From the NCBI RefSeq assembly GCF_900105865.1, contig NZ_LT629804.1, forward strand, positions 1,934,243 through 1,998,242: 64,000 nt of DNA, read 5' to 3'. A program made the translations under genes and the position numbers. Shown piece after piece: positions 1 through 64,000 of this stretch. How positions within the stretch are numbered: the stretch's first letter is position 1; every line of letters begins with the position of its first letter. The DNA comes from Arcanobacterium phocae. Its GTDB lineage: Bacteria > Actinomycetota > Actinomycetes > Actinomycetales > Actinomycetaceae. Under the pieces are notes generated by a model that saw nothing but the letters and a program-made list of their open reading frames with translations, was not told the DNA's origin and searched no databases.

Positions 1-608
1 AAATTGAGATCAAACGTTCCCGCTTTATCACGCTGATTCGCCGTGTTGAAACAGCAGAACAAGCCCGTGGCTTGCTTGCCGATGCGCGCGCTGAGTTTCC
101 TGACGCACGGCATCATTGCAGTGCTTATATTGTCTCAGTTCCGGACGCCCAACCGATACACCATTCGTCCGACGACGGCGAGCCTTCCGGAACTGCCGGT
201 CGCCCGATGCTCGACGTATTAATTGGATCCCAATTAACTGATATTGCAGCGGTAGTTGTACGGTATTTCGGCGGAACGCTTCTTGGCACTGGCGGACTAG
301 TACGAGCCTATTCTGATTCGGTGAAATCTGGCCTTGCGGGAGCTCCCCTGGTTTCCCCTGTCTCGCGGGCTCTCTACACCGTAACGTTGCCGCATACTAG
401 CGCTGGAAAGTTCGAAGCAGACGTACGTGCCCGCGGCTACGCCGTCGTTAATACTGAATATGGCGCCGCTGGAGTTACTTTCCAGGTGGCAGTTGACGAC
501 GGCGAGACGTTCGCGGTGCTTATTTCAGAGTTCACTCGAGGTCAAGTTCAACCGGAGTTTTCTGGCCGCATAGTTACCGACGAACCAGCGGGACATATGT
601 CACTTTAG
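1..608 (+). CDS. YigZ/IMPACT family protein, 5'-truncated
   Basis: The reading frame is open from base 3 to the stop at 606-608, so the gene enters from upstream and about 200 C-terminal codons are present. The N-terminal part reads EIKRSRFI and HHCSAY, and the middle has YFGGTLLGTGGLVRAYSD; both are characteristic of the YigZ/IMPACT (UPF0029) fold. The C-terminal region matches the ferredoxin-like second domain. In eukaryotes IMPACT affects Gcn2 signalling; the bacterial role is not established and ribosome or RNA binding is only proposed. The TTG at 72 is internal, because the conserved N-terminal motif lies upstream of it. Family is confident, function is not. Confidence 0.9.
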   Translation, partial: IEIKRSRFITLIRRVETAEQARGLLADARAEFPDARHHCSAYIVSVPDAQPIHHSSDDGEPSGTAGRPMLDVLIGSQLTDIAAVVVRYFGGTLLGTGGLVRAYSDSVKSGLAGAPLVSPVSRALYTVTLPHTSAGKFEADVRARGYAVVNTEYGAAGVTFQVAVDDGETFAVLISEFTRGQVQPEFSGRIVTDEPAGHMSL

Positions 609-686
609 CCATGCTCACGGCGAACAGCAGATCAGCTAGTTGGCATCAACCCCAGCTTCGCCGTACACTGGAGATGTTTATTTTTC

Positions 687-692
687 AATAAT
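687..692 (+). promoter_or_regulatory. Candidate -10 box for the cysteine operon
   Basis: AATAAT at 687-692 is five of six to TATAAT and lies about 27 bases before the leader ORF start. A good -35 is not obvious 17-18 bases upstream. If used, the transcript would start near 699 and carry about 155 bases of leader before cysK. Confidence 0.35.
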
Positions 693-718
693 GATGCTGA
701 GGCGGAAGGAGAACACAA

Positions 719-784
719 ATGACCATGTTCGTTTCACTCTTCACCGCATGTCATTGCACCTGTCTACAGGGCGTCAAGCTTTAG
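719..784 (+). CDS. Cysteine leader peptide (putative attenuator uORF)
   Basis: ATG at 719 follows a strong Shine-Dalgarno (GGAAGGAG, 704-711) at normal spacing and opens a 21-codon ORF ending at TAG 782-784. The peptide begins MTMFVSLFTA and has cysteines at residues 11, 13 and 15 (ACHCTC). Three Cys codons within five codons, 69 bases before cysK, is the arrangement of an amino-acid-sensing leader. Cys-rich upstream ORFs in mycobacteria are known to act as cysteine-responsive attenuators. Here the ORF has a real ribosome-binding site, not a leaderless start. The last codons overlap the 5' arm of a hairpin at 771-811. Function is inferred from position and content. Confidence 0.65.
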   Translation: MTMFVSLFTACHCTCLQGVKL

Positions 785-811
785 TTGTGTACCTGCGTAC
801 ATGCTTGGCGC
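771..811 (+). promoter_or_regulatory. Leader hairpin overlapping the end of the cysteine uORF
   Basis: GCGTCAAGC (771-779) can pair with GCTTGGCGC (803-811), nine base pairs with one G-U. Inside it GTAC/GTAC (789-800) forms a small second stem. The 5' arm covers the last codons of the uORF, so a ribosome stalled at the Cys codons (749-763) would leave it free to fold, while one reaching the stop would unwind it. There is no U-tract, so an effect on translation of cysK or Rho access is more likely than intrinsic termination. Confidence 0.4.
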
Positions 812-853
812 TCGAAAGTATGAAACGTAAATTTTAACTAGATAGGAAGCCTC

Positions 854-1780
854 ATGCTCTATAGCAATGCAACTGAACTTATTGGAAACACCCCGCTGGT
901 ACGCATCAATCACCTTACGGGAACCAACGCAACCGTCGCTGCAAAGCTCGAATATTTTAATCCAGCAAACTCAGTCAAAGATCGTATTGCTGTTGCTATC
1001 ATTGACGCCGCAGAAGCATCTGGTCAACTCAAGCCCGGTGGCACAATCATCGAAGCGACTTCTGGTAACACCGGAATCGGTCTAGCGTGGGTAGGTGCTT
1101 CCCGTGGCTACAACGTCATCTTAACTATGCCTGAATCGATGTCCAAAGAACGCCGGGTGCTACTACGTGGTTTCGGAGCCGAGCTTATTTTGACTCCTAA
1201 AGGTGACGGCATGCGTGGCGCCGTCGAAGCTGCAGACAAGCTCGTTGCCGAAACCCCCGGAGCTATCAAAGCATCCCAGTTTGCAAATGCTGCTAATCCG
1301 CAAAAGCATTACGAAACCACCGGTCCAGAAATCTGGAATGACCTCGATGGAAACGTCGATATTTTTATTGCTGGCATTGGCACCGGCGGAACCATTACCG
1401 GCACCGGAAAGTATCTCAAAGAACGCAACCCTAATCTCAAGATCATTGCAGTCGAACCAAGCGAATCACCGCTGCTTTCCGAAGGTACTACTGGGCCGCA
1501 CGGTATCCAAGGAATCGGAGCTAACTTTGTGCCGGATGTACTCGATACTCAGCTCTATGACGAAGTACTCCCAGTCTCTACCGAGGACGCATTAGATTTC
1601 GCTCGGCGGGCGGCTCATGAAGAAGGGCTCTTGGTAGGTATTTCTTCCGGCGCTGCCCTAGCAGCTGCCGCAACCGTTGCTGCCCGTCCGGAAAATGCCG
1701 GTAAGACCATCGCGGTTATCATCCCTGATTTCGGCGAACGGTATATTTCAACGCCATTATTCGCCGGTCTAGCAGACTGA
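854..1780 (+). CDS. cysK: Cysteine synthase (O-acetylserine sulfhydrylase)
   Basis: 308 residues, the normal size for CysK. This PLP enzyme makes L-cysteine from O-acetylserine and sulfide in the cytoplasm. The PLP lysine is K42 in NSVKDR, the substrate-binding loop TSGNTGIGL starts at residue 69, and the PLP-phosphate loop GTGGT is at 176-180. Start ATG 854 is preceded by AGGAAG. cysE follows after 14 bases, so the two form an operon giving acetylserine and then cysteine. Expression is probably controlled by the cysteine leader ORF upstream. Confidence 0.97.
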
Positions 1781-1794
1781 TTGGAAACCTACTG

Positions 1795-2376
1795 ATGCAT
1801 GATCATCCGCCATTGTTTAAGCAAATGAAAGAAGATATGCAAGCTGTAATCAAACACGATCCGGCAGCGCGTAATCTTCTCGAAGTGTTCCTAGCCTATC
1901 CGGGTGTTCATGCCGTGTGGGGTTACCGCATTGCCCACCGCATGTGGGGTCATAATTGGCTCAAAACACCAGCACGAATCTTCGCTCAAGGGGTCCGCAC
2001 ATTTACCGGGATCGAAATACATCCGGGTGCTGAACTTGGCCGCAGACTATTTATTGATCACGGCATGGGCGTGGTTATTGGCGAAACTGCTGAGGTGGGC
2101 GACGACGTCGTTATCTTCCATGGAACCACGCTCGGCGGGGTCTCGATGTCCGAAGGCAAACGCCACCCCACCGTCGGTGATCGCGTGGTGATCGGGTCTG
2201 GCGCAAAAGTGCTCGGACCAATCACAATTGGAGACGATGTTGCTATCGGCGCAAATGCGGTGGTTGTTAAGGATGTTCCAGCCGGAAACACCGCCGTTGG
2301 AATCCCCGCAAAAAATCGGCCTGCCAAAGACAAAACAGAAACCGGTGAACAGCTCGATCCGGCGATATGGATCTAG
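1795..2376 (+). CDS. cysE: Serine O-acetyltransferase
   Basis: 193 residues; acetylates L-serine with acetyl-CoA to O-acetylserine, the substrate of CysK. The C-terminal half is a left-handed beta-helix of hexapeptide repeats ([15 protein letters not shown] and [18 protein letters not shown]), with the conserved IHPGAELG and [11 protein letters not shown] segments. This is the short EpsC-like type, lacking part of the N-terminal helical domain of E. coli CysE (273 residues). Last gene of the cysK-cysE unit; a terminator hairpin follows eight bases after the stop. Confidence 0.96.
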
Positions 2377-2383
2377 GTACGTT

Positions 2384-2408
2384 AATGCCCCCGATTATCG
2401 GGGGCATT
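2384..2408. terminator. Bidirectional terminator between cysE and rpiB
   Basis: AATGCCCCC (2384-2392) and GGGGGCATT (2400-2408) form a perfect stem between the convergent genes cysE and rpiB, followed by a T-rich stretch on the plus strand. Confidence 0.85.
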
Positions 2409-2415
2409 ACTCATT

Positions 2416-2859
2416 TTACTTTTCGTAATCAGCCATCATGTCAATCCGTGACTGATGCCGAGATTCTGGATCAAATCCAGTGCTTAAGAAAATATCAACG
2501 AAACGCGTCGCTTCTTCTAGAGAATGTTGCCGAGCGCCGATCGAAATCACGTTTGCGTTATTGTGCTCGCGCGCTAGCGATGCAATCTCGTCATTCCACA
2601 CCAGAGCTGCTCGAACGCCAGCAACCTTATTAGCTGCCATCTGTTCCCCATTACCAGAACCGCCAATAACGATTCCCAGCGACCCCGGATCCGCAATAAC
2701 CGCTTCGCCAGCAGCAAAACACACTGGCGGGTAGGCATCCATTTTGTCGTAGGTTTCGTAGCCGTGGTCAGTGACGTCATGGCCCTGTCCACGCAGATGC
2801 TCGATAAGATGGGCTTTTAATTCAAAACCGGCATGATCTGCCGCAATATGTACTCGCAT
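2416..2859 (-). CDS. rpiB: Ribose-5-phosphate isomerase B
   Basis: 147 residues of the RpiB/LacAB family, interconverting ribose 5-phosphate and ribulose 5-phosphate in the pentose phosphate pathway. Visible features are the N-terminal MRVHIAADHAGFELK, the phosphate-binding loop IGGSGNGEQMAANK and the REHNNANVISIGAR segment. The frame stays open upstream to 3099, but that part is out of family and overlaps the divergent peptidase gene, so ATG 2859 is the start. Only 36 bases separate it from the peptidase ATG at 2896, so both promoters must be compact or overlap coding sequence. Confidence 0.94.
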   Translation of the reverse strand: MRVHIAADHAGFELKAHLIEHLRGQGHDVTDHGYETYDKMDAYPPVCFAAGEAVIADPGSLGIVIGGSGNGEQMAANKVAGVRAALVWNDEIASLAREHNNANVISIGARQHSLEEATRFVDIFLSTGFDPESRHQSRIDMMADYEK

Positions 2860-2895
2860 GTACATTAGTCTACCCACATCCGGTAGGCTTATTCC

Positions 2896-4896
2896 ATGAG
2901 TATTGATACCACAACACAACAAGTGACCGATGCGCTCAACGCTTCGGTTCGCCCGCAAGACGATCTTTTCCGCTTTGTCAATGGCACTTGGATCGAATCG
3001 ACACAGATTCCCGCTGACCAAGCTTCTGCCGGTTCTTTCATCGATCTGCGTAATCAAGCAGAAGAAGACGTTCGTACGATCATTACTGAACTTGCTCAAT
3101 CAGGCTCGGACGATCCGGATGCAGCAAAGATTGGCGCGCTCTACAACTCATTCATGAATGAAAGCGTCATCAACGGACTTGGCGCAACCCCACTAGATCC
3201 CGATCTGCGATTGCTTGATTCCGCACATACTAAAGCCGATCTGGAGATGGCCATTGCTCAGTTTTATTCCACTGGCGTTGGCGCACCATTCGGGATTGAG
3301 ATAGACGCTGACCGTAACGATCCGGATCGCTATATTCCATGGGCGTATCAGTCCGGTCTTGGCCTGCCCGATGAGGCCTTCTACCATGCTGATGAGTATG
3401 CCCCTATTCTGGACGCCTACCGAACTTTCATTCCTACGTTATACTCACTTGCAACTGGCGCCAACGATGTGGAGGCTAAAGAAGCAGCTACTCAGATTCT
3501 TGCTGTCGAAACTGCCATCGCGTCTCACCACTTCACTGTTGTTGAATCGCGCGACGCCGAGCTAACCAACAATGTTATGGATTATGACGATTTCACCGCG
3601 CTCACCGGCAACTTCGGGCTAAAAGCCATTTTGACCGCGCTCGGTATCACTGCTGACAATGCCCCGCAGATCCTCTGTATGACGCCACGTGCTTTCACCG
3701 GTTTGGGCGAGGTCTGGGAATCGTTCGACGTCGAAACTCTCCGCACCTACCTGCTTTGGCACCTGATTCTGGCACGTGCTCCATACCTAGCAGATGACAT
3801 CTCGGCCGCGAATTTTGCATTCTATGGCACCGTACTTTCCGGCCAGGAAGTTCAGCGCGACCGCTGGAAGCGCGGCGTAGTTTTGGTCAACGGTGGCCTA
3901 GGCGAAGCCGTTGGAAAGATCTATGTTGCAAAACACTTCCCGCCAGAGAACAAGGCCAAGATGGAACAGCTTGTTGCTGATCTACTTGCCGCTTACCGCG
4001 AGTCAATTTCTACCTTGGACTGGATGACCGACGAAACCCGCGAGCGCGCACTAGCCAAGCTTGCCACGTTCACTCCGAAGATCGGGTATCCGGTAAAGTG
4101 GAAAGACTATTCCGCACTGGAGATCTCGGAAGACGATCTTCTCGGCAATATTCGGGCGGTTTCGAAGTTCGAGTTTGACGAGAATATCGCACGTCTGGGT
4201 AAGCCTGTGGACCGCGACGAATGGCATATGACACCGCAAACGGTTAACGCCTACTACAACCCAGTCATGAACGAGATCGTCTTCCCAGCCGCGATTTTGC
4301 AACCGCCGTTCTTCGACGCCGAAGCTGATCCAGCCTGGAATTATGGCGGAATTGGTGCCGTTATTGGACACGAAATTGGGCATGGCTTCGACGACCAGGG
4401 TTCAAAGTACGACGGTAGTGGCCGGTTGAACAACTGGTGGACCGAGGCCGACCTTGCCGAATTCACCAAGCGAACTAAGGCGCTCGTCGATCAGTATTCT
4501 GCTTATGTCCCAGCACAGTTCCCACCTGATTCCCCACATCATGTGAATGGCGAATTAACCTTGGGCGAAAATATTGGCGATTTAGGCGGTCTGACGATCG
4601 GTCTGAAAGCATATAACATTGCCTGCAAGCGTGCCGGTTTAGCGTCGTCGGAACAAGCTCCGGTCTTAGCTGGGCTCAGCGGCATTCAGCGCGTTCTTCT
4701 CTCCTATGCTCGCATTTGGCAGGAGGTACGCCGTGATGAACTTATGCTTCAGCGAGTAGCAACTGATCCGCATTCGCCGTCGGAATTCCGATGCAACGGC
4801 GTGGTCAAGAATGTGGACGCTTTTGCCGAAGCATTCAATGTCCAACCTGGTGACGCGCTCTATCTCGCTCCGGAGGAACGAGTTCGGATCTGGTAA
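2896..4896 (+). CDS. M13 family zinc endopeptidase (PepO-like)
   Basis: 666 residues, typical for neprilysin-like M13 peptidases. The zinc motif HEIGH is at 492-496, continuing HGFDDQG, and the third zinc ligand is E558 in LGENIGDLGGL. NAYYNP, the usual substrate-binding motif (NAYY/NAFY), lies upstream. There is no signal peptide or membrane anchor, so this is a cytoplasmic oligopeptidase like many actinobacterial M13 enzymes. A GNAT gene follows after two bases, so they are probably co-transcribed. Intact; confident for family, not for substrate. Confidence 0.95.
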   Translation: MSIDTTTQQVTDALNASVRPQDDLFRFVNGTWIESTQIPADQASAGSFIDLRNQAEEDVRTIITELAQSGSDDPDAAKIGALYNSFMNESVINGLGATPLDPDLRLLDSAHTKADLEMAIAQFYSTGVGAPFGIEIDADRNDPDRYIPWAYQSGLGLPDEAFYHADEYAPILDAYRTFIPTLYSLATGANDVEAKEAATQILAVETAIASHHFTVVESRDAELTNNVMDYDDFTALTGNFGLKAILTALGITADNAPQILCMTPRAFTGLGEVWESFDVETLRTYLLWHLILARAPYLADDISAANFAFYGTVLSGQEVQRDRWKRGVVLVNGGLGEAVGKIYVAKHFPPENKAKMEQLVADLLAAYRESISTLDWMTDETRERALAKLATFTPKIGYPVKWKDYSALEISEDDLLGNIRAVSKFEFDENIARLGKPVDRDEWHMTPQTVNAYYNPVMNEIVFPAAILQPPFFDAEADPAWNYGGIGAVIGHEIGHGFDDQGSKYDGSGRLNNWWTEADLAEFTKRTKALVDQYSAYVPAQFPPDSPHHVNGELTLGENIGDLGGLTIGLKAYNIACKRAGLASSEQAPVLAGLSGIQRVLLSYARIWQEVRRDELMLQRVATDPHSPSEFRCNGVVKNVDAFAEAFNVQPGDALYLAPEERVRIW

Positions 4897-4898
4897 TA

Positions 4899-5588
4899 AT
4901 GACGGTTCGAATTCCTTCCCGGGAGGAGTTTGCCCAGATCATTGATGACATCCTTATCCCGAGCTTTCCGGCTACCGAACGGCCGGATCGCTCGGGATTC
5001 TTGGAGATGTTCGATGACGGAATTATCTTCCCGTTAGCTTCGTTTGTAGATAACCAGCCGGTTGCCATTTCGCTGAGTATCTGGGATTTTTCCGGTCAGA
5101 CGACGGCGCCCGCAGACGTAGTCTTGATTGCGTGGCTTGCAGTTGGCCAAGCCGGTCGTGGTAAAGGTGTTGGCTCATCACTGTTGCATGAAACCGTCAA
5201 TGCGTTATCGCAACGCCATGACCCACTCCTTATTCTGCTTGAGGTCGAAGATCCACAGATCCACACCCTGGTCAGTGAGTACGGAAATCCGGCAGCACGT
5301 ATCCGGTTTTATGAGCATGCTGGAGCACATAAGATTGACATTCCGTTTGCTATGCCGCGCGAGGATCTCAGCCAAGACGTTCTGCCCGGGATGCTCCTAT
5401 ACGGCATTGGCGGACGTGCGTTGGCGCAGGCCGACCCGCAGTCGGTTGATATCGGCAAACAACTCGCTGATTTTCTCCGGGCGTATGCTTTGGCCGCTGC
5501 CGAACCGCAATCTGACGATGGCAGTTTTACCCATCCAGAAATAGAGCGGATGATGCAATACGCGCCCAAAGCCCGGTTTATCGGTTAA
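4899..5588 (+). CDS. GNAT family acetyltransferase
   Basis: 229 residues. LAVGQAGRGKGVGSSLLHE is the acetyl-CoA binding motif A of Gcn5-related acetyltransferases, and RFYEHAGAHKIDIPF is the usual C-terminal beta-strand region. A C-terminal extension of about 60 residues has no motif I recognise. The gene starts two bases after the M13 peptidase stop, so the two are likely translationally coupled. The acetylated substrate cannot be told from sequence. Confidence 0.8.
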   Translation: MTVRIPSREEFAQIIDDILIPSFPATERPDRSGFLEMFDDGIIFPLASFVDNQPVAISLSIWDFSGQTTAPADVVLIAWLAVGQAGRGKGVGSSLLHETVNALSQRHDPLLILLEVEDPQIHTLVSEYGNPAARIRFYEHAGAHKIDIPFAMPREDLSQDVLPGMLLYGIGGRALAQADPQSVDIGKQLADFLRAYALAAAEPQSDDGSFTHPEIERMMQYAPKARFIG

Positions 5589-5600
5589 AAACACCTGCAC

Positions 5601-5664
5601 AAAATCTCGAGATCCCGCACGGAAGGAGCTATGTGGGCTCTATTGTGCGGGATCTCGAGATTTT
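5601..5664. terminator. Long perfect inverted repeat, probable bidirectional terminator
   Basis: Perfect 20-base arms at 5601-5620 and 5645-5664, A-rich at the outer left and T-rich at the outer right, so it resembles a terminator in either direction. The 24-base loop is unusually long and itself contains GAGC/GCTC. The loop also holds GGAAGGAG followed two bases later by ATG (5631), opening a 13-codon frame that runs through the right arm to TAA at 5670-5672; this may be chance. Confidence 0.7.
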
Positions 5665-5813
5665 ACACGTAACTTCACCGGACCGTCGTCGTTTTCGCGA
5701 ACTGTACGCGAGCCTAGATAAGCGCGTAAACTAGAAATGTTTCGTGACTTTTTGTCAAACGATTGGGAGATGCGCTGGCCACCAGCGCTGCCCTGCTACT
5801 GAAAGGACGATCC

Positions 5814-8360
5814 GTGCCAGGACAAAACCTTACGCGCATCGAAGCCGCACAACGTGCCGAGCTCATCACCACCCACAGCTATCGCGTGGAACTAGATCTG
5901 CGTGGTGAAACGACGTTCCGTTCCCAAACAATAGCCAAGTTCAGTGCTACCCCGGGAGCCTCAACTTTTATCGATCTTATTGCTCAGTCAGTAGAGAAAA
6001 TCGTGCTGAACGGCACCGAGATTCCAACCGTAGCTTATTCTGATTCGCGTATTTTGCTCGAAAACCTGCAAGAGGAAAACGAGCTCTTCGTTGACGCAAC
6101 ATGCGAATTCTCCCATACCGGCGAAGGTCTGCATCGCGCGATCGACCCGGCAGACGGCGAGGCCTACCTCTATTCTCAGTTTGAAGTTCCAGATTCACGC
6201 CGTATGTACACTGTTTTTGAGCAGCCAGACCTCAAGGCAGAATTCACCTTTGTTGTCACTGCTCCAGAACACTGGAAGGTATTCTCCGTCTCGCCTACCC
6301 CAGAATCAAAGCCAGCCGGAGACGGATTCGCTACATGGGAGTTCACCCCCACTGAGCGCATCTCATCGTATCTGACCTGTATTATAGCTGGCCCGTACGA
6401 AGGCACAACAGATTCTCACCAGTCAATGGATGGTCGCACAATTCCGATGGGCGTTTATGCCCGCAAGTCGCTTGCTGAATATCTGGATGGACAGGAAGTC
6501 ATTGACATCACCAAGCAGGCAATGGATTTCTTTGAAAATGCTTGGGATGTTCCGTACCCATTCCGCAAGTACGATCAGATTTTTGTACCAGAATACAATG
6601 CCGGTGCGATGGAGCACCCTGGTTGTGTAACAATCCTGGATGATTACGTCTTCCGTTCCCGCCCAACTGAGGCGCTGGTTGAGCGTCGCGCCATCACCGT
6701 TGTTCACGAACTTGCCCATATGTGGTTTGGCGATTTGGTGACGATGAAGTGGTGGAATGATTTGTGGCTGAACGAATCCTTCGCCGAGTTCACCTCCCAC
6801 GTGGCAACTGCTGAAGCTACCCGCTGGACAGACGCTTGGGTGACCTTCAATTCTTCGGAGAAGTCGTGGGCGCAGATGCAAGATCAGTTGCCGTCCACCC
6901 ATCCGATCGCTGCTGATATTCGCGATTTGGAAGATGTTCAGGTCAATTTTGACGGCATCACCTACGGTAAGGGTGCTTCGGTCTTCCAGCAGCTGGTTGC
7001 CTATGTGGGCCGCGATGCGTTCTTCACTGGCGTGTCTAAGTACCTAAAGAAGAAGGCATGGGGTAACGCTACCCTCGAGGATTTGTTAGTTGAGCTTTCG
7101 GCCGCTTCGGGTCGCGATTTGACCGAGTGGGTCAAGTTGTGGCTCCAAGAATCTGGAATCAATATTTTACGTCCGCGTATGACAATGGATGGTTCTACGA
7201 TTTCCGAGTTCATTATCGAGCAGTCGAGTGATGGTCGCGCCTCGTTGCGCCCACATCGCATTGGCGTAGGCGGGTATTCGTTAGGTGAGGACGGCAAGCT
7301 TGTCCGCGTCGTTCACACAGAACTGGATATCGACGGCGAAGCCACTGTTGTCCCAGCGTTCTGTGGCATCGAGCGTCCACAGCTTATTTTGATTAACGAC
7401 GGCGATCTGGCGTACGCCAAGGTTCGTCTTGACGATGAATCGTTGGCTTTTGCTATTGAACATATCAATGCGTTCACAGACCGTCTCCCCCGGACGCTCG
7501 TGCTGTTCTCTGCCTGGGATATGACGCGTGACGGGGAAATGCCAGCATCGGATTACGCCCAGCTTGTGTTGCGTGCGCTCGGAACCGAAGACCATGGCAC
7601 TGTGCTTCGTTCCTTGATTAATCAGTTGACGACGGCGGTGAACTTGTATTCTGCACCGGCTAAGCGCGAGCAGCTACAGGAACAGGTTGGCGCCCGGGTA
7701 GCTCAATTGGCGTTGGACGCAGAACCAGAAAGTGATCGCCAGTTCCAGTTGGCAATGGCGGCAGTATCCTTGGCTCATACGGACGAACAGATCGATACCG
7801 TTGCTGGTTGGCTTGCTGGTGAAGGCGTTCCAGCTGGTTTGAGTATTGACGCGAACTTCCGGTGGGTAATTCTGACTCGATTGGCTGCTGCTAACCGAAT
7901 TGATGCCGCTGTAATCGAAGCTGAACGGGTAGAGCGCGACAATACTGCATCAGGCGCAGCTCATGCTGCCCGAGCACGTGCTGCTATTTCTACGCCGGAA
8001 GCTAAAGTTTCTGCTTGGGAAGAGATTACTGGCGGCGTAGTACCAAATTCGATCCAGCGTGCTGCCGCTTACGGTTTCACGCAGGGAAATCCGGAGCTTC
8101 TCGTCCCATTTGTGGAGAAGTATTTCGCAAATATTGAATCACAGTGGGAAAACCGCACTGTTGAAATCGCCTCGAATTTCATTGGCGGCACCTTCCCGAC
8201 TAAGCTCACTGGACGCACCGATTTAGGGATCGACATTGTCGCGTTGGGCGAAGCATGGCTGGCTGATAATACTGAGGTTGCTCCTGCAGCGCGTCGGTTG
8301 TTCTCTGAAGCGCTAGCGCATGCGCAACGCGCTGCGCATGCTCAAAAGGCAGATGCCTAA
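5814..8360 (+). CDS. pepN: Aminopeptidase N (M1 family)
   Basis: 848 residues from the GTG at 5814, which has AAAGGA seven bases upstream; the frame is open to 5763 but the family N-terminus (PGQNLTRIEAAQRAE) begins at this GTG. Zinc ligands H298, H302 (HELAH) and E321 (NESFAEF) have the canonical spacing. The exopeptidase motif, usually GAMEN, reads GAMEH at 264-268. The C-terminal ERAP1-like helical domain is present. Cytoplasmic, removes N-terminal residues from peptides. Monocistronic between two hairpins. Confidence 0.95.
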   Translation: MPGQNLTRIEAAQRAELITTHSYRVELDLRGETTFRSQTIAKFSATPGASTFIDLIAQSVEKIVLNGTEIPTVAYSDSRILLENLQEENELFVDATCEFSHTGEGLHRAIDPADGEAYLYSQFEVPDSRRMYTVFEQPDLKAEFTFVVTAPEHWKVFSVSPTPESKPAGDGFATWEFTPTERISSYLTCIIAGPYEGTTDSHQSMDGRTIPMGVYARKSLAEYLDGQEVIDITKQAMDFFENAWDVPYPFRKYDQIFVPEYNAGAMEHPGCVTILDDYVFRSRPTEALVERRAITVVHELAHMWFGDLVTMKWWNDLWLNESFAEFTSHVATAEATRWTDAWVTFNSSEKSWAQMQDQLPSTHPIAADIRDLEDVQVNFDGITYGKGASVFQQLVAYVGRDAFFTGVSKYLKKKAWGNATLEDLLVELSAASGRDLTEWVKLWLQESGINILRPRMTMDGSTISEFIIEQSSDGRASLRPHRIGVGGYSLGEDGKLVRVVHTELDIDGEATVVPAFCGIERPQLILINDGDLAYAKVRLDDESLAFAIEHINAFTDRLPRTLVLFSAWDMTRDGEMPASDYAQLVLRALGTEDHGTVLRSLINQLTTAVNLYSAPAKREQLQEQVGARVAQLALDAEPESDRQFQLAMAAVSLAHTDEQIDTVAGWLAGEGVPAGLSIDANFRWVILTRLAAANRIDAAVIEAERVERDNTASGAAHAARARAAISTPEAKVSAWEEITGGVVPNSIQRAAAYGFTQGNPELLVPFVEKYFANIESQWENRTVEIASNFIGGTFPTKLTGRTDLGIDIVALGEAWLADNTEVAPAARRLFSEALAHAQRAAHAQKADA

Positions 8361-8389
8361 AGTCTTAGAAACAAGTTACTGACCACCTG

Positions 8390-8433
8390 TAAAGTGGGGC
8401 CGTGGAATATTGTTCTGCGGCCCTCTACTTTTG
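8390..8433 (+). terminator. Terminator after pepN
   Basis: Imperfect stem AAAGTGGGGCCG (8391-8402) with CGGCCCTCTACTTT (8418-8431), ending in a T run. Confidence 0.65.
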
Positions 8434-8453
8434 ATAGATGAAGAAAGATACTC

Positions 8454-9230
8454 ATGGAGACCTTGACCCAAACAATTGAAAAGCAAGCGGCTGTCGGAGC
8501 AGCGAAGTCAACAAAAGCTACTAATTTTGGTGGCTACCTTGTTGGTGGCGCGTTAGCTGGAGCCTTTGTTGGCATAGGTTGCTTATTTATGTATGCCGGA
8601 GTTTCCGGAATGTATGTTCATGGCTCAGATTTAACCGGGACGATGATGGGCCTCGTGTTTGGTATCGGTTTAGTCTTGGTTGTTTTCGCTGGTGGCGAGC
8701 TAGCTACCTCAGGAATGATGATCATGCCCTTGGCAGCGATTCGTCGGAAGGTTAGTGCACTGCGTGCCGCATGGCTCATTATCTTTATGCTTCTTGGGAA
8801 CCTCGTTGGCTCTATCGCAATCTCGGCGCTTATCAGCGCAGCTCAGGTTTTCAAAAAGGATTCGCTGAATTATCAAATGCTGGATGCGGTTGTCTCCGGA
8901 AAACTCCATAAAGCTAATTCCGAAGTTTTCTTTCGGGCGATCATGTGTAATGTGATGGTCTGCCTGGCAATTTGGACTATTAACCGAATGAAGAATGAGG
9001 TTGCACAAATCATTGTTATCGCGTGGGCGATTACTGTCTTCGTGGCAGCCGGCTTTGAACACGTAGTGGCTAATATGACGTCGTTTTCGTTGGCGTTAAT
9101 GAATGACGCCGGTGGCGCTACCGTCGGCGCATCTGCACTTAGCTTACTGGTTGCCGGAGCAGGAAATTTGGTTGGCGGTATGATCGTCGTCGGCGGAACA
9201 TACCTGTTAGCCGCAAAAATGGAACGGTAA
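8454..9230 (+). CDS. Formate/nitrite transporter (FNT) family channel
   Basis: 258 residues with six predicted membrane helices, the aquaporin-like FNT fold of FocA and NirC. Family signs are the glycine-rich GGYLVGGALAGAFVGIG helix, the broken helix around GGELATSGMM, and LGNLVGSIAIS. The substrate could be formate, nitrite or hydrosulfide. A pyruvate formate-lyase in the same window makes formate plausible, but they are 24 kb apart and I see no residue pattern that decides it. Single gene between two terminators. Confidence 0.88.
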   Translation: METLTQTIEKQAAVGAAKSTKATNFGGYLVGGALAGAFVGIGCLFMYAGVSGMYVHGSDLTGTMMGLVFGIGLVLVVFAGGELATSGMMIMPLAAIRRKVSALRAAWLIIFMLLGNLVGSIAISALISAAQVFKKDSLNYQMLDAVVSGKLHKANSEVFFRAIMCNVMVCLAIWTINRMKNEVAQIIVIAWAITVFVAAGFEHVVANMTSFSLALMNDAGGATVGASALSLLVAGAGNLVGGMIVVGGTYLLAAKMER

Positions 9231-9246
9231 CATCCGTCGAGCATAC

Positions 9247-9285
9247 AGTGGTGGCCTCATTCTTATCCTGAATGAGGCCACCACT
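9247..9285. terminator. Bidirectional terminator
   Basis: Perfect 15-base arms (9247-9261 and 9271-9285) with a nine-base loop, between the convergent FNT gene and the luciferase-like gene. Confidence 0.88.
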
Positions 9286-9291
9286 ATACTC

Positions 9292-10329
9292 TTAGACGCT
9301 AGGCTTCCAGCCCAGAGCAGGCGCCACGAATTTAGCGAAATTATCCAAGATGCGAATGTTAACGTCTGTTCCAAGCTGATTTGGGATTGTCAACATCAAG
9401 GTGTCTGCCGATTCGACAGCTGGATCAACTTTCAGCTGCTCAATCAGTACATCTGGTTCAGCGGCGTAGGTTCGGCCGAACGTCGTTTTAGTAGCCCCCT
9501 CCAAAAGACCAATCTGGTCTTTGTCGCTGGCAAGTAGTCCAAACAATTCGCGGTCTTCGCTACTGACAATCGGAAAGACTGAACGAGAAACGGACACCCG
9601 AGGGTCCCAATCATGCCCGGCGTCTTCCCACGATTGACGGTAGACTCGAATCTGTTCTGCTTGCAACTCACCTAGAGTTGAACCATCTGCTTCAGAGACC
9701 AAAGTTGAGCTCATCAGATTGACCCCATCTCTAGCTGCCTGTTCAGCCGAAGCTCGCGTACCTGATCCCCACCAAACATGCCGTTCCAGGCTTGGCGAAT
9801 GTGGGAATACGGGCAACGGTGTTCCTGGCTGGTACATCTGTGGATACTGCTGGTCGAGAGAATTAGCCTCAGCGAAAGCGTAACCACGAATTGCTGCCAT
9901 AAAGAGTTCAAACTTCTGACGGGCCATATCTGCCCCATTTTCTGTGTTTGCACCATATCCAAATGCCTCCCAACCACGACGAGCTGGTTCCGGTGAGCCA
10001 CGGGATACCCCCAATGCTAAACGACCTTCGGATAGCAAATCGAGTGCAGCTGCTTCTTCTGCTAACTGTAACGGGTTTTCGTACCGCATATCGATAACCC
10101 CAGTACCAACTTCAATGCGTTTAGTTGCTCCGACAATTGCTCCCATAAGTGGCATTGGAGAAGCACCCTGGGGTGCAAAGTGGTGTACCCGGAAATATGC
10201 GCCATTGACACCAATTTCGTCAGCAGCCTGCGCAAGTTCTACGCTAGAGCGCAAAACTTGTCCAGCGTCCAATCCATCTTTGCCGTCAATAGAATGGTGT
10301 CCAAAACTTAAAAATCCAAACCTTTCCAT
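9292..10329 (-). CDS. LLM class flavin-dependent oxidoreductase
   Basis: 345 residues of the bacterial luciferase-like family, binding FMN or F420. Family features are the N-terminal FGFLSFGHHS strand, GAYFRVHHFAPQGASPMPL, the TKRIEVGTGVIDMRYENPLQ segment and EGRLALGVSRGSPEP. The substrate is unknown. No Shine-Dalgarno precedes ATG 10329; TAGTAT lies just upstream, so the mRNA may be leaderless. Transcribed alone, ending at the shared terminator downstream. Confidence 0.85.
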   Translation of the reverse strand: MERFGFLSFGHHSIDGKDGLDAGQVLRSSVELAQAADEIGVNGAYFRVHHFAPQGASPMPLMGAIVGATKRIEVGTGVIDMRYENPLQLAEEAAALDLLSEGRLALGVSRGSPEPARRGWEAFGYGANTENGADMARQKFELFMAAIRGYAFAEANSLDQQYPQMYQPGTPLPVFPHSPSLERHVWWGSGTRASAEQAARDGVNLMSSTLVSEADGSTLGELQAEQIRVYRQSWEDAGHDWDPRVSVSRSVFPIVSSEDRELFGLLASDKDQIGLLEGATKTTFGRTYAAEPDVLIEQLKVDPAVESADTLMLTIPNQLGTDVNIRILDNFAKFVAPALGWKPSV

Positions 10330-10461
10330 AATTGAATACTAAACTAGCTTTATGGGTCTGTCCACAGTATGGGCAGACTTTTCGCTTTCGTCATAAATCT
10401 TCTATCATTAGTCTCCATAAGCTCCTCATATCGAGCGTTTCCCCCGCAAGAAAGGACTATC

Positions 10462-11652
10462 ATGGAGCCTCCACTGATTAAACGGTTGCTGAGCAACCTC
10501 CTCGTTTGGATTGTTATCGCAATTGTTCTGGGTGCAGTACTTGGAAAAGTGCTACCAGAAATCGCTATCGTCCCATTCGCCACCTTCAATGACATCTTTG
10601 GAAAATTCCTCGGATTCGTCGTCCCATTGATCATCGTTGGATTAGTAACGCCTGCTATCGCCGACTTGGGGAAGTCTGGGGGCCGCTGGGTTGCCCTGAC
10701 AGTCGGTCTCGGTTACCTCTCAACTATTATTGCTGGCCTCGGCACCTGGGGTTTGGCTACGATCATTTATCCGTCTTTGCTAGCAAGCCAACATGTCCCA
10801 GATCTAGCTGAACCCAAAAATGCGGTAGCTTCCATCATGGATGAGGCTTTCACGCTTCCACCTGTATTCGGTGTACTTACTGCACTTATCTTGGCGTTTC
10901 TCATCGGTTTCGGAACTGTAGCCGCAAATGCATACAAAATGATCGACCTATTGAGCGAATTCCGCAGAGTTGTCAACGTCATCATCAGCCGGTCAATCGT
11001 TCCACTCCTACCAATACATGTGTTCGGAATATTCCTCAACATGTCAAAGTCTGGTCAATTTGAAACCGTCATTGTTGCGATGGCTAAAGTTATTCTCTTT
11101 GCTTTTGCGCTTACTCTCGTCATGCTCGTATTCCAATATACGATTGCCGGAACCATCGCTAAGCGAAATCCAATCACGTCTCTATGGAATATGCGGGACG
11201 CCTACGCAACAGCCTTAGGAACTGCGTCCTCAGCTGCTACTATCCCAGTAACCCTTCGTTCCACCATGAAGAACGGCGTCTCTGAAGACGTAGCCGGTTT
11301 TGTAGTTCCGCTATGCGCCACCATTCACCTTGCTGGATCTACAATTAAGATCACTGCATTCGCTTTGGCGCTTCAATACATGCTGGGAATAGCAGCATCT
11401 CCTAGTGCAATCATTAGTTTTGTGTTTATGCTCGGCATCATCATGATTGCCGCTCCTGGTGTTCCAGGCGGCGCTATTACTGCAGCACAATCAGTCGTTC
11501 AGGGAACCCTCGGATTCACCGACCCAATGTACGGAGTTATGGTTGCGCTATACGTAGCAGTCGATTCTTTCGGTACGGCAACAAATGTCACCGGCGACGG
11601 CGCTATCGCAATGATCGTGAATCGGTTCGCAATGACACGCATGAAGCGCTGA
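10462..11652 (+). CDS. Dicarboxylate/amino acid:cation symporter (DAACS family)
   Basis: 396 residues from ATG 10462, which has AAAGGA five bases upstream. The frame extends to 10369, but that stretch has no family similarity or ribosome site. About eight membrane helices and two hairpins: FLGFVVPLIIVGLVTPAIA, the serine-rich TALGTASSAATIPVT motif (HP1), and GTATNVTGDGAI near the end (HP2/TM8). These are the substrate- and sodium-binding parts of GltP/SstT-type carriers. Substrate is probably an acidic or small neutral amino acid or a dicarboxylate. The stop overlaps the convergent EIIB-like gene by 50 bases. Confidence 0.87.
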   Translation: MEPPLIKRLLSNLLVWIVIAIVLGAVLGKVLPEIAIVPFATFNDIFGKFLGFVVPLIIVGLVTPAIADLGKSGGRWVALTVGLGYLSTIIAGLGTWGLATIIYPSLLASQHVPDLAEPKNAVASIMDEAFTLPPVFGVLTALILAFLIGFGTVAANAYKMIDLLSEFRRVVNVIISRSIVPLLPIHVFGIFLNMSKSGQFETVIVAMAKVILFAFALTLVMLVFQYTIAGTIAKRNPITSLWNMRDAYATALGTASSAATIPVTLRSTMKNGVSEDVAGFVVPLCATIHLAGSTIKITAFALALQYMLGIAASPSAIISFVFMLGIIMIAAPGVPGGAITAAQSVVQGTLGFTDPMYGVMVALYVAVDSFGTATNVTGDGAIAMIVNRFAMTRMKR

Positions 11653-11869
11653 GTTGTTCGGCGAGCTCGTTCGCTTGGCTACCGATAATAAGATGCACGT
11701 GGCCCTTTTGACGCACAATACCAATTGCTCCTGCAGCACGCAGCAAATCTTCATTTACCAGCGCTAGCGACGCCACTTCCACCCGGATTCGGGTATAAGC
11801 AGGCGTGACCTCAAGGACATTATCCCGTCCCCCAAGGCCAAGAACGACTTCATCTGCAAACAGTTTCAC
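11603..11869 (-). CDS. Stand-alone PTS EIIB-like domain lacking the phosphorylated cysteine
   Basis: 88 residues from GTG 11869, with GAAAGG six bases upstream. It matches the glucose-type EIIB fold: LGGRDNV, TRIRVEVAS, then IGIVRQKGHVHLIIGSQANELAEQL. The phosphocysteine normally sits two residues before TR (as in ACITRLR); here the segment is PAYTRIR, so alanine replaces it. No EIIC or EIIA gene is adjacent. It therefore cannot carry phosphate on the usual residue and may be a regulatory or structural remnant. It lies downstream of malQ, separated by a terminator hairpin, and overlaps the convergent symporter end by 50 bases. Confidence 0.7.
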   Translation of the reverse strand: MKLFADEVVLGLGGRDNVLEVTPAYTRIRVEVASLALVNEDLLRAAGAIGIVRQKGHVHLIIGSQANELAEQLSASCVSLRTDSRSLR

Positions 11870-11889
11870 GTAAACCTTTCAAGAATCGA

Positions 11890-11917
11890 GAGTGCGGGCG
11901 GAAATCCGCCCGCACTC
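11890..11917 (-). terminator. Terminator after malQ
   Basis: Perfect 12-base arms (11890-11901 and 11906-11917) with a four-base loop between malQ and the EIIB-like gene. The U-tract is weak, so read-through into the small gene is possible. Confidence 0.7.
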
Positions 11918-11935
11918 TTGCTATATATCGACTTG

Positions 11936-14077
11936 TCAGCTCTTGAACGCCCGAGTAAAGGTCTCCATCAGCGACAGCAACCGAGGGTTCTTAGCAAGCT
12001 CTTCTACTAATACTACCTTCTCTGTACCATCAGCCAACGGGATTTTCCAATTTGGATATTCTTGGTCAGTACCAGGCTGGTTTTGGGCACGACGCTCTCC
12101 TACGGCGTCGACAAGCGATACGCACAGCAACGGTGCCGGCGTCTTAGTGAGATAGACGTGCAACGCTTCAACCACTTCGCGTTCCGAAGGCTCGTCACCA
12201 ATCAGACCATACTCGCGCAACCGAGCATAAACTGTCTCTCGCTCATGACGTGCCTGAGCCCGAACTTCTTCTTCTGGCTCAACTAATAAGCCAAGCCGAG
12301 CACGCAAATCGACGTGTTCCTCAGCAAGGTAGCCAGCAGCTGGCGGCAAATCATGGGTATCAACCGAAACAAGTGCATTTGCTCGATAATCTTCAGGACG
12401 CAACGGGTTGCCTTGTTCGTCCTTCTCAAACCAGAAGATTGATGTTCCCAAGATGCCACGGTCACGCAGGTACTCACGTACCCATGGCTCCACATTGCCC
12501 AGATCTTCACCGACGACGACGGCGCCAGCACGATAGGCCTCGAGCAAAAGCACACCTACCATAGCGTCATGGTTAAACCGCACATACGTACCGTGGCTTG
12601 CTGCTGAACCTTCCGGAATCCACCAGAGACGGAATAGCCCCATCACGTGGTCTACACGTAATGCACCTGCATGACGCAGAACTGTGCGTGCCATATCACG
12701 CAATGGAGCATAGTCCATGCGCTCTAGGGCATCCGGACGCCACGGCGGCTGAGACCAGTTCTGTCCTTGCTGATTGTACATATCTGGCGGCGCTCCCACA
12801 CCGATACCGCGAGCAAAAGTATCCGGCATCGTCCACGTATCAGAACCCTCTGGATGGACTCCAACAGCCAGATCATGGGCAACACCAAATGCCATACCTG
12901 CCGCCTTAGCAGCACGCTGCGCATCAGCAAGTTGCTGATCCATAATCCACTGTAACCATGCCCAGAAGTCAATTCGATCGCGTAGGCTGGCACGAGCCTT
13001 AGCCACAGCTCTGCCGTGAACATCCTTGAGTTCCTCTGGGAAAGGCTCACCATGGTAGTATTCCGTCAATGCACACCACAAGGCGAAGTCTTCTAAGCCC
13101 TGTCCCTCATTACGGCGATACTGCGCAAATTCACGCTCACGCGCCTGCGAACGCCCAGCTTTGAAAATAACCTCGAGTGCTTCACGCTTAGCTTTCCACG
13201 ATGCATCGCGATCAATATGAGTATTCTTAACAGAATCCTTCTTCACGTTTTCTGCAGCCCACGTAATGAGTGAGCGCTCTGGCCCAGACAAATACGCGAC
13301 CTCGCGGATATTTTCTGGACGGATGTACATCGGGTTGAAGAAACGACGAGTCACAGGCAGATATGGAGATGGCGACAATGGCTCAACTGGCTCTGCAGCG
13401 TGTAACGGATTGACGAGCAGGTAGTCAGCACCCATAGCGCCGAAAAGCGATGCCATCTCTAACAGATCGTCCGTATCACCAACGCCCCACGATTGAGCAG
13501 ATCGGGTCGAATACAGCTGCGCCATCATTCCCCATGAACGATGCTGTGCCAGCGAACTATTGTCCAATCGACCCGGGGTAACAATGAGCGTCGTTGAATC
13601 CTTAGCTATTTTGTCAGTGTCACTGTGGCTAACGATCGCATGGAGAGTATGGTAGCCAAGTGGCAGACCGGACTTAATTGCAAAACTAGCTTGGCCAATT
13701 TCATGCCCTTCGATGGTACGCGGTGGAGTAAAATCGTCCACCTGTCGCACAGCGAATTCCGAGCCATCTTCACATGTGATGCCTAATTCTACGTTCCAGC
13801 CATGTGGAACATGAACATGGACGACATAGTCTTGATCGTTGCGCGCTACCACACATGGTGGCAGAATTTGGCGCCATGGAGCTTCATCTTTAGCAACAAG
13901 TGCAGCTTCAATTGCGGCATCGTTGTGTGCATCGACGCCCATCGCGGCTAGTACAGATGTGAGGGTTTCTTGGTCAACAAATTCATGTTCCCCATTAAAG
14001 CCCCAAAAATCGGTAGCAATATTGTAAACCTCAGCCAACCGATGCAATTTATCAAGATCAAGTCTTTGATCCGGCAT
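11936..14077 (-). CDS. malQ: 4-alpha-glucanotransferase (amylomaltase, GH77)
   Basis: 713 residues; transfers alpha-1,4-glucan segments in maltodextrin and glycogen metabolism. GH77 features include GDTDDLLEMASLFGAMGADY, LRVDHVMGLFRLWWIPEG (nucleophile aspartate region), VVGEDLGNVEPWVREYL (acid/base glutamate) and SVDTHDLPPAAGY. The extra N-terminal domain of about 170 residues is typical of actinobacterial MalQ. Start ATG 14077 has GGAGA upstream; the frame runs further to 14224 but without a ribosome site. Divergent from the thioesterase gene. Confidence 0.95.
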   Translation of the reverse strand: MPDQRLDLDKLHRLAEVYNIATDFWGFNGEHEFVDQETLTSVLAAMGVDAHNDAAIEAALVAKDEAPWRQILPPCVVARNDQDYVVHVHVPHGWNVELGITCEDGSEFAVRQVDDFTPPRTIEGHEIGQASFAIKSGLPLGYHTLHAIVSHSDTDKIAKDSTTLIVTPGRLDNSSLAQHRSWGMMAQLYSTRSAQSWGVGDTDDLLEMASLFGAMGADYLLVNPLHAAEPVEPLSPSPYLPVTRRFFNPMYIRPENIREVAYLSGPERSLITWAAENVKKDSVKNTHIDRDASWKAKREALEVIFKAGRSQAREREFAQYRRNEGQGLEDFALWCALTEYYHGEPFPEELKDVHGRAVAKARASLRDRIDFWAWLQWIMDQQLADAQRAAKAAGMAFGVAHDLAVGVHPEGSDTWTMPDTFARGIGVGAPPDMYNQQGQNWSQPPWRPDALERMDYAPLRDMARTVLRHAGALRVDHVMGLFRLWWIPEGSAASHGTYVRFNHDAMVGVLLLEAYRAGAVVVGEDLGNVEPWVREYLRDRGILGTSIFWFEKDEQGNPLRPEDYRANALVSVDTHDLPPAAGYLAEEHVDLRARLGLLVEPEEEVRAQARHERETVYARLREYGLIGDEPSEREVVEALHVYLTKTPAPLLCVSLVDAVGERRAQNQPGTDQEYPNWKIPLADGTEKVVLVEELAKNPRLLSLMETFTRAFKS

Positions 14078-14251
14078 TGTCTCTCCTTGATGCGTGCGCA
14101 GTAGCACCCTCGCTACTTTTCTCGTAACTAATTGTGCCAGACTGCAAGGATTTTCTGTAACTGACATGCAGTTTTCTAAGAACAAGCATCCAATCTCTGT
14201 TTGCAGCGCATTATCACGTACCATGGAGTGAGGTATTTTATGGAGGCTTTT

Positions 14252-15151
14252 ATGCGTAAATTTCTACCCGTTCCAGATTCTTCCGAAGAACCGCTCGCAT
14301 CAATTTTGCGAACGTTACGACTTGAAATCCGCGAACCAGGAAGCTACCTAGGCTCAAATCTATCGCAATTTAACGGCAGAGTTTATGGTGGGCAAGTCTT
14401 TGGTCAAGCTGTAATGGCTGCTTGGGCAACTGTAGCTGACGCCTACCCGCAACGTCAGATCCATTCGATCACTGCTGCTTTTATGCGTCCTGGCGATCAA
14501 CAAGAGCCCATTGCATTTGATGTAGAGGAGGTTAATGACTCCCGCTCATTTTCTACACGTCGGGTACACGCGTCACAATACGGAAAGACGATCCTCTCGT
14601 GCCGCGCTTCATTCCAGGAGCTGCAACCGGGCGTGGAGCACTCATCCGTCGCCCCAGATGCTCCCGAGCCAGAAGCCCTTGACTCGTCACTGGAATTTTT
14701 TGCAAATTTTGATCATCCTGCTTCTAAGAATGTCCACACAACGAGTGCTATCGATATGCGTCACGTTGATGGTCCAATCTGGGTCAAACCTGCAGCTAAG
14801 CAAAACGGGCATACGCTGATTTGGTTTAAGATTCGCGAGGGACTCCCTGAACAGGCAGATCAACTCTTACATCGAGCTGTTTTAGCGTACGCTACAGACC
14901 AGTTTATGTTGGAGCCGATCATGCGTATGCACGGCATGTTCTGGCTAAGTCCCGATATTTCAGTCGCAACATTGGACCACGCAATCTGGTGGCATCGAGA
15001 CGTCGACATGTCAGACTGGATACTTGCCGAGCTAGATTCCCCATCTGCTCAGGGCGGACGTGGTCTATCTGTAGCAAAATTCTTCCAGCACGGAGTTCAT
15101 ATAGCAACTATGGCGCAAGAAGGGATGACTCGATCACGTTTGGTAAAGTAG
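14252..15151 (+). CDS. tesB: Acyl-CoA thioesterase II (TesB-like)
   Basis: 299 residues from ATG 14252, which has GGAGG five bases upstream; ATG 14240 and earlier starts in frame lack a site. Double hot-dog fold: FNGRVYGGQVFGQAV in the first half with HSITAAFMRPGD, and RAVLAYATDQFML with WLSPDISVATLDHAIWWHR in the second. It hydrolyses acyl-CoA to free fatty acid and CoA. Intact, monocistronic, followed by a strong terminator. Confidence 0.92.
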   Translation: MRKFLPVPDSSEEPLASILRTLRLEIREPGSYLGSNLSQFNGRVYGGQVFGQAVMAAWATVADAYPQRQIHSITAAFMRPGDQQEPIAFDVEEVNDSRSFSTRRVHASQYGKTILSCRASFQELQPGVEHSSVAPDAPEPEALDSSLEFFANFDHPASKNVHTTSAIDMRHVDGPIWVKPAAKQNGHTLIWFKIREGLPEQADQLLHRAVLAYATDQFMLEPIMRMHGMFWLSPDISVATLDHAIWWHRDVDMSDWILAELDSPSAQGGRGLSVAKFFQHGVHIATMAQEGMTRSRLVK

Positions 15152-15187
15152 CCAGCTCCTAGTGAGCAGTTCTCCAACCACCTAAAA

Positions 15188-15223
15188 GCGTTCGGGTAGG
15201 AACGATAGCTCCTACCCGAACGC
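15188..15223. terminator. Bidirectional terminator between tesB and ettA
   Basis: Perfect 14-base arms (15188-15201 and 15210-15223) with an eight-base loop between convergent genes. Confidence 0.88.
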
Positions 15224-15259
15224 CTGATTCATTAAGTTACGCAGGCAGCGTTATTATGT

Positions 15260-16942
15260 CTAGCCGCGGGTGAGCTTGCGGTATGTTGAAGCCCCCGGAC
15301 GACCAGCATCTTCGCCTAAGCGTTCGATCTTGTTCTTTTCATACGCTTCGAAGTTCCCTTCGAACCAGTACCAGTTGGACGGGTTCTCTTCGGTCCCTTC
15401 GTATGCCAAAATATGCGTTGCTACCCGGTCCAGGAACCACCTATCGTGGGTGATAACAACTGAACAGCCAGCAAAGTCAAGTAAAGCATTTTCCAAAGAG
15501 CTCAACGTCTCAACGTCTAAATCGTTCGTCGGTTCGTCAAGTAGGATGAGATTTCCGCCCTGCTTTAGAGTCAGCGCAAGATTCAACCGGTTGCGTTCAC
15601 CACCCGAAAGCACACCAGCTTTCTTTTGCTGGTCTGCTCCCTTGAAGCCAAACGCGGAAACATATGCACGAGATGGCATTTCAACATTGCCAACTTGGAT
15701 GTAATCTAAACCGTCAGAAACCACTTCCCACAGCGTCTTCTCCGGGTCAATGCCGCCACGGTTCTGATCGACATAACTCAGCTTAACTGTTTCACCGATC
15801 TTCAAGTTGCCTTCGTCGAGTGGTTCTAAACCAACGATAGTTTTGAAAAGAGTAGTCTTTCCAACGCCGTTTGGACCAATGATTCCGACAATACCGTTTC
15901 GTGGCAGAGTAAATGACAGATTGTCGATCAAAACCCGATCTCCGAAGCCCTTCTTGAGATTTGTTGCTTCGAGGACAACATTACCCAAACGTGGCCCTGG
16001 CGGAATCTGAATCTCTTCAAAATCAAGTTTGCGAGTGCGATCTGCTTCTGCAGCCATCTCCTCATACCGCGCTAGACGCGCCTTAGACTTTGCCTGACGA
16101 CCTTTAGCGGAGCTACGAACCCATTCCAGTTCCTCAGAAAGACGCTTCTTTAACTTGGCATCCTTCTTTCCTTGGACTTCTAGACGTTCTTGCTTCTTTT
16201 CCAGATAGGTTGAGTAGTTACCTTCATACGGATACAGGTGACCACGATCAACTTCAGCAATCCATTGTGCGACATGATCAAGGAAGTAACGATCGTGGGT
16301 AACAGCGATAACAGCACCTGGATACTTCGCTAGGTGTTGCTCAAGCCATAGCACTGATTCAGCGTCCAAATGGTTGGTAGGTTCGTCCAGTAGCAACAAA
16401 TCTGGCGCTTCCAGCAGTAACTTACATAATGCAACTCGTCGCCGCTCACCACCGGAAAGTACGTTAACAGGACTATCGCCCGGTGGGCATTGCAGAGCTT
16501 CCATCGCCTGATCAAGCTGGGCATCAATATCCCACCCATTAGCAGCATCGATTTCCGTCTGCAAGGTACCCATTTCTTCCATGAGGGCATCAAAATCAGC
16601 ATCCGGCTCCGCCATCTCCATGCCGATTTCATTGAAACGGTGCACCTTTCCGATAAGATCCCCAACACCTTCTTGAACATTCTCAAGTACGGTCTTGTCT
16701 TCATTCAATGGCGGCTCTTGGAGCAAGATCCCCACTGAATAGCCAGGACTTAAGCGTGCCTCACCATTAGAAGGCTCGTCTAGACCAGCCATGATCTTTA
16801 GAATGGTAGACTTTCCAGCACCATTCGGGCCGACCATACCGATCTTGGCCCCAGGATAGAACGACATCGTAACATCGTCAAGAATTAGTTTGTCCCCTAC
16901 TTTTTTGCGGGCACGCACCATGTTGTAAATAAACTCAGCCAC
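15260..16942 (-). CDS. ettA: ABC-F protein, energy-dependent translational throttle EttA
   Basis: 560 residues with two soluble ABC domains and no membrane part. Walker A motifs are GPNGAGKST and GPNGVGKTT; both halves have LSGGERRRVAL/LSGGERNRLNL signatures and LLDEPTNHLD/LLDEPTNDLD Walker B regions. Between them lies the basic, helical linker (P-site tRNA interaction motif) rich in K, E and R. The N-terminus MAEFIYNMVRARKKVGDK and whole-length similarity point to EttA, which gates the first elongation step according to ATP/ADP ratio. Single gene. Confidence 0.94.
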   Translation of the reverse strand: MAEFIYNMVRARKKVGDKLILDDVTMSFYPGAKIGMVGPNGAGKSTILKIMAGLDEPSNGEARLSPGYSVGILLQEPPLNEDKTVLENVQEGVGDLIGKVHRFNEIGMEMAEPDADFDALMEEMGTLQTEIDAANGWDIDAQLDQAMEALQCPPGDSPVNVLSGGERRRVALCKLLLEAPDLLLLDEPTNHLDAESVLWLEQHLAKYPGAVIAVTHDRYFLDHVAQWIAEVDRGHLYPYEGNYSTYLEKKQERLEVQGKKDAKLKKRLSEELEWVRSSAKGRQAKSKARLARYEEMAAEADRTRKLDFEEIQIPPGPRLGNVVLEATNLKKGFGDRVLIDNLSFTLPRNGIVGIIGPNGVGKTTLFKTIVGLEPLDEGNLKIGETVKLSYVDQNRGGIDPEKTLWEVVSDGLDYIQVGNVEMPSRAYVSAFGFKGADQQKKAGVLSGGERNRLNLALTLKQGGNLILLDEPTNDLDVETLSSLENALLDFAGCSVVITHDRWFLDRVATHILAYEGTEENPSNWYWFEGNFEAYEKNKIERLGEDAGRPGASTYRKLTRG

Positions 16943-17035
16943 ATTTCTCCAATAGCTAGCAAATGGAATTGGTTAACCATACTTAACCATAGTCGACCCC
17001 TAGGCTTTACCTCAACCACACTGGTACCGTTTTCG

Positions 17036-17563
17036 TCACGACATAACAGCTTCTAACACGCCCGCTGGATCCTGAGCTGTTTCCTGTTGGCAGGTTGTGA
17101 ACTGTTTATCCGCTTCACTACTCATTGCATCAGCCGAATAGCGTGGTTCTCCTGGAACAGATTCCAACGGCGTAGCAGATGTTTTTGTAAAGACAGCCGT
17201 CCCATGGGTCAAGTCGATTCCGAAACTGTCAGCTAGCAGAACGTGCTCTATCCGAGTCAGCCCTGATTTATCTTCGTATTGCCGCATGACCAGCCGCCCT
17301 CGTGCGATAACAGGAGTTCCTTTATCCACACTGACCGCAACATGAGCAGCTAGGCTCCCATATGTACGGACTGAATACCATGCTGTCTGCCCGTCTCTGA
17401 ACTCATTTACAGACCGCGAGTAATACCGTGGAGTCACACCTACCCGCACCACAGTTGTTTTTGTACTAAGAACTTCTCCGGTGTCTTTATCAGTCGCGTT
17501 AGTAAAAACTGTTGGCGCGGCCCCAACATATCCACGAATCGCTACAATAGTTTCATTTGACAT
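17036..17563 (-). CDS. Single-stranded DNA-binding protein paralogue
   Basis: 175 residues from ATG 17563 with GAAGGAG upstream; the GTG at 17569 falls inside that site and is rejected. An OB fold of the SSB family is seen in IVAIRGYVGAAP, the VVRVGVTPRYYSR strand, AWYSVRTYGSLAAHVAVS and GTPVIARGRLVMRQYEDKSG. The C-terminus lacks the acidic DDDIPF tip of the housekeeping SSB, and the gene is not in the rpsF-ssb-rpsR operon. It is therefore probably a secondary SSB (SsbB type) for recombination, uptake or stress. A perfect dyad sits immediately upstream of its ribosome site. Confidence 0.85.
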   Translation of the reverse strand: MSNETIVAIRGYVGAAPTVFTNATDKDTGEVLSTKTTVVRVGVTPRYYSRSVNEFRDGQTAWYSVRTYGSLAAHVAVSVDKGTPVIARGRLVMRQYEDKSGLTRIEHVLLADSFGIDLTHGTAVFTKTSATPLESVPGEPRYSADAMSSEADKQFTTCQQETAQDPAGVLEAVMS

Positions 17564-17575
17564 GTTCACTCCTTC

Positions 17576-17599
17576 ATGATGTAAAACGACTTACATCAT
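17576..17599. promoter_or_regulatory. Operator-like dyad upstream of the SSB paralogue
   Basis: ATGATGTAA (17576-17584) and TTACATCAT (17591-17599) are a perfect nine-base inverted repeat with a six-base spacer, 13 bases before the SSB start. No T-tract follows on the coding strand, and its position over the ribosome site suits a repressor operator or an mRNA hairpin better than a terminator. Confidence 0.5.
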
Positions 17600-17693
17600 C
17601 ATTGTGAAACAAACATCATCAACCGTGTATATAGCTTATTAAATCTGTGGATAAGATACTTGTTCGCATGAAATGTGCATAAGTTATAAAATA

Positions 17694-19157
17694 TTATGCA
17701 AATGTTTCAAGAGCTAGACGCGTCGTCTTGTGCTTCTCTAGCACTTCAGCAGGACCAGCAACCATAGTTTCATCAAAAACTTCACCCACCGCAGCACGAG
17801 CACGCTGCTCATACTGCTCGGCAAGAGCTACTGCCCGCCGTCGTAACCACGCCTTTGCAATCACAAAGAACACAATCGCGATAACAAACCCAACGCCAAC
17901 CGTGCCTAAACGCCCACCGACTGAGGCAAATGGAATCCCTACTGATCCCAGCACGATCCCGGCGATTGAAACTACCGCGGCACACACCATCCACAACCAC
18001 GCCATACTGCGACGTACCTGAGGCATTGCGACCGAATGGATAGCGTTGCCCACCGCATGCCGTAACCGTTCTGCACTGGCAACATCAGCAGCCACAGCCT
18101 CTTGCCAAATATCGGGCAGGCCGTACCGAATATATCCAAGCCAGCTATCACGAATTGCCACCGACATAGAATGCCCGAGTTTTTCAGGTTCAACATAAGC
18201 AGTAGCGAAAATCGAACGCCCTGCATTTCTAATGGATTCAGACGCAGCACCGACGCCACTGGCTCGCGCGATACGATCAATCATATCGTCGCGATAACTG
18301 CCAGAAATCTCTGCCTCCGTCTGCCCCACATTGAACCGTAACCGGCGTCCAATCGCATCAAGTTCTGCCGCTGCCGTGCTAGCCGCAACCGAAGGACGAC
18401 CCATCGCAGTTCGAATATGGTCTGCCAATTCGCTAACCCCTTCACCATTAAGGGCTGAAGTAGCAACGATTGGAATGTTCTTTAATCCGTCGCGAGCCAA
18501 CAGCTTCTCGACGTCATCTATCAGCACAGCACGTTGTGACTCACGCACGGTGTCAATCTGATTGAGCGCAACTACCATAACGTCAGCCCGCTCAGTCAAC
18601 TTTTCCAAATAGGAAGTATGTAGCACCTGATCGGCATACTTTTGCGGATCGAGCACCCATATCAAAACATCTACCATCGGTAGCAACCGCTCAACTTCAA
18701 GCGAGTGCTCAACCGCAACTGAATCATGATCCGGCAAATCAATAAGAACTAACCGATCGAAAACTTCGTGGCCCACCGTTAGCTCAGAGTCATATTCAAT
18801 ACGACGGTCATGATCCACCGCCAAATAATCCAATAAGGCTGTTGCATCTGTGCCATACGTACAAGCAGCTGCCCGCTCCGTCATTGGCCGAATTTCCCCG
18901 GAATCTGCAAAATTCAAGCCAGTAATAGCGTTGAACAATGAGGATTTCCCTGAGCCCGTACCGCCAACGAGAGCGGCCACCGCAATATCGGTTCCCAAAC
19001 TCATCCGCTCCTGAGTCCGATGCAAATCGTCTTGAGCGCGAGCCGAAACGTAAGGATCAAAGAATCGTCCACCAGCAGCAACAGCTTTTTGGAGTTGCTC
19101 TAAGCGGTGCGCAATAGCTTGCGCACCTTCAACACGAATCGTCTGTTGGTCTTCCAT
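17694..19157 (-). CDS. Dynamin-like/Era-type GTPase with C-terminal membrane segments
   Basis: 487 residues. The G domain has the P-loop GGTGSGKSS at 65-73, LIDLPDHDS as G3 and ALNQIDTV as G4. The C-terminal region has two hydrophobic segments around residues 385-445 (LWMVCAAVVSIAGIVLG and VGFVIAIVFFVIAKAWL), followed by a charged helical tail. Large P-loop GTPase with a membrane hairpin is the plan of bacterial dynamin-like proteins. It is downstream of a second such GTPase with a 25-base gap, so they are one transcription unit. Paired dynamin-like genes occur in actinobacteria (for example DynA/DynB of Streptomyces), but identity with them is not shown. Confidence 0.75.
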   Translation of the reverse strand: MEDQQTIRVEGAQAIAHRLEQLQKAVAAGGRFFDPYVSARAQDDLHRTQERMSLGTDIAVAALVGGTGSGKSSLFNAITGLNFADSGEIRPMTERAAACTYGTDATALLDYLAVDHDRRIEYDSELTVGHEVFDRLVLIDLPDHDSVAVEHSLEVERLLPMVDVLIWVLDPQKYADQVLHTSYLEKLTERADVMVVALNQIDTVRESQRAVLIDDVEKLLARDGLKNIPIVATSALNGEGVSELADHIRTAMGRPSVAASTAAAELDAIGRRLRFNVGQTEAEISGSYRDDMIDRIARASGVGAASESIRNAGRSIFATAYVEPEKLGHSMSVAIRDSWLGYIRYGLPDIWQEAVAADVASAERLRHAVGNAIHSVAMPQVRRSMAWLWMVCAAVVSIAGIVLGSVGIPFASVGGRLGTVGVGFVIAIVFFVIAKAWLRRRAVALAEQYEQRARAAVGEVFDETMVAGPAEVLEKHKTTRLALETFA

Positions 19158-19182
19158 ACTGATTCTTCCTTCTCATTCCATA

Positions 19183-20736
19183 TCACGAATGGGCCAGATA
19201 CTCACTAGCCCGCAAACGCAGATCAGTGCTGTCAGTAATAGTCACGCTATCAGCGACCTCAACATACACCTGCGTGAGCTCATCGAGCGCTTGATCCACT
19301 CGTCCCAGGAGATCTTCTCGAGCCTGCGTCACTCGCGCTTCCATATCTGTAGAACGCGCAGCCGAATTCGCACCTGATATTCCACCCGCTGCACAACCAA
19401 GTAGCGCCGCGACACCTGCCGAAGACAGCCATGGATGCCCATGAATCTTTTGCGCTTCTCGCGTCAAATCTTGCTTCCAAGATTTGACTGCCGATTCTAC
19501 TATGCCATCAATATCGACATATTCACGCACCTGTGCAAGCATAGCTTCGGTATTAACAACGTCTTTTTTCCATGCCTCGTCAGCTTGTGCATTTGCAGTG
19601 ACTAAGGCTTGCGTGAGGGCAACTTTGACCGCAGTGTATAAAATATCGAACGTTGCAGTCACTGCGTTATCACGCGATTTCCGCTTACGATCAAAAATGC
19701 TAGGCTTTGACCGCGACACGAGCCCAGCCAATACACCACCTGTTGACGCAAATGACAACCACGACGCGGTCGGTGCGCCTTGTCCGAAGCGACCATTGGC
19801 GATGTTAGTACGCAACTTTTCTAACGGCGCTTGCGCACTTTCAATCGCTTTATCTTTCAAATCCTGCAACGCATGCTCTTGGGCTTCCAGTGCATCAGCT
19901 AGCTGCAAAAGCTCATCACGCAATGCTGGTAATGTAGCCCGAGTAGTGCGATCTACTAGCGATTCGCCCATTTTCGTTGCCGCGATCATCTCCAGCCATG
20001 AACGCAACGAGGCAACATCTTCTTCAGGTAATAAGCCCTCATGTGCGCCTTGATCCGGCACAACAAACAGGGGAGCGTCTTGGAGACCTAATTCTTCCAT
20101 CCGTCGTGCAAGATCAGCACGTACCGCACCGAGCGCCCGTTGCGATACCCGATCCAACACAACCGCGCATGTAATGCCACGTGAATGCGCGTTGTGAAGC
20201 GTGTTCCATGCTAAGGCATCGCCATATCGCGACGCCGTTGTAACAAACACCCACAAGTCTGCTGCATCCAAAAGTCGAGCAGACAGTTCGCGATTCGAGT
20301 CATCAACCGAGTCCAAGTCAGGAGCATCAACAAGGACAACTCCGGGGATAGCAGAAGCTATCAGAACCTGATCTCCCATATCTATCAACGCATGACCGTT
20401 CATCGCAGCTGCGTCATCAGGGTGCATAATAATCATCGGAGTGCGCGTCGTCGGACGCAAAACTGAAGCTTGCGAAACTCCTGCGCGTACGATCGAATTC
20501 ACTAAGGTGGATTTACCCGCACCGGACGACCCGCCAAAGACAATAACTGCCGGAACATCGCGAGCTTCAACATGTGGCAGTATACGCGACTCTAATTGGG
20601 TCAATAGTTGACGGCGCGAATCTTCTAGCGCCAGAGACCCCGGCATTTCTAATGGCAGGGTCGCCTCACGCAACGCACTAACAGTACGTCGCACTAAGTC
20701 AGCAAGATTCTTACGAGAAAACGAGTTGGCAGTCAC
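19183..20736 (-). CDS. Dynamin-like GTPase, partner of the downstream GTPase
   Basis: 517 residues from GTG 20736. The P-loop is FGGSSGAGKSTLVN near residue 70, VVLVDAPDLDSVDD is G3, and VVLDRVSQ probably replaces the usual NKxD G4. Long helical regions (ALRDELLQLADALEAQEHALQ and others) fit a dynamin-type stalk. Only one short hydrophobic stretch is seen (SSAGVAALLGCAAGGISGA). First gene of the pair; the two proteins probably work as a hetero-oligomer at the membrane. The ribosome site before the GTG is weak and close, so the exact start is less certain. Confidence 0.7.
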   Translation of the reverse strand: MTANSFSRKNLADLVRRTVSALREATLPLEMPGSLALEDSRRQLLTQLESRILPHVEARDVPAVIVFGGSSGAGKSTLVNSIVRAGVSQASVLRPTTRTPMIIMHPDDAAAMNGHALIDMGDQVLIASAIPGVVLVDAPDLDSVDDSNRELSARLLDAADLWVFVTTASRYGDALAWNTLHNAHSRGITCAVVLDRVSQRALGAVRADLARRMEELGLQDAPLFVVPDQGAHEGLLPEEDVASLRSWLEMIAATKMGESLVDRTTRATLPALRDELLQLADALEAQEHALQDLKDKAIESAQAPLEKLRTNIANGRFGQGAPTASWLSFASTGGVLAGLVSRSKPSIFDRKRKSRDNAVTATFDILYTAVKVALTQALVTANAQADEAWKKDVVNTEAMLAQVREYVDIDGIVESAVKSWKQDLTREAQKIHGHPWLSSAGVAALLGCAAGGISGANSAARSTDMEARVTQAREDLLGRVDQALDELTQVYVEVADSVTITDSTDLRLRASEYLAHS

Positions 20737-20884
20737 CTTTCCATTACACCGTATTCCGCCAGTTTTTTCGCTATCAACACGTTAATTAACCTTTTGTGTG
20801 ACCTCCTTAATCATAAACCTGTGATCCTTGTAAAATAATCAGGATAAACAATTTCCCTTCAGTCGTGTAAAATCCTGTTCGTAC

Positions 20885-20957
20885 GCCTCGATAGCTCAAT
20901 GGATAGAGCAACAGACTTCTAATCTGTAGGTTGCGGGTTCGAGTCCCGCTCGGGGTG
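20885..20957 (+). tRNA. tRNA-Arg (anticodon TCT)
   Basis: Complete cloverleaf: acceptor GCCTCGA pairs with TCGGGGT (two G-U pairs), D arm GCTC/GAGC, anticodon stem with loop CTTCTAA (TCT, reads AGA), T arm GCGGG/CCCGC with TTCGAGT. CCA is not encoded. Confidence 0.95.
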
Positions 20958-20999
20958 CTGACTTCCCGATTGCTTCACGCAACTTGGTATCCTTATGTA

Positions 21000-21656
21000 G
21001 TGAGTAATTTTCCTGCACAAAATACACCGATCGTATGGATCGATTGTGAAATGACCGGCTTAGATCTAGAACGCGATGCACTTGTTGAGATTGCCGTCGT
21101 AGTGACAGACGCTGAGCTCAACCCACTTGATAACGGCCTCGACGTCGTCATCAAGCCACCTGCCGAAGCGGTAGCAAACATGAATGACTTCGTGCGGAAT
21201 ATGCATACCAAAACAGGGCTTATTGAACGCTGGGAGCGTGGCATGACACTAGCTCAGGCAGAATCTGAATGTCTCGCATACATCAAGCGTTTCGTTCCCG
21301 ATGCGCGAAAAGCGCCACTAGGAGGTAACTCGGTAGGGACAGATCGCACCTTCTTAGCGCGCGATGTTCCTGCACTCGTGGAACATCTCCACTACCGCGT
21401 CGTTGACGTATCCTCAATCAAGGAACTTGCTAAACGCTGGTTCCCGCGGACGTACTTTGCCGCGCCGGAAAAAACTGGAAACCACCAGGCCCTCGGTGAT
21501 ATCTACGATTCTATCGACGAGCTTCGCTATTATCGCTCTATCTTGTGGCCAGAAGGAGATGGGCCATCTTCTGATGAAGCTAAAGCCCACGCCGCACGTA
21601 TAACAGCTGATCTCACTGTGGACCGGGCGCAACGCGCTCACGAAAAACTTTCTTAA
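21000..21656 (+). CDS. orn: Oligoribonuclease (DEDDh exonuclease)
   Basis: About 218 residues from GTG 21000. Upstream codons in frame run into the tRNA-Arg gene, so the start must lie after 20957; the GTG lacks a strong ribosome site. It degrades 2-5 nt RNA and pGpG to nucleotides. Exo I is WIDCEMTGLD, Exo II is GNSVGTDRTFL, and Exo III is HQALGDIYDSIDELRYY with the DEDDh histidine. The TKTGLIERW segment is also typical. A terminator follows. Confidence 0.95.
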   Translation: MSNFPAQNTPIVWIDCEMTGLDLERDALVEIAVVVTDAELNPLDNGLDVVIKPPAEAVANMNDFVRNMHTKTGLIERWERGMTLAQAESECLAYIKRFVPDARKAPLGGNSVGTDRTFLARDVPALVEHLHYRVVDVSSIKELAKRWFPRTYFAAPEKTGNHQALGDIYDSIDELRYYRSILWPEGDGPSSDEAKAHAARITADLTVDRAQRAHEKLS

Positions 21657-21674
21657 CGAGCGAACAAACTAGTT

Positions 21675-21704
21675 TGGGGCAGTATCTCATACGGTACTGC
21701 CCCA
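21675..21704 (+). terminator. Terminator after orn
   Basis: TGGGGCAGTA (21675-21684) with TACTGCCCCA (21695-21704), followed by CTTTTG. Confidence 0.85.
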
Positions 21705-21714
21705 CTTTTGACAC

Positions 21715-21742
21715 AAAAAAGACCGCCGGAAAACCGACGGCC
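21715..21742 (-). terminator. Terminator after tRNA-His
   Basis: On the minus strand GGCCGTCGG, loop TTTT, CCGGCGGTC, then six T residues: an intrinsic terminator eight bases after the tRNA end. Confidence 0.85.
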
Positions 21743-21749
21743 TTGATGG

Positions 21750-21822
21750 GGTGGCTGACGGGGCTTGAACCCGCGACCCCCTGGACCACAACCAGGTGCT
21801 CTACCACTGAGCTACAGCCACC
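21750..21822 (-). tRNA. tRNA-His (anticodon GTG)
   Basis: Acceptor GTGGCTG/CAGCCAC with the extra 5' G (position -1) expected for tRNA-His and discriminator C. Anticodon loop TTGTGGT gives GTG. T arm GCGGG/CCCGT with TTCAAGC. The genome continues CCA after the discriminator. Confidence 0.95.
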
Positions 21823-21897
21823 ATTGTTGCACTGCAACGAAGAAAAACTATACCGATTTTCTTTCGATAACGCTAATTATATGCAACGTGATTAGAG

Positions 21898-22827
21898 TCA
21901 CCAATCAGTCCGCATTTGAATAGCATCTGCAAACATGTTGAGATGTGCCTCGCTTTGACTGAGATAAAGTGACCCATCAATGAGCGACACTTCAACCACA
22001 TAGAACTCTTCTGGCGAATCCTCATCACCACGAACAATGTCTACGCGATTGAACAACAACAGCTCGTCTTTACCATTGATTCGCTTGATGTGCTGATGAA
22101 GCGCCTTGCGAATACGCTCACCCCAGCGCCACGTTTCCTCGGTTGCATGAGAAGCTCGCGCCACTTCTTCCACTACACCATCTTCACGCTGGCTACGGAA
22201 GCGCGGATGAAGCATAGCTTCTTTTTCCACCTGATATGACGGCAAACCGTTGAGGTAAACAAGAGAAGTTTCGCCTTGGCTATCGATTTCTTTCAGATAA
22301 CGTTGAACCATCACAGTTCGGCCACGGGAAAGTTCATACATCGCATGTTCTACTGCTTCGCCACGCTGCTGCGCATCCACCGAAGAATACCGTCCGGTAC
22401 CGCGCCCACCAGAGGCTACTGCCGGCTTAACAACGAAATCACCGAAAGCCGGGAAACGCGAATGAATCTGCTGTTTTGACAAGCCCTGCTCCGGCTCTAA
22501 CCAGGTCGTAGGAATCGTTGGTAACCCACAAGCCTCCAATGCGTTAAGGTAATGCTTGTCAGAATTCCACTTGATAGTTTTTGCAGAGTTCAATACTCGC
22601 GGTAGCGAAGCCGTCCACGCCAAGAATTCATTCCGATACTTTGCATAATCTCGTACGGAGCGGATGACAACAGTTCCAGCTTCGTCCCAGTTGACCGACG
22701 GATCATTCCAGACGGCGATCCGCGGCTCTAACCCGCGATCCCGTAAGGCATCTGGAAGGTCCTGCTCATCAATATCCAGATTCGGAAGTTCTTCCGAGGT
22801 TACCAGAGTCACGATTGGTGCAGACAC
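21898..22827 (-). CDS. ATP-grasp domain protein of unknown substrate
   Basis: 309 residues from GTG 22827, which has AAAGGTGG five bases upstream; the frame extends to 22935 but without a ribosome site or family similarity. It starts with SAPIVTLVTSEELPNLDIDE. The ATP-grasp core shows DFVVKPAVASGGRGTGRY (ATP-binding lysine and glycine loop), VMVQRYLKEIDSQGETSLVYL and a metal-binding acidic end near FYVVEVSLIDGSLYL. Such proteins join a carboxylate to an amine or thiol, but no neighbouring gene points to the substrate. Flanked by tRNA-His and a divergent membrane protein gene. Confidence 0.75.
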   Translation of the reverse strand: MSAPIVTLVTSEELPNLDIDEQDLPDALRDRGLEPRIAVWNDPSVNWDEAGTVVIRSVRDYAKYRNEFLAWTASLPRVLNSAKTIKWNSDKHYLNALEACGLPTIPTTWLEPEQGLSKQQIHSRFPAFGDFVVKPAVASGGRGTGRYSSVDAQQRGEAVEHAMYELSRGRTVMVQRYLKEIDSQGETSLVYLNGLPSYQVEKEAMLHPRFRSQREDGVVEEVARASHATEETWRWGERIRKALHQHIKRINGKDELLLFNRVDIVRGDEDSPEEFYVVEVSLIDGSLYLSQSEAHLNMFADAIQMRTDW

Positions 22828-23014
22828 GCTTACCACCTTTACCTTCAGAGCTAATGTTTTCCTCATACTACGCACGAGCGCACACGGATCAGGTGAAAGC
22901 CCAATCAAACACAAGTCTAACGGTTTCTTGCCCAATTCGCTTTACCGACCCAATAGTTACCAATTTAATACTCATTCAAGGTAGGCTTTACCATTAAAAC
23001 CATAGTGAACATAC

Positions 23015-23035
23015 GTTGACGTGACTTGCGTCAAC
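23015..23035. promoter_or_regulatory. Dyad in the divergent intergenic region
   Basis: GTTGACG and CGTCAAC (23015-23021 and 23029-23035) form a perfect seven-base inverted repeat 17 bases before the membrane protein start. It could be an operator or a leader hairpin. Confidence 0.35.
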
Positions 23036-23052
23036 AGAAATGAGGTTGAACG

Positions 23053-23670
23053 ATGAGTTGGTGGGAAATTTTCGGCTGGGCAGGATCCGTCCTTGTCGTT
23101 GTATCGCTGTGGATTCCGAGCGTCTGGCGTTTCCGCATACTCAACTTGTCAGGTTCACTTATTGCCACAATCTACAACATTTATTTCGGTATTTGGCCAT
23201 ACGCCGCCATGAACGGCGTCATCGTTGGCATCGACGCATATTGGATCGCGCGGTTATCTCGCAAAGGCACAACCGCCGAACGAGGCTACGCCATTGTCAG
23301 CGCACATTCACAAGACGCGTTAGTTCAGCATTTCTTGGCACGTAACGTGACCGACATTCAAGCGAACTATCCACAGTTTTCGACGGCGGATCTGGATTCT
23401 TCGCGGATCAGTTTCATTATGCACGAGGACGAGATTGTTGGCTTGTTTGCAATGACGACGACGGACGCAACCGGCACGATCATTCTGGACTACGTGACAC
23501 CACGCTTCCGCGACCTCGGACCAGGCCGGTACATTTATACTCACCCGTCACTCTTTACTGACGCCGGGGTTTCACGCCTTCAGATCCCTGCCGAAAACAC
23601 CTCTGATCGAGGATATTTTGCTAAGCAAGGTTTTGCACAAGAAAACAATCATCTTGTTCGCAGCATCTAA
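23053..23670 (+). CDS. YgjV-like inner-membrane protein fused to a GNAT-like domain
   Basis: 205 residues. Residues 1-70 hold two or three membrane helices of the YgjV (Imp-YgjV) type: WWEIFGWAGSVLVVVSLWIP, LNLSGSLIATIYNIYFGIWPYAAMN and VIVGIDAYWIARL. Residues 85-205 are soluble and resemble an acetyltransferase: ISFIMHEDEIVGLFAMTTT, ILDYVTPRFRDLGPGRYIY and RGYFAKQGFAQENNHLVR. The acetyl-CoA loop (Q/RxxGxG/A) is poorly conserved, so catalysis is doubtful. Ribosome site GAGGTTGAACG before ATG 23053. Function unknown. Confidence 0.65.
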   Translation: MSWWEIFGWAGSVLVVVSLWIPSVWRFRILNLSGSLIATIYNIYFGIWPYAAMNGVIVGIDAYWIARLSRKGTTAERGYAIVSAHSQDALVQHFLARNVTDIQANYPQFSTADLDSSRISFIMHEDEIVGLFAMTTTDATGTIILDYVTPRFRDLGPGRYIYTHPSLFTDAGVSRLQIPAENTSDRGYFAKQGFAQENNHLVRSI

Positions 23671-23769
23671 AACGATGAACCACATCACATGGGGTGCTTG
23701 CAATCACATTTGAATCCGGTAAAAAAATTTGCTCTGCAAAATAACGTGCGCTAAAGTAATACCTGTTGC

Positions 23770-23842
23770 GCACCGCTAGCTCAACTGGCAGAGCATCTGA
23801 CTCTTAATCAGAGGGTTCTGGGTTCAAGTCCCAGGCGGTGTA
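23770..23842 (+). tRNA. tRNA-Lys (anticodon CTT), copy 1
   Basis: Acceptor GCACCGC/GCGGTGT (first pair G-U), D arm GCTC/GAGC, anticodon loop CTCTTAA giving CTT (reads AAG), T arm CTGGG/CCCAG with TTCAAGT, discriminator A. CCA is not encoded. Confidence 0.95.
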
Positions 23843-23848
23843 CGAAGA

Positions 23849-23876
23849 AAAATCCCTGGATTCGTCTAGGGATTTT
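23849..23876 (+). terminator. Terminator between the tRNA-Lys copies
   Basis: AAAATCCCT (23849-23857) and AGGGATTTT (23868-23876) form a stem ending in T residues, so copy 2 probably needs its own promoter (candidate TATTGTATTCT region near 23888-23898). Confidence 0.75.
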
Positions 23877-23904
23877 GACTCTCAAGATATTGTATTCTTG
23901 ATGA

Positions 23905-23977
23905 GCACCGCTAGCTCAACTGGCAGAGCATCTGACTCTTAATCAGAGGGTTCTGGGTTCAAGTCCCAGGCGGTGTA
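23905..23977 (+). tRNA. tRNA-Lys (anticodon CTT), copy 2
   Basis: Identical base for base to copy 1 across the whole tRNA, 62 bases downstream of it. The spacer differs from the sequence before copy 1, so only the gene is conserved. Confidence 0.95.
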
Positions 23978-23983
23978 CAGGTT

Positions 23984-24018
23984 AAAAGGACGGCTCGGAA
24001 TTTCCGAGCCGTCCTTTT
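23984..24018. terminator. Bidirectional terminator
   Basis: Long perfect stem (AAAAGGACGGCTCGGA with its complement) ending in TTTT, between tRNA-Lys copy 2 and the convergent efflux permease gene. Confidence 0.9.
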
Positions 24019-24032
24019 GTTAGAATGTACTG

Positions 24033-25349
24033 TCAGAACCGAATTGCGTCAATAGGACGCATCTTCACAGCTATAGTCGCCGGGATTATTCCACACAAGG
24101 CCCCTACCGTTGCAGAAATCCCTACTCCGATCAGAGCGGCTTGCATTGGGTATGCAATAGTACTGGCACTCGCTGAGATCTCCTCGAATAGGAATCCACT
24201 GAACCCTAGTTGCGGGAGAACCCTAATTGTCATCACTGAAAACACCACGCCAACAAAACCTGCCACCGTGGTGGCAACAACTGACTCTAAAAAGACGGCA
24301 AAGAATATTCGTCGCGCAGAAGCCCCCACAGCACGACGAATACCGATCTCACGCACCCGGGTTTTCACGGTCACAATACTCATTGTAAGCAGCCCCAAGG
24401 CACCTAACAGAATCACAATGCCACCAATTCCAGCAACAACTATCTGCATTACTCGGTCTTGTTGCATACTTTGTTCAGTAAATCCTTCATCCCAATGAGC
24501 ATCGACGTGGTAGGAGTCGCCAAGGAACGATCCCAACGTTGCTTGGGCTACATTCTTGGCTTGTTCTTCCTCGCCTCGCGGTGCGAGGAACAAAAACGCC
24601 GGAGGCGATAGCTCGACTGACTCCGGGAAAATATATGCTTGCGCTTCAGCCGGTGCATAGATAACGGCATTCTCAAAAACATTAATGTTCTTTATAACCC
24701 CTACTACCGTCACAGATCTCTTGTGATCCTTGCTCAACCAGATTCGAGGAAATGTAGCTACGGCTGGTCGTCCCAGTGTTGCCCATGCAGACTCATTGAT
24801 CACAACCGGGTTCATCTGAAGCTGACCGTCATAAGAGTTCAAAAAACGGCCATCAATCAGGCTACGTGCGTGTAGCTTGAAATAGTCAGGATCCACAGCC
24901 ACAGCCTCCGGATACTGACCAGGACATTGATCCAAATATTTTGGCGGACACGGATCAAAATCTGGCGCATCGATCGCCGTCAAGTGAATGTCAGCTTTTG
25001 TAGTCCAGACGGTTATACCGAGTTTATCGACGGTATTCTTCACTGCCTGGCGAAGATGCTCAATTTTCTCGATACTGCGCTCTTGCTTATTGTTTTCCAG
25101 CCCTGCACTATTCTCTGCTGGCATATTCGTTGTGTTCTCGAAAATCATTGCCGTAATAGTGCCCGGCTGACCATTCCAGTGGGCAATACTGCGTTGCTGA
25201 CCTTCACTGAGGATAGTTCCTAACGCAATCACTGTTGCCATAGCCCACACTGCAGCGCCTACCCCAATAAGAGATAAGATGACGCGCGCCCGATTGATTT
25301 TGACTTCTTCCCACGCTTCTATGAACGCTCCAATAAAATTGTGGATCAT
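24033..25349 (-). CDS. MacB/FtsX-type ABC transporter permease
   Basis: 438 residues from ATG 25349, which overlaps the ATPase stop (TGATG), a coupled start; a GTG one codon earlier is possible. One N-terminal membrane helix (RVILSLIGVGAAVWAMATVIALG), an extracellular domain of about 220 residues (MacB-type), then three helices (IVVAGIGGIVILLGALGLLTM, FLESVVATTVAGFVGVVFSVM, ALIGVGISATVGALCGIIPA). EIGIRRAVGASARRIF is the typical cytoplasmic coupling motif. With the ATPase and adaptor upstream it forms a MacAB-like exporter; cargo may be an antimicrobial peptide or lipid. Confidence 0.9.
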   Translation of the reverse strand: MIHNFIGAFIEAWEEVKINRARVILSLIGVGAAVWAMATVIALGTILSEGQQRSIAHWNGQPGTITAMIFENTTNMPAENSAGLENNKQERSIEKIEHLRQAVKNTVDKLGITVWTTKADIHLTAIDAPDFDPCPPKYLDQCPGQYPEAVAVDPDYFKLHARSLIDGRFLNSYDGQLQMNPVVINESAWATLGRPAVATFPRIWLSKDHKRSVTVVGVIKNINVFENAVIYAPAEAQAYIFPESVELSPPAFLFLAPRGEEEQAKNVAQATLGSFLGDSYHVDAHWDEGFTEQSMQQDRVMQIVVAGIGGIVILLGALGLLTMSIVTVKTRVREIGIRRAVGASARRIFFAVFLESVVATTVAGFVGVVFSVMTIRVLPQLGFSGFLFEEISASASTIAYPMQAALIGVGISATVGALCGIIPATIAVKMRPIDAIRF

Positions 25350-26083
25350 CACTCTGCCTCTTCTCGGCCAGGTAACTTATCACCAGTGGATAAGACTTCC
25401 ATACCAGCACCAATCGGGTTTAACACACCATCAGAGATTCGATAAACCGTGTTGGCACGCTGTGCAACATTCATGTCATGGCTGATAACGATCAGCGCCG
25501 CATTGTTCTTCTGCGCTGCCCGTTCAAGCACATCCATAACTTGCATCCCAGTGTCCGGATCCAAAGCACCGGTTGGCTCATCAGCCAATATGAGTCGCGG
25601 ATTGCGTACCAAAGCGCGAGCGATCGCAACCCGCTGTTGCTCTCCGCCAGATAGTTGACTCGGATATGCGTCGAGTCTGTCTCCCAACCCTACCGATTCG
25701 AGTATCCGGGCCGCTTTCTCATGCCGTTTGTATAATTCCAGACCTGAATTATAGAAGAGCGGTACTTCGACATTATTGAGCACAGTGCGCGACGGAAATA
25801 GATTAAACTGCTGGAACACGAATCCTACGGATTCACCGCGCAAGCGTGAACGATGGGCATCACTGAGACTAACAACATCGATATCATCCCACATATATGT
25901 TCCGCTACTAGGCTGATCTAACAACCCAATAATATTGAGTAAAGTTGATTTTCCGGTTCCGGAATGTCCCACAATTGAGATATGTTCCCCACTGGCAATG
26001 TCACAGTTAACCCCACGCAAGATATGTAGATCTTCGCCATTAGGCAAGGTGACCGTCCGGGTAATATCACGGAGTTGAAGCAT
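25349..26083 (-). CDS. MacB/LolD-type ABC transporter ATPase
   Basis: 244 residues. Walker A is [13 protein letters not shown]-loop [19 protein letters not shown], signature [15 protein letters not shown], Walker [13 protein letters not shown] and H-loop VISHDMN; all complete. A C-terminal extension of about 20 residues follows the H-loop domain. Starts eight bases after the adaptor stop and overlaps the permease start, so the trio is one operon. It contrasts with the degenerate ATPase of the same general type at 60.9 kb. Confidence 0.93.
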
Positions 26084-26091
26084 GCTATTTC

Positions 26092-27114
26092 CTAGAAGTC
26101 GGCCGAGCTCATTGGGTCATCGGATTCTTGTTTTTCTTCGGTCTTTCGGGGAACGAACTCAAGAACCTCAGTTTCCTCATCTAATCCTTCAGTAATGACA
26201 ACCATTTTTCCGTCATTTATTCCAAGTTTCACGACAACCGGCGAGGGCTCTCCTTTACCATCTTTTGCGGGAAGATATACTTTTCCTTCCCGGAATCGAC
26301 CCTCTACCGCAGTAACGGGCAGTAGCAAGGCGTCTGTTACCTCTTCACCTGCGATATTTAGCGTGGCTTTAATACCATCAAAAACCGTTTGATCAGCTGG
26401 AATATCACAGGTGAGCAGCGGGGTTGAGCTCTGCGCTCCCCCTTCACCATTCGCACTACTCGATTTCACCGACGTTGTATGCAAGTTAGTGCACATAAAT
26501 GGTGCCGGGCCATTCGTAATCGCCACCTCGGCTTGCTGCGGGATAGACTGCAACGAGTAGAGCTGATCAGGAGTCACATTCACATTCGCATGAAAAGTGG
26601 CCGGCACAATAGTCCCTAGTGAATCGTTGTATGACACGTGTTGCTTGAGCATTGCATCAAAATTGACTGTTCCAGCACTAGGAGCAACGACGTTGTTATA
26701 CGTGACAGTTGTGCTGGTTTGTGGTTCTGCCGGGCCCGTGGCCTCGTCCCTATTAGACACTGCGTTTGACGGCGTTACTTCCACGCTCGTTGTTGATTTT
26801 ACTTGCAATAGTGGCGCACCTTGTTCGACCTGAGTACCGTCAGCTACAAAGAAATGAACGATCTCGCCTTCGGCACTGGATTTAATCGCTTTCGCGTCGT
26901 CACGCAAAATCGTAGCTTCGAACTGGGTATCGTTCTTGACGTCGCCACGTTGAGCTGTGACTGTAGGGAGAACAAATTGTCCTTGTCCTTGTAACTCTTT
27001 TTCAGCTTTATGCGACGGGAAAAACGCAAATTTTACCAGCGCAACAGCGATAACAGCGGCGATAATCAGCCGTAGAATACTAAAAATTAGTTTACGAGTG
27101 GGATGAGCTTCCAT
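26092..27114 (-). CDS. HlyD/MacA-like membrane fusion (adaptor) protein
   Basis: 340 residues from ATG 27114, with GAAGGA eight bases upstream. One N-terminal membrane helix (LIFSILRLIIAAVIAVALVKFAFF), then the extracellular adaptor: VTAQRGDVKNDTQFEATIL beta-barrel start, a biotinyl-lipoyl half (GEIVHFFVADGTQVEQGAPLLQVKS), a second half (NNVVAPSAGTVNFDAMLKQHVSYNDSLG) and C-terminal beta domain with LLPVTAVEGRFREGKVYL. The helical hairpin of Gram-negative MacA is replaced by a short loop, as expected where no outer membrane exists. First gene of the efflux operon. Confidence 0.85.
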   Translation of the reverse strand: MEAHPTRKLIFSILRLIIAAVIAVALVKFAFFPSHKAEKELQGQGQFVLPTVTAQRGDVKNDTQFEATILRDDAKAIKSSAEGEIVHFFVADGTQVEQGAPLLQVKSTTSVEVTPSNAVSNRDEATGPAEPQTSTTVTYNNVVAPSAGTVNFDAMLKQHVSYNDSLGTIVPATFHANVNVTPDQLYSLQSIPQQAEVAITNGPAPFMCTNLHTTSVKSSSANGEGGAQSSTPLLTCDIPADQTVFDGIKATLNIAGEEVTDALLLPVTAVEGRFREGKVYLPAKDGKGEPSPVVVKLGINDGKMVVITEGLDEETEVLEFVPRKTEEKQESDDPMSSADF

Positions 27115-27289
27115 TAACGGATCCTTCGCGATCAAGGGCACTAGTTACAGACTATGCCTTGTAACACCATTGTTAGATTTTAGGATACCCTACAGTTTCC
27201 GCAATCGGTATTTTTGCAAATCTATGGAAAATTCCGAGAGTCAAACCTGATATATTTGAGACGTTATATGTTACCTACGGAGATTGATA

Positions 27290-29959
27290 ATGAGCAACGA
27301 ACCTGGCCTCAACCTTGCCCTCGATGCGCTAGAAGATGCTCACGGCCTATCTCCTGCTCCCGAAGACATTTATGATGCGTTTTCCGCGTGGGTATCATCG
27401 ACTGGCAAACAGATGTATCCCCATCAAGACGAAGCACTGTTGAATATCGTCTCCGGCGATCACGTTATTGTCTCTACTCCAACAGGTTCAGGAAAGTCCA
27501 TGATCGCCATGCAAGCCTTATTCACTGGCCTAGCGACCGGACGAACCGCTTATTATACTGCACCACTTAAAGCGCTCGTATCCGAAAAGTTCTTTGAGCT
27601 CATTGGACATTTTGGTGCACACAACGTCGGTATGGTTACTGGAGACTCATCAATCAACGCCGGCGCACCCATTATCTGTGCAACTGCAGAAATCTTAGCC
27701 AATATTGCCTTACGAGAAGGCGACCAAGCCGACGTCGGCATGGTTGTGATGGACGAATTCCATTTCTATGACGATCCGCAACGCGGGTGGGCTTGGCAGG
27801 TTCCGCTCCTAACGTTGCCGCAAGCCCAACAAATTTTACTGTCCGCTACTCTCGGCGACACGACAAAATTGACGTCAGATCTCACCCGCCGCACCAATCG
27901 TCCGGTAAGCATCGTCGACGACGCCGTTCGTCCAGTCCCCCTGCATTTTTCTTGGTCAACTGAGCCAATTGGTGAAGTCATCAAAGAACTTGTCGCCACC
28001 CACATGGCACCGGTCTACGTAGTTCATTTTTCGCAGCGCGACGCCGTCTCTCAAGCACTCGCCTTGCAATCGATGGCCGTCGCTTCAAAAGAACAAAAAG
28101 AACGGATTGCCGCTGCCCTCGCTTCATTCACCTTCTCCCCCGGATTTGGCAAAGTCCTGTCAAAACTTCTGCGTGCCGGAATCGGTATTCATCACGCCGG
28201 ACTACTCCCTCGCTATCGTCGCCTAGTCGAACGCCTAGCCCAAGCCGGACTACTCAACGTCATTTGCGGAACTGACACCCTCGGCGTCGGCATTAACGTT
28301 CCGATCCGAACCGTGCTCATGACATCGCTAACCAAGTTCGACGGTACGAAACAACGGCATATTACCGCCCGCGAATTCCACCAAATTGCTGGACGAGCAG
28401 GACGTGCCGGTTACGATACGGTGGGATACGTCGTCGTCCAAGCCCCCGAACACGAAATCGAAAACGCGCGCCGCCTACGTAAAGCCGGCGATGACCCAGC
28501 AAAAGTTAAACGCGTCCAGAAAGTTAAAGCTCCCGAAGGCACAATCAGCTGGTCAGAAAACACGTTCAATACGTTGCTGGCAGCCCAACCAGAAACTCTG
28601 ACGTCGCGGATGCGCGTCGATCATAGCCTCATACTGAACTTACTTCAGCGTCCTAATCCGATAACTGCTGCTAAGACTGTGCTGTGTGACAACCATGAGC
28701 CACACCGCGAGCGTAATACTCTCCTGCGCAAGGCAATCACTATTTATCAGTCGTTACGGACTGCCGGCGTCATCACTCACGAAGACCGCGACTGGCGAAC
28801 AGAACACGGCGATGAAAACGCCATTCATTTCACTCGCGATGTCCCCTCCGACTTTGCCTTAAACTCCCCGCTAGCACCGTTTGCCTTGGCCGCTTTTGAC
28901 TTGTTGGATATGGACAGTCCTTCCTACGCACTCGACGTCGTATCAATTATCGAGGCAGTAAGCGAAGACCCTACCCCCGCACTCTACGCACAACAACGCC
29001 AAGCGCGTGGCGAACTCATTGGTAAGCTCAAAGCCGACGGCGTGGAATACGATGAACGCATGGTGCTTGTTGATGAGGTTACCTGGCCGAAACCACTGGC
29101 TGATCTCCTCGAACCGGCACTCGAAACGTACGCTAAAACGAATCCGTGGGTGCGCGGGCAAGAGTTAAAACCAAAATCCGTTGTGCGGCAACTGATCGAA
29201 GAAGGTTTGACCTTCTCTGAGTTTATTTCTCGCTACGATTTAGCACGCTCCGAAGGCGTACTTTTACGCTATATTACGGACGTGTACCGAGCAATGCGGC
29301 AGACAATACCGCTAGCGGCCCGCACCGATGAGGTGAAGGATATTGTCGACTGGCTGGCACGGTTAGTTCGCTCGATTGACTCCTCGCTTCTCGACGAGTG
29401 GGAAGCATTGGCCGATGGCCGGATCACCTTGGCTGAATTAAACTCCCTTGGTTCAGACGATTCAGTTCAAGGCGAAGAAGCTGCTTTCGGCGCCGACGAC
29501 GACGGCACCGTCGCCTTCACCCGGAATAAACATGCACTACGAGTAGCAATTCGTAACCACATGTTCTATCGCATTGAGCTTTTGGACCGCGAAGACTACG
29601 AAGAATTGGAACGATTGGACGGCAGTGCCGGATGGGATGCCGACCGCTGGGCAGATGCGATTGCCCCCTACTTTGACGAATACGATTTCCTTGGCACTGA
29701 TCAAGCTGCACGTGGTACACAGTTCTTCGCAATTTTAGAAGACCCTTCATTTGCCGATTTGCTCCAAGCAGGAATGGATAACGACGAGGCTTCCGCTCTG
29801 CTCGAAACCCACAGCAGTGGACGGGTCTGGTTGGCCTTGCAGATCCTTGATTCCGGGGACGACGCAGCAGCGTGGGGCTTGTGGGCCATTGTCGATTTGG
29901 ACGCCTCGGACGAAGCCAACAAGCTGGTTCTCAGACCGATTCAACTAGGCGAGCGATAA
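27290..29959 (+). CDS. DEAD/DEAH-box (SKI2-like) RNA helicase with DUF3516-type C-terminus
   Basis: 889 residues from ATG 27290, with GGAG eight bases upstream (an in-frame TTG at 27284 is less likely). Walker A STPTGSGKS, motif Ia TAPLKALVSEKFF, DEFH box (VVMDEFHFYDD), motif III LLSATLG, motif V GTDTLGVGINVPIRTV and motif VI QIAGRAGRAGYD form the two RecA domains in the first 400 residues. The acidic C-terminal half fits the DUF3516 domain of actinobacterial helicases. It probably unwinds structured RNA. yggS follows after three bases. Confidence 0.9.
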   Translation: MSNEPGLNLALDALEDAHGLSPAPEDIYDAFSAWVSSTGKQMYPHQDEALLNIVSGDHVIVSTPTGSGKSMIAMQALFTGLATGRTAYYTAPLKALVSEKFFELIGHFGAHNVGMVTGDSSINAGAPIICATAEILANIALREGDQADVGMVVMDEFHFYDDPQRGWAWQVPLLTLPQAQQILLSATLGDTTKLTSDLTRRTNRPVSIVDDAVRPVPLHFSWSTEPIGEVIKELVATHMAPVYVVHFSQRDAVSQALALQSMAVASKEQKERIAAALASFTFSPGFGKVLSKLLRAGIGIHHAGLLPRYRRLVERLAQAGLLNVICGTDTLGVGINVPIRTVLMTSLTKFDGTKQRHITAREFHQIAGRAGRAGYDTVGYVVVQAPEHEIENARRLRKAGDDPAKVKRVQKVKAPEGTISWSENTFNTLLAAQPETLTSRMRVDHSLILNLLQRPNPITAAKTVLCDNHEPHRERNTLLRKAITIYQSLRTAGVITHEDRDWRTEHGDENAIHFTRDVPSDFALNSPLAPFALAAFDLLDMDSPSYALDVVSIIEAVSEDPTPALYAQQRQARGELIGKLKADGVEYDERMVLVDEVTWPKPLADLLEPALETYAKTNPWVRGQELKPKSVVRQLIEEGLTFSEFISRYDLARSEGVLLRYITDVYRAMRQTIPLAARTDEVKDIVDWLARLVRSIDSSLLDEWEALADGRITLAELNSLGSDDSVQGEEAAFGADDDGTVAFTRNKHALRVAIRNHMFYRIELLDREDYEELERLDGSAGWDADRWADAIAPYFDEYDFLGTDQAARGTQFFAILEDPSFADLLQAGMDNDEASALLETHSSGRVWLALQILDSGDDAAAWGLWAIVDLDASDEANKLVLRPIQLGER

Positions 29960-29962
29960 ATA

Positions 29963-30676
29963 ATGTCCCCAGTAAATATTGCTGACAATATTGCCCAGGT
30001 TCGCGAAGACATTTCGCGTTTTGCTCAAGGACGGCATGTTGATCTAATACTAGCAGCCAAGCACCAACCACTGGAGCTCCTCATTGAAGCCTACACTGCT
30101 GGTGGAACATTGATGGGACATAACCTCATCGATCAGCTTGCTACAGCTACAGCAGGGTTACATGGTGCTGATATCCATCCATATACAACTGTTATCGGGC
30201 ATGTTCAATCGAACAAGCTGTCAGTTGCTATGAGGTGGGCTGACCGAATAGATACAGTGGATTCACTCAAAACAGCACAACGTATCAACCGCCGGCAAGA
30301 AGCACGAATAGCTTCTGGGGAGGCAACTGGACCGTATCCGATCCTTCTGCAACTTAATTCTTCTGGAGCTTCTACTCAGTTCGGTTGCGACCCGGAGAGT
30401 TTTGTTGAATTAGCACACGTCATATCGGATCTTCAGTTCGTGCGTATCGCTGGGGTAATGACGATTGGTGCTCGCGGTTCCGAGGCTGATATTCGTGCCT
30501 CGTTTGTGCTGACTCGGCACTTAGCAGAGCAGATGCGCGAATTACCTGGACTGGAACAAGCCGATGTTCTTTCTATGGGGATGAGTGGCGATTTGCGCCT
30601 AGCTATCGAGGAGGGGTCAACAGTGGTTCGCGTTGGAACAGCTATTTTTGGTGCTCGTCCGATGCAATCGGTGTAG
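29963..30676 (+). CDS. YggS/PLPBP family PLP homeostasis protein
   Basis: 237 residues. The PLP lysine is K33 in LILAAKHQP, and the phosphate-binding part reads LSMGMSGDLRLAIEEGSTVVRVGTAIFG, a family hallmark. IGHVQSNKL and LLQLNSSGASTQFGC are also conserved. The protein carries PLP without known catalytic activity and balances PLP and amino acid pools. It follows the helicase stop by three bases, and the promoter of the MerR-type gene begins nine bases after its own stop. Confidence 0.93.
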   Translation: MSPVNIADNIAQVREDISRFAQGRHVDLILAAKHQPLELLIEAYTAGGTLMGHNLIDQLATATAGLHGADIHPYTTVIGHVQSNKLSVAMRWADRIDTVDSLKTAQRINRRQEARIASGEATGPYPILLQLNSSGASTQFGCDPESFVELAHVISDLQFVRIAGVMTIGARGSEADIRASFVLTRHLAEQMRELPGLEQADVLSMGMSGDLRLAIEEGSTVVRVGTAIFGARPMQSV

Positions 30677-30684
30677 GCTTCAGC

Positions 30685-30715
30685 TTGACCCTCACGCAAG
30701 GTGATACTTCACAAT
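30685..30715 (+). promoter_or_regulatory. MerR-type promoter/operator, probably autoregulatory
   Basis: TTGACC (30685-30690) and CACAAT (30710-30715) are separated by 19 bases, the over-long spacing that MerR activators correct. The spacer contains the dyad CTCAC...GGTGA around 30691-30704. A start about seven bases after the -10 falls on ATG 30722, giving a leaderless transcript. Confidence 0.55.
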
Positions 30716-30721
30716 CAAAAT

Positions 30722-31519
30722 ATGAACGCTACGAATGATATTCGTTATACAGTTGGCCAAGTTGCTGACATATTTCAGGTGACTGTACGGACTCTCCATC
30801 ATTGGGAGCAGGCCGGATTACTCCAACCCGCGGAGCGGAGCTGGTCTAATTACCGGTTGTACTCCGACGCAGATTGCCAACGTATTCAGCACATTCTGAT
30901 TTACCGTGCGACGGGCATGGCATTAGCGGATATCAGAGTTCTCCTTGACGGGGATTCCAGCGGGATTGACCATTTAATCAAACAACGCGAAACGTTAATC
31001 AATCAGCAGCAAGAGCTAGCTGACATGATTGCAGCGATCGATATCCTTATGGAGGATACTGTGAAGAAACAACCTATGACGGCACACCAGATTGGTGAAA
31101 TTCTAAGACAAGCTAATTTTGCCGAATATCAACAGGAAGCTGAAGATAAATACGCCAGCTCTGATGACTGGAAGGTTAGTGAAGAACGTACGAAAGAGTG
31201 GACTGCGAATGATTGGCTGTCTGTTCGTGCGCAGTTCGCCGATATTGATGCAAAACTAGTTGCTGCAGTACGAGAGGGTATAGCCTCAGATAGCTCAGCA
31301 GCACAAAAACTAGTTGAAGAACATCGTCAAGTGCTCAGCACGTTTTTCCCAGTGACACATGCGAAGCATTTTATTCTTTCTCGTGGGTATATTAAGGACG
31401 AACGCTTCCGCGAATATTACGAGAATCAGCAAGAAGACTTAGCTCAATGGCTAGCTGACGCAATTGCCGCTAATTCACAGGCAAATGGCGTAGATCCGGC
31501 TGCCTGCATCTGGGAGTAG
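30722..31519 (+). CDS. MerR family regulator with TipAS-like drug-binding domain
   Basis: 265 residues from ATG 30722. The N-terminal winged helix (YTVGQVADIFQVTVRTLHHWEQAGLL, then NYRLYSDADCQRIQHILIYRATGM) is MerR type, followed by a coiled-coil dimerisation helix (LIKQRETLINQQQELADMI). Residues 130-265 match the TipAS antibiotic-recognition fold (WKVSEERTKEWTANDW, ending FREYYENQQEDLAQWLADAI). TipA-like proteins bind thiopeptides or other drugs and activate their own promoter. No Shine-Dalgarno is seen, which suits a leaderless mRNA. A possible target is the efflux operon nearby, but I see no matching operator there. Confidence 0.88.
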   Translation: MNATNDIRYTVGQVADIFQVTVRTLHHWEQAGLLQPAERSWSNYRLYSDADCQRIQHILIYRATGMALADIRVLLDGDSSGIDHLIKQRETLINQQQELADMIAAIDILMEDTVKKQPMTAHQIGEILRQANFAEYQQEAEDKYASSDDWKVSEERTKEWTANDWLSVRAQFADIDAKLVAAVREGIASDSSAAQKLVEEHRQVLSTFFPVTHAKHFILSRGYIKDERFREYYENQQEDLAQWLADAIAANSQANGVDPAACIWE

Positions 31520-31533
31520 TCTTACATGCGCGT

Positions 31534-31605
31534 GCATACAGTTTGCATAATTACAACGTTTACGCCGTAGTTGGCCTGTTAATGCGAAAAATGCAAACTG
31601 TATGC
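31534..31605. repeat. Perfect 15-base inverted repeat after the MerR gene
   Basis: Arms 31534-31548 (GCATACAGTTTGCAT) and 31591-31605 are exact complements; outer flanks CGCGT/GCGCG extend the pairing with one bulge. The 42-base loop makes an efficient terminator doubtful; the arms could be two operator sites or the stem of a structured RNA. Confidence 0.6.
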
Positions 31606-31637
31606 GCGTTTCTTCTTGTTGCGAGTAGATTATAGGT

Positions 31638-32093
31638 ATGCATGCAGTAATTAAAACCCCGATGTTGATTGTTGTTTCTCTAGTACTACTTTTGACCGCT
31701 TGTTCGTCTGCTACGCATGCAGAATATTAAGAGAATACATCCGATAGTGTCACTGTATTTGATGACCATGGCCGAAAGATCGCTACGTTCGCATCTCACA
31801 AAGATTTAGACTTTTTCTCCACGTTGGTTGGAGACAGCTTTACCTCTGATGCAGATGAATACGAATTGGCGGGTCTAGCAATGGAGGTTCCAGAAGATGC
31901 ACATGCTAATTACACTTATGTCTTCACACATTTTCGGGATGACGGGAAAGAAGAAATAGCAAAATTATTGGTCTATAAGAATTATCCTTATGTGACTTTA
32001 ACTGGAATTACGATGGTCACACCATTGACATGGGACATCTCGAATGAGGAGATGGAAATTTCTACAGCATCTCTCGCACACAAGTCTAAATGA
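31638..32093 (+). pseudogene. Lipoprotein gene broken by an in-frame stop
   Basis: ATG 31638 opens a lipoprotein signal peptide (MHAVIKTPMLIVVSL..., lipobox LLTACSS) but stops at TAA 31728-31730, 30 codons in. The same frame continues without another stop to TGA/TAA at 32091-32093 (about 120 more codons: VTVFDDHGRKIATF, YTYVFTHFRDDGKEEIAKLL). One base change restores a lipoprotein of about 151 residues. The downstream TTG at 31824 has no ribosome site, so internal restart is unlikely. I do not recognise the family. Position suggests a former partner of the MerR-type gene. Confidence 0.7.
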
Positions 32094-32151
32094 GACTAGG
32101 TGAGCTAAAACTACGTAGTCTTATTCGGATACATGCTCATGATGAGAGCAG

Positions 32152-33078
32152 TTAAAACACTGTCAGTCCGCGTGCGCGGAAAACATCACGGACAGCTTCA
32201 GTTGCTTCCTTTGACGGAGGTTCGACATCCTGTAATTGGTACTCAAGACCTAAGGAAGCCCATTTGTCACGGGCCATCTGATGGAATGGAAGAACTTCAA
32301 CTCGTTCTACACTGGATGCCCAGCCTGCAACGATGTCGGCCACTGCTTCAACATTTTGTGGATCATCTGTTAGCCCTGGAACAAGGACAAAACGGATCCA
32401 GATTTTGTTCCCTCGCGCTACAAGACGTTTGCCGAAGCTTAACGTTGGCTCAAGGTCACGCCCAGTAGTTCGCTTGTAATAGTCGGGGATTCCCGACTTT
32501 ACATCGAGCAAAAAGAGATCGACATTGTCGAGCATCTCGTCGGTCATATTCGCACCCAAAAATCCGGACGAATCAACTGCAGTATGAATGCCCATGTCTT
32601 TGCAACCTTGCAATAGCTTCGCGAGAAATTTAGGTTGCATCATTGGTTCACCTCCAGAGAAGGTGACACCACCATTTGACACTGTGAATACCGCTTTATA
32701 TCGCGAGATTTTTTCGAGCATATCAGCCGTTCTTACTGCTGTACCCTCTTTCATTTTTAAGGTGTCTGGATTATGGCAATATAGACACCGAAGCGGACAA
32801 CCAGCGAAAAATGTCGTTAGTCGGGTGCCCGGACCATCAACCGCTGTTACGAGTTCCCAAGAGTGGACAGAGCCGATGTCACCTGCTTGCACACCAGAAA
32901 CATGTTCATGGTGTGACATCGGCCCTGCCAGGGAAACTCCGTCAAGACCTGCTCCACTTAAACGTGGGACTTCATCTTCAATAGGCTGCGGACGGTACTC
33001 ACCAGTAGTTCCTTCAGAACCCCAGTAACGAGTAGCATCAAATTCTTCAGCGCTGTGGTGTGCAGTAGATGTTGTCAT
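32152..33078 (-). CDS. pflA: Pyruvate formate-lyase activating enzyme (radical SAM)
   Basis: 308 residues. It uses S-adenosylmethionine and a 4Fe-4S cluster to put the glycyl radical on the PFL system. The cluster cysteines are C94, C98 and C101 (CPLRCLYC); TFSGGEPMMQ is the SAM-binding GGE motif. The N-terminus is about 65 residues longer than in E. coli PflA (cysteines at 29-36) and has no motif I know. It lies 26 bases after the glycyl-radical gene in the same direction, with only a distant AAGGA ribosome site. In this genome its target should be the small separate subunit. Confidence 0.94.
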   Translation of the reverse strand: MTTSTAHHSAEEFDATRYWGSEGTTGEYRPQPIEDEVPRLSGAGLDGVSLAGPMSHHEHVSGVQAGDIGSVHSWELVTAVDGPGTRLTTFFAGCPLRCLYCHNPDTLKMKEGTAVRTADMLEKISRYKAVFTVSNGGVTFSGGEPMMQPKFLAKLLQGCKDMGIHTAVDSSGFLGANMTDEMLDNVDLFLLDVKSGIPDYYKRTTGRDLEPTLSFGKRLVARGNKIWIRFVLVPGLTDDPQNVEAVADIVAGWASSVERVEVLPFHQMARDKWASLGLEYQLQDVEPPSKEATEAVRDVFRARGLTVF

Positions 33079-33104
33079 AAAAGCAGATCAATCCTTAAAA
33101 GATC

Positions 33105-33353
33105 TCACATACCCTGGTGGAAGGTACGGGAGATAACGTCGAGCTGCTGCTCACGGGTGAGGCGCACAAAGTTCACTGCGTAACCCGAAACGCGAACGGT
33201 CAGCTGTGGGTACTTCTCTGGGTGCTCCATTGCGTCCTCGAGGGTGTCGCGGTTGAGCACGTTGATGTTTGCATGGTAAAGGCCCTGTACGCCACCTTTT
33301 GCGGCGCGCTGTGCCTTCATCGAAGCGAGACGCTCTTCGTATGTTGTTGCCAT
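33105..33353 (-). CDS. Small glycyl-radical subunit (GrcA/YfiD-like), detached PFL C-terminus
   Basis: 82 residues from ATG 33353 with a strong AAAGGA eight bases upstream. It contains [20 protein letters not shown] and the radical motif RVSGYAV with G57, ending ISRTFHQGM as in full-length PFL. E. coli GrcA/YfiD is a spare part that replaces a damaged PFL C-terminus; here the neighbouring PflB has no such segment of its own, so this small protein is likely an obligatory subunit. The frame is open further upstream but overlaps pflB in another frame, so that part is not coding. Confidence 0.9.
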
Positions 33354-33402
33354 GATATTTTCCTTTCGTGGGAGTGATTGTTTCATTGAACGAAACTGGG
33401 CG

Positions 33403-35490
33403 TCAGCCCTTCTTGATGAAGCCAGCATCCATGATGCCAACCAAGTTATCGACCTGCTCAGCCAAGTCACGGCCAAGAGACGATGGGACGATTGTGTTAG
33501 TGAGAGAAATACCGTCGAGGGCATCTTTGTAGTGGAGCTTTCCAACAGAAAGCATTGAGGCTAGCATGCCGTGCGTATCCATTCCATTTTCTGGGTTTGC
33601 ACCCGGAGCGAATGGCGTACCTGCACGGTGTCCAGACGGGAAGTTACCAGTTGCCTTACCATAAACCACATTTGAGGTAATGGTAAGAACTGACTGGGTT
33701 GGGATCGCATTGCGATACATCGGGATCTTCTTGATTTTCTCCATAATGGTGTGGACGATTGTAGCAGCGATGTCATCTGCACGATCATCATCATTGCCAT
33801 AAGTTGGGAATTCGCCTTCAGTCGTGTAATCAACAATCAAACCAGTTTCATCGCGAACTGGCGTGACCTTGGCATACTTAATAGCCGAAAGCGAGTCAGC
33901 TACGATTGACAGCCCTGCAATTCCACAACCCATGGTGCGAAGAATTTCAGAGTCGTGCAGTGCCATTTCCATGGCCTCGTAAGCGTACTTATCGTGGCAA
34001 TAGTGGATGATGTTAAGAGCCTCAACATAGGTACCAACAACCCAATCGAGCATCTCTTCATACTTTGCCCAGACCTCATCAAAGTCAAGTGGACCATCAC
34101 CCTTAATTGGCTCATATCCATCAACGATCTGCTTTCCAGACATTTCATCTCTGCCGCCGTTAAGCGCATAGAGCAGAGCCTTAGCGGCATTAACACGTGC
34201 GCCGAAGAACTGCATCTGCTTGCCAACTGCCATTGGCGACACACAGCATGCGATAGCGGCGTCATCGCCCCAGTAGCTACGGATCTGTTCGTCAGCCTCA
34301 TATTGAATCGATGAGGTCTCGATAGACACTCGCGCACAGAAACGCTTATAACCGATCGGTAACTTGTCAGACCAGAAAATCGTGATGTTTGGCTCCGGAG
34401 CTGGTCCAAGATTAACCAGCGTCTGCAACAAACGGAACGAAGTCTTGGTGACGAGCGGACGACCATCTTCGCCGAAGCCACCATCAGACCAAGTCGCCCA
34501 GTACGGATCACCAGAGAAGATTTCGTCGTAGGCTGTGGTGCGAAGGAATCGGACGATGCGCAACTTAATAACAAGCTGATCGATGATTTCTTGCGCATCC
34601 TGCTCAGTAATACGGCCGGCTACCAAATCACGCTCGAAGTAGATATCAAAAAATGCCGAAAGGCGACCGAACGACATTGCAGCACCGTCTTGCGACTTGA
34701 CAGAGCCAAGGTAGCCGAAATAGGTCCACTGGACCGCTTCTTGAGCTGTCTTTGCCGGACGGGAGATATCAAAACCGTAGCTAGAAGCCATGTTCTTTAG
34801 CTTCTTCAACGCTTTAATCTGCTCAGAAATCTCTTCACGATTACGCGCCCAATCCTGACTAAAAGGTTGATCAGCGTAAAGATCCTTATCCTTCATCTTT
34901 TCGGAGATTAGATGGTCAACACCATACAATGCAACACGACGATAATCACCAATAATGCGACCACGTCCGTACGCGTCCGGAAGGCCGGTAATGATATGGG
35001 AGGAACGGGCCGCACGAATGCGTGGGGTGTAAATATCGAAAACACCGTCATTGTGAGTCTTGCGATACTTGGTGAAAATCTCTTTAACATCCGGATTCGG
35101 CTCTTTGTCGGCTTCTTTGATAGCGGTTTCAACCATTCGCCATCCACCGTTAGGCATCATTGCACGCTTGAGTGGAACATCGGTTTGGAGACCAACAATG
35201 ACATCGTCGTCTTCAGAAATGTAGCCAGCTCCAAATGCATCTACATCTGCAGGCGTATTGACATCAACATCATAGACGCGCTTTTGACGCTCAACGGAAA
35301 GATACTTATCTGCTAACGTATCCCAGACCCTGCGCGTCTTTTCAGTTTCGCCGGCAAGAAACGAGGCATCACCTTCGTATGGAGTGTAATTCTTCTGAAT
35401 GAAGTCACGAACGTCAATAGCATCCTGCCATAGACCATTCTTGAAGCCCTCCCACTCAGGGTGCGAAGCAGTTTCGACTGTTTGAGTCAC
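33403..35490 (-). CDS. pflB: Pyruvate formate-lyase large part, lacking the glycyl-radical segment
   Basis: 695 residues against about 760 in E. coli. It converts pyruvate and CoA to acetyl-CoA and formate. The catalytic cysteine pair is C415-C416 ([20 protein letters not shown]). The protein stops after [14 protein letters not shown], exactly where the normal enzyme continues with the linker and glycine-radical motif; that part is the separate gene 49 bases downstream. The stop is clean and the next gene has its own ribosome site, so this is a gene split, not a frameshift. Start GTG 35490 has GGAG upstream. Confidence 0.95.
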
Positions 35491-35520
35491 GGTGCATTAC
35501 TCCTTTTCACTGCAACCAGC

Positions 35521-35534
35521 GGGACTTTTGTTAT
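35521..35534. promoter_or_regulatory. Possible DosR-like half box in the pfl promoter region
   Basis: GGGACTTTTGTTAT shares the left half (GGGACT) of the actinobacterial DosR/DevR box GGGACTWWAGTCCC; the right half is poor. Lies 31 bases before the pflB start. Confidence 0.2.
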
Positions 35535-35681
35535 ACGCGAATCCACACCGATCGCATCTATTTCCCAGCAACTAGCTGCTGGCGCTACCTTCAGATTAGT
35601 CGCCTTTCTCTGTAGATTCTTAGCGAAAATAGCTCTCGGCATAAAACGTACGGTAGTGCTCCTCACAGCACCCATCCATTA

Positions 35682-35695
35682 GGGACTAAGGTCCT
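35682..35695. promoter_or_regulatory. DosR-like palindrome upstream of pflB
   Basis: GGGACTAAGGTCCT matches the DosR/DevR consensus GGGACTWWAGTCCC at 12 of 14 positions, about 190 bases upstream of pflB and 56 from the end of ilvE. Since PFL works only without oxygen, a hypoxia regulator site would make sense, but no DosR gene is in the window. Confidence 0.35.
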
Positions 35696-35751
35696 TTCGT
35701 TCCAATCGCCTTTTGCTCTAAACCGATAAAACTCAGCACAGAAAATACCAA

Positions 35752-36897
35752 CTACGCTTCTACAAGTCGATACATCCATCCAAAGCGATCCGGAACTCGA
35801 CCAAATTGAATATCAGTCAGTTCGCGGTAGATGCGATGAGCGACGGCCGATCCTAACAAATCCACCCGTTTGTCTCCCATCGTTAAAGAACCGATAGAAA
35901 CTACCGCAGCAGCAGTGCCACAGGAAAACATTTCCACAACCTCACCATTTTCGATCCCTGTCCACAGTTCAGCTAGTTCAATATCTTCTTCCCGAGTTAA
36001 CACCCCGTCGTCGTCGAGCAACTGCAAAATAGCAGAACGAGTCGAACCTGGAAGGATGGTCCCAGAAAGCGCCGGCGTACGAACGGTCCCGTCAGCCATC
36101 ACTACAAAAACATTCATCGCACCTAGCTCTTCAATCCGCGAATTGGTTGCAGCATCAAGAAAAAGAACCTCATCATAACCACGCTCAAACGCATGTGACT
36201 TCGCGTAAAAAGATGCAGCATAGTTCCCGCCAGTTTTAACGTTACCCATCCCACCCGGGCCAGCACGGTGATGTGTACGTTCTACCCAGACATTAATAGG
36301 TGTGAAACCATGAGCAAAATATGGCCCCGACGGCGAAGCAACTACGCCGTACTCGAACCGCTTCGCGGCACGCACTCCCAAAAATGCCTCCGAAGCAAAA
36401 ATGAATGGACGCAAGTATAAGGTCGCCCCGGCAGCTTGCGGAACCCAGCGGCGATCTGCTCGGACCAGTCCAACCAACGAACCTAAAAAATCTTCAACCG
36501 GGAACTGCGGGATCATTAACCGCTCATTTGACATATTCAACCGGGCAGCATTGTAAGCGGGTCTAAAAGTCCAGATGGATCCGTCGGCATGCCGGTAGGC
36601 CTTGAGTCCCTCAAAAACTTCTTGCCCATAATGCAAAACAGCTCCGGCTGGATCTAACGAAAGTGGACCATAAGGCTTAATCTTGAAATCATGCCAACCG
36701 GCAGACTCCTCCCATGAGGCCCGCGCCATATAATCAGTAAACTCAACTCCGAATCCAAGCGTACGCATAACTGCTTGATAGTGCTTTTCTTCAGCTAGTC
36801 CCGGATGTGGCAATGTTACAAATCTTTGAGCAACATCATCGGCACAAGGCCACTGCCTAGTAGCACATTGTTCAAGAGCTGTCTGAGAGCGCGGCAT
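35752..36897 (-). CDS. ilvE: Branched-chain amino acid aminotransferase
   Basis: 381 residues, fold-type IV PLP enzyme of the large actinobacterial/BCAT2 type; last step of Leu, Ile and Val synthesis. GGMGNVKTGGNYAASF holds the PLP lysine; YGQEVFEGLKAYRHADG and TLYLRPFIFASEAFLGVRAA are conserved; GTAAAVVSIGSL is the phosphate/substrate loop near the C-terminus. Start ATG 36897 is preceded by GAGGAG eight bases upstream. No leader peptide or T-box is visible in the 64 bases before it. Confidence 0.95.
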   Translation of the reverse strand: MPRSQTALEQCATRQWPCADDVAQRFVTLPHPGLAEEKHYQAVMRTLGFGVEFTDYMARASWEESAGWHDFKIKPYGPLSLDPAGAVLHYGQEVFEGLKAYRHADGSIWTFRPAYNAARLNMSNERLMIPQFPVEDFLGSLVGLVRADRRWVPQAAGATLYLRPFIFASEAFLGVRAAKRFEYGVVASPSGPYFAHGFTPINVWVERTHHRAGPGGMGNVKTGGNYAASFYAKSHAFERGYDEVLFLDAATNSRIEELGAMNVFVVMADGTVRTPALSGTILPGSTRSAILQLLDDDGVLTREEDIELAELWTGIENGEVVEMFSCGTAAAVVSIGSLTMGDKRVDLLGSAVAHRIYRELTDIQFGRVPDRFGWMYRLVEA

Positions 36898-36961
36898 GAA
36901 TACATCTCCTCAAATAACTGTCAACAACCAGACCTATCGTACGCTCTTTATTTAGTATGAG

Positions 36962-38407
36962 TTAGTCACAGATTTCCATTTGTGAATCATCTGGATAAAT
37001 CTGTCCCATATAGACTGGAGACATAAGGTTTTCGACAGACAGTGCACGATCCAACTCAGCAGGACTCATTAACCCTCGCTCTAGCACTACTTCTCGCACT
37101 GATTTCCCTGTTCGAATAGCCTCTTTACCAACTAGATCCCCTTTATGGTGACCAATAATGTCATTGAGATACGTAACGATACCGATCGAATTCATCACAT
37201 GGGCTCGACATACTTCCTCGTTCACAGTTATGCCAGAAACACAACGTTCTCGTAAGGTCACTAATGCTCGTCTCAGAAGTTGAATCGACTCAAAAATCGC
37301 CTGACCAATCACCGGTTCCATCACGTTCAGCTGTAGCTGGCCAGCTTGTGAGGCTAACATGACAGTCGTATCATTGCCCATCACTTTGAATGCAATCTGG
37401 TTGACTACTTCCGGAATCACCGGGTTCACTTTCGCTGGCATAATCGATGAGCCGGCCTGCATTTTGGGTAGGTTAATCTCATTCAGCCCAGCTCTCGGAC
37501 CAGAAGAAAGCAAACGCAGATCGTTGCAGATGGTCGATAGTTTGACCGCTAACCGGCGCAATGCAGAATGGATCGAAATATAAGCGCCAGTATCGGATGT
37601 TGCCTCAATTAGGTTCGGTGCAGCAACAAGATCTAACCCAGTTACTTCTGAGAGCCTGCGCACTACAATCTCCTGGAATCCATCAGGGGTATTGAGTTTA
37701 GTACCGATAGCCGTTGCACCCAGATTGATTTCAAGTAGCAGTGCCGACGTACGTTTCAAATTACGTATTTCTTCGTCCATGAGCACTCCGAATCCTTCGA
37801 ATTCTTGCCCAAGAGTCATTGGCACTGCATCTTGGAGCTGAGTGCGGCCCATTTTCAGTACGTTTGCGTTTTGTTCTCCGAGCATATTGAACGCATGACG
37901 CATGTGCTTGATCTCCGCTATAAGATCTTTAACCATCCAATAGACTGCAATACGAAAGCCCGTTGGATATGCATCATTAGTGGACTGAGATTTATTGACA
38001 TGGTCATTAGGGTTAACGACGTCGTACTTTCCTTTTGGCTCGCCAAGAATCTCCAACGCCAAATTTGCTACAACTTCGTTGGCATTCATATTGACTGACG
38101 TTCCGGCTCCACCTTGGAATACATCCACCGGGAATTGATCCATACAGCGGCCTTCATTCAAGATCAGGTCACAGGCAGCAACTATAGCTTTACTCACTCG
38201 AGCCGACAATACTTTTTTATCTCGGTTAGCAAGGGCTTCGGCTTTTTTCACACTAACCATGGCCCTGATAAATTCAGGAATATCGTTGATCGTAGCACCA
38301 GAGATAGCGAAGTTCTCAATTGCTCGTTGAGTATGTACTCCATAATAAGCATCTTCAGGGATTTCTCGTGTTCCGAGTAGATCTTCCTCCACGCGCGAGT
38401 TAGACAC
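36962..38407 (-). CDS. aspA: Aspartate ammonia-lyase (aspartase)
   Basis: 481 residues of the aspartase/fumarase superfamily; deaminates L-aspartate to fumarate and ammonia. The signature loop [11 protein letters not shown] with catalytic serine is present, as are [18 protein letters not shown] and [16 protein letters not shown], which match aspartase better than fumarase. Start is GTG 38407 with GGAGGGG upstream. Divergent from a YidE/AspT-like antiporter, so substrate uptake and deamination are probably co-regulated. Fumarate could then serve as an electron acceptor or feed malate metabolism. Confidence 0.93.
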
Positions 38408-38631
38408 TTGCCCCTCCTAGGACTGCAGTCAATTCTTCTGTTAGTAAGCATAGTCGCCTATCAGCAAACTGTCTGAACTTCAGGTAGATTAACGAGCATT
38501 TCTATTTTCTCCCGTAGCTTACTACTACTAGGACTATCTGCTCAGTTTTATTTTTAAAGCCAGCTATGATTGGTATAACTATCTACAAGATCACATAATA
38601 TCTTGTCCATCACTCACTCACCAGGAGTCAC

Positions 38632-40233
38632 ATGTCCTTCTTTTTCCAATTATTCGCGGATAACCAAGTACTGTTGCTTTTCTTCCTTGTTGGATGCGGC
38701 GCGATTCTTGCAAAGATCCGTATTCGAGGAATATCGCTAGGGGCCGCAGCCGTATTGTTTCTTTCTATCGGAATCACTGCGTGGGCGCTTAATAGCGGAT
38801 ACGAAATTCAGGTCGAGCACGATCTTGGTGTTCTTGGACTTGCGCTCTTCGCATTCGCTATCGGTATTACTTCAGGTCCAACATTTTTCAATACGCTAAA
38901 ATCGTCAATTCTGCCAGTCATTTTAATGCTAGTAGCGTTTATTGTCGCCGCTGGAGTTGCTGCTGGCGTCGGTCGCGCCTTGGGCATGGATTGGGCACTG
39001 ATTGCCGGTATCTTCGCCGGCGCAACAACAAATACACCGGCTTTGTCTGCAGCGGGAACTGCGTCGGGAGACCCCGCTTTAGCAACTGTTGGATATGCGA
39101 TCACATACTTATTCGGCGTTATTGCAATGCTCGGCTTTTCTGCTTTGGCTCTTTCACGCCGCAGTTCTGACAAAGATAAGCCCTCACCTATTCGTAACCG
39201 GACGATCCGTGTAGAACGCTCCGATAGGCCGACCATCGCTTCCCTTCTTGGGACCATCGGGGGAGGTTTACAGTTTTCCCGCATTCGTCGCGGAGAAACC
39301 GGGCCTATTTGGCTACCAACTAACTCTGACGTCCTAGAAAAAGATGATCTTGTGACTGTGATTGGCACCGTTGAGGAGGTTGACCGCGCCATTAAACTTG
39401 TTGGCCATGGCTCATCACACTCCCTTATCGCGGATCGTCGTTATCTCGACTTCCGTCGTATCACCATCTCTAATTCTGGAATTGCAGGGCGCAAACTTGG
39501 TGAATTGGAAATCGACGAGAAGTTTGGTGGCACCATTTCACGTATTCGTCGGGGTGATACAGACATGGTCGCTGACCCATCAATTCGATTACAGCTTGGC
39601 GATCGCGTTCGCGTTGTAGCACCAACGCATTCCTTAGCAAAGATTTCCGAATTCTTTGGTGACTCCTCACATGGCTTGACCGACATCAATCCCGTAGCGT
39701 TGGGATTAGGAATGGCACTCGGCATTATTATCGGCGAATGGGAAATCCTCACACCATCGGGGCTCACATTCTCTATCGGTTCTGCAGCTGGCACCCTTCT
39801 CGTCGGGCTAGTTATGGGCCGGTTGGGACGCATCGGCAAAGTTGTCACTACGCTTCCATACACAACATGTCAGGTTCTATCCGAGCTTGGCCTACTCGTG
39901 TTCCTATCCTATGCTGGCACAAAAGCTGGATCACAAATCGTTGTCGCATTTACTGGGGGCGCATGGATGCAGATTCTCTTGCTGGGTATCTTAGTGACGC
40001 TCATTGTGGGAGGCGCTTTCTATGTCTCAATGCGACTCCTGACTTCCACTGGCGGTACCCGACTAGCGGGCGCCATTGGTGGAATCCAAACTCAGCCAGC
40101 AGTACTCGGATTTGCTAATGACCGTACGTCGTTCGATCCGCGAGTAGCACTCGGATACGCAATGGTTTACCCAGTAGCTATGGTGGCCAAAATCTTCATT
40201 GCTCAGATTCTAGGTTCTTTCGCTGGTCTCTAA
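38632..40233 (+). CDS. Aspartate:alanine exchanger family (AAEx/YidE-AspT) transporter
   Basis: 533 residues: five or six N-terminal membrane helices (LLFFLVGCGAILAKIRIRGI, LALFAFAIGITSGPTFF), two TrkA-C/RCK_C domains in the middle (GPIWLPTNSDVLEKDDLVTVIG and EIDEKFGGTISRIRRGDTDMV), and about five C-terminal helices. GATTNTPALSAA and GGIQTQPAVLGFAND are the paired transporter motifs. AspT exchanges aspartate for alanine; here the divergent aspA gene supports aspartate import. SD is AGGAG before ATG 38632. A 20-base-pair terminator follows. Confidence 0.88.
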   Translation: MSFFFQLFADNQVLLLFFLVGCGAILAKIRIRGISLGAAAVLFLSIGITAWALNSGYEIQVEHDLGVLGLALFAFAIGITSGPTFFNTLKSSILPVILMLVAFIVAAGVAAGVGRALGMDWALIAGIFAGATTNTPALSAAGTASGDPALATVGYAITYLFGVIAMLGFSALALSRRSSDKDKPSPIRNRTIRVERSDRPTIASLLGTIGGGLQFSRIRRGETGPIWLPTNSDVLEKDDLVTVIGTVEEVDRAIKLVGHGSSHSLIADRRYLDFRRITISNSGIAGRKLGELEIDEKFGGTISRIRRGDTDMVADPSIRLQLGDRVRVVAPTHSLAKISEFFGDSSHGLTDINPVALGLGMALGIIIGEWEILTPSGLTFSIGSAAGTLLVGLVMGRLGRIGKVVTTLPYTTCQVLSELGLLVFLSYAGTKAGSQIVVAFTGGAWMQILLLGILVTLIVGGAFYVSMRLLTSTGGTRLAGAIGGIQTQPAVLGFANDRTSFDPRVALGYAMVYPVAMVAKIFIAQILGSFAGL

Positions 40234-40242
40234 TAGCTCCAC

Positions 40243-40286
40243 ATAAATGTTGGGTGAGGACGAATCCGTCCTCACCCAACATTTAT
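40243..40286. terminator. Bidirectional terminator, 20-bp stem
   Basis: Perfect 20-base arms (40243-40262 and 40267-40286) with loop AATC, T/A-rich at the outer ends, between convergent transporter and thrE-like genes. Confidence 0.92.
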
Positions 40287-40298
40287 AAAGACAACGTA

Positions 40299-41627
40299 CT
40301 AAACAGCATCTCGAACATCAGTGTCTAGCGTATCTGGTAAATGGGAAGTATCCATGTCGTGTCGCCAGCCGTCGTCCATCAGAACACGAGCAATAGCTAA
40401 ACCGAAACCAATCGACATAATAACGAAGAAAACCTCAGCAAAAGTTGAAATAGCCCCTTGAAAGTCTCCTTCATTAAGGGCAACCAATCCACGGTAAAAC
40501 GGAACACCGGGAATCATGATGACTACTGCTGGAACGGACAGAGATACCCGTGAATGGGATGTCTTCCATGCGACAAACGTCGCTACAATACCTACAACCA
40601 TAGCCGCGAGTCCAACGCCTAGCTGCCATGGCAAGTTCATGTTTTCCTGTAGGAGCAAACGACCGGTGTTAGCGAATGCACCTGCCACTGCTGCCGCCGC
40701 GCATACTTTCCACGGCGCATTGAACAAAACAGCGAACCCATATGCCGCCACGAATGATGTCAGGATACGTAAGAATGTCATGGTTGCAAACGGAAGCGGC
40801 GGAACTACTGACGCCTCAACATGCCAGTCAAGAGCGTGGACAACGATCCACACTGATACACCGGCGGAACCAATAACCATAATGCAATACGAGAACCGTG
40901 CCAATGCAGACTGTACGTCGTTACGCACGAAGTCAAGCATCGCCGTCGTCAACGGAAAACCTGGAATGAGGTACAAAATGGACGAGATCAAACCAGATTC
41001 GTACTGGATAAGGTAAAGGAGACCGCCAAGACTGCCGACCTCAAGCAACATTATGTATACCAACGTCGATGCCACTGCACACAAAATCCAGATAATGAAA
41101 TGAGCAATCCCCCGGCTAAGCAGTAGCTTACGAATCAGCTGGCCGATTCCCGCAGCAAAGAAAACGCAGGTGCATTCAACAGTTCGTCCACCATTCAGGA
41201 AGCAGAATCCCGCACAAGCAATAGCCGATGCGAGAACAGTCGTCCATATTCCATAGTGTCGATCACGAGCTGTAGTTTCCTTCAAAATTCCGCGAAGTTG
41301 TGCTGCTGTCATCCCCTCGTGCAGCTGTGCAACAGCCTGCATAATACGGTCGAGCTTTTCCGCATTGACGCCAACGCGACGTTGCTCAGCAAAGCTTGTA
41401 TAAGATTCCTTGCCCGACCATGCAGTAGCCGTAATATCGGTCATAGATACTGATGATTCAAGTTTTGTTAATCCGATTGCTTTGGCAGCTCGCGACATAG
41501 CTGCTTTCACCCGGTATGCTCCCGCACCGCAGGCAAGCAACATTGTGCCGAGCATAAGAATACAACGAATTTTTTCGGCTATCGTTTCTTGGCTCTGTTC
41601 CGGATTATTGGTGGGCTGATCGTCCAT
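40299..41627 (-). CDS. Threonine/serine exporter (ThrE family)
   Basis: 442 residues. The N-terminal ThrE domain (LLACGAGAYRVKAAMSRAAKAIGL, VNAEKLDRIMQAVAQLHEGMTAAQ) is followed by about ten membrane helices, including LIPGFPLTTAMLDFVRND (conserved signature) and a second ThrE_2-like half with VVIMIPGVPFYRGLVALNEGDF. Both halves, often two genes in other bacteria, are fused here as in Corynebacterium ThrE. It exports threonine and serine using proton motive force. Single gene. Confidence 0.9.
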   Translation of the reverse strand: MDDQPTNNPEQSQETIAEKIRCILMLGTMLLACGAGAYRVKAAMSRAAKAIGLTKLESSVSMTDITATAWSGKESYTSFAEQRRVGVNAEKLDRIMQAVAQLHEGMTAAQLRGILKETTARDRHYGIWTTVLASAIACAGFCFLNGGRTVECTCVFFAAGIGQLIRKLLLSRGIAHFIIWILCAVASTLVYIMLLEVGSLGGLLYLIQYESGLISSILYLIPGFPLTTAMLDFVRNDVQSALARFSYCIMVIGSAGVSVWIVVHALDWHVEASVVPPLPFATMTFLRILTSFVAAYGFAVLFNAPWKVCAAAAVAGAFANTGRLLLQENMNLPWQLGVGLAAMVVGIVATFVAWKTSHSRVSLSVPAVVIMIPGVPFYRGLVALNEGDFQGAISTFAEVFFVIMSIGFGLAIARVLMDDGWRHDMDTSHLPDTLDTDVRDAV

Positions 41628-41744
41628 ATTTCTCTCATAACTGGTCTAAAAACGGTAGGATTTGCGACAACCATTCTATGCCTTTAATTTCCGCTCGTAG
41701 CGGGTCGTAACTCCCAAATATGATCTTTCTCTGGGATCTGTTTG

Positions 41745-42500
41745 TCACATTTGCTTTCGTTCAGCGACCCACATGTAGGTAATGTATGGAATTTCGACGA
41801 CATGGTCTTCGTGATAGCCCAATTTTTCATACAGATACCATCGCACATTTGCCTGCATTTTCTCTTGGTTTTGCGGTGTAGACGTAATCCACGACGACCG
41901 AGTGGTTCCGAGCTGACACACCTGTGCCGGCGTCAAATAATCTTGCCAAAACGTAACGCTAAGAGTGGGTTTACTAAAATGTTCGCCAACGACGGGACCT
42001 TTTGTTGGCTTATGAATATCCCCCGAACGCATAATACGGCTCAACCGTTTAACCCACGGAATTGAAACATCCATCTGATTAAAGAGCAGAACGAGCTGTC
42101 CCCCAGGGCACAGAATTCGGGCCGCTTCGTCACTTGCCGCATCCGGATCGACCCAATGCCAACTTTGCGCATAAAAAACCACATCGCATGAGGACGCAGG
42201 AAGACGGGTGTCTTCCCCGGAAGTATCTAGTACCCGCCGTGTCGAATCTGGAAGTATTTCGATGAGTTGCGATCGCATATCAGCGCTAGGCTCGATTGCG
42301 ATAACATCAGTGTCGCTGCCAGACAGATCAACAAGTTGTGACGTGAGTTTTCCCGTACCGGCACCGATATCGACGACGCAGCTGGGCGCATCGCCGTCGA
42401 AAAAACGTGAAAGCAGCGTTGTTGGATAGCCTGGACGTACATCACGATAAGTCAGCGCGGTAGCACCAGCACGGGAATATGGATTAAGCGGAATTGTCAT
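41745..42500 (-). CDS. Class I SAM-dependent methyltransferase
   Basis: 251 residues. VVDIGAGTGKLTSQL is SAM-binding motif I, DVIAIEPSADMRSQL motif II and CDVVFYAQSWHWVDPDAASDEAARILCPGG covers the acceptor and post-motif regions of Methyltransf_11-type enzymes. It begins RAGATALTYRDVRPGYP, typical of the family. Substrate unknown (small molecule more likely than rRNA). No clear ribosome site; CACAAT just upstream of ATG 42500 suggests a leaderless mRNA. Divergent from nhaA. Confidence 0.85.
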   Translation of the reverse strand: MTIPLNPYSRAGATALTYRDVRPGYPTTLLSRFFDGDAPSCVVDIGAGTGKLTSQLVDLSGSDTDVIAIEPSADMRSQLIEILPDSTRRVLDTSGEDTRLPASSCDVVFYAQSWHWVDPDAASDEAARILCPGGQLVLLFNQMDVSIPWVKRLSRIMRSGDIHKPTKGPVVGEHFSKPTLSVTFWQDYLTPAQVCQLGTTRSSWITSTPQNQEKMQANVRWYLYEKLGYHEDHVVEIPYITYMWVAERKQM

Positions 42501-42585
42501 GAAACTATTGTGTCTGAAAACAAGAAATAATGGAAAACTTGATCAACCTAACTGTCTGCGCAGGTTTCGTGTTGTACCGCTCGCG

Positions 42586-42655
42586 TAATATGTAAGTAGG
42601 AGAGCCGGGAAGTCTGGTCGGCGCGCAACATGTCCCTTCAAAGAAAAGAACTGCT
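42586..42655 (+). promoter_or_regulatory. nhaA 5' leader, candidate cation-responsive RNA
   Basis: TAATAT (42586-42591) is a good -10 box and would start RNA near 42598, only 58 bases before nhaA. The RNA holds a compact G/C-rich element, AGCCGGGAAGTCTGGTCGGC (42603-42622). GCCG/CGGC (42604-42607 with 42619-42622) closes one hairpin; CCGG/CTGG gives a competing stem; GGGA (42607-42610) can pair with TCCC (42633-42636) as a pseudoknot. Small RNAs upstream of nhaA (nhaA-I class) are known Li+/Na+-related riboswitches. I cannot match the consensus exactly without a covariance search. Confidence 0.4.
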
Positions 42656-44029
42656 ATGAGCCCTCATTCATCATCCAAACGCACAGTGCTCTCCTACGGA
42701 AGTTACGATGAGCATCGGCGTATTGGTAAAATACTACGAAAAGAAACTACCGGCGGAATTGCACTGATGATAGCCGCACTCATCGCTATCATTTGGGCCA
42801 ACTCTCCGTGGGCATCGTATTATCTTCAGTTGCGTGACACGGAAATTGGTATCGATGCATTGCATTTACATCTAAGTGTCGGACATTGGGCGGCAGACGG
42901 ACTTCTCGCTCTATTTTTCTTTTTAGTCGGTCTGGAGCTAAAACAAGAATTCGTTATTGGTGATCTACGCTCCCCTGCTCGCGCCGTCGTGCCAATCGTA
43001 GCGGCAATTGGCGGCGTCATTGTTCCGGCAACAATTTTCGCCATTCTCAATTGGACTGATCCAACGACTTTTCAAGGATGGGCTATCCCCACAGCTACAG
43101 ACATCGCATTCGCAGTTGCTGTACTCGCAATCATAGGATCCCATTTACCAAGCCCACTCAGATTATTTTTATTGACACTAGCCGTCGTTGACGACTTAAT
43201 CGCGATAACAATCATCGCTGTTTTTTACACGACTGAGGTGAATGTTTCATACCTCGCTTTGTTCCTCATCCCAGCAGCAATTTTTGGCTTCCTCGTTCAA
43301 CGATTCCATGTGTTCTGGGTCAAGCACCGTTGGGCATCATGGCTAATCTTGTTTCCGATAGCGCTGTGCGCCTGGTATTTCTTGCACGAGGCTGGCATTC
43401 ACGCCACGATTGCTGGCGTCATTCTTGGTTTCCTAGTACCTGTGTCATTAGACTCTCAGCGTGCACAGCAGGCACTGACTACGTACCGTCCCAGTGTACA
43501 AGGACATGGTGACCATGAACCAGGCTTAACTTCTATGTTCGAGCACGGAATCCGGCCGCTATCGTCAGCAGTAGCTGTTCCACTGTTTGCATTTTTTTCG
43601 GCAGGGGTCACAGTAGGCGGGTGGGACGGCCTGCTAGAATCCGTTTCCTCACCAGTGGCGTTGGGCATCATCATCGGATTAGTGTTCGGTAAGCCACTTG
43701 GAATTGTATTATCGACATTCATCTTGACCAAGGTGACCCGAGCTAGTCTCGATGACGCGATTACCTGGGTAGACACAATTGGTGTTGGATTCTTAGCAGG
43801 CATAGGGTTCACAGTATCGTTACTGATCGGCGAATTGTCGTATGGCTTAGGCGATACCAATAACGACTCAGCGAAAGTCGGAATTTTATTGGCGTCGGTA
43901 TTCGCAGCATTGCTCGCGATTGCTATTTTGACTCCGCGGAACACGCATTATCGGCAAGTTGAGAACAAAGAGACAGCTGACGAGGATCATAACGGTATAC
44001 CAGACGTGTTCGATTCCGGAAGGATATAA
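42656..44029 (+). CDS. nhaA: Na+/H+ antiporter NhaA
   Basis: 457 residues, 12 membrane helices. The ion-binding aspartate pair is in LAVVDDLIAITIIAV; GWAIPTATDIAFAVAVLAI and FFLVGLELKQEF are conserved; FFSAGVTVGG and GFLAGIGFTVSLLIGEL form the C-terminal half. It exports Na+ (and Li+) in exchange for protons, giving salt and alkali tolerance. The C-terminal tail of about 35 charged residues extends past the family core. Preceded by the structured leader and followed by a 21-bp terminator. Confidence 0.95.
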   Translation: MSPHSSSKRTVLSYGSYDEHRRIGKILRKETTGGIALMIAALIAIIWANSPWASYYLQLRDTEIGIDALHLHLSVGHWAADGLLALFFFLVGLELKQEFVIGDLRSPARAVVPIVAAIGGVIVPATIFAILNWTDPTTFQGWAIPTATDIAFAVAVLAIIGSHLPSPLRLFLLTLAVVDDLIAITIIAVFYTTEVNVSYLALFLIPAAIFGFLVQRFHVFWVKHRWASWLILFPIALCAWYFLHEAGIHATIAGVILGFLVPVSLDSQRAQQALTTYRPSVQGHGDHEPGLTSMFEHGIRPLSSAVAVPLFAFFSAGVTVGGWDGLLESVSSPVALGIIIGLVFGKPLGIVLSTFILTKVTRASLDDAITWVDTIGVGFLAGIGFTVSLLIGELSYGLGDTNNDSAKVGILLASVFAALLAIAILTPRNTHYRQVENKETADEDHNGIPDVFDSGRI

Positions 44030-44042
44030 AGTCCGAGCTCGG

Positions 44043-44089
44043 TATAGTTTTGGGGAGCACGATGTCAGATCGTGCTCCCCAAAACTATA
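44043..44089. terminator. Bidirectional terminator, 21-bp stem
   Basis: Perfect arms 44043-44063 and 44069-44089 with loop GTCAG, AT-rich at both outer ends, between nhaA and the convergent DUF2871 gene. Confidence 0.92.
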
Positions 44090-44098
44090 ACAAGAAGA

Positions 44099-44539
44099 TC
44101 ATCGATAGTGAAGTGACCCCGAATATCCAGCGTCTCCGCGAATACTTAAGTAGATGATCCGGAATAGCCATACCCAAGAGATGGCGAGCAAAATATGTCC
44201 AATACCGGAGATGCCGGAAAACGCGGGGCTCCATGCATCGCAACCAGCAGTTATCTCTACAATTCCACGAACGCTCAGAGCCGCCACAGTCCATGTCAGC
44301 CCGATGTTGTACAACCAAAACCAGCCGGAAAACTGTTTACGCTCAGAAAGTTCAAAATGCTTATCTAGCGCGAGAAGAACCAGGAAAAATATCGTTCCGA
44401 GGACGAGAGTGTGAGTATGAATGGTACTCAAGCTGGTAGGGCCATCGAACGAGTAAGCTCGAGTGAACTCGCGATAGAAAACACCCGATGCTAAACCAAT
44501 AACCAGGTACGTCACTGAAGCGATAAAAAGTTTGCGCAT
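44099..44539 (-). CDS. DUF2871 family small membrane protein
   Basis: 146 residues from ATG 44539, four membrane helices: LFIASVTYLVIGLASGVFYREF, HTHTLVLGTIFFLVLLALDKHF, WFWLYNIGLTWTVAALSVRGIVE and HILLAISWVWLFRIIYL. The HTHTLVLG histidines and a tryptophan-rich third helix suit DUF2871, known mainly from actinobacteria and Firmicutes; function unknown. TATACT (minus strand, 44546-44551) sits six bases before the ATG and there is no ribosome site, so the transcript is probably leaderless. The frame is open upstream to 44602 but the family N-terminus starts at this ATG. Confidence 0.8.
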   Translation of the reverse strand: MRKLFIASVTYLVIGLASGVFYREFTRAYSFDGPTSLSTIHTHTLVLGTIFFLVLLALDKHFELSERKQFSGWFWLYNIGLTWTVAALSVRGIVEITAGCDAWSPAFSGISGIGHILLAISWVWLFRIIYLSIRGDAGYSGSLHYR

Positions 44540-44720
44540 GAACAAAGTATAGCCAACCAGGAACGCTTTTGCGACACTCAAAATACTGCCTGTCGCACAC
44601 ACTTAGGGTATACTGTCAGAGACTCTTTCAAGCGGTATTTCGAGTAGTATTCGACGGTGAATAGATGTGCTAGTAGTTGGTGAAGATTAGTTGTAGTTAT
44701 CGATGAGCGAACACGCAAAC

Positions 44721-44770
44721 AAAAAAGCGGGAGGGGCCTGGTCGTGGTGACCGGGTCCCTCCCGCTTTTT
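44721..44770 (-). terminator. rRNA operon terminator
   Basis: Long GC-rich stem (AAAGCGGGAGGG...CCCTCCCGCTTT) just after the 5S gene, flanked by A and T runs that give a U-tract on the rRNA strand. Confidence 0.92.
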
Positions 44771-44779
44771 CAGATGTGT

Positions 44780-44897
44780 GACGGCGGTGTCCTACTCTCC
44801 CACACTCCCTCGAGTGCAGTACCATCGGCGTTAGCAGGCTTAGCTACCGGGTTCGGTATGGGTACCGGGCGTTTCCCTGCCACTATGACCACCGTCA
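44780..44897 (-). rRNA. rrf: 5S ribosomal RNA
   Basis: About 118 bases. On the minus strand it begins GACGGTGGTCATAGTGGCAG, contains CCCATACCGAACCCGG and ends GGACACCGCCG, with 5' and 3' ends complementary as in 5S rRNA. Ends are estimates within a few bases. Confidence 0.95.
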
Positions 44898-44997
44898 AAA
44901 TGGTTGACGTAACACACATGCTTTATGTGTGGGAGTCAAGAATCGTATAGTAGACGCGAACACGCTTGTAACACAAGAAATGTTTCATGTTTTTAAA

Positions 44998-49868
<4,871 letters not shown>

Positions 49869-50202
49869 AAAAACCAAACACCCCACAAAAAGGGCATCCA
49901 ATCAATACACGTTCGAAAAGCCCGAAAAACAGACTCTAAAAACAGACAAACCAAAACTAGCTCATCCAAAATAAAAACAACAACAAACAACAAACCAGCC
50001 CAAAAGACCAGCCCACCATCTGCCATCAAAATAAATATGATCAAAATAAAAAGCTGACACACTATTGAGATATCAAACAACACACCCACACCCAACAACC
50101 ACCCAGAAAAACCAGGCAACCATCAAGAAGGCAACCACCAGAACCACAACCGCGCTCCCGGCGACAGATAAAAACTATACGCACCCACAACCCAAACAGC
50201 AA
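49869..50202 (-). promoter_or_regulatory. rRNA operon promoter and leader
   Basis: 445 bases without a gene lie between the 16S and malic enzyme genes. On the minus strand TTGCTG (50197-50202) and TATAGT (50174-50179) are 17 bases apart, a good rrn promoter. GATATCTCAATAGTGTGTC (about 50056-50074) resembles the actinobacterial leader antitermination element seen before 16S genes. The rest is A-rich leader. Confidence 0.6.
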
Positions 50203-50253
50203 ACCAAAATGGAGTAACCCCCATCACATTTCTACTTTTTGCCTTACTGCTCG

Positions 50254-50287
50254 AAAAAAGTCGGCGGGGCACATGTGCCCCGCCGAC
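50254..50287 (-). terminator. Terminator after the malic enzyme gene
   Basis: GTCGGCGGGGC and its complement form a perfect GC-rich hairpin (50260-50287), followed on the minus strand by TTTTTT: a strong intrinsic terminator. Confidence 0.93.
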
Positions 50288-50313
50288 CTACAGTCACCAA
50301 TTACAACAATCTT

Positions 50314-51717
50314 TTACATTTCTTCACGCGTTAAAGAGTGCTTGTACTCTTCCCGAATTGCACGTGCAACACGTTGCGCAGCAGTTGGATGGAAAACGCC
50401 TGGAATGATGAAGTTTGCATTCAGTTGCTCTGGCTCTACAGAATCAGCAATTGCTTGCGCAGCAAGCACCAGCATGCGATCCGTAACCTCAGTAGCTTTT
50501 ACGTCTAGCATTCCTCGGAAAATTCCTGGGAACGCCAGGACATTGTTGATCTGGTTCGGATAGTCGGAACGCCCGGTGGCCACGATAGCAGCATGCTCGG
50601 CAGCCTCGATTGGATTGATTTCCGGAATCGGATTAGCCAACGCGAATACAATCGGTTCCTTAGCCATTCCAGCAATATCCTTACTCGTTAGCAAGTTACC
50701 TGCCGAGACACCAATGAATACGTCAGCACCTTCCAAGACGTCGTGAATAGACCCCTGTTGACCGCGTGGGTTGGTGTTCTGCGCAATCCAATTACGGTCA
50801 GTGCCGGCTTCCTCACGGAACGGTCCCAACGCGCCGTTACGGCCAACACCGATGATGTCACGTGCGCCCTGCTTCATGAGAAGACGAATAATCGCATTAC
50901 CTGCAGCTCCAACACCAGAAACAACAATACGAATATCTTCAATCTTCTTACCAACAACTTTCAGTGCGTTAATCAAAGCTGCAAGCACAACAACTGCAGT
51001 GCCGTGCTGGTCATCATGGAAAACCGGGATGTCCAATTCAGCACGCAAACGCCGTTCAATCTCAAAGCAGCGTGGCGCCGAAATATCTTCCAGATTAATG
51101 CCTGCGAAACCAGGGGAAATTGCCTTGACGATGCTAATAATTTCCTCAGTATCAGTGGTATCCAGACAGATTGGCCACGCATCGACATCACCAAACTTCT
51201 TGAATAACGCAGCCTTGCCTTCCATAACCGGCATCGCAGCCTTCGGACCTACATCTCCCAGCCCCAAAACCGCAGTACCATCAGAGACCACTGCCACCGT
51301 ATTGCGTTTAACTGTCAACTTGCGTGCAAGTTCTGGATCCTTGGCAATCATCGTCGAAATCCGCGCTACCCCAGGGGTGTAGACACGCGCCAAATCCTGG
51401 CGAGTGTTTAACGGTCGTTTCAACGCAATTTCAATTTTTCCGCCCAGATGTGCTTGCACAGTAGAATCATGGATTCCGTGGACGTGCACACCTTCTAGTG
51501 CCTCAAGCTTTGCAGCAATCTGTTCGGCATGCTCAATATCATCGACTTTAGCGGTGATATCGGTTACCAGATTGACATCGTCAGATTCGACCATATCCAC
51601 ACCGGTCACAATTGCGCCGTAGTCTGCGAATTCCTTAACTAAAGTAGCGGTTGCCCGCGGATCAAAAGGAATTCCGATACGCACGGTTACATTGTAGCTA
51701 GGTAGTGTTTTCGACAT
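50314..51717 (-). CDS. NAD-dependent malic enzyme with N-terminal ACT domain
   Basis: 467 residues. Oxidative decarboxylation of malate to pyruvate. Residues 1-85 are an ACT domain (NVTVRIGIPFDPRATATLVKEF, DYGAIVTGVDMVESDDVNLVTD), probably for allosteric control. The catalytic part has VYTPGVARIS, AVLGLGDVGPKAAMPVMEGKAALFKKF, NLEDISAPRCFEIERRL (metal-binding E/D) and FHDDQHGTA; the dinucleotide site is VVSGVGAAGNAIIRLL. It links the aspartate/fumarate/malate branch to pyruvate and so to PFL. Terminated by a strong hairpin. Confidence 0.93.
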   Translation of the reverse strand: MSKTLPSYNVTVRIGIPFDPRATATLVKEFADYGAIVTGVDMVESDDVNLVTDITAKVDDIEHAEQIAAKLEALEGVHVHGIHDSTVQAHLGGKIEIALKRPLNTRQDLARVYTPGVARISTMIAKDPELARKLTVKRNTVAVVSDGTAVLGLGDVGPKAAMPVMEGKAALFKKFGDVDAWPICLDTTDTEEIISIVKAISPGFAGINLEDISAPRCFEIERRLRAELDIPVFHDDQHGTAVVVLAALINALKVVGKKIEDIRIVVSGVGAAGNAIIRLLMKQGARDIIGVGRNGALGPFREEAGTDRNWIAQNTNPRGQQGSIHDVLEGADVFIGVSAGNLLTSKDIAGMAKEPIVFALANPIPEINPIEAAEHAAIVATGRSDYPNQINNVLAFPGIFRGMLDVKATEVTDRMLVLAAQAIADSVEPEQLNANFIIPGVFHPTAAQRVARAIREEYKHSLTREEM

Positions 51718-51749
51718 AAGTTCTCCTTGTTTAAGCTACACACAGTAAT

Positions 51750-51784
51750 GCGCAGGACCGCGAAAAAATTCCGGAATCCTGCGC
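51750..51784 (-). terminator. Terminator after gatB
   Basis: GCGCAGGA (51750-51757) with TCCTGCGC (51777-51784) plus inner CCG/CGG pairs, eight bases past the gatB stop. Confidence 0.7.
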
Positions 51785-51792
51785 GCTACTGG

Positions 51793-53286
51793 TTAGAGCT
51801 GAACACGCTCCATAATAAGTTCACGCACGCGGGCGGCATCCGCCTTGCCGTGAGTTGCCTTCATAACAGCGCCGACGATCGCACCCGCCGCCTGCACCTT
51901 ACCGCTGCGGATCTTCTCCACAACATCCGGGTTTGCCGCCAGCGCTTCATCAACAGCTGCCGTGAGCGCGCCGTCGTCGCTAACAATTTCCAAACCACGT
52001 GCGGCAACAACCTCAGCCGGCGAACCTTCGCCTGCTAAAACACCTGCCAACGCCTGACGGGCCAACTTATCTGTCAGCTTGCCAGACTCAACCAAGCCAT
52101 CAAGCTCAGCAACCTGTTCGCTAGATACCGGCACATTCGCCAACTCAAGCTCATTATCTTTCGCGTAGCGGGCAAGTTCGCCCATCCACCATTTACGCGC
52201 ACCAGCCGATGTTGCACCAGCTTTAACCGAATCTTCGATCAAAACCAACGCACCTGCATTAACGATGTCGCGCATTTCCTTCGCTGAAACACCCCACTCA
52301 CCAAGCAGACGACGGCGTTTCTGCTCCGGTAGTTCTGGCAAGGTAGCACGCAATTCTTCGATCCATTCGCGAGCCGGCGCCAGCGGCACCAAATCTGGCT
52401 CCGGGAAATACCGGTAGTCGTCCGCATCGGACTTAGGCCTCCCCGGCAACGTTGTCCCGTCGAGCTCCTGGAAATGACGGGTTTCTTGAAGGACCTTGTC
52501 ACCATGAGACAAGATTGCTCCTTGCCGGCACATTTCAAACTCTACGGCGGCAGCAATCGAGCGGAACGAATTAACATTCTTTGTTTCGGTACGCGTACCC
52601 AATGGGGAATCCGGGGTCTTGCGCAACGAGACGTTGATATCAGCACGAACATTGCCGCGTTCCATTCGGGCTTCCGAAACCCCGATCGCACGAGCAATAT
52701 CACGGATAGTCTGCACATACTTGGCCGCTACCTCTGGAGCCCGATCGCCGCATCCTTCAATCGGACGGGTAACGATCTCAACGAGTGGAACGCCCGCACG
52801 GTTGTAATCAACCAACGAATGATCTGCGCCGTGGATTCTCCCTTCGCCACCGATATGGGTGTTCTTACCGGCGTCCTCTTCGACGTGTGCACGCTCAATG
52901 TTGACACGGAAAACTTCGCCGTCGTCAAGCTCGATATCGAGGTAGCCGTCATAAGCGAGTGGCTCATCAGATTGCGAGGTCTGGAAGTTCTTTGCCAAAT
53001 CAGGGTAGAAATAGTTCTTACGCGCGAACCGGCACGATTCTGCGATCGAACAGTTAAGTGCCAGGCCTAATTTGATCGCGTATTCGATAGCTTTCTTGTT
53101 TACCACCGGAAGTGATCCTGGCAGGCCTAGGGACACCGGGGTAATCAACGTGTTCGGATCGCCACCAAACGCGTTTGGAGCGCCATCGAACATTTTAGTT
53201 TTCGTTGATAGTTCGACGTGAACTTCGATACCCAAAACCGGATCAAAATTAGCGACGACGTCTGCATATTCCATCAGTTCAGTCAT
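51793..53286 (-). CDS. gatB: Asp-tRNA(Asn)/Glu-tRNA(Gln) amidotransferase subunit B
   Basis: 497 residues. GatB phosphorylates the misacylated aminoacyl-tRNA and positions it for amidation. [20 protein letters not shown] is the conserved N-terminus, with [37 protein letters not shown] and the YqeY-like helical tail ([19 protein letters not shown]). Last gene of gatCAB, three bases after gatA, ending at a terminator. Confidence 0.96.
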
Positions 53287-53289
53287 TGT

Positions 53290-54792
53290 TCAGTCCTCCC
53301 ACATATCCATAGCCGGATGCGAGGCCGCCGGATCGGCAACCTTCTCCACCATCGCTGCTACCTTGTACATGCGTGCATCCTCAAATGTTGGTGCCATAAT
53401 TTGGACACCAACTGGTAATCCTTCAGACAAACCAACCGGCACTGTCATTGCTGGAGCACCCGCCAAGTTTGCTGGAATGGTTGTCATATCGTTCTTATAC
53501 ATAGCCAACGGGTCGTCAAGCTTTTCACCAAACTTGAACGCGACAGTTGGTGTTGCCGGCGTCAGCAAAACATCGACCTGCTGGTATGCGGCTGCCAAAT
53601 CACGTTGTACCAGCGTACGAACACGTTGCGCCGAGCCATAATACGCATCGTAAGTACCAGCTGACAATGCATAGGTTCCCAGAATGATACGGCGCTTAAC
53701 TTCAGTACCGAACCCGGCTTCACGTGTTGCTGACATCATCGTTTCAGCAGTAACTGGACCTTCTTTAGGCAAAACCCGGTTGCCGAACCGAACGCCGTCG
53801 TAACGCGCCAAATTTGATGACATTTCAGCTGGCATGATCAAATAGTACGCTGCCATCGCGTAATCGAATGATGGACACGAAACCTCAACAAACTGCGCAC
53901 CGGCTGCTTTGAGCTTCGCGACAAGGTCGTGGAAAGTATCGAGAACGCCAGGAGCGAAACCTTCTCCGTCTAGTTCCTTGACAATACCGAAAGTTACCCC
54001 GGAAAGATCACCCAGTTCTCCGCCTTCGTCCACAGCAGCAACAAGGTTGGAAAAATCGTTGGATAACGACGTCGAATCGAACGGGTCGTGCTTGCTGATG
54101 ATTTCCTGCAGTGCTGCTGCATCTCGAACATCACGAGCAACCGGACCAACTTGGTCCAAAGACGACGCCATGGCAATGATTCCGTAGCGCGAAACTGCAC
54201 CGTATGTTGGCTTGGCACCAACCGTACCGGTCATAGCGCCTGGCTGACGAATAGAACCACCTGTGTCGGACCCCAACGCCCACGGAGCCAAATAACCCGA
54301 GACAGCCGCTGCCGAGCCGCCACCGGAACCACCTGGGATCAGATCATGACCCCACGGATTTTGCGTTGGCCCGAAAGCCGAATGCTCTGTGGACGAGCCC
54401 ATTGCAAACTCGTCCATATTAGTGTGACCCAAAATTGGTAGTCGTGCCTCTTTAAGCAACCGCACAACAGTAGCATCGTATGGCGGCAACCAGCCCTCGA
54501 GCATCTTCGAAGCCGCGGTTGTTGGCACGCCGTGCTGGCACATGTTGTCTTTTAATGCCACCGGGACCCCCGCAAAGAACGGCAATTCCTTGCCGGCTGC
54601 ACGGTCCGCATCGACTGCTTGTGCTTCAGCAAGCGCGCCTTCGCGATCCACCGCCAAATACACATTCATTTTTGGATTCAATGCCGCAATACGATCGAGG
54701 AACGTCGTCGTCAATTCAACGGACGTAATCTCGCCGGCACGCAACAACTCTGCAAGTTCCCAAGCAGATTTTTTATGCATATCTGTTACCAC
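53290..54792 (-). CDS. gatA: Asp-tRNA(Asn)/Glu-tRNA(Gln) amidotransferase subunit A
   Basis: 500 residues, the glutaminase subunit. The Ser-cisSer-Lys triad is visible: K81 in VALKDNMC, the serines in [14 protein letters not shown] and [12 protein letters not shown]. Start GTG 54792 follows GAGGAG; an in-frame ATG four codons later is possible. Three bases after gatC, so translation is coupled. Ammonia released here is channelled to GatB. Confidence 0.96.
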
Positions 54793-54795
54793 GGT

Positions 54796-55092
54796 TTACT
54801 CCTCACCCAAGATTGCTGGAACACCAAACTTGCCATCTTCAGCATGCGGTGCCATGGCCAAAACTTCGTCCCGGTCCAAGCCTGGAACAACCTCATCGTC
54901 ACGCCACACGTTTGTGAGCGGAATAGGATGGGACGTGGCTGGAATATCAGGGCTAACGACTTCTTTTAGTCGCGAAACAGACTCGTTGATAACTTCGAGT
55001 TCAGCCGCAAATTGCTCTAATTCTTGTTCACTTAGCGAAATACGCGCGAGGTCTGCCAACCGGGCAACCTCTTCTTTTGAAAATGTCGACAT
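54796..55092 (-). CDS. gatC: Asp-tRNA(Asn)/Glu-tRNA(Gln) amidotransferase subunit C
   Basis: 98 residues. FSKEEVARLADLARISLSEQELEQFAAELEVI is the GatC helical belt that holds GatA and GatB together; PATSHPIPLTNVWRDDEV and VPAIL are typical of the extended C-terminal part. First gene of gatCAB; presence of the complex shows Gln-tRNA (and perhaps Asn-tRNA) is made by transamidation. Confidence 0.95.
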   Translation of the reverse strand: MSTFSKEEVARLADLARISLSEQELEQFAAELEVINESVSRLKEVVSPDIPATSHPIPLTNVWRDDEVVPGLDRDEVLAMAPHAEDGKFGVPAILGEE

Positions 55093-55148
55093 ACCTCAAT
55101 GGTATCTTCCCCACCCATTTGTGGCGAAACGTATCGTAAACTAATGGC

Positions 55149-56408
55149 ATGTCTTTTTGGAAGAATCGTCCTGCGTCATCAGCAAAGCGAGTAGTGAAAT
55201 TTACGTTACTCGCCGGTTTGAGCGCACAAATCGCAGCATTGGGCGCAATTATCGCTGTTGATGCGCAACGGAAACGTCGAAATCCACAAACAGGTGAGTT
55301 TCCTCATCTACCGCCGCGCACCGCCCGCGTGTCAGATTCCGAAGTGACAGTTTACACATTTGGAAATCATCTGTATGACGACATGATCGCTGCCATCGAA
55401 TCGGCAACTGACCGAGTTTATTTCGAAACATACATTATCAAAGCCGACGACGTCGGATACCGCTTCCGCACTGCGCTCATCGACGCTGCCGAACGCGGAG
55501 TGGACGTATTCATTATTCTGGACACCCTTGGCAACCTCAACCAAGATCCAAAGTCACGCCGATTTCCAGAACTTCCGAACTTACACGTCATTAGATTCCC
55601 ATTGTTACGCCCATGGATGTTCACTACCCGTTCTAAAGATTCGGGTTTTGACCACCGCAAAATACTCGTTATTGATGGCAAAATCGGATTTGTTGGCGGA
55701 TACAATATCGGCCGGTTGTACGCCGACCACTGGCGTGACACCCACATTCGGGTATGCGGCCCGCGAACCTGGGAACTTGAAAATGCTTTTATCGATATGT
55801 GGAATGTTTACCGTTCGCATTCCCAACCAGCACTACCAGATGATGTAGTTCGCAGCTGGGTCTCAACTTTTACGGTTTCCCAGAATGTTCCGGCCTATCG
55901 CTCGTACCCAATCCGGGCAATGTATCTAGATACGATCAATCGCGCCTCGAAAAATGTTTGGATCACGATGGGATACTTCATCCCTGACTATGCGATCAAG
56001 GAATCACTAATCAATGCTGCTAAGCGCGGGGTGGATGTGCGGATTTTGATTCCGCAGTATTCTAATCACATTATTTCAGACTGGGTAGGACGCCCGCATT
56101 ACTCAGAATTGCTTGCCGGCGGATGCCGTATTTTCTTATACAAAGACGCGATGGTACACGCCAAAACGATGACCGTCGACGGAATTTGGACAACCGTTGG
56201 TACCGCGAATTTTGATCGCCTATCAATGGCCGGCAATTACGAGGCTAACGCGGAAATCTTCGATCCGGGCGTTGCTGAGATTATGGAAGAAACGTTCCGA
56301 CTTGATCTCACGAATTGCATCGAGCTAACTCGTGAATCATGGGATTCTCGCACCACACTAGCGTGGTTAGCTGAGAAACTCATGAAACCCTTGGCGCCGT
56401 TCGTTTAG
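55149..56408 (+). CDS. Phospholipase D/cardiolipin synthase-like protein
   Basis: 419 residues. An N-terminal membrane anchor (VVKFTLLAGLSAQIAALGAIIAVD) is followed by two PLD domains. HKD motifs are HRKILVIDGKIGFVGG (first) and HAKTMTVDGIWTTVGTANFD (second), both complete, so activity is likely. Members join two phosphatidylglycerols to cardiolipin. Classical Cls has two N-terminal helices; only one is seen here, so another phosphatidyl transfer is possible. No strong ribosome site; TAAACT just upstream may give a very short leader. Confidence 0.88.
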   Translation: MSFWKNRPASSAKRVVKFTLLAGLSAQIAALGAIIAVDAQRKRRNPQTGEFPHLPPRTARVSDSEVTVYTFGNHLYDDMIAAIESATDRVYFETYIIKADDVGYRFRTALIDAAERGVDVFIILDTLGNLNQDPKSRRFPELPNLHVIRFPLLRPWMFTTRSKDSGFDHRKILVIDGKIGFVGGYNIGRLYADHWRDTHIRVCGPRTWELENAFIDMWNVYRSHSQPALPDDVVRSWVSTFTVSQNVPAYRSYPIRAMYLDTINRASKNVWITMGYFIPDYAIKESLINAAKRGVDVRILIPQYSNHIISDWVGRPHYSELLAGGCRIFLYKDAMVHAKTMTVDGIWTTVGTANFDRLSMAGNYEANAEIFDPGVAEIMEETFRLDLTNCIELTRESWDSRTTLAWLAEKLMKPLAPFV

Positions 56409-56417
56409 ACTCCAGCG

Positions 56418-58973
<2,556 letters not shown>

Positions 58974-58987
58974 GTATCCTACATTGT

Positions 58988-60161
58988 ATGACCATGGAAG
59001 AGTTTAATAGGTCCCCGAGTTTATCTGACACAGCTTTCGCTAGCTTTGTTGGGATAACTGGTTGTATCCCATTGTTAATCTCATATTCATCACTTTCACC
59101 TATTCAGATTGTCCAATTATGGCTCCTGAGTGTCAGTGGTGCCGCAATCGTCTCAGTTCGGCGATCCGATGCTAATCCGGCGAATATTATTTTCATTGTC
59201 TATTTATTATTTAGATGCCTATTTTACCCCAGTGCTTTGATGGCGTTAGATGTTATCGTACTTATCATGGTCTATTCCGCCAGCGTTCATGCTCGGTTAG
59301 CAATAGCAATCATAGTTATTTTATCTGCGTTGGGGGCTCTAGGACTATTATGGGTCCAATATTTGCCCCGCCACACGTGGCAAGACGCGACATTCTTTAT
59401 TTGTCTTCTTGGCCTTGTAGGAACAACGGCATTGGCAGGTTTAGCCCGTCGTTCACAGCTCGATCAAGCTCTAAAATTTCAAGCAGCCCAAAACCTATTA
59501 CAGCAAGAAACGATAGAAAATCAGCATGGCGCTGTCGTACGTGAACGTACTCGTATCGCACGGGATTTGCACGATATCGTTGCGCACACGTTAGGGGTAG
59601 TGATTGCACAAGCTGATGGCGGTCGTTATGCTGGACGCAAGAATCCAGAGCAAGCTTTGCACGCGCTAGACACAATTGCCGATATGAGTCGTGCTGCCTT
59701 AACCGATATTCGGTCGATTGTTGGTGTTTTTACGTGAGCCCAGTGAAGACACCTCAGATTTGTCACCACAACCAGTTACTCATGACATTGATAGTTTGGT
59801 CTCTCGCGTTAAAGAGTCTGGATATAACATAGCGTTCATTCAGCTTGGTTCGATACACTCCCTACCAGCAGGAATCGGAAACGTGTTGTATCGTATCTGC
59901 CAAGAATCCGTTACTAATGCAATGAAGCATGGTGGCCCTCAAATCTCAATCGTGATTAAATTAGAATGGCATGAGACTGAAGTCACATTATCTGTCATAG
60001 ATAATGGCCGCGGTGCTTCCGTTCCAAATGATGGAAAAGGTAACGGAATTATTGGCATGACTGAACGTGCAGCCCTCTTTGGTGGCACACTAGATGCGGG
60101 GGCACGTCCTGGTGGCGGTTTTATTGTGCGGGCAACAATCCCCTACGATAGAAAGCCCTAA
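58988..60161 (+). pseudogene. NarL-type sensor histidine kinase, one frameshift
   Basis: Five or six N-terminal membrane helices, then HisKA_3: RTRIARDLHDIVAHTLGVV holds the phospho-accepting histidine. The frame breaks at TTTTT (59727-59731), where TTTT would continue IVGVLREPSED. After the break ESVTNAMKHGG (N box), VIDNGRG and GNGIIGMTERAALFGG (G boxes) are intact. Corrected length about 390 residues. The cognate regulator follows after 14 bases. It would sense a membrane or envelope signal and control the ABC transporter beyond. Start ATG 58988 is only 14 bases from the ligA start. Confidence 0.8.
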
Positions 60162-60175
60162 GAAAGGAACCCACG

Positions 60176-60869
60176 GTGACAGAAAATAAGATTCGTGTTG
60201 GCCTCGTTGATGATATGGATCTCATGCGTTCTGGTCTGACGATGGTTATTGATTCGCTAGATGACATGCAAGTCGTACTTTCAGCAAGTGACGGCCAACA
60301 AGCCCTCAATCGGTTACAGTCTGTACCTGTGGATGTCATTCTCATGGACGTCAGGATGGAAGGTATGGACGGACTGACAGCGACGCGGCAAATTACTAGT
60401 ACCAAACTTCCCACTGGAGTCGATCCAAAGATCATCATCTTGACTACGTTCGATGAAGATGACTACATGATGGAAGGAATTCGAGCCGGCGCCTCGGGGT
60501 TTCTCCTCAAAGATGCTCCAACTGAACGTATGATTGAGGCTATCCGAACAATATATCGTGGGGATGCAGTTATTGCCCCCTCCACTACTCGCCGGCTCGT
60601 TGATAGATTAGCAAGCGAAACATATCGGATACATGCGAGTTGTCCTGCAATCCTTGATGTTTTAACCGATCGGGAACGCGAGGTTTTCCATCTTATTGCT
60701 CGTGGACTAACAAATACTGAAATTGCGGAACGTTTATTTGTCGCTGAGGCGACAGTCAAAACTCACGTTACTCGTATTTTTGCCAAGCTAGGAGTTCGAG
60801 ATCGAGTCCAAAGCCGTTGTAGTAGCATACGAGGCTGGGATCGTTACTCCAGGACAAGGAGATCTCTAA
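60176..60869 (+). pseudogene. NarL/LuxR-family response regulator, C-terminal frameshift
   Basis: GTG 60176 follows AAAGGA. Receiver: VGLVDDMDLM (acidic pocket), VILMDVRM (phospho-aspartate), LLKDAP (lysine). The LuxR HTH (LTDREREVFHLIARGLTNTE, VAEATVKTHVTRIFAKLGV) is complete. AAA at 60810-60812 where AA is expected shifts the last 20 codons; corrected, it reads RDRVQAVVVAYEAGI and stops at 60867-60869. As given, the tail runs to 60877. Because both domains survive, the protein could still work with the altered tail. Confidence 0.8.
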
Positions 60870-60876
60870 CTAACTA

Positions 60877-61606
60877 ATGACTATTGCACAGCTAATCGAC
60901 GTCTCGGTACATGCTCACATGACGCCACGAGATCGTGAAATAAAAAACGTTTCGATGTCATTCGAAAACGGAAAGTTCTCTGCTATCCTCGGCCCTAACG
61001 GATCTTCTAAATCACTGTTGATAGACGTCTTGGGTGGACTGTATCCAGTTTCAACAAGGACAAGTTATTACCTGGTGCATAGATATTACTCAAAGCACCT
61101 CGCATGAACTGGCAGATCTTCGCAGTGGTGATGTCGCTTTTGTGTTCAGCCAGCATAAACGTCGTCGACACGCTAACAATTAAAGAAAACATATTACTCG
61201 CACACACTATTTTCATCGCTTCCGTACGATAAAGATCTCTACGACGATGTCGTCCATTCTTTTGGTTTACATCGAGAGTTGCAGTCCTATCCGCGAGAAA
61301 ATAGTGCTGATGTCCTACAGCGCGTCGCCATTGCACGTGCGGTATTGAAGAATACAAAACTGATTTTGGCACAAGAACCAACACGTTTTTTACGGCATGA
61401 AGCATCAGAAATTGTGCTTGACAGTCTGCGGAGATGTAACCGGCGAGTACAAGATTTCAATTGTTATGTCAACGCATAATAACTTTGCCGCATCGTATGC
61501 TGACCATGTTCATTTGTTTCTCGACGGAGAACCCACTGGAATGGTAGTTAATCCTTCCCTCGAGTCCCTTGCCTTCGCTCAGGAAACTAGCAACCGGCCA
61601 GAATAA
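60877..61606 (+). pseudogene. Decayed MacB/BceA-type ABC transporter ATPase
   Basis: Starts ATG 60877, then needs four +1 corrections (about 61056, 61157-61159, 61201-61215, 61431-61433) to read through to TAA 61604-61606. Corrected, it has the plan of a MacB-type ATPase, but key motifs are also substituted: Walker A is GPNGSSKS (second G of GSGKS is S), the signature LSGGQ is NSADV, and Walker [11 protein letters not shown] is LAQEPTRFLR. These substitutions are not frame errors and would abolish ATPase activity, so this copy is decayed, whatever the cause of the indels. Confidence 0.8.
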
Positions 61607-64000
61607 TGCTTAGTTTTGTATTTGAGCACGTTGTTGCATTTTGGCGATTGTATTTACTCCCTATTATGGTCATTCTGTTATCAACAGTGATGATCTTTAT
61701 TGGACTAGCAGGACAAGAATACATTGAAACAGTCGCAATCTCATTCTGCACGTAGTTCGCTGACTAATGCCGATATCATAGTTTATAACGATGAAATACC
61801 AGGTCATGAGTTCTTAACAGATGTTGAACGCCTTCCACAGGTGCGCTCTGCTCATTCACCCACACCATTGTGGGGAACAGTTATGAGCGCCTCTGGAGCA
61901 GCACACCTCAACATACTTAACGTCCCACCTAAATCACTACGGAATGAAGATTTCCATGAAGGTACCTACCCCACTGCAACGGACGAAATTGCGTTTACCA
62001 GTTGATATTGCAACCAGCCTCGAAGTAACAGTAGGAGACGAAGTTTTACTTACTATTCCTAGTGTGGGGAAAGCATGGGACATTGCGAAAGATGACCGTG
62101 CGGGGCTTGTATTTCTTATAGTCCACTCAACGAGAACTTCCAGTCATTGTTTAAATGCAATTGCTGGACTCGATATGCGAGAATTATGGGAAAACATTGA
62201 TGGCAAACTCCCAATCGACGCAATGGGAGTATATGTTTTCAAAAAATCTGGCGTAACGCTAGAAGACCTTAAAGAATCATTGCTCAGTATCCCGGGAACG
62301 ATTGTTATTACTCGCGAACAGACATATGAGCAGATACTAGCAGAAACTCAGCTCTACATAACAAACTTGCTTGGTCCAGGACACGGTATTTTGTTCCTAC
62401 CGGCACTTGGCACCTTACTTACACTGTATTTCACTGGGCGGAAAATATTACGTTCACGAACGGATGATTATCGACTACTTATCACAATGGGGGCGACACA
62501 AAGTCATATCTTCTTGTTGGCGAGCCTACAACTAATACTAGTTGGTATTCTCACTGTTGCTGCCGGGATCCTCCTTGGGCATATCAGCGGCAAAGTTCTT
62601 CATGTCTTACTACAACTAATTCCTGGGTCTCGATTTCTTTCGCCATATTATCACCCATCACTGTTTACGAGTATCCAGGCGATATTAGTGATGCTAGGTA
62701 TTTTATGTTTAGCCGCAATTCCCTGCGCATGGCAGATAACTGGCTCGCCTTTGTTTTACGACAATAAATCCAACATCGAAGCCTCGACACTAAAATTTGC
62801 CACTCGCCGACTAGCAGGAATCGTCATTATGACGACTCTGCTGGTGTTTTCAGCCGTTGCTAGTCGCCAAGAGACTGATTTTAGCCAGTGGACTTCGTAT
62901 CTCGCGGCTGGTGCGCTTGTAACAATTGCCTTCTTCTGCGCTCTCGTGTTATTAGGTCAGCAAATAATACATACGGTCTTTCGTCAACAGCTATCGCAAT
63001 CGCGAACTTCACTTACTCGTTGCGCAATAGTGAAACGTGCAGACATCTCAGATACCTACCGTAATTCTTTTTTCAGCTCTCGCCTGATCGTTTTGGGAGT
63101 TGGGATGTTGGTTGTTTTGGTGTCAACGCATGTTTCTTCTTCACACGTATTAGAGCATATCGCGGATAAGATAAATCCATTTGATGTGAGCGTTGTTAGC
63201 GACAAAAATTCCGGAACTGGACTAAACGATAGTGTCATCAACTCTGCTATCAAGCAACCAGGAGTAGCATCCCATCTTTCTGTCTATAATGCTGAGATAG
63301 ATGCCTTAATGCCCGATTCTCCAGAAGATTCAATTAACCTCGAAGTCAGAGGATTTACTCGCTCTGATGCTGAGCACTACTTCAGTGAAGACGGAGGTGA
63401 AAACAAAGATATTCCGAGACAAGGGTCCATTCTATGCCTCGAGATGTCATGCTTAACCTAGGAGTTTCAGAAGGAGATTCGTTATCAGTTACCGGCGATA
63501 CTAACGAGGTACACCATCTAGATATACTTGAAAGTAGTGGCCCGTGGATCGTCATGGAATTATCTGATTTGCAATCGTTGCACTCTGCCACGATGATCAG
63601 TGAGTTATGGCTACGGGCAAATGCCACTAAACTGTATGATTTTTCGGCTTTTTTCATCGACTTCCGCACCTCTTTAGTGACAGATAATCTTACCGATGAT
63701 TTCCGAGTCGATGCGGGTGTTACTCAAGATGTTCTTGCTACCGCTGAACGAGCCAATTGGGCCATTCCGATGTTATCGTTCCTCGTGTCTTATGTATTAA
63801 TAGCCGCAAATATCTGCTCGGCTATTGCTCACAGCTTTCCAACATGAACAGCAGTATTACGATACCCGTCTTTTATTGAGTCTAGGAGTGTCTTCAACGA
63901 GCATTAAACGCAACTACCTGACAGAAAGTCTTGGACTTGTTGTTATTGATACCTCTATCGGTATAGTTCTCGGCATCGTTGTAACGCCGATCATTTGGAC
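61606..64000 (+). pseudogene. FtsX-type ABC permease, multiply frameshifted, runs off the window
   Basis: ATG 61606 overlaps the ATPase stop (TAATG). The start is a membrane helix (LYLLPIMVILLSTVMIFIGLAG); an extracellular region and helix groups follow (ILFLPALGTLLTLYFTGRKI, SLQLILVGILTVAAGILLGH, LIVLGVGMLVVLVSTH). Frame changes are inferred near 61727, 61994, 62088, 62112, 62153, 63432 and 63839; corrected frames join family-like text such as SPLNENFQSLF with NAIAGLDMREL. The last part reads QQYYDTRLLLSLGVSS, the usual FtsX coupling region. The C-terminus lies beyond the window. Confidence 0.75.

Follow-up and report, generated by a model that had tools for sequence, protein, structure and literature searches.

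The cysK-cysE Locus and Its Leader

The window, by which we mean the whole 64,000-nucleotide stretch of Arcanobacterium phocae DNA that was analysed, carries cysK and cysE one behind the other on the plus strand, with a short open reading frame and a hairpin before them (Table 1). The window ends a single-contig genome of 2.0 Mb, and its CysK shares 99% identity with that of Arcanobacterium phocae 20171, in line with the genus Arcanobacterium. The short frame is unannotated, 69 nt separate its end from the cysK ATG at 854, and its three cysteine codons are TGT 749–751, TGC 755–757 and TGT 761–763, the last of which is the invariant UGU described below. A previous sequence-only reading of this DNA had proposed a frame of 21 codons at this distance from cysK, led by a Shine-Dalgarno sequence (SD) and with cysteines at residues 11, 13 and 15, and the sequence, the SD GGAAGGAG and the TIGR01139 match of cysK confirm it. 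It had also described a nine-base-pair hairpin that overlaps the end of the frame; the overlap is real and the size was wrong, the actual stems being 11 and 6 bp long. Its claim that the leader is SD-led and not leaderless agrees with the position of the SD, with a predicted −10 ~50 nt upstream of the leader ATG and with the 5 or 6 of 6 matches to AGGAGG found in 78 of 92 leader calls from the family (below), a count to which our choosing of starts partly by their SD contributes. Among the 1846 short frames of the window (ATG or GTG starts, 8–40 codons, both strands), three cysteine codons within five occur in 12 and an SD with at least 5/6 matches in 36; the leader alone combines the two.

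Table 1. Positions of the features of the cysK-cysE region in the window.
Feature	Position (strand)	Remarks
Candidate promoter	640–669 (+)	TTGGCA 640–645, 18 nt spacer, TACACT 664–669
Conserved 5′ UTR start GTTTATTTTTCAA	676–688 (+)	Exact in 6/9 genus loci
Leader SD GGAAGGAG	704–711 (+)	7 nt 5′ of ATG 719
Cysteine leader ORF	719–784 (+)	21 codons, ATG 719 to TAG 782–784, peptide MTMFVSLFTACHCTCLQGVKL
Putative sensor codons TGT CAT TGC ACC TGT	749–763 (+)	Cys 11, 13 and 15
CAG at the codon of the usual first stop, UAG	767–769 (+)	First stop lost in the window lineage
Conserved hairpin	769–813 (+)	769–779/803–813 (11 bp), bulge 780–786, 787–792/797–802 (6 bp apical stem)
Second in-frame stop UAG, inside the bulge	782–784 (+)	Stop used in the window
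cysK SD strand TAGATAGG	839–846 (+)	8 bp possible with Cys-codon strand CCTGTCTA (759–766)
cysK, cysteine synthase A	854–1780 (+)	TIGR01139, 435.5 bits, cut-off 350.95
cysE, serine O-acetyltransferase	1795–2376 (+)	TIGR01172; downstream of cysK
Intrinsic terminator-like hairpin at operon end	2383–2409 (+)	12 pairs, 7 G-C, then CTCATTTTAC

The candidate promoter has 9/12 matches, and the scanned region holds four such sites against 2.5 ± 1.5 in shuffled sequences, which taken alone would make a weak case for it; a similar −10 (TACACT, TAGAAT, TAAACT, TAGAGT or TAGACT) stands at the same place in six of the nine genus loci. Just 3′ of the candidate −10 lies GTTTATTTTTCAA, which also occurs at this place in genus loci L002–L007 (exact in L005, where there is no leader, and with one mismatch in L007), is absent from L008 and L009, and has no other exact copy in its own genome; it may represent a promoter or regulator element. 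We discarded ATGTTTATTTTTCAATAA, a mini-ORF at the 5′ end, as a conserved frame because L004, L005 and L007 lack its ATG.

A Hairpin Overlapping the End of the Leader

The 3′ end of the leader ORF runs into the hairpin, and the leader's stop codon lies within the seven-base bulge on the hairpin's 5′ side. The predicted folding energy is −22.9 kcal/mol (z = −3.7), and 2/200 shuffled sequences fold as well; for the longer stretch 695–880 the folding excess is weak (z = −1.6, 17/200 shuffles as good). Covariation among 93 sequences from the family is extensive: 94.6% of the alignment cells pair, double-sided changes are found in 14 of the 17 pairs, and 125 cells have such changes compared with 33.2 ± 4.7 in shuffles (0/500 as high) and 8 to 24 in slid registers, although an alignment fitted to the structure flatters all of these numbers. 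A MAFFT alignment of eight sequences gave six double-sided cells versus 1.9 in shuffles (0/500).

Two minor features of this region may be mentioned here. A TTG frame at 785–823 (+), directly 3′ of the leader stop, encodes LCTCVHAWRSKV; among the plus-strand genus loci compared it is present only in L001 and L002, and it probably arises incidentally from the hairpin sequence. In loci of genus g4 (L068, L073, L075 and others) the bulge often holds GACA or GACAC, a complement of GUGUC at the last cysteine codon, so that a lineage-specific pseudoknot would be possible there; as a general pairing of UGUC with the GACA bulge of the many g4 loci that have it, the pseudoknot was not upheld, since in the bulge/apical tile the own sequences do not exceed swapped ones (genus-mean excess 0.22, t = 0.48).

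Distribution of the Element

The sequence-only reading had seen the logic of a cysteine attenuator in the region upstream of cysK-cysE, and had set conservation of the cysteine codons and SD in close relatives as the point on which this could be refuted. cysK is present in 9/9 genus genomes and a cysteine leader plus hairpin lies upstream of it in 8/9, and such comparative conservation supports the proposed logic. The leader peptides of the genus end in CHCTCLQGVKL, CHCTCLKGVKL, CCTCLKSVRL, CSTCLMGVRL, SCTCLRSVRL, CCCTCL, CQCQ and CQCL. The ninth genome, G003, has kept cysK and the promoter-proximal stretch at its locus L005 and has lost the leader and hairpin, and the element is dispensable there. 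With cysK close behind the promoter region, L005 is a natural attenuator-less relative for comparison.

A covariance model (R1) built from the eight genus sequences matches 93 of 200 genomes of the family, once in each and in 18 of 36 genera, and in 93/93 fetched loci the match lies upstream of cysK on the same strand. A cysteine-bearing leader could be called in 91 of these 93 (the exceptions are L100 and L104, and as L100 has no ORF call of any kind there are 92 leader calls). The model rebuilt from the 93 loci (R2), which can serve as a search model for the element, matches 112/200 family genomes in 22/36 genera and finds nothing in the other 88. Within the order R2 matches 55/347 genomes, 23 of the same family and 32 of other families (E 6e-5 to 0.01); seven of these 32 weak matches were fetched (L148–L154), and six lie before cysK behind a cysteine leader, L152 being the exception. 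Across the phylum it matches four of 396 genomes, namely the window's own and three others, and the stretches fetched from these three contain neither cysK nor cysE.

A search by CysK similarity alone reached further loci, and 27 of the 80 named ones have the core UGU-NNN-UAG-RG[CU] within 420 nt upstream of cysK. Carriers include Cellulomonas, Promicromonospora, Sanguibacter, Isoptericola, Actinotalea, Paraoerskovia, Sediminihabitans, Cellulosimicrobium, Serinibacter, Bowdeniella and two Gordonia. The Gordonia loci (L178 and L187) have the hairpin and the UGU-NNN-UAG core before cysK and, by reading, a single cysteine codon in the leader, and their element may reflect horizontal spread or be an old remnant. 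When 26 genomes were searched for cysK and 24 loci besides L005 were inspected, six had the UGU-NNN-UAG-RG core, three more (L259, L266 and L280) a cysteine leader by reading, and the remaining 15 neither. Two pattern searches were abandoned: the loose pattern GGGCGTCRRGCTTT with one mismatch hit 189/200 family genomes and its reversed control was also widespread, which made it useless, and a class-wide pattern hit 15/394 genomes against more than 20 by reading for its reversed control (one match, L239, resembles members of the order).

The Last Cysteine Codon, Its Distance to the Hairpin, and the Stops

Three regularities run through the family loci. The first is that the last cysteine codon is TGT in 91/91 leaders, while the other cysteine positions have 62 TGT to 163 TGC and the long frames of the window 88 UGU and 104 UGC. 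Part of this invariance could be due to selection of matches, the R models having been built on UGU sequences; the loci reached by way of CysK, for which the pattern also allowed UGC, are all UGU as well (27/27, a few of them family members already counted). As to its role, UGU may be a slower codon read by wobble, or it may pair elsewhere; its possible partner, GACA or GATA, is present in the 25 nt before cysK at only 36/121 loci and before cysE at 8/51. The second regularity is that the first base of this UGU and the first paired base of the hairpin are 8 nt apart in 92/93 family loci; in L061, the only exception, the alignment took an earlier UGU, and by reading a second UGU of this locus stands at the usual distance. 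Two sharp questions follow: what keeps UGC from the last cysteine position, and what holds the hairpin at one exact distance behind it.

The third regularity concerns the stop codons. An in-frame stop is found at +6, at the base of the hairpin, in 75/93 family loci and at +21, in the bulge, in 38/93, with both present in 23, and 15 of the 18 loci that have no first stop have the second. The window is one of the lineages without the first stop, and the last five residues of its peptide (QGVKL) result from this loss. Over the 93 loci, the two alternative frames together have a single stop at these codon indices. Outside the family the second stop occurs in 0/29 loci, an informative value; because UAG at +6 was part of the pattern by which these loci were chosen, their first-stop count of 29/29 is uninformative. 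Over 122 loci and the eight codons up to the last cysteine, cysteine codons number 376, 68 and 10 in frames 0, +1 and +2, respectively. Two places for the stop, together with only one stop in the alternative frames, argue that the frame is translated, and we consider the tandem stops good indirect evidence of leader translation. At the level of sequence, the comparison establishes the ORF, its SD, the in-frame cysteine codons, the UGU-to-hairpin spacing, the tandem stops and the covarying hairpin before cysK in 93/93 family loci.

Predicted Pairing between the Leader and the cysK Ribosome Binding Site

How might events in the leader reach cysK? Both the minimum free energy and the centroid structure predicted for 755–853 contain a stem, CCUGUCUA (759–766) with UAGAUAGG (839–846), that closes around the hairpin and buries the cysK SD (z = −2.5 for the minimum free energy fold with this pairing, 6/200 shuffles as good). 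Across the genus, changes in one strand go with changes in the other (CCUGUCUA/UAGAUAGG, CCUGUCUGAG/CUCAGAUAGG and CCUGUCUAU/AUAGACAGG, with one mismatch in L043 and L044). The match of each leader with its own SD ranks first of 120 permutations for five genus lineages, and for seven genus loci 0.3% of the permutations are as good. The ribosome binding site (RBS) of cysE, used as a control, scores lower in 7/8 genus loci (L045 is the exception). Among 49 long-frame starts of the window, a set that includes cysK itself, the cysK start is the only one to reach a score of 8 with its own leader, the next best being 7.0. A convincing leader:SD pairing is absent from L045 and L046, two of the eight genus loci. 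The predicted openness of the RBS in the genus increases from 0.43 when the leader is free to 0.54 when its last cysteine codon is covered, with a rise of more than 0.05 in 6/8 loci and a fall in one.

Outside the genus the predicted openness hardly moves (0.56 to 0.57 in g4, 0.50 to 0.51 in the rest of the family and 0.52 to 0.54 outside the family; of 122 loci, one without a cysK start and three with long gaps were left out). Predicted duplexes of the leader with the cysK RBS and with the cysE RBS average −10.5 and −11.5 kcal/mol, respectively, and cysK has the better one in 20 of the 50 loci compared (p = 0.20; the other 72 of 122 were left out, 71 having no cysE in the stretch and one no cysK start). 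Tests of own against swapped sequences gave t values of 1.6–2.3, 11–13 of 18 genera in the expected direction and a mean rank of 0.36 where chance is 0.5, which is a weak trend. Leader-RBS pairing is 0.27 compared with 0.18 for shuffled leaders and above them in 12/18 genera (six of the 93 loci, with gaps >230 nt, left out). Of 18 tile tests, that of the leader with the 5′ region (−75 to −50) gave the highest t, 2.76, and given the number of tests we do not build on it. Masking of the SD across the whole family was set aside, since the trend is weak at most and the cysE control goes the opposite way; in the window and its genus SD masking is a supported hypothesis, based on predicted pairing, that is not demonstrable family-wide.

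Proposed Mechanism and Its Alternatives

From these features we infer leader translation, stalling and SD release, the last of which is supported for the window genus only. That cysteine is sensed through ribosome stalling appears very likely to us, and we prefer stalling as it explains the cysteine codons, the SD, the fixed spacing, the stops and the nature of the gene. The fuller reading, a ribosome-mediated, cysteine-responsive attenuator of cysK-cysE with release of the SD as its output, we hold with moderate confidence, and SD release is a reasonably probable output step in the window. It would work as follows: ribosomes would load at the leader SD and translate the 21 codons. With ample Cys-tRNA they would pass the three cysteine codons and leave, the hairpin would close, and the free Cys-codon strand (759–766) would pair around it with the cysK SD (839–846) and lower cysK translation. 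Under a shortage of Cys-tRNA a ribosome would halt on the cysteine codons, above all on the last UGU, where the spacing would put its leading edge at the base of the hairpin, and by covering the Cys-codon strand it would leave the cysK SD free. Canestrari and colleagues are said to have proposed in 2020 that ribosome pausing at leaderless polycysteine uORFs of Mycobacterium likewise frees a masked RBS.

A different emphasis would make the hairpin a ribosome-gating part and not a terminator, and the whole a previously undescribed structured class of cysteine attenuator in the Actinomycetales, which we offer tentatively, as possible rather than probable. With the hairpin beginning 8 nt after the first base of the UGU, a ribosome on the last cysteine codon would have to pry its base open; a wobble-decoded UGU combined with this obstacle would make one exact codon the sensor, and a stop at the hairpin base with a backup in the bulge would fix the point at which the ribosome exits. 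The output would then differ by lineage, SD masking in Arcanobacterium and other routes elsewhere.

Transcription attenuation, in which the hairpin, or Rho after it, would halt RNA polymerase if ribosomes clear the leader quickly and a ribosome stalled on the last cysteine codon would keep the basal pairs open and let transcription go on, is in our view unlikely, and yet it has several points to its credit. Of the parts that could give the output it is the hairpin, and not the SD pairing, that is conserved, the UGU-to-hairpin spacing would seat a stalled ribosome on the basal pairs, Rho was proposed for terminator-less cysteine leaders in a 2005 study (PMC1262725), and in L063 of genus g2 the hairpin is directly followed by TTTTTT and would be a textbook intrinsic terminator in that one lineage. 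Against this, the terminator hairpin with U-tract of a trp-type attenuator is lacking in nearly all the other loci: the 8 nt 3′ of the hairpin contain 0–2 T in 75/93 loci and at least 5 T in 4/93, the window not among the latter. Terminator-like structures between leader and cysK are found in 15/121 loci, again without the window, where only 40 nt (814–853) separate hairpin and cysK.

It is very unlikely that the RNA is a structured element with a ligand or protein partner of its own to which the cysteine ORF is secondary. The observation that would favour such an element is that the apical stem next to the bulge keeps its sequence in the family (GUGC..GCAU) beyond what pairing needs; conservation of the bulge is however explained in part by the in-frame second stop that it holds in 38/93 loci. 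In the outside-family loci found via CysK the apical part differs by look and the UGU, the UAG and the basal stem are retained, so the apical stem looks family-specific (Gordonia apart) and the basal part reaches beyond the family. The window (1–3000) and six further loci gave no match above the gathering score to any of 4227 Rfam covariance models, and matches below it were to families of other kinds only; a T-box, riboswitch or other known RNA was ruled out on this basis.

SD-led uORFs can aid downstream expression by loading ribosomes, and the leader might do only this for cysK, or protect the mRNA, with no sensing of cysteine. The variable distance of 34 to 397 nt between the end of the model match and cysK in the family loci speaks for it; the clustering of cysteine codons before a fixed hairpin in 18 genera and the invariant UGU would be left unexplained, and we judge it highly improbable. 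That so very short a frame arose by chance and has no function has next to no credence, contradicted as it is by conservation, frame bias, tandem stops and covariation.

Relation to Known Leaders

The element appears to represent a known kind of regulation, and our comparisons would extend ribosome-sensed cysteine control from mycobacteria to the Actinomycetaceae and their relatives, with an SD-led leader. Cysteine leader peptides have been predicted for the cys operons of Mycobacterium and P. acnes as well as upstream of B. longum cbs (PMC1262725), a cysteine uORF with ribosome occupancy lies before cysA2 of M. smegmatis (PMC4633059), and attenuation by leaderless polycysteine ORFs, reportedly validated in M. 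smegmatis, is attributed to Canestrari et al. 2020 in PMC9031893 and PMC13236596 and the polycysteine attenuators to the same work in PMC9094748. As cited there, the Mycobacterium attenuators share with the window a cluster of cysteine codons near the end of a short ORF before cysteine genes, and differ in being leaderless, whereas the window ORF is SD-led with a predicted 5′ UTR, its cysteine codons alternate, and a covarying hairpin stands at a fixed distance behind the last of them. The PMC1262725 leaders are also short actinobacterial ORFs with cysteine runs near the stop and no obvious terminator; for them that study gives no conserved terminator-capable hairpin, in contrast to the conserved hairpin here. 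A. naeslundii is among the genomes of that study, and its available text names no Actinomyces cysK leader (the word cysK occurs 0 times). No open-licence paper retrieved on a cysK leader, on a uORF with cysteine codons or on an RNA motif of this sort in these bacteria describes the element, and the invariant UGU, the fixed hairpin distance and the second stop in the bulge were found in none of the open-licence literature searched. What seems genuinely new, going by the sequences compared, is the SD-led leader, the covarying hairpin locked to an invariant UGU, and the tandem stop.

Two other actinobacterial elements resemble it in part. The LEU element of leuA (PMC1262725) has a codon run that was likewise proposed to pair with a downstream SD around internal structure, and it differs in its leucine codons, its pseudoknot and its gene. 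The ilvB-II motif of Corynebacterium (PMC10272879) similarly combines a conserved uORF and covarying stems before a biosynthetic operon, and differs by its intrinsic terminator and U stretch, which nearly all members of the present group lack.
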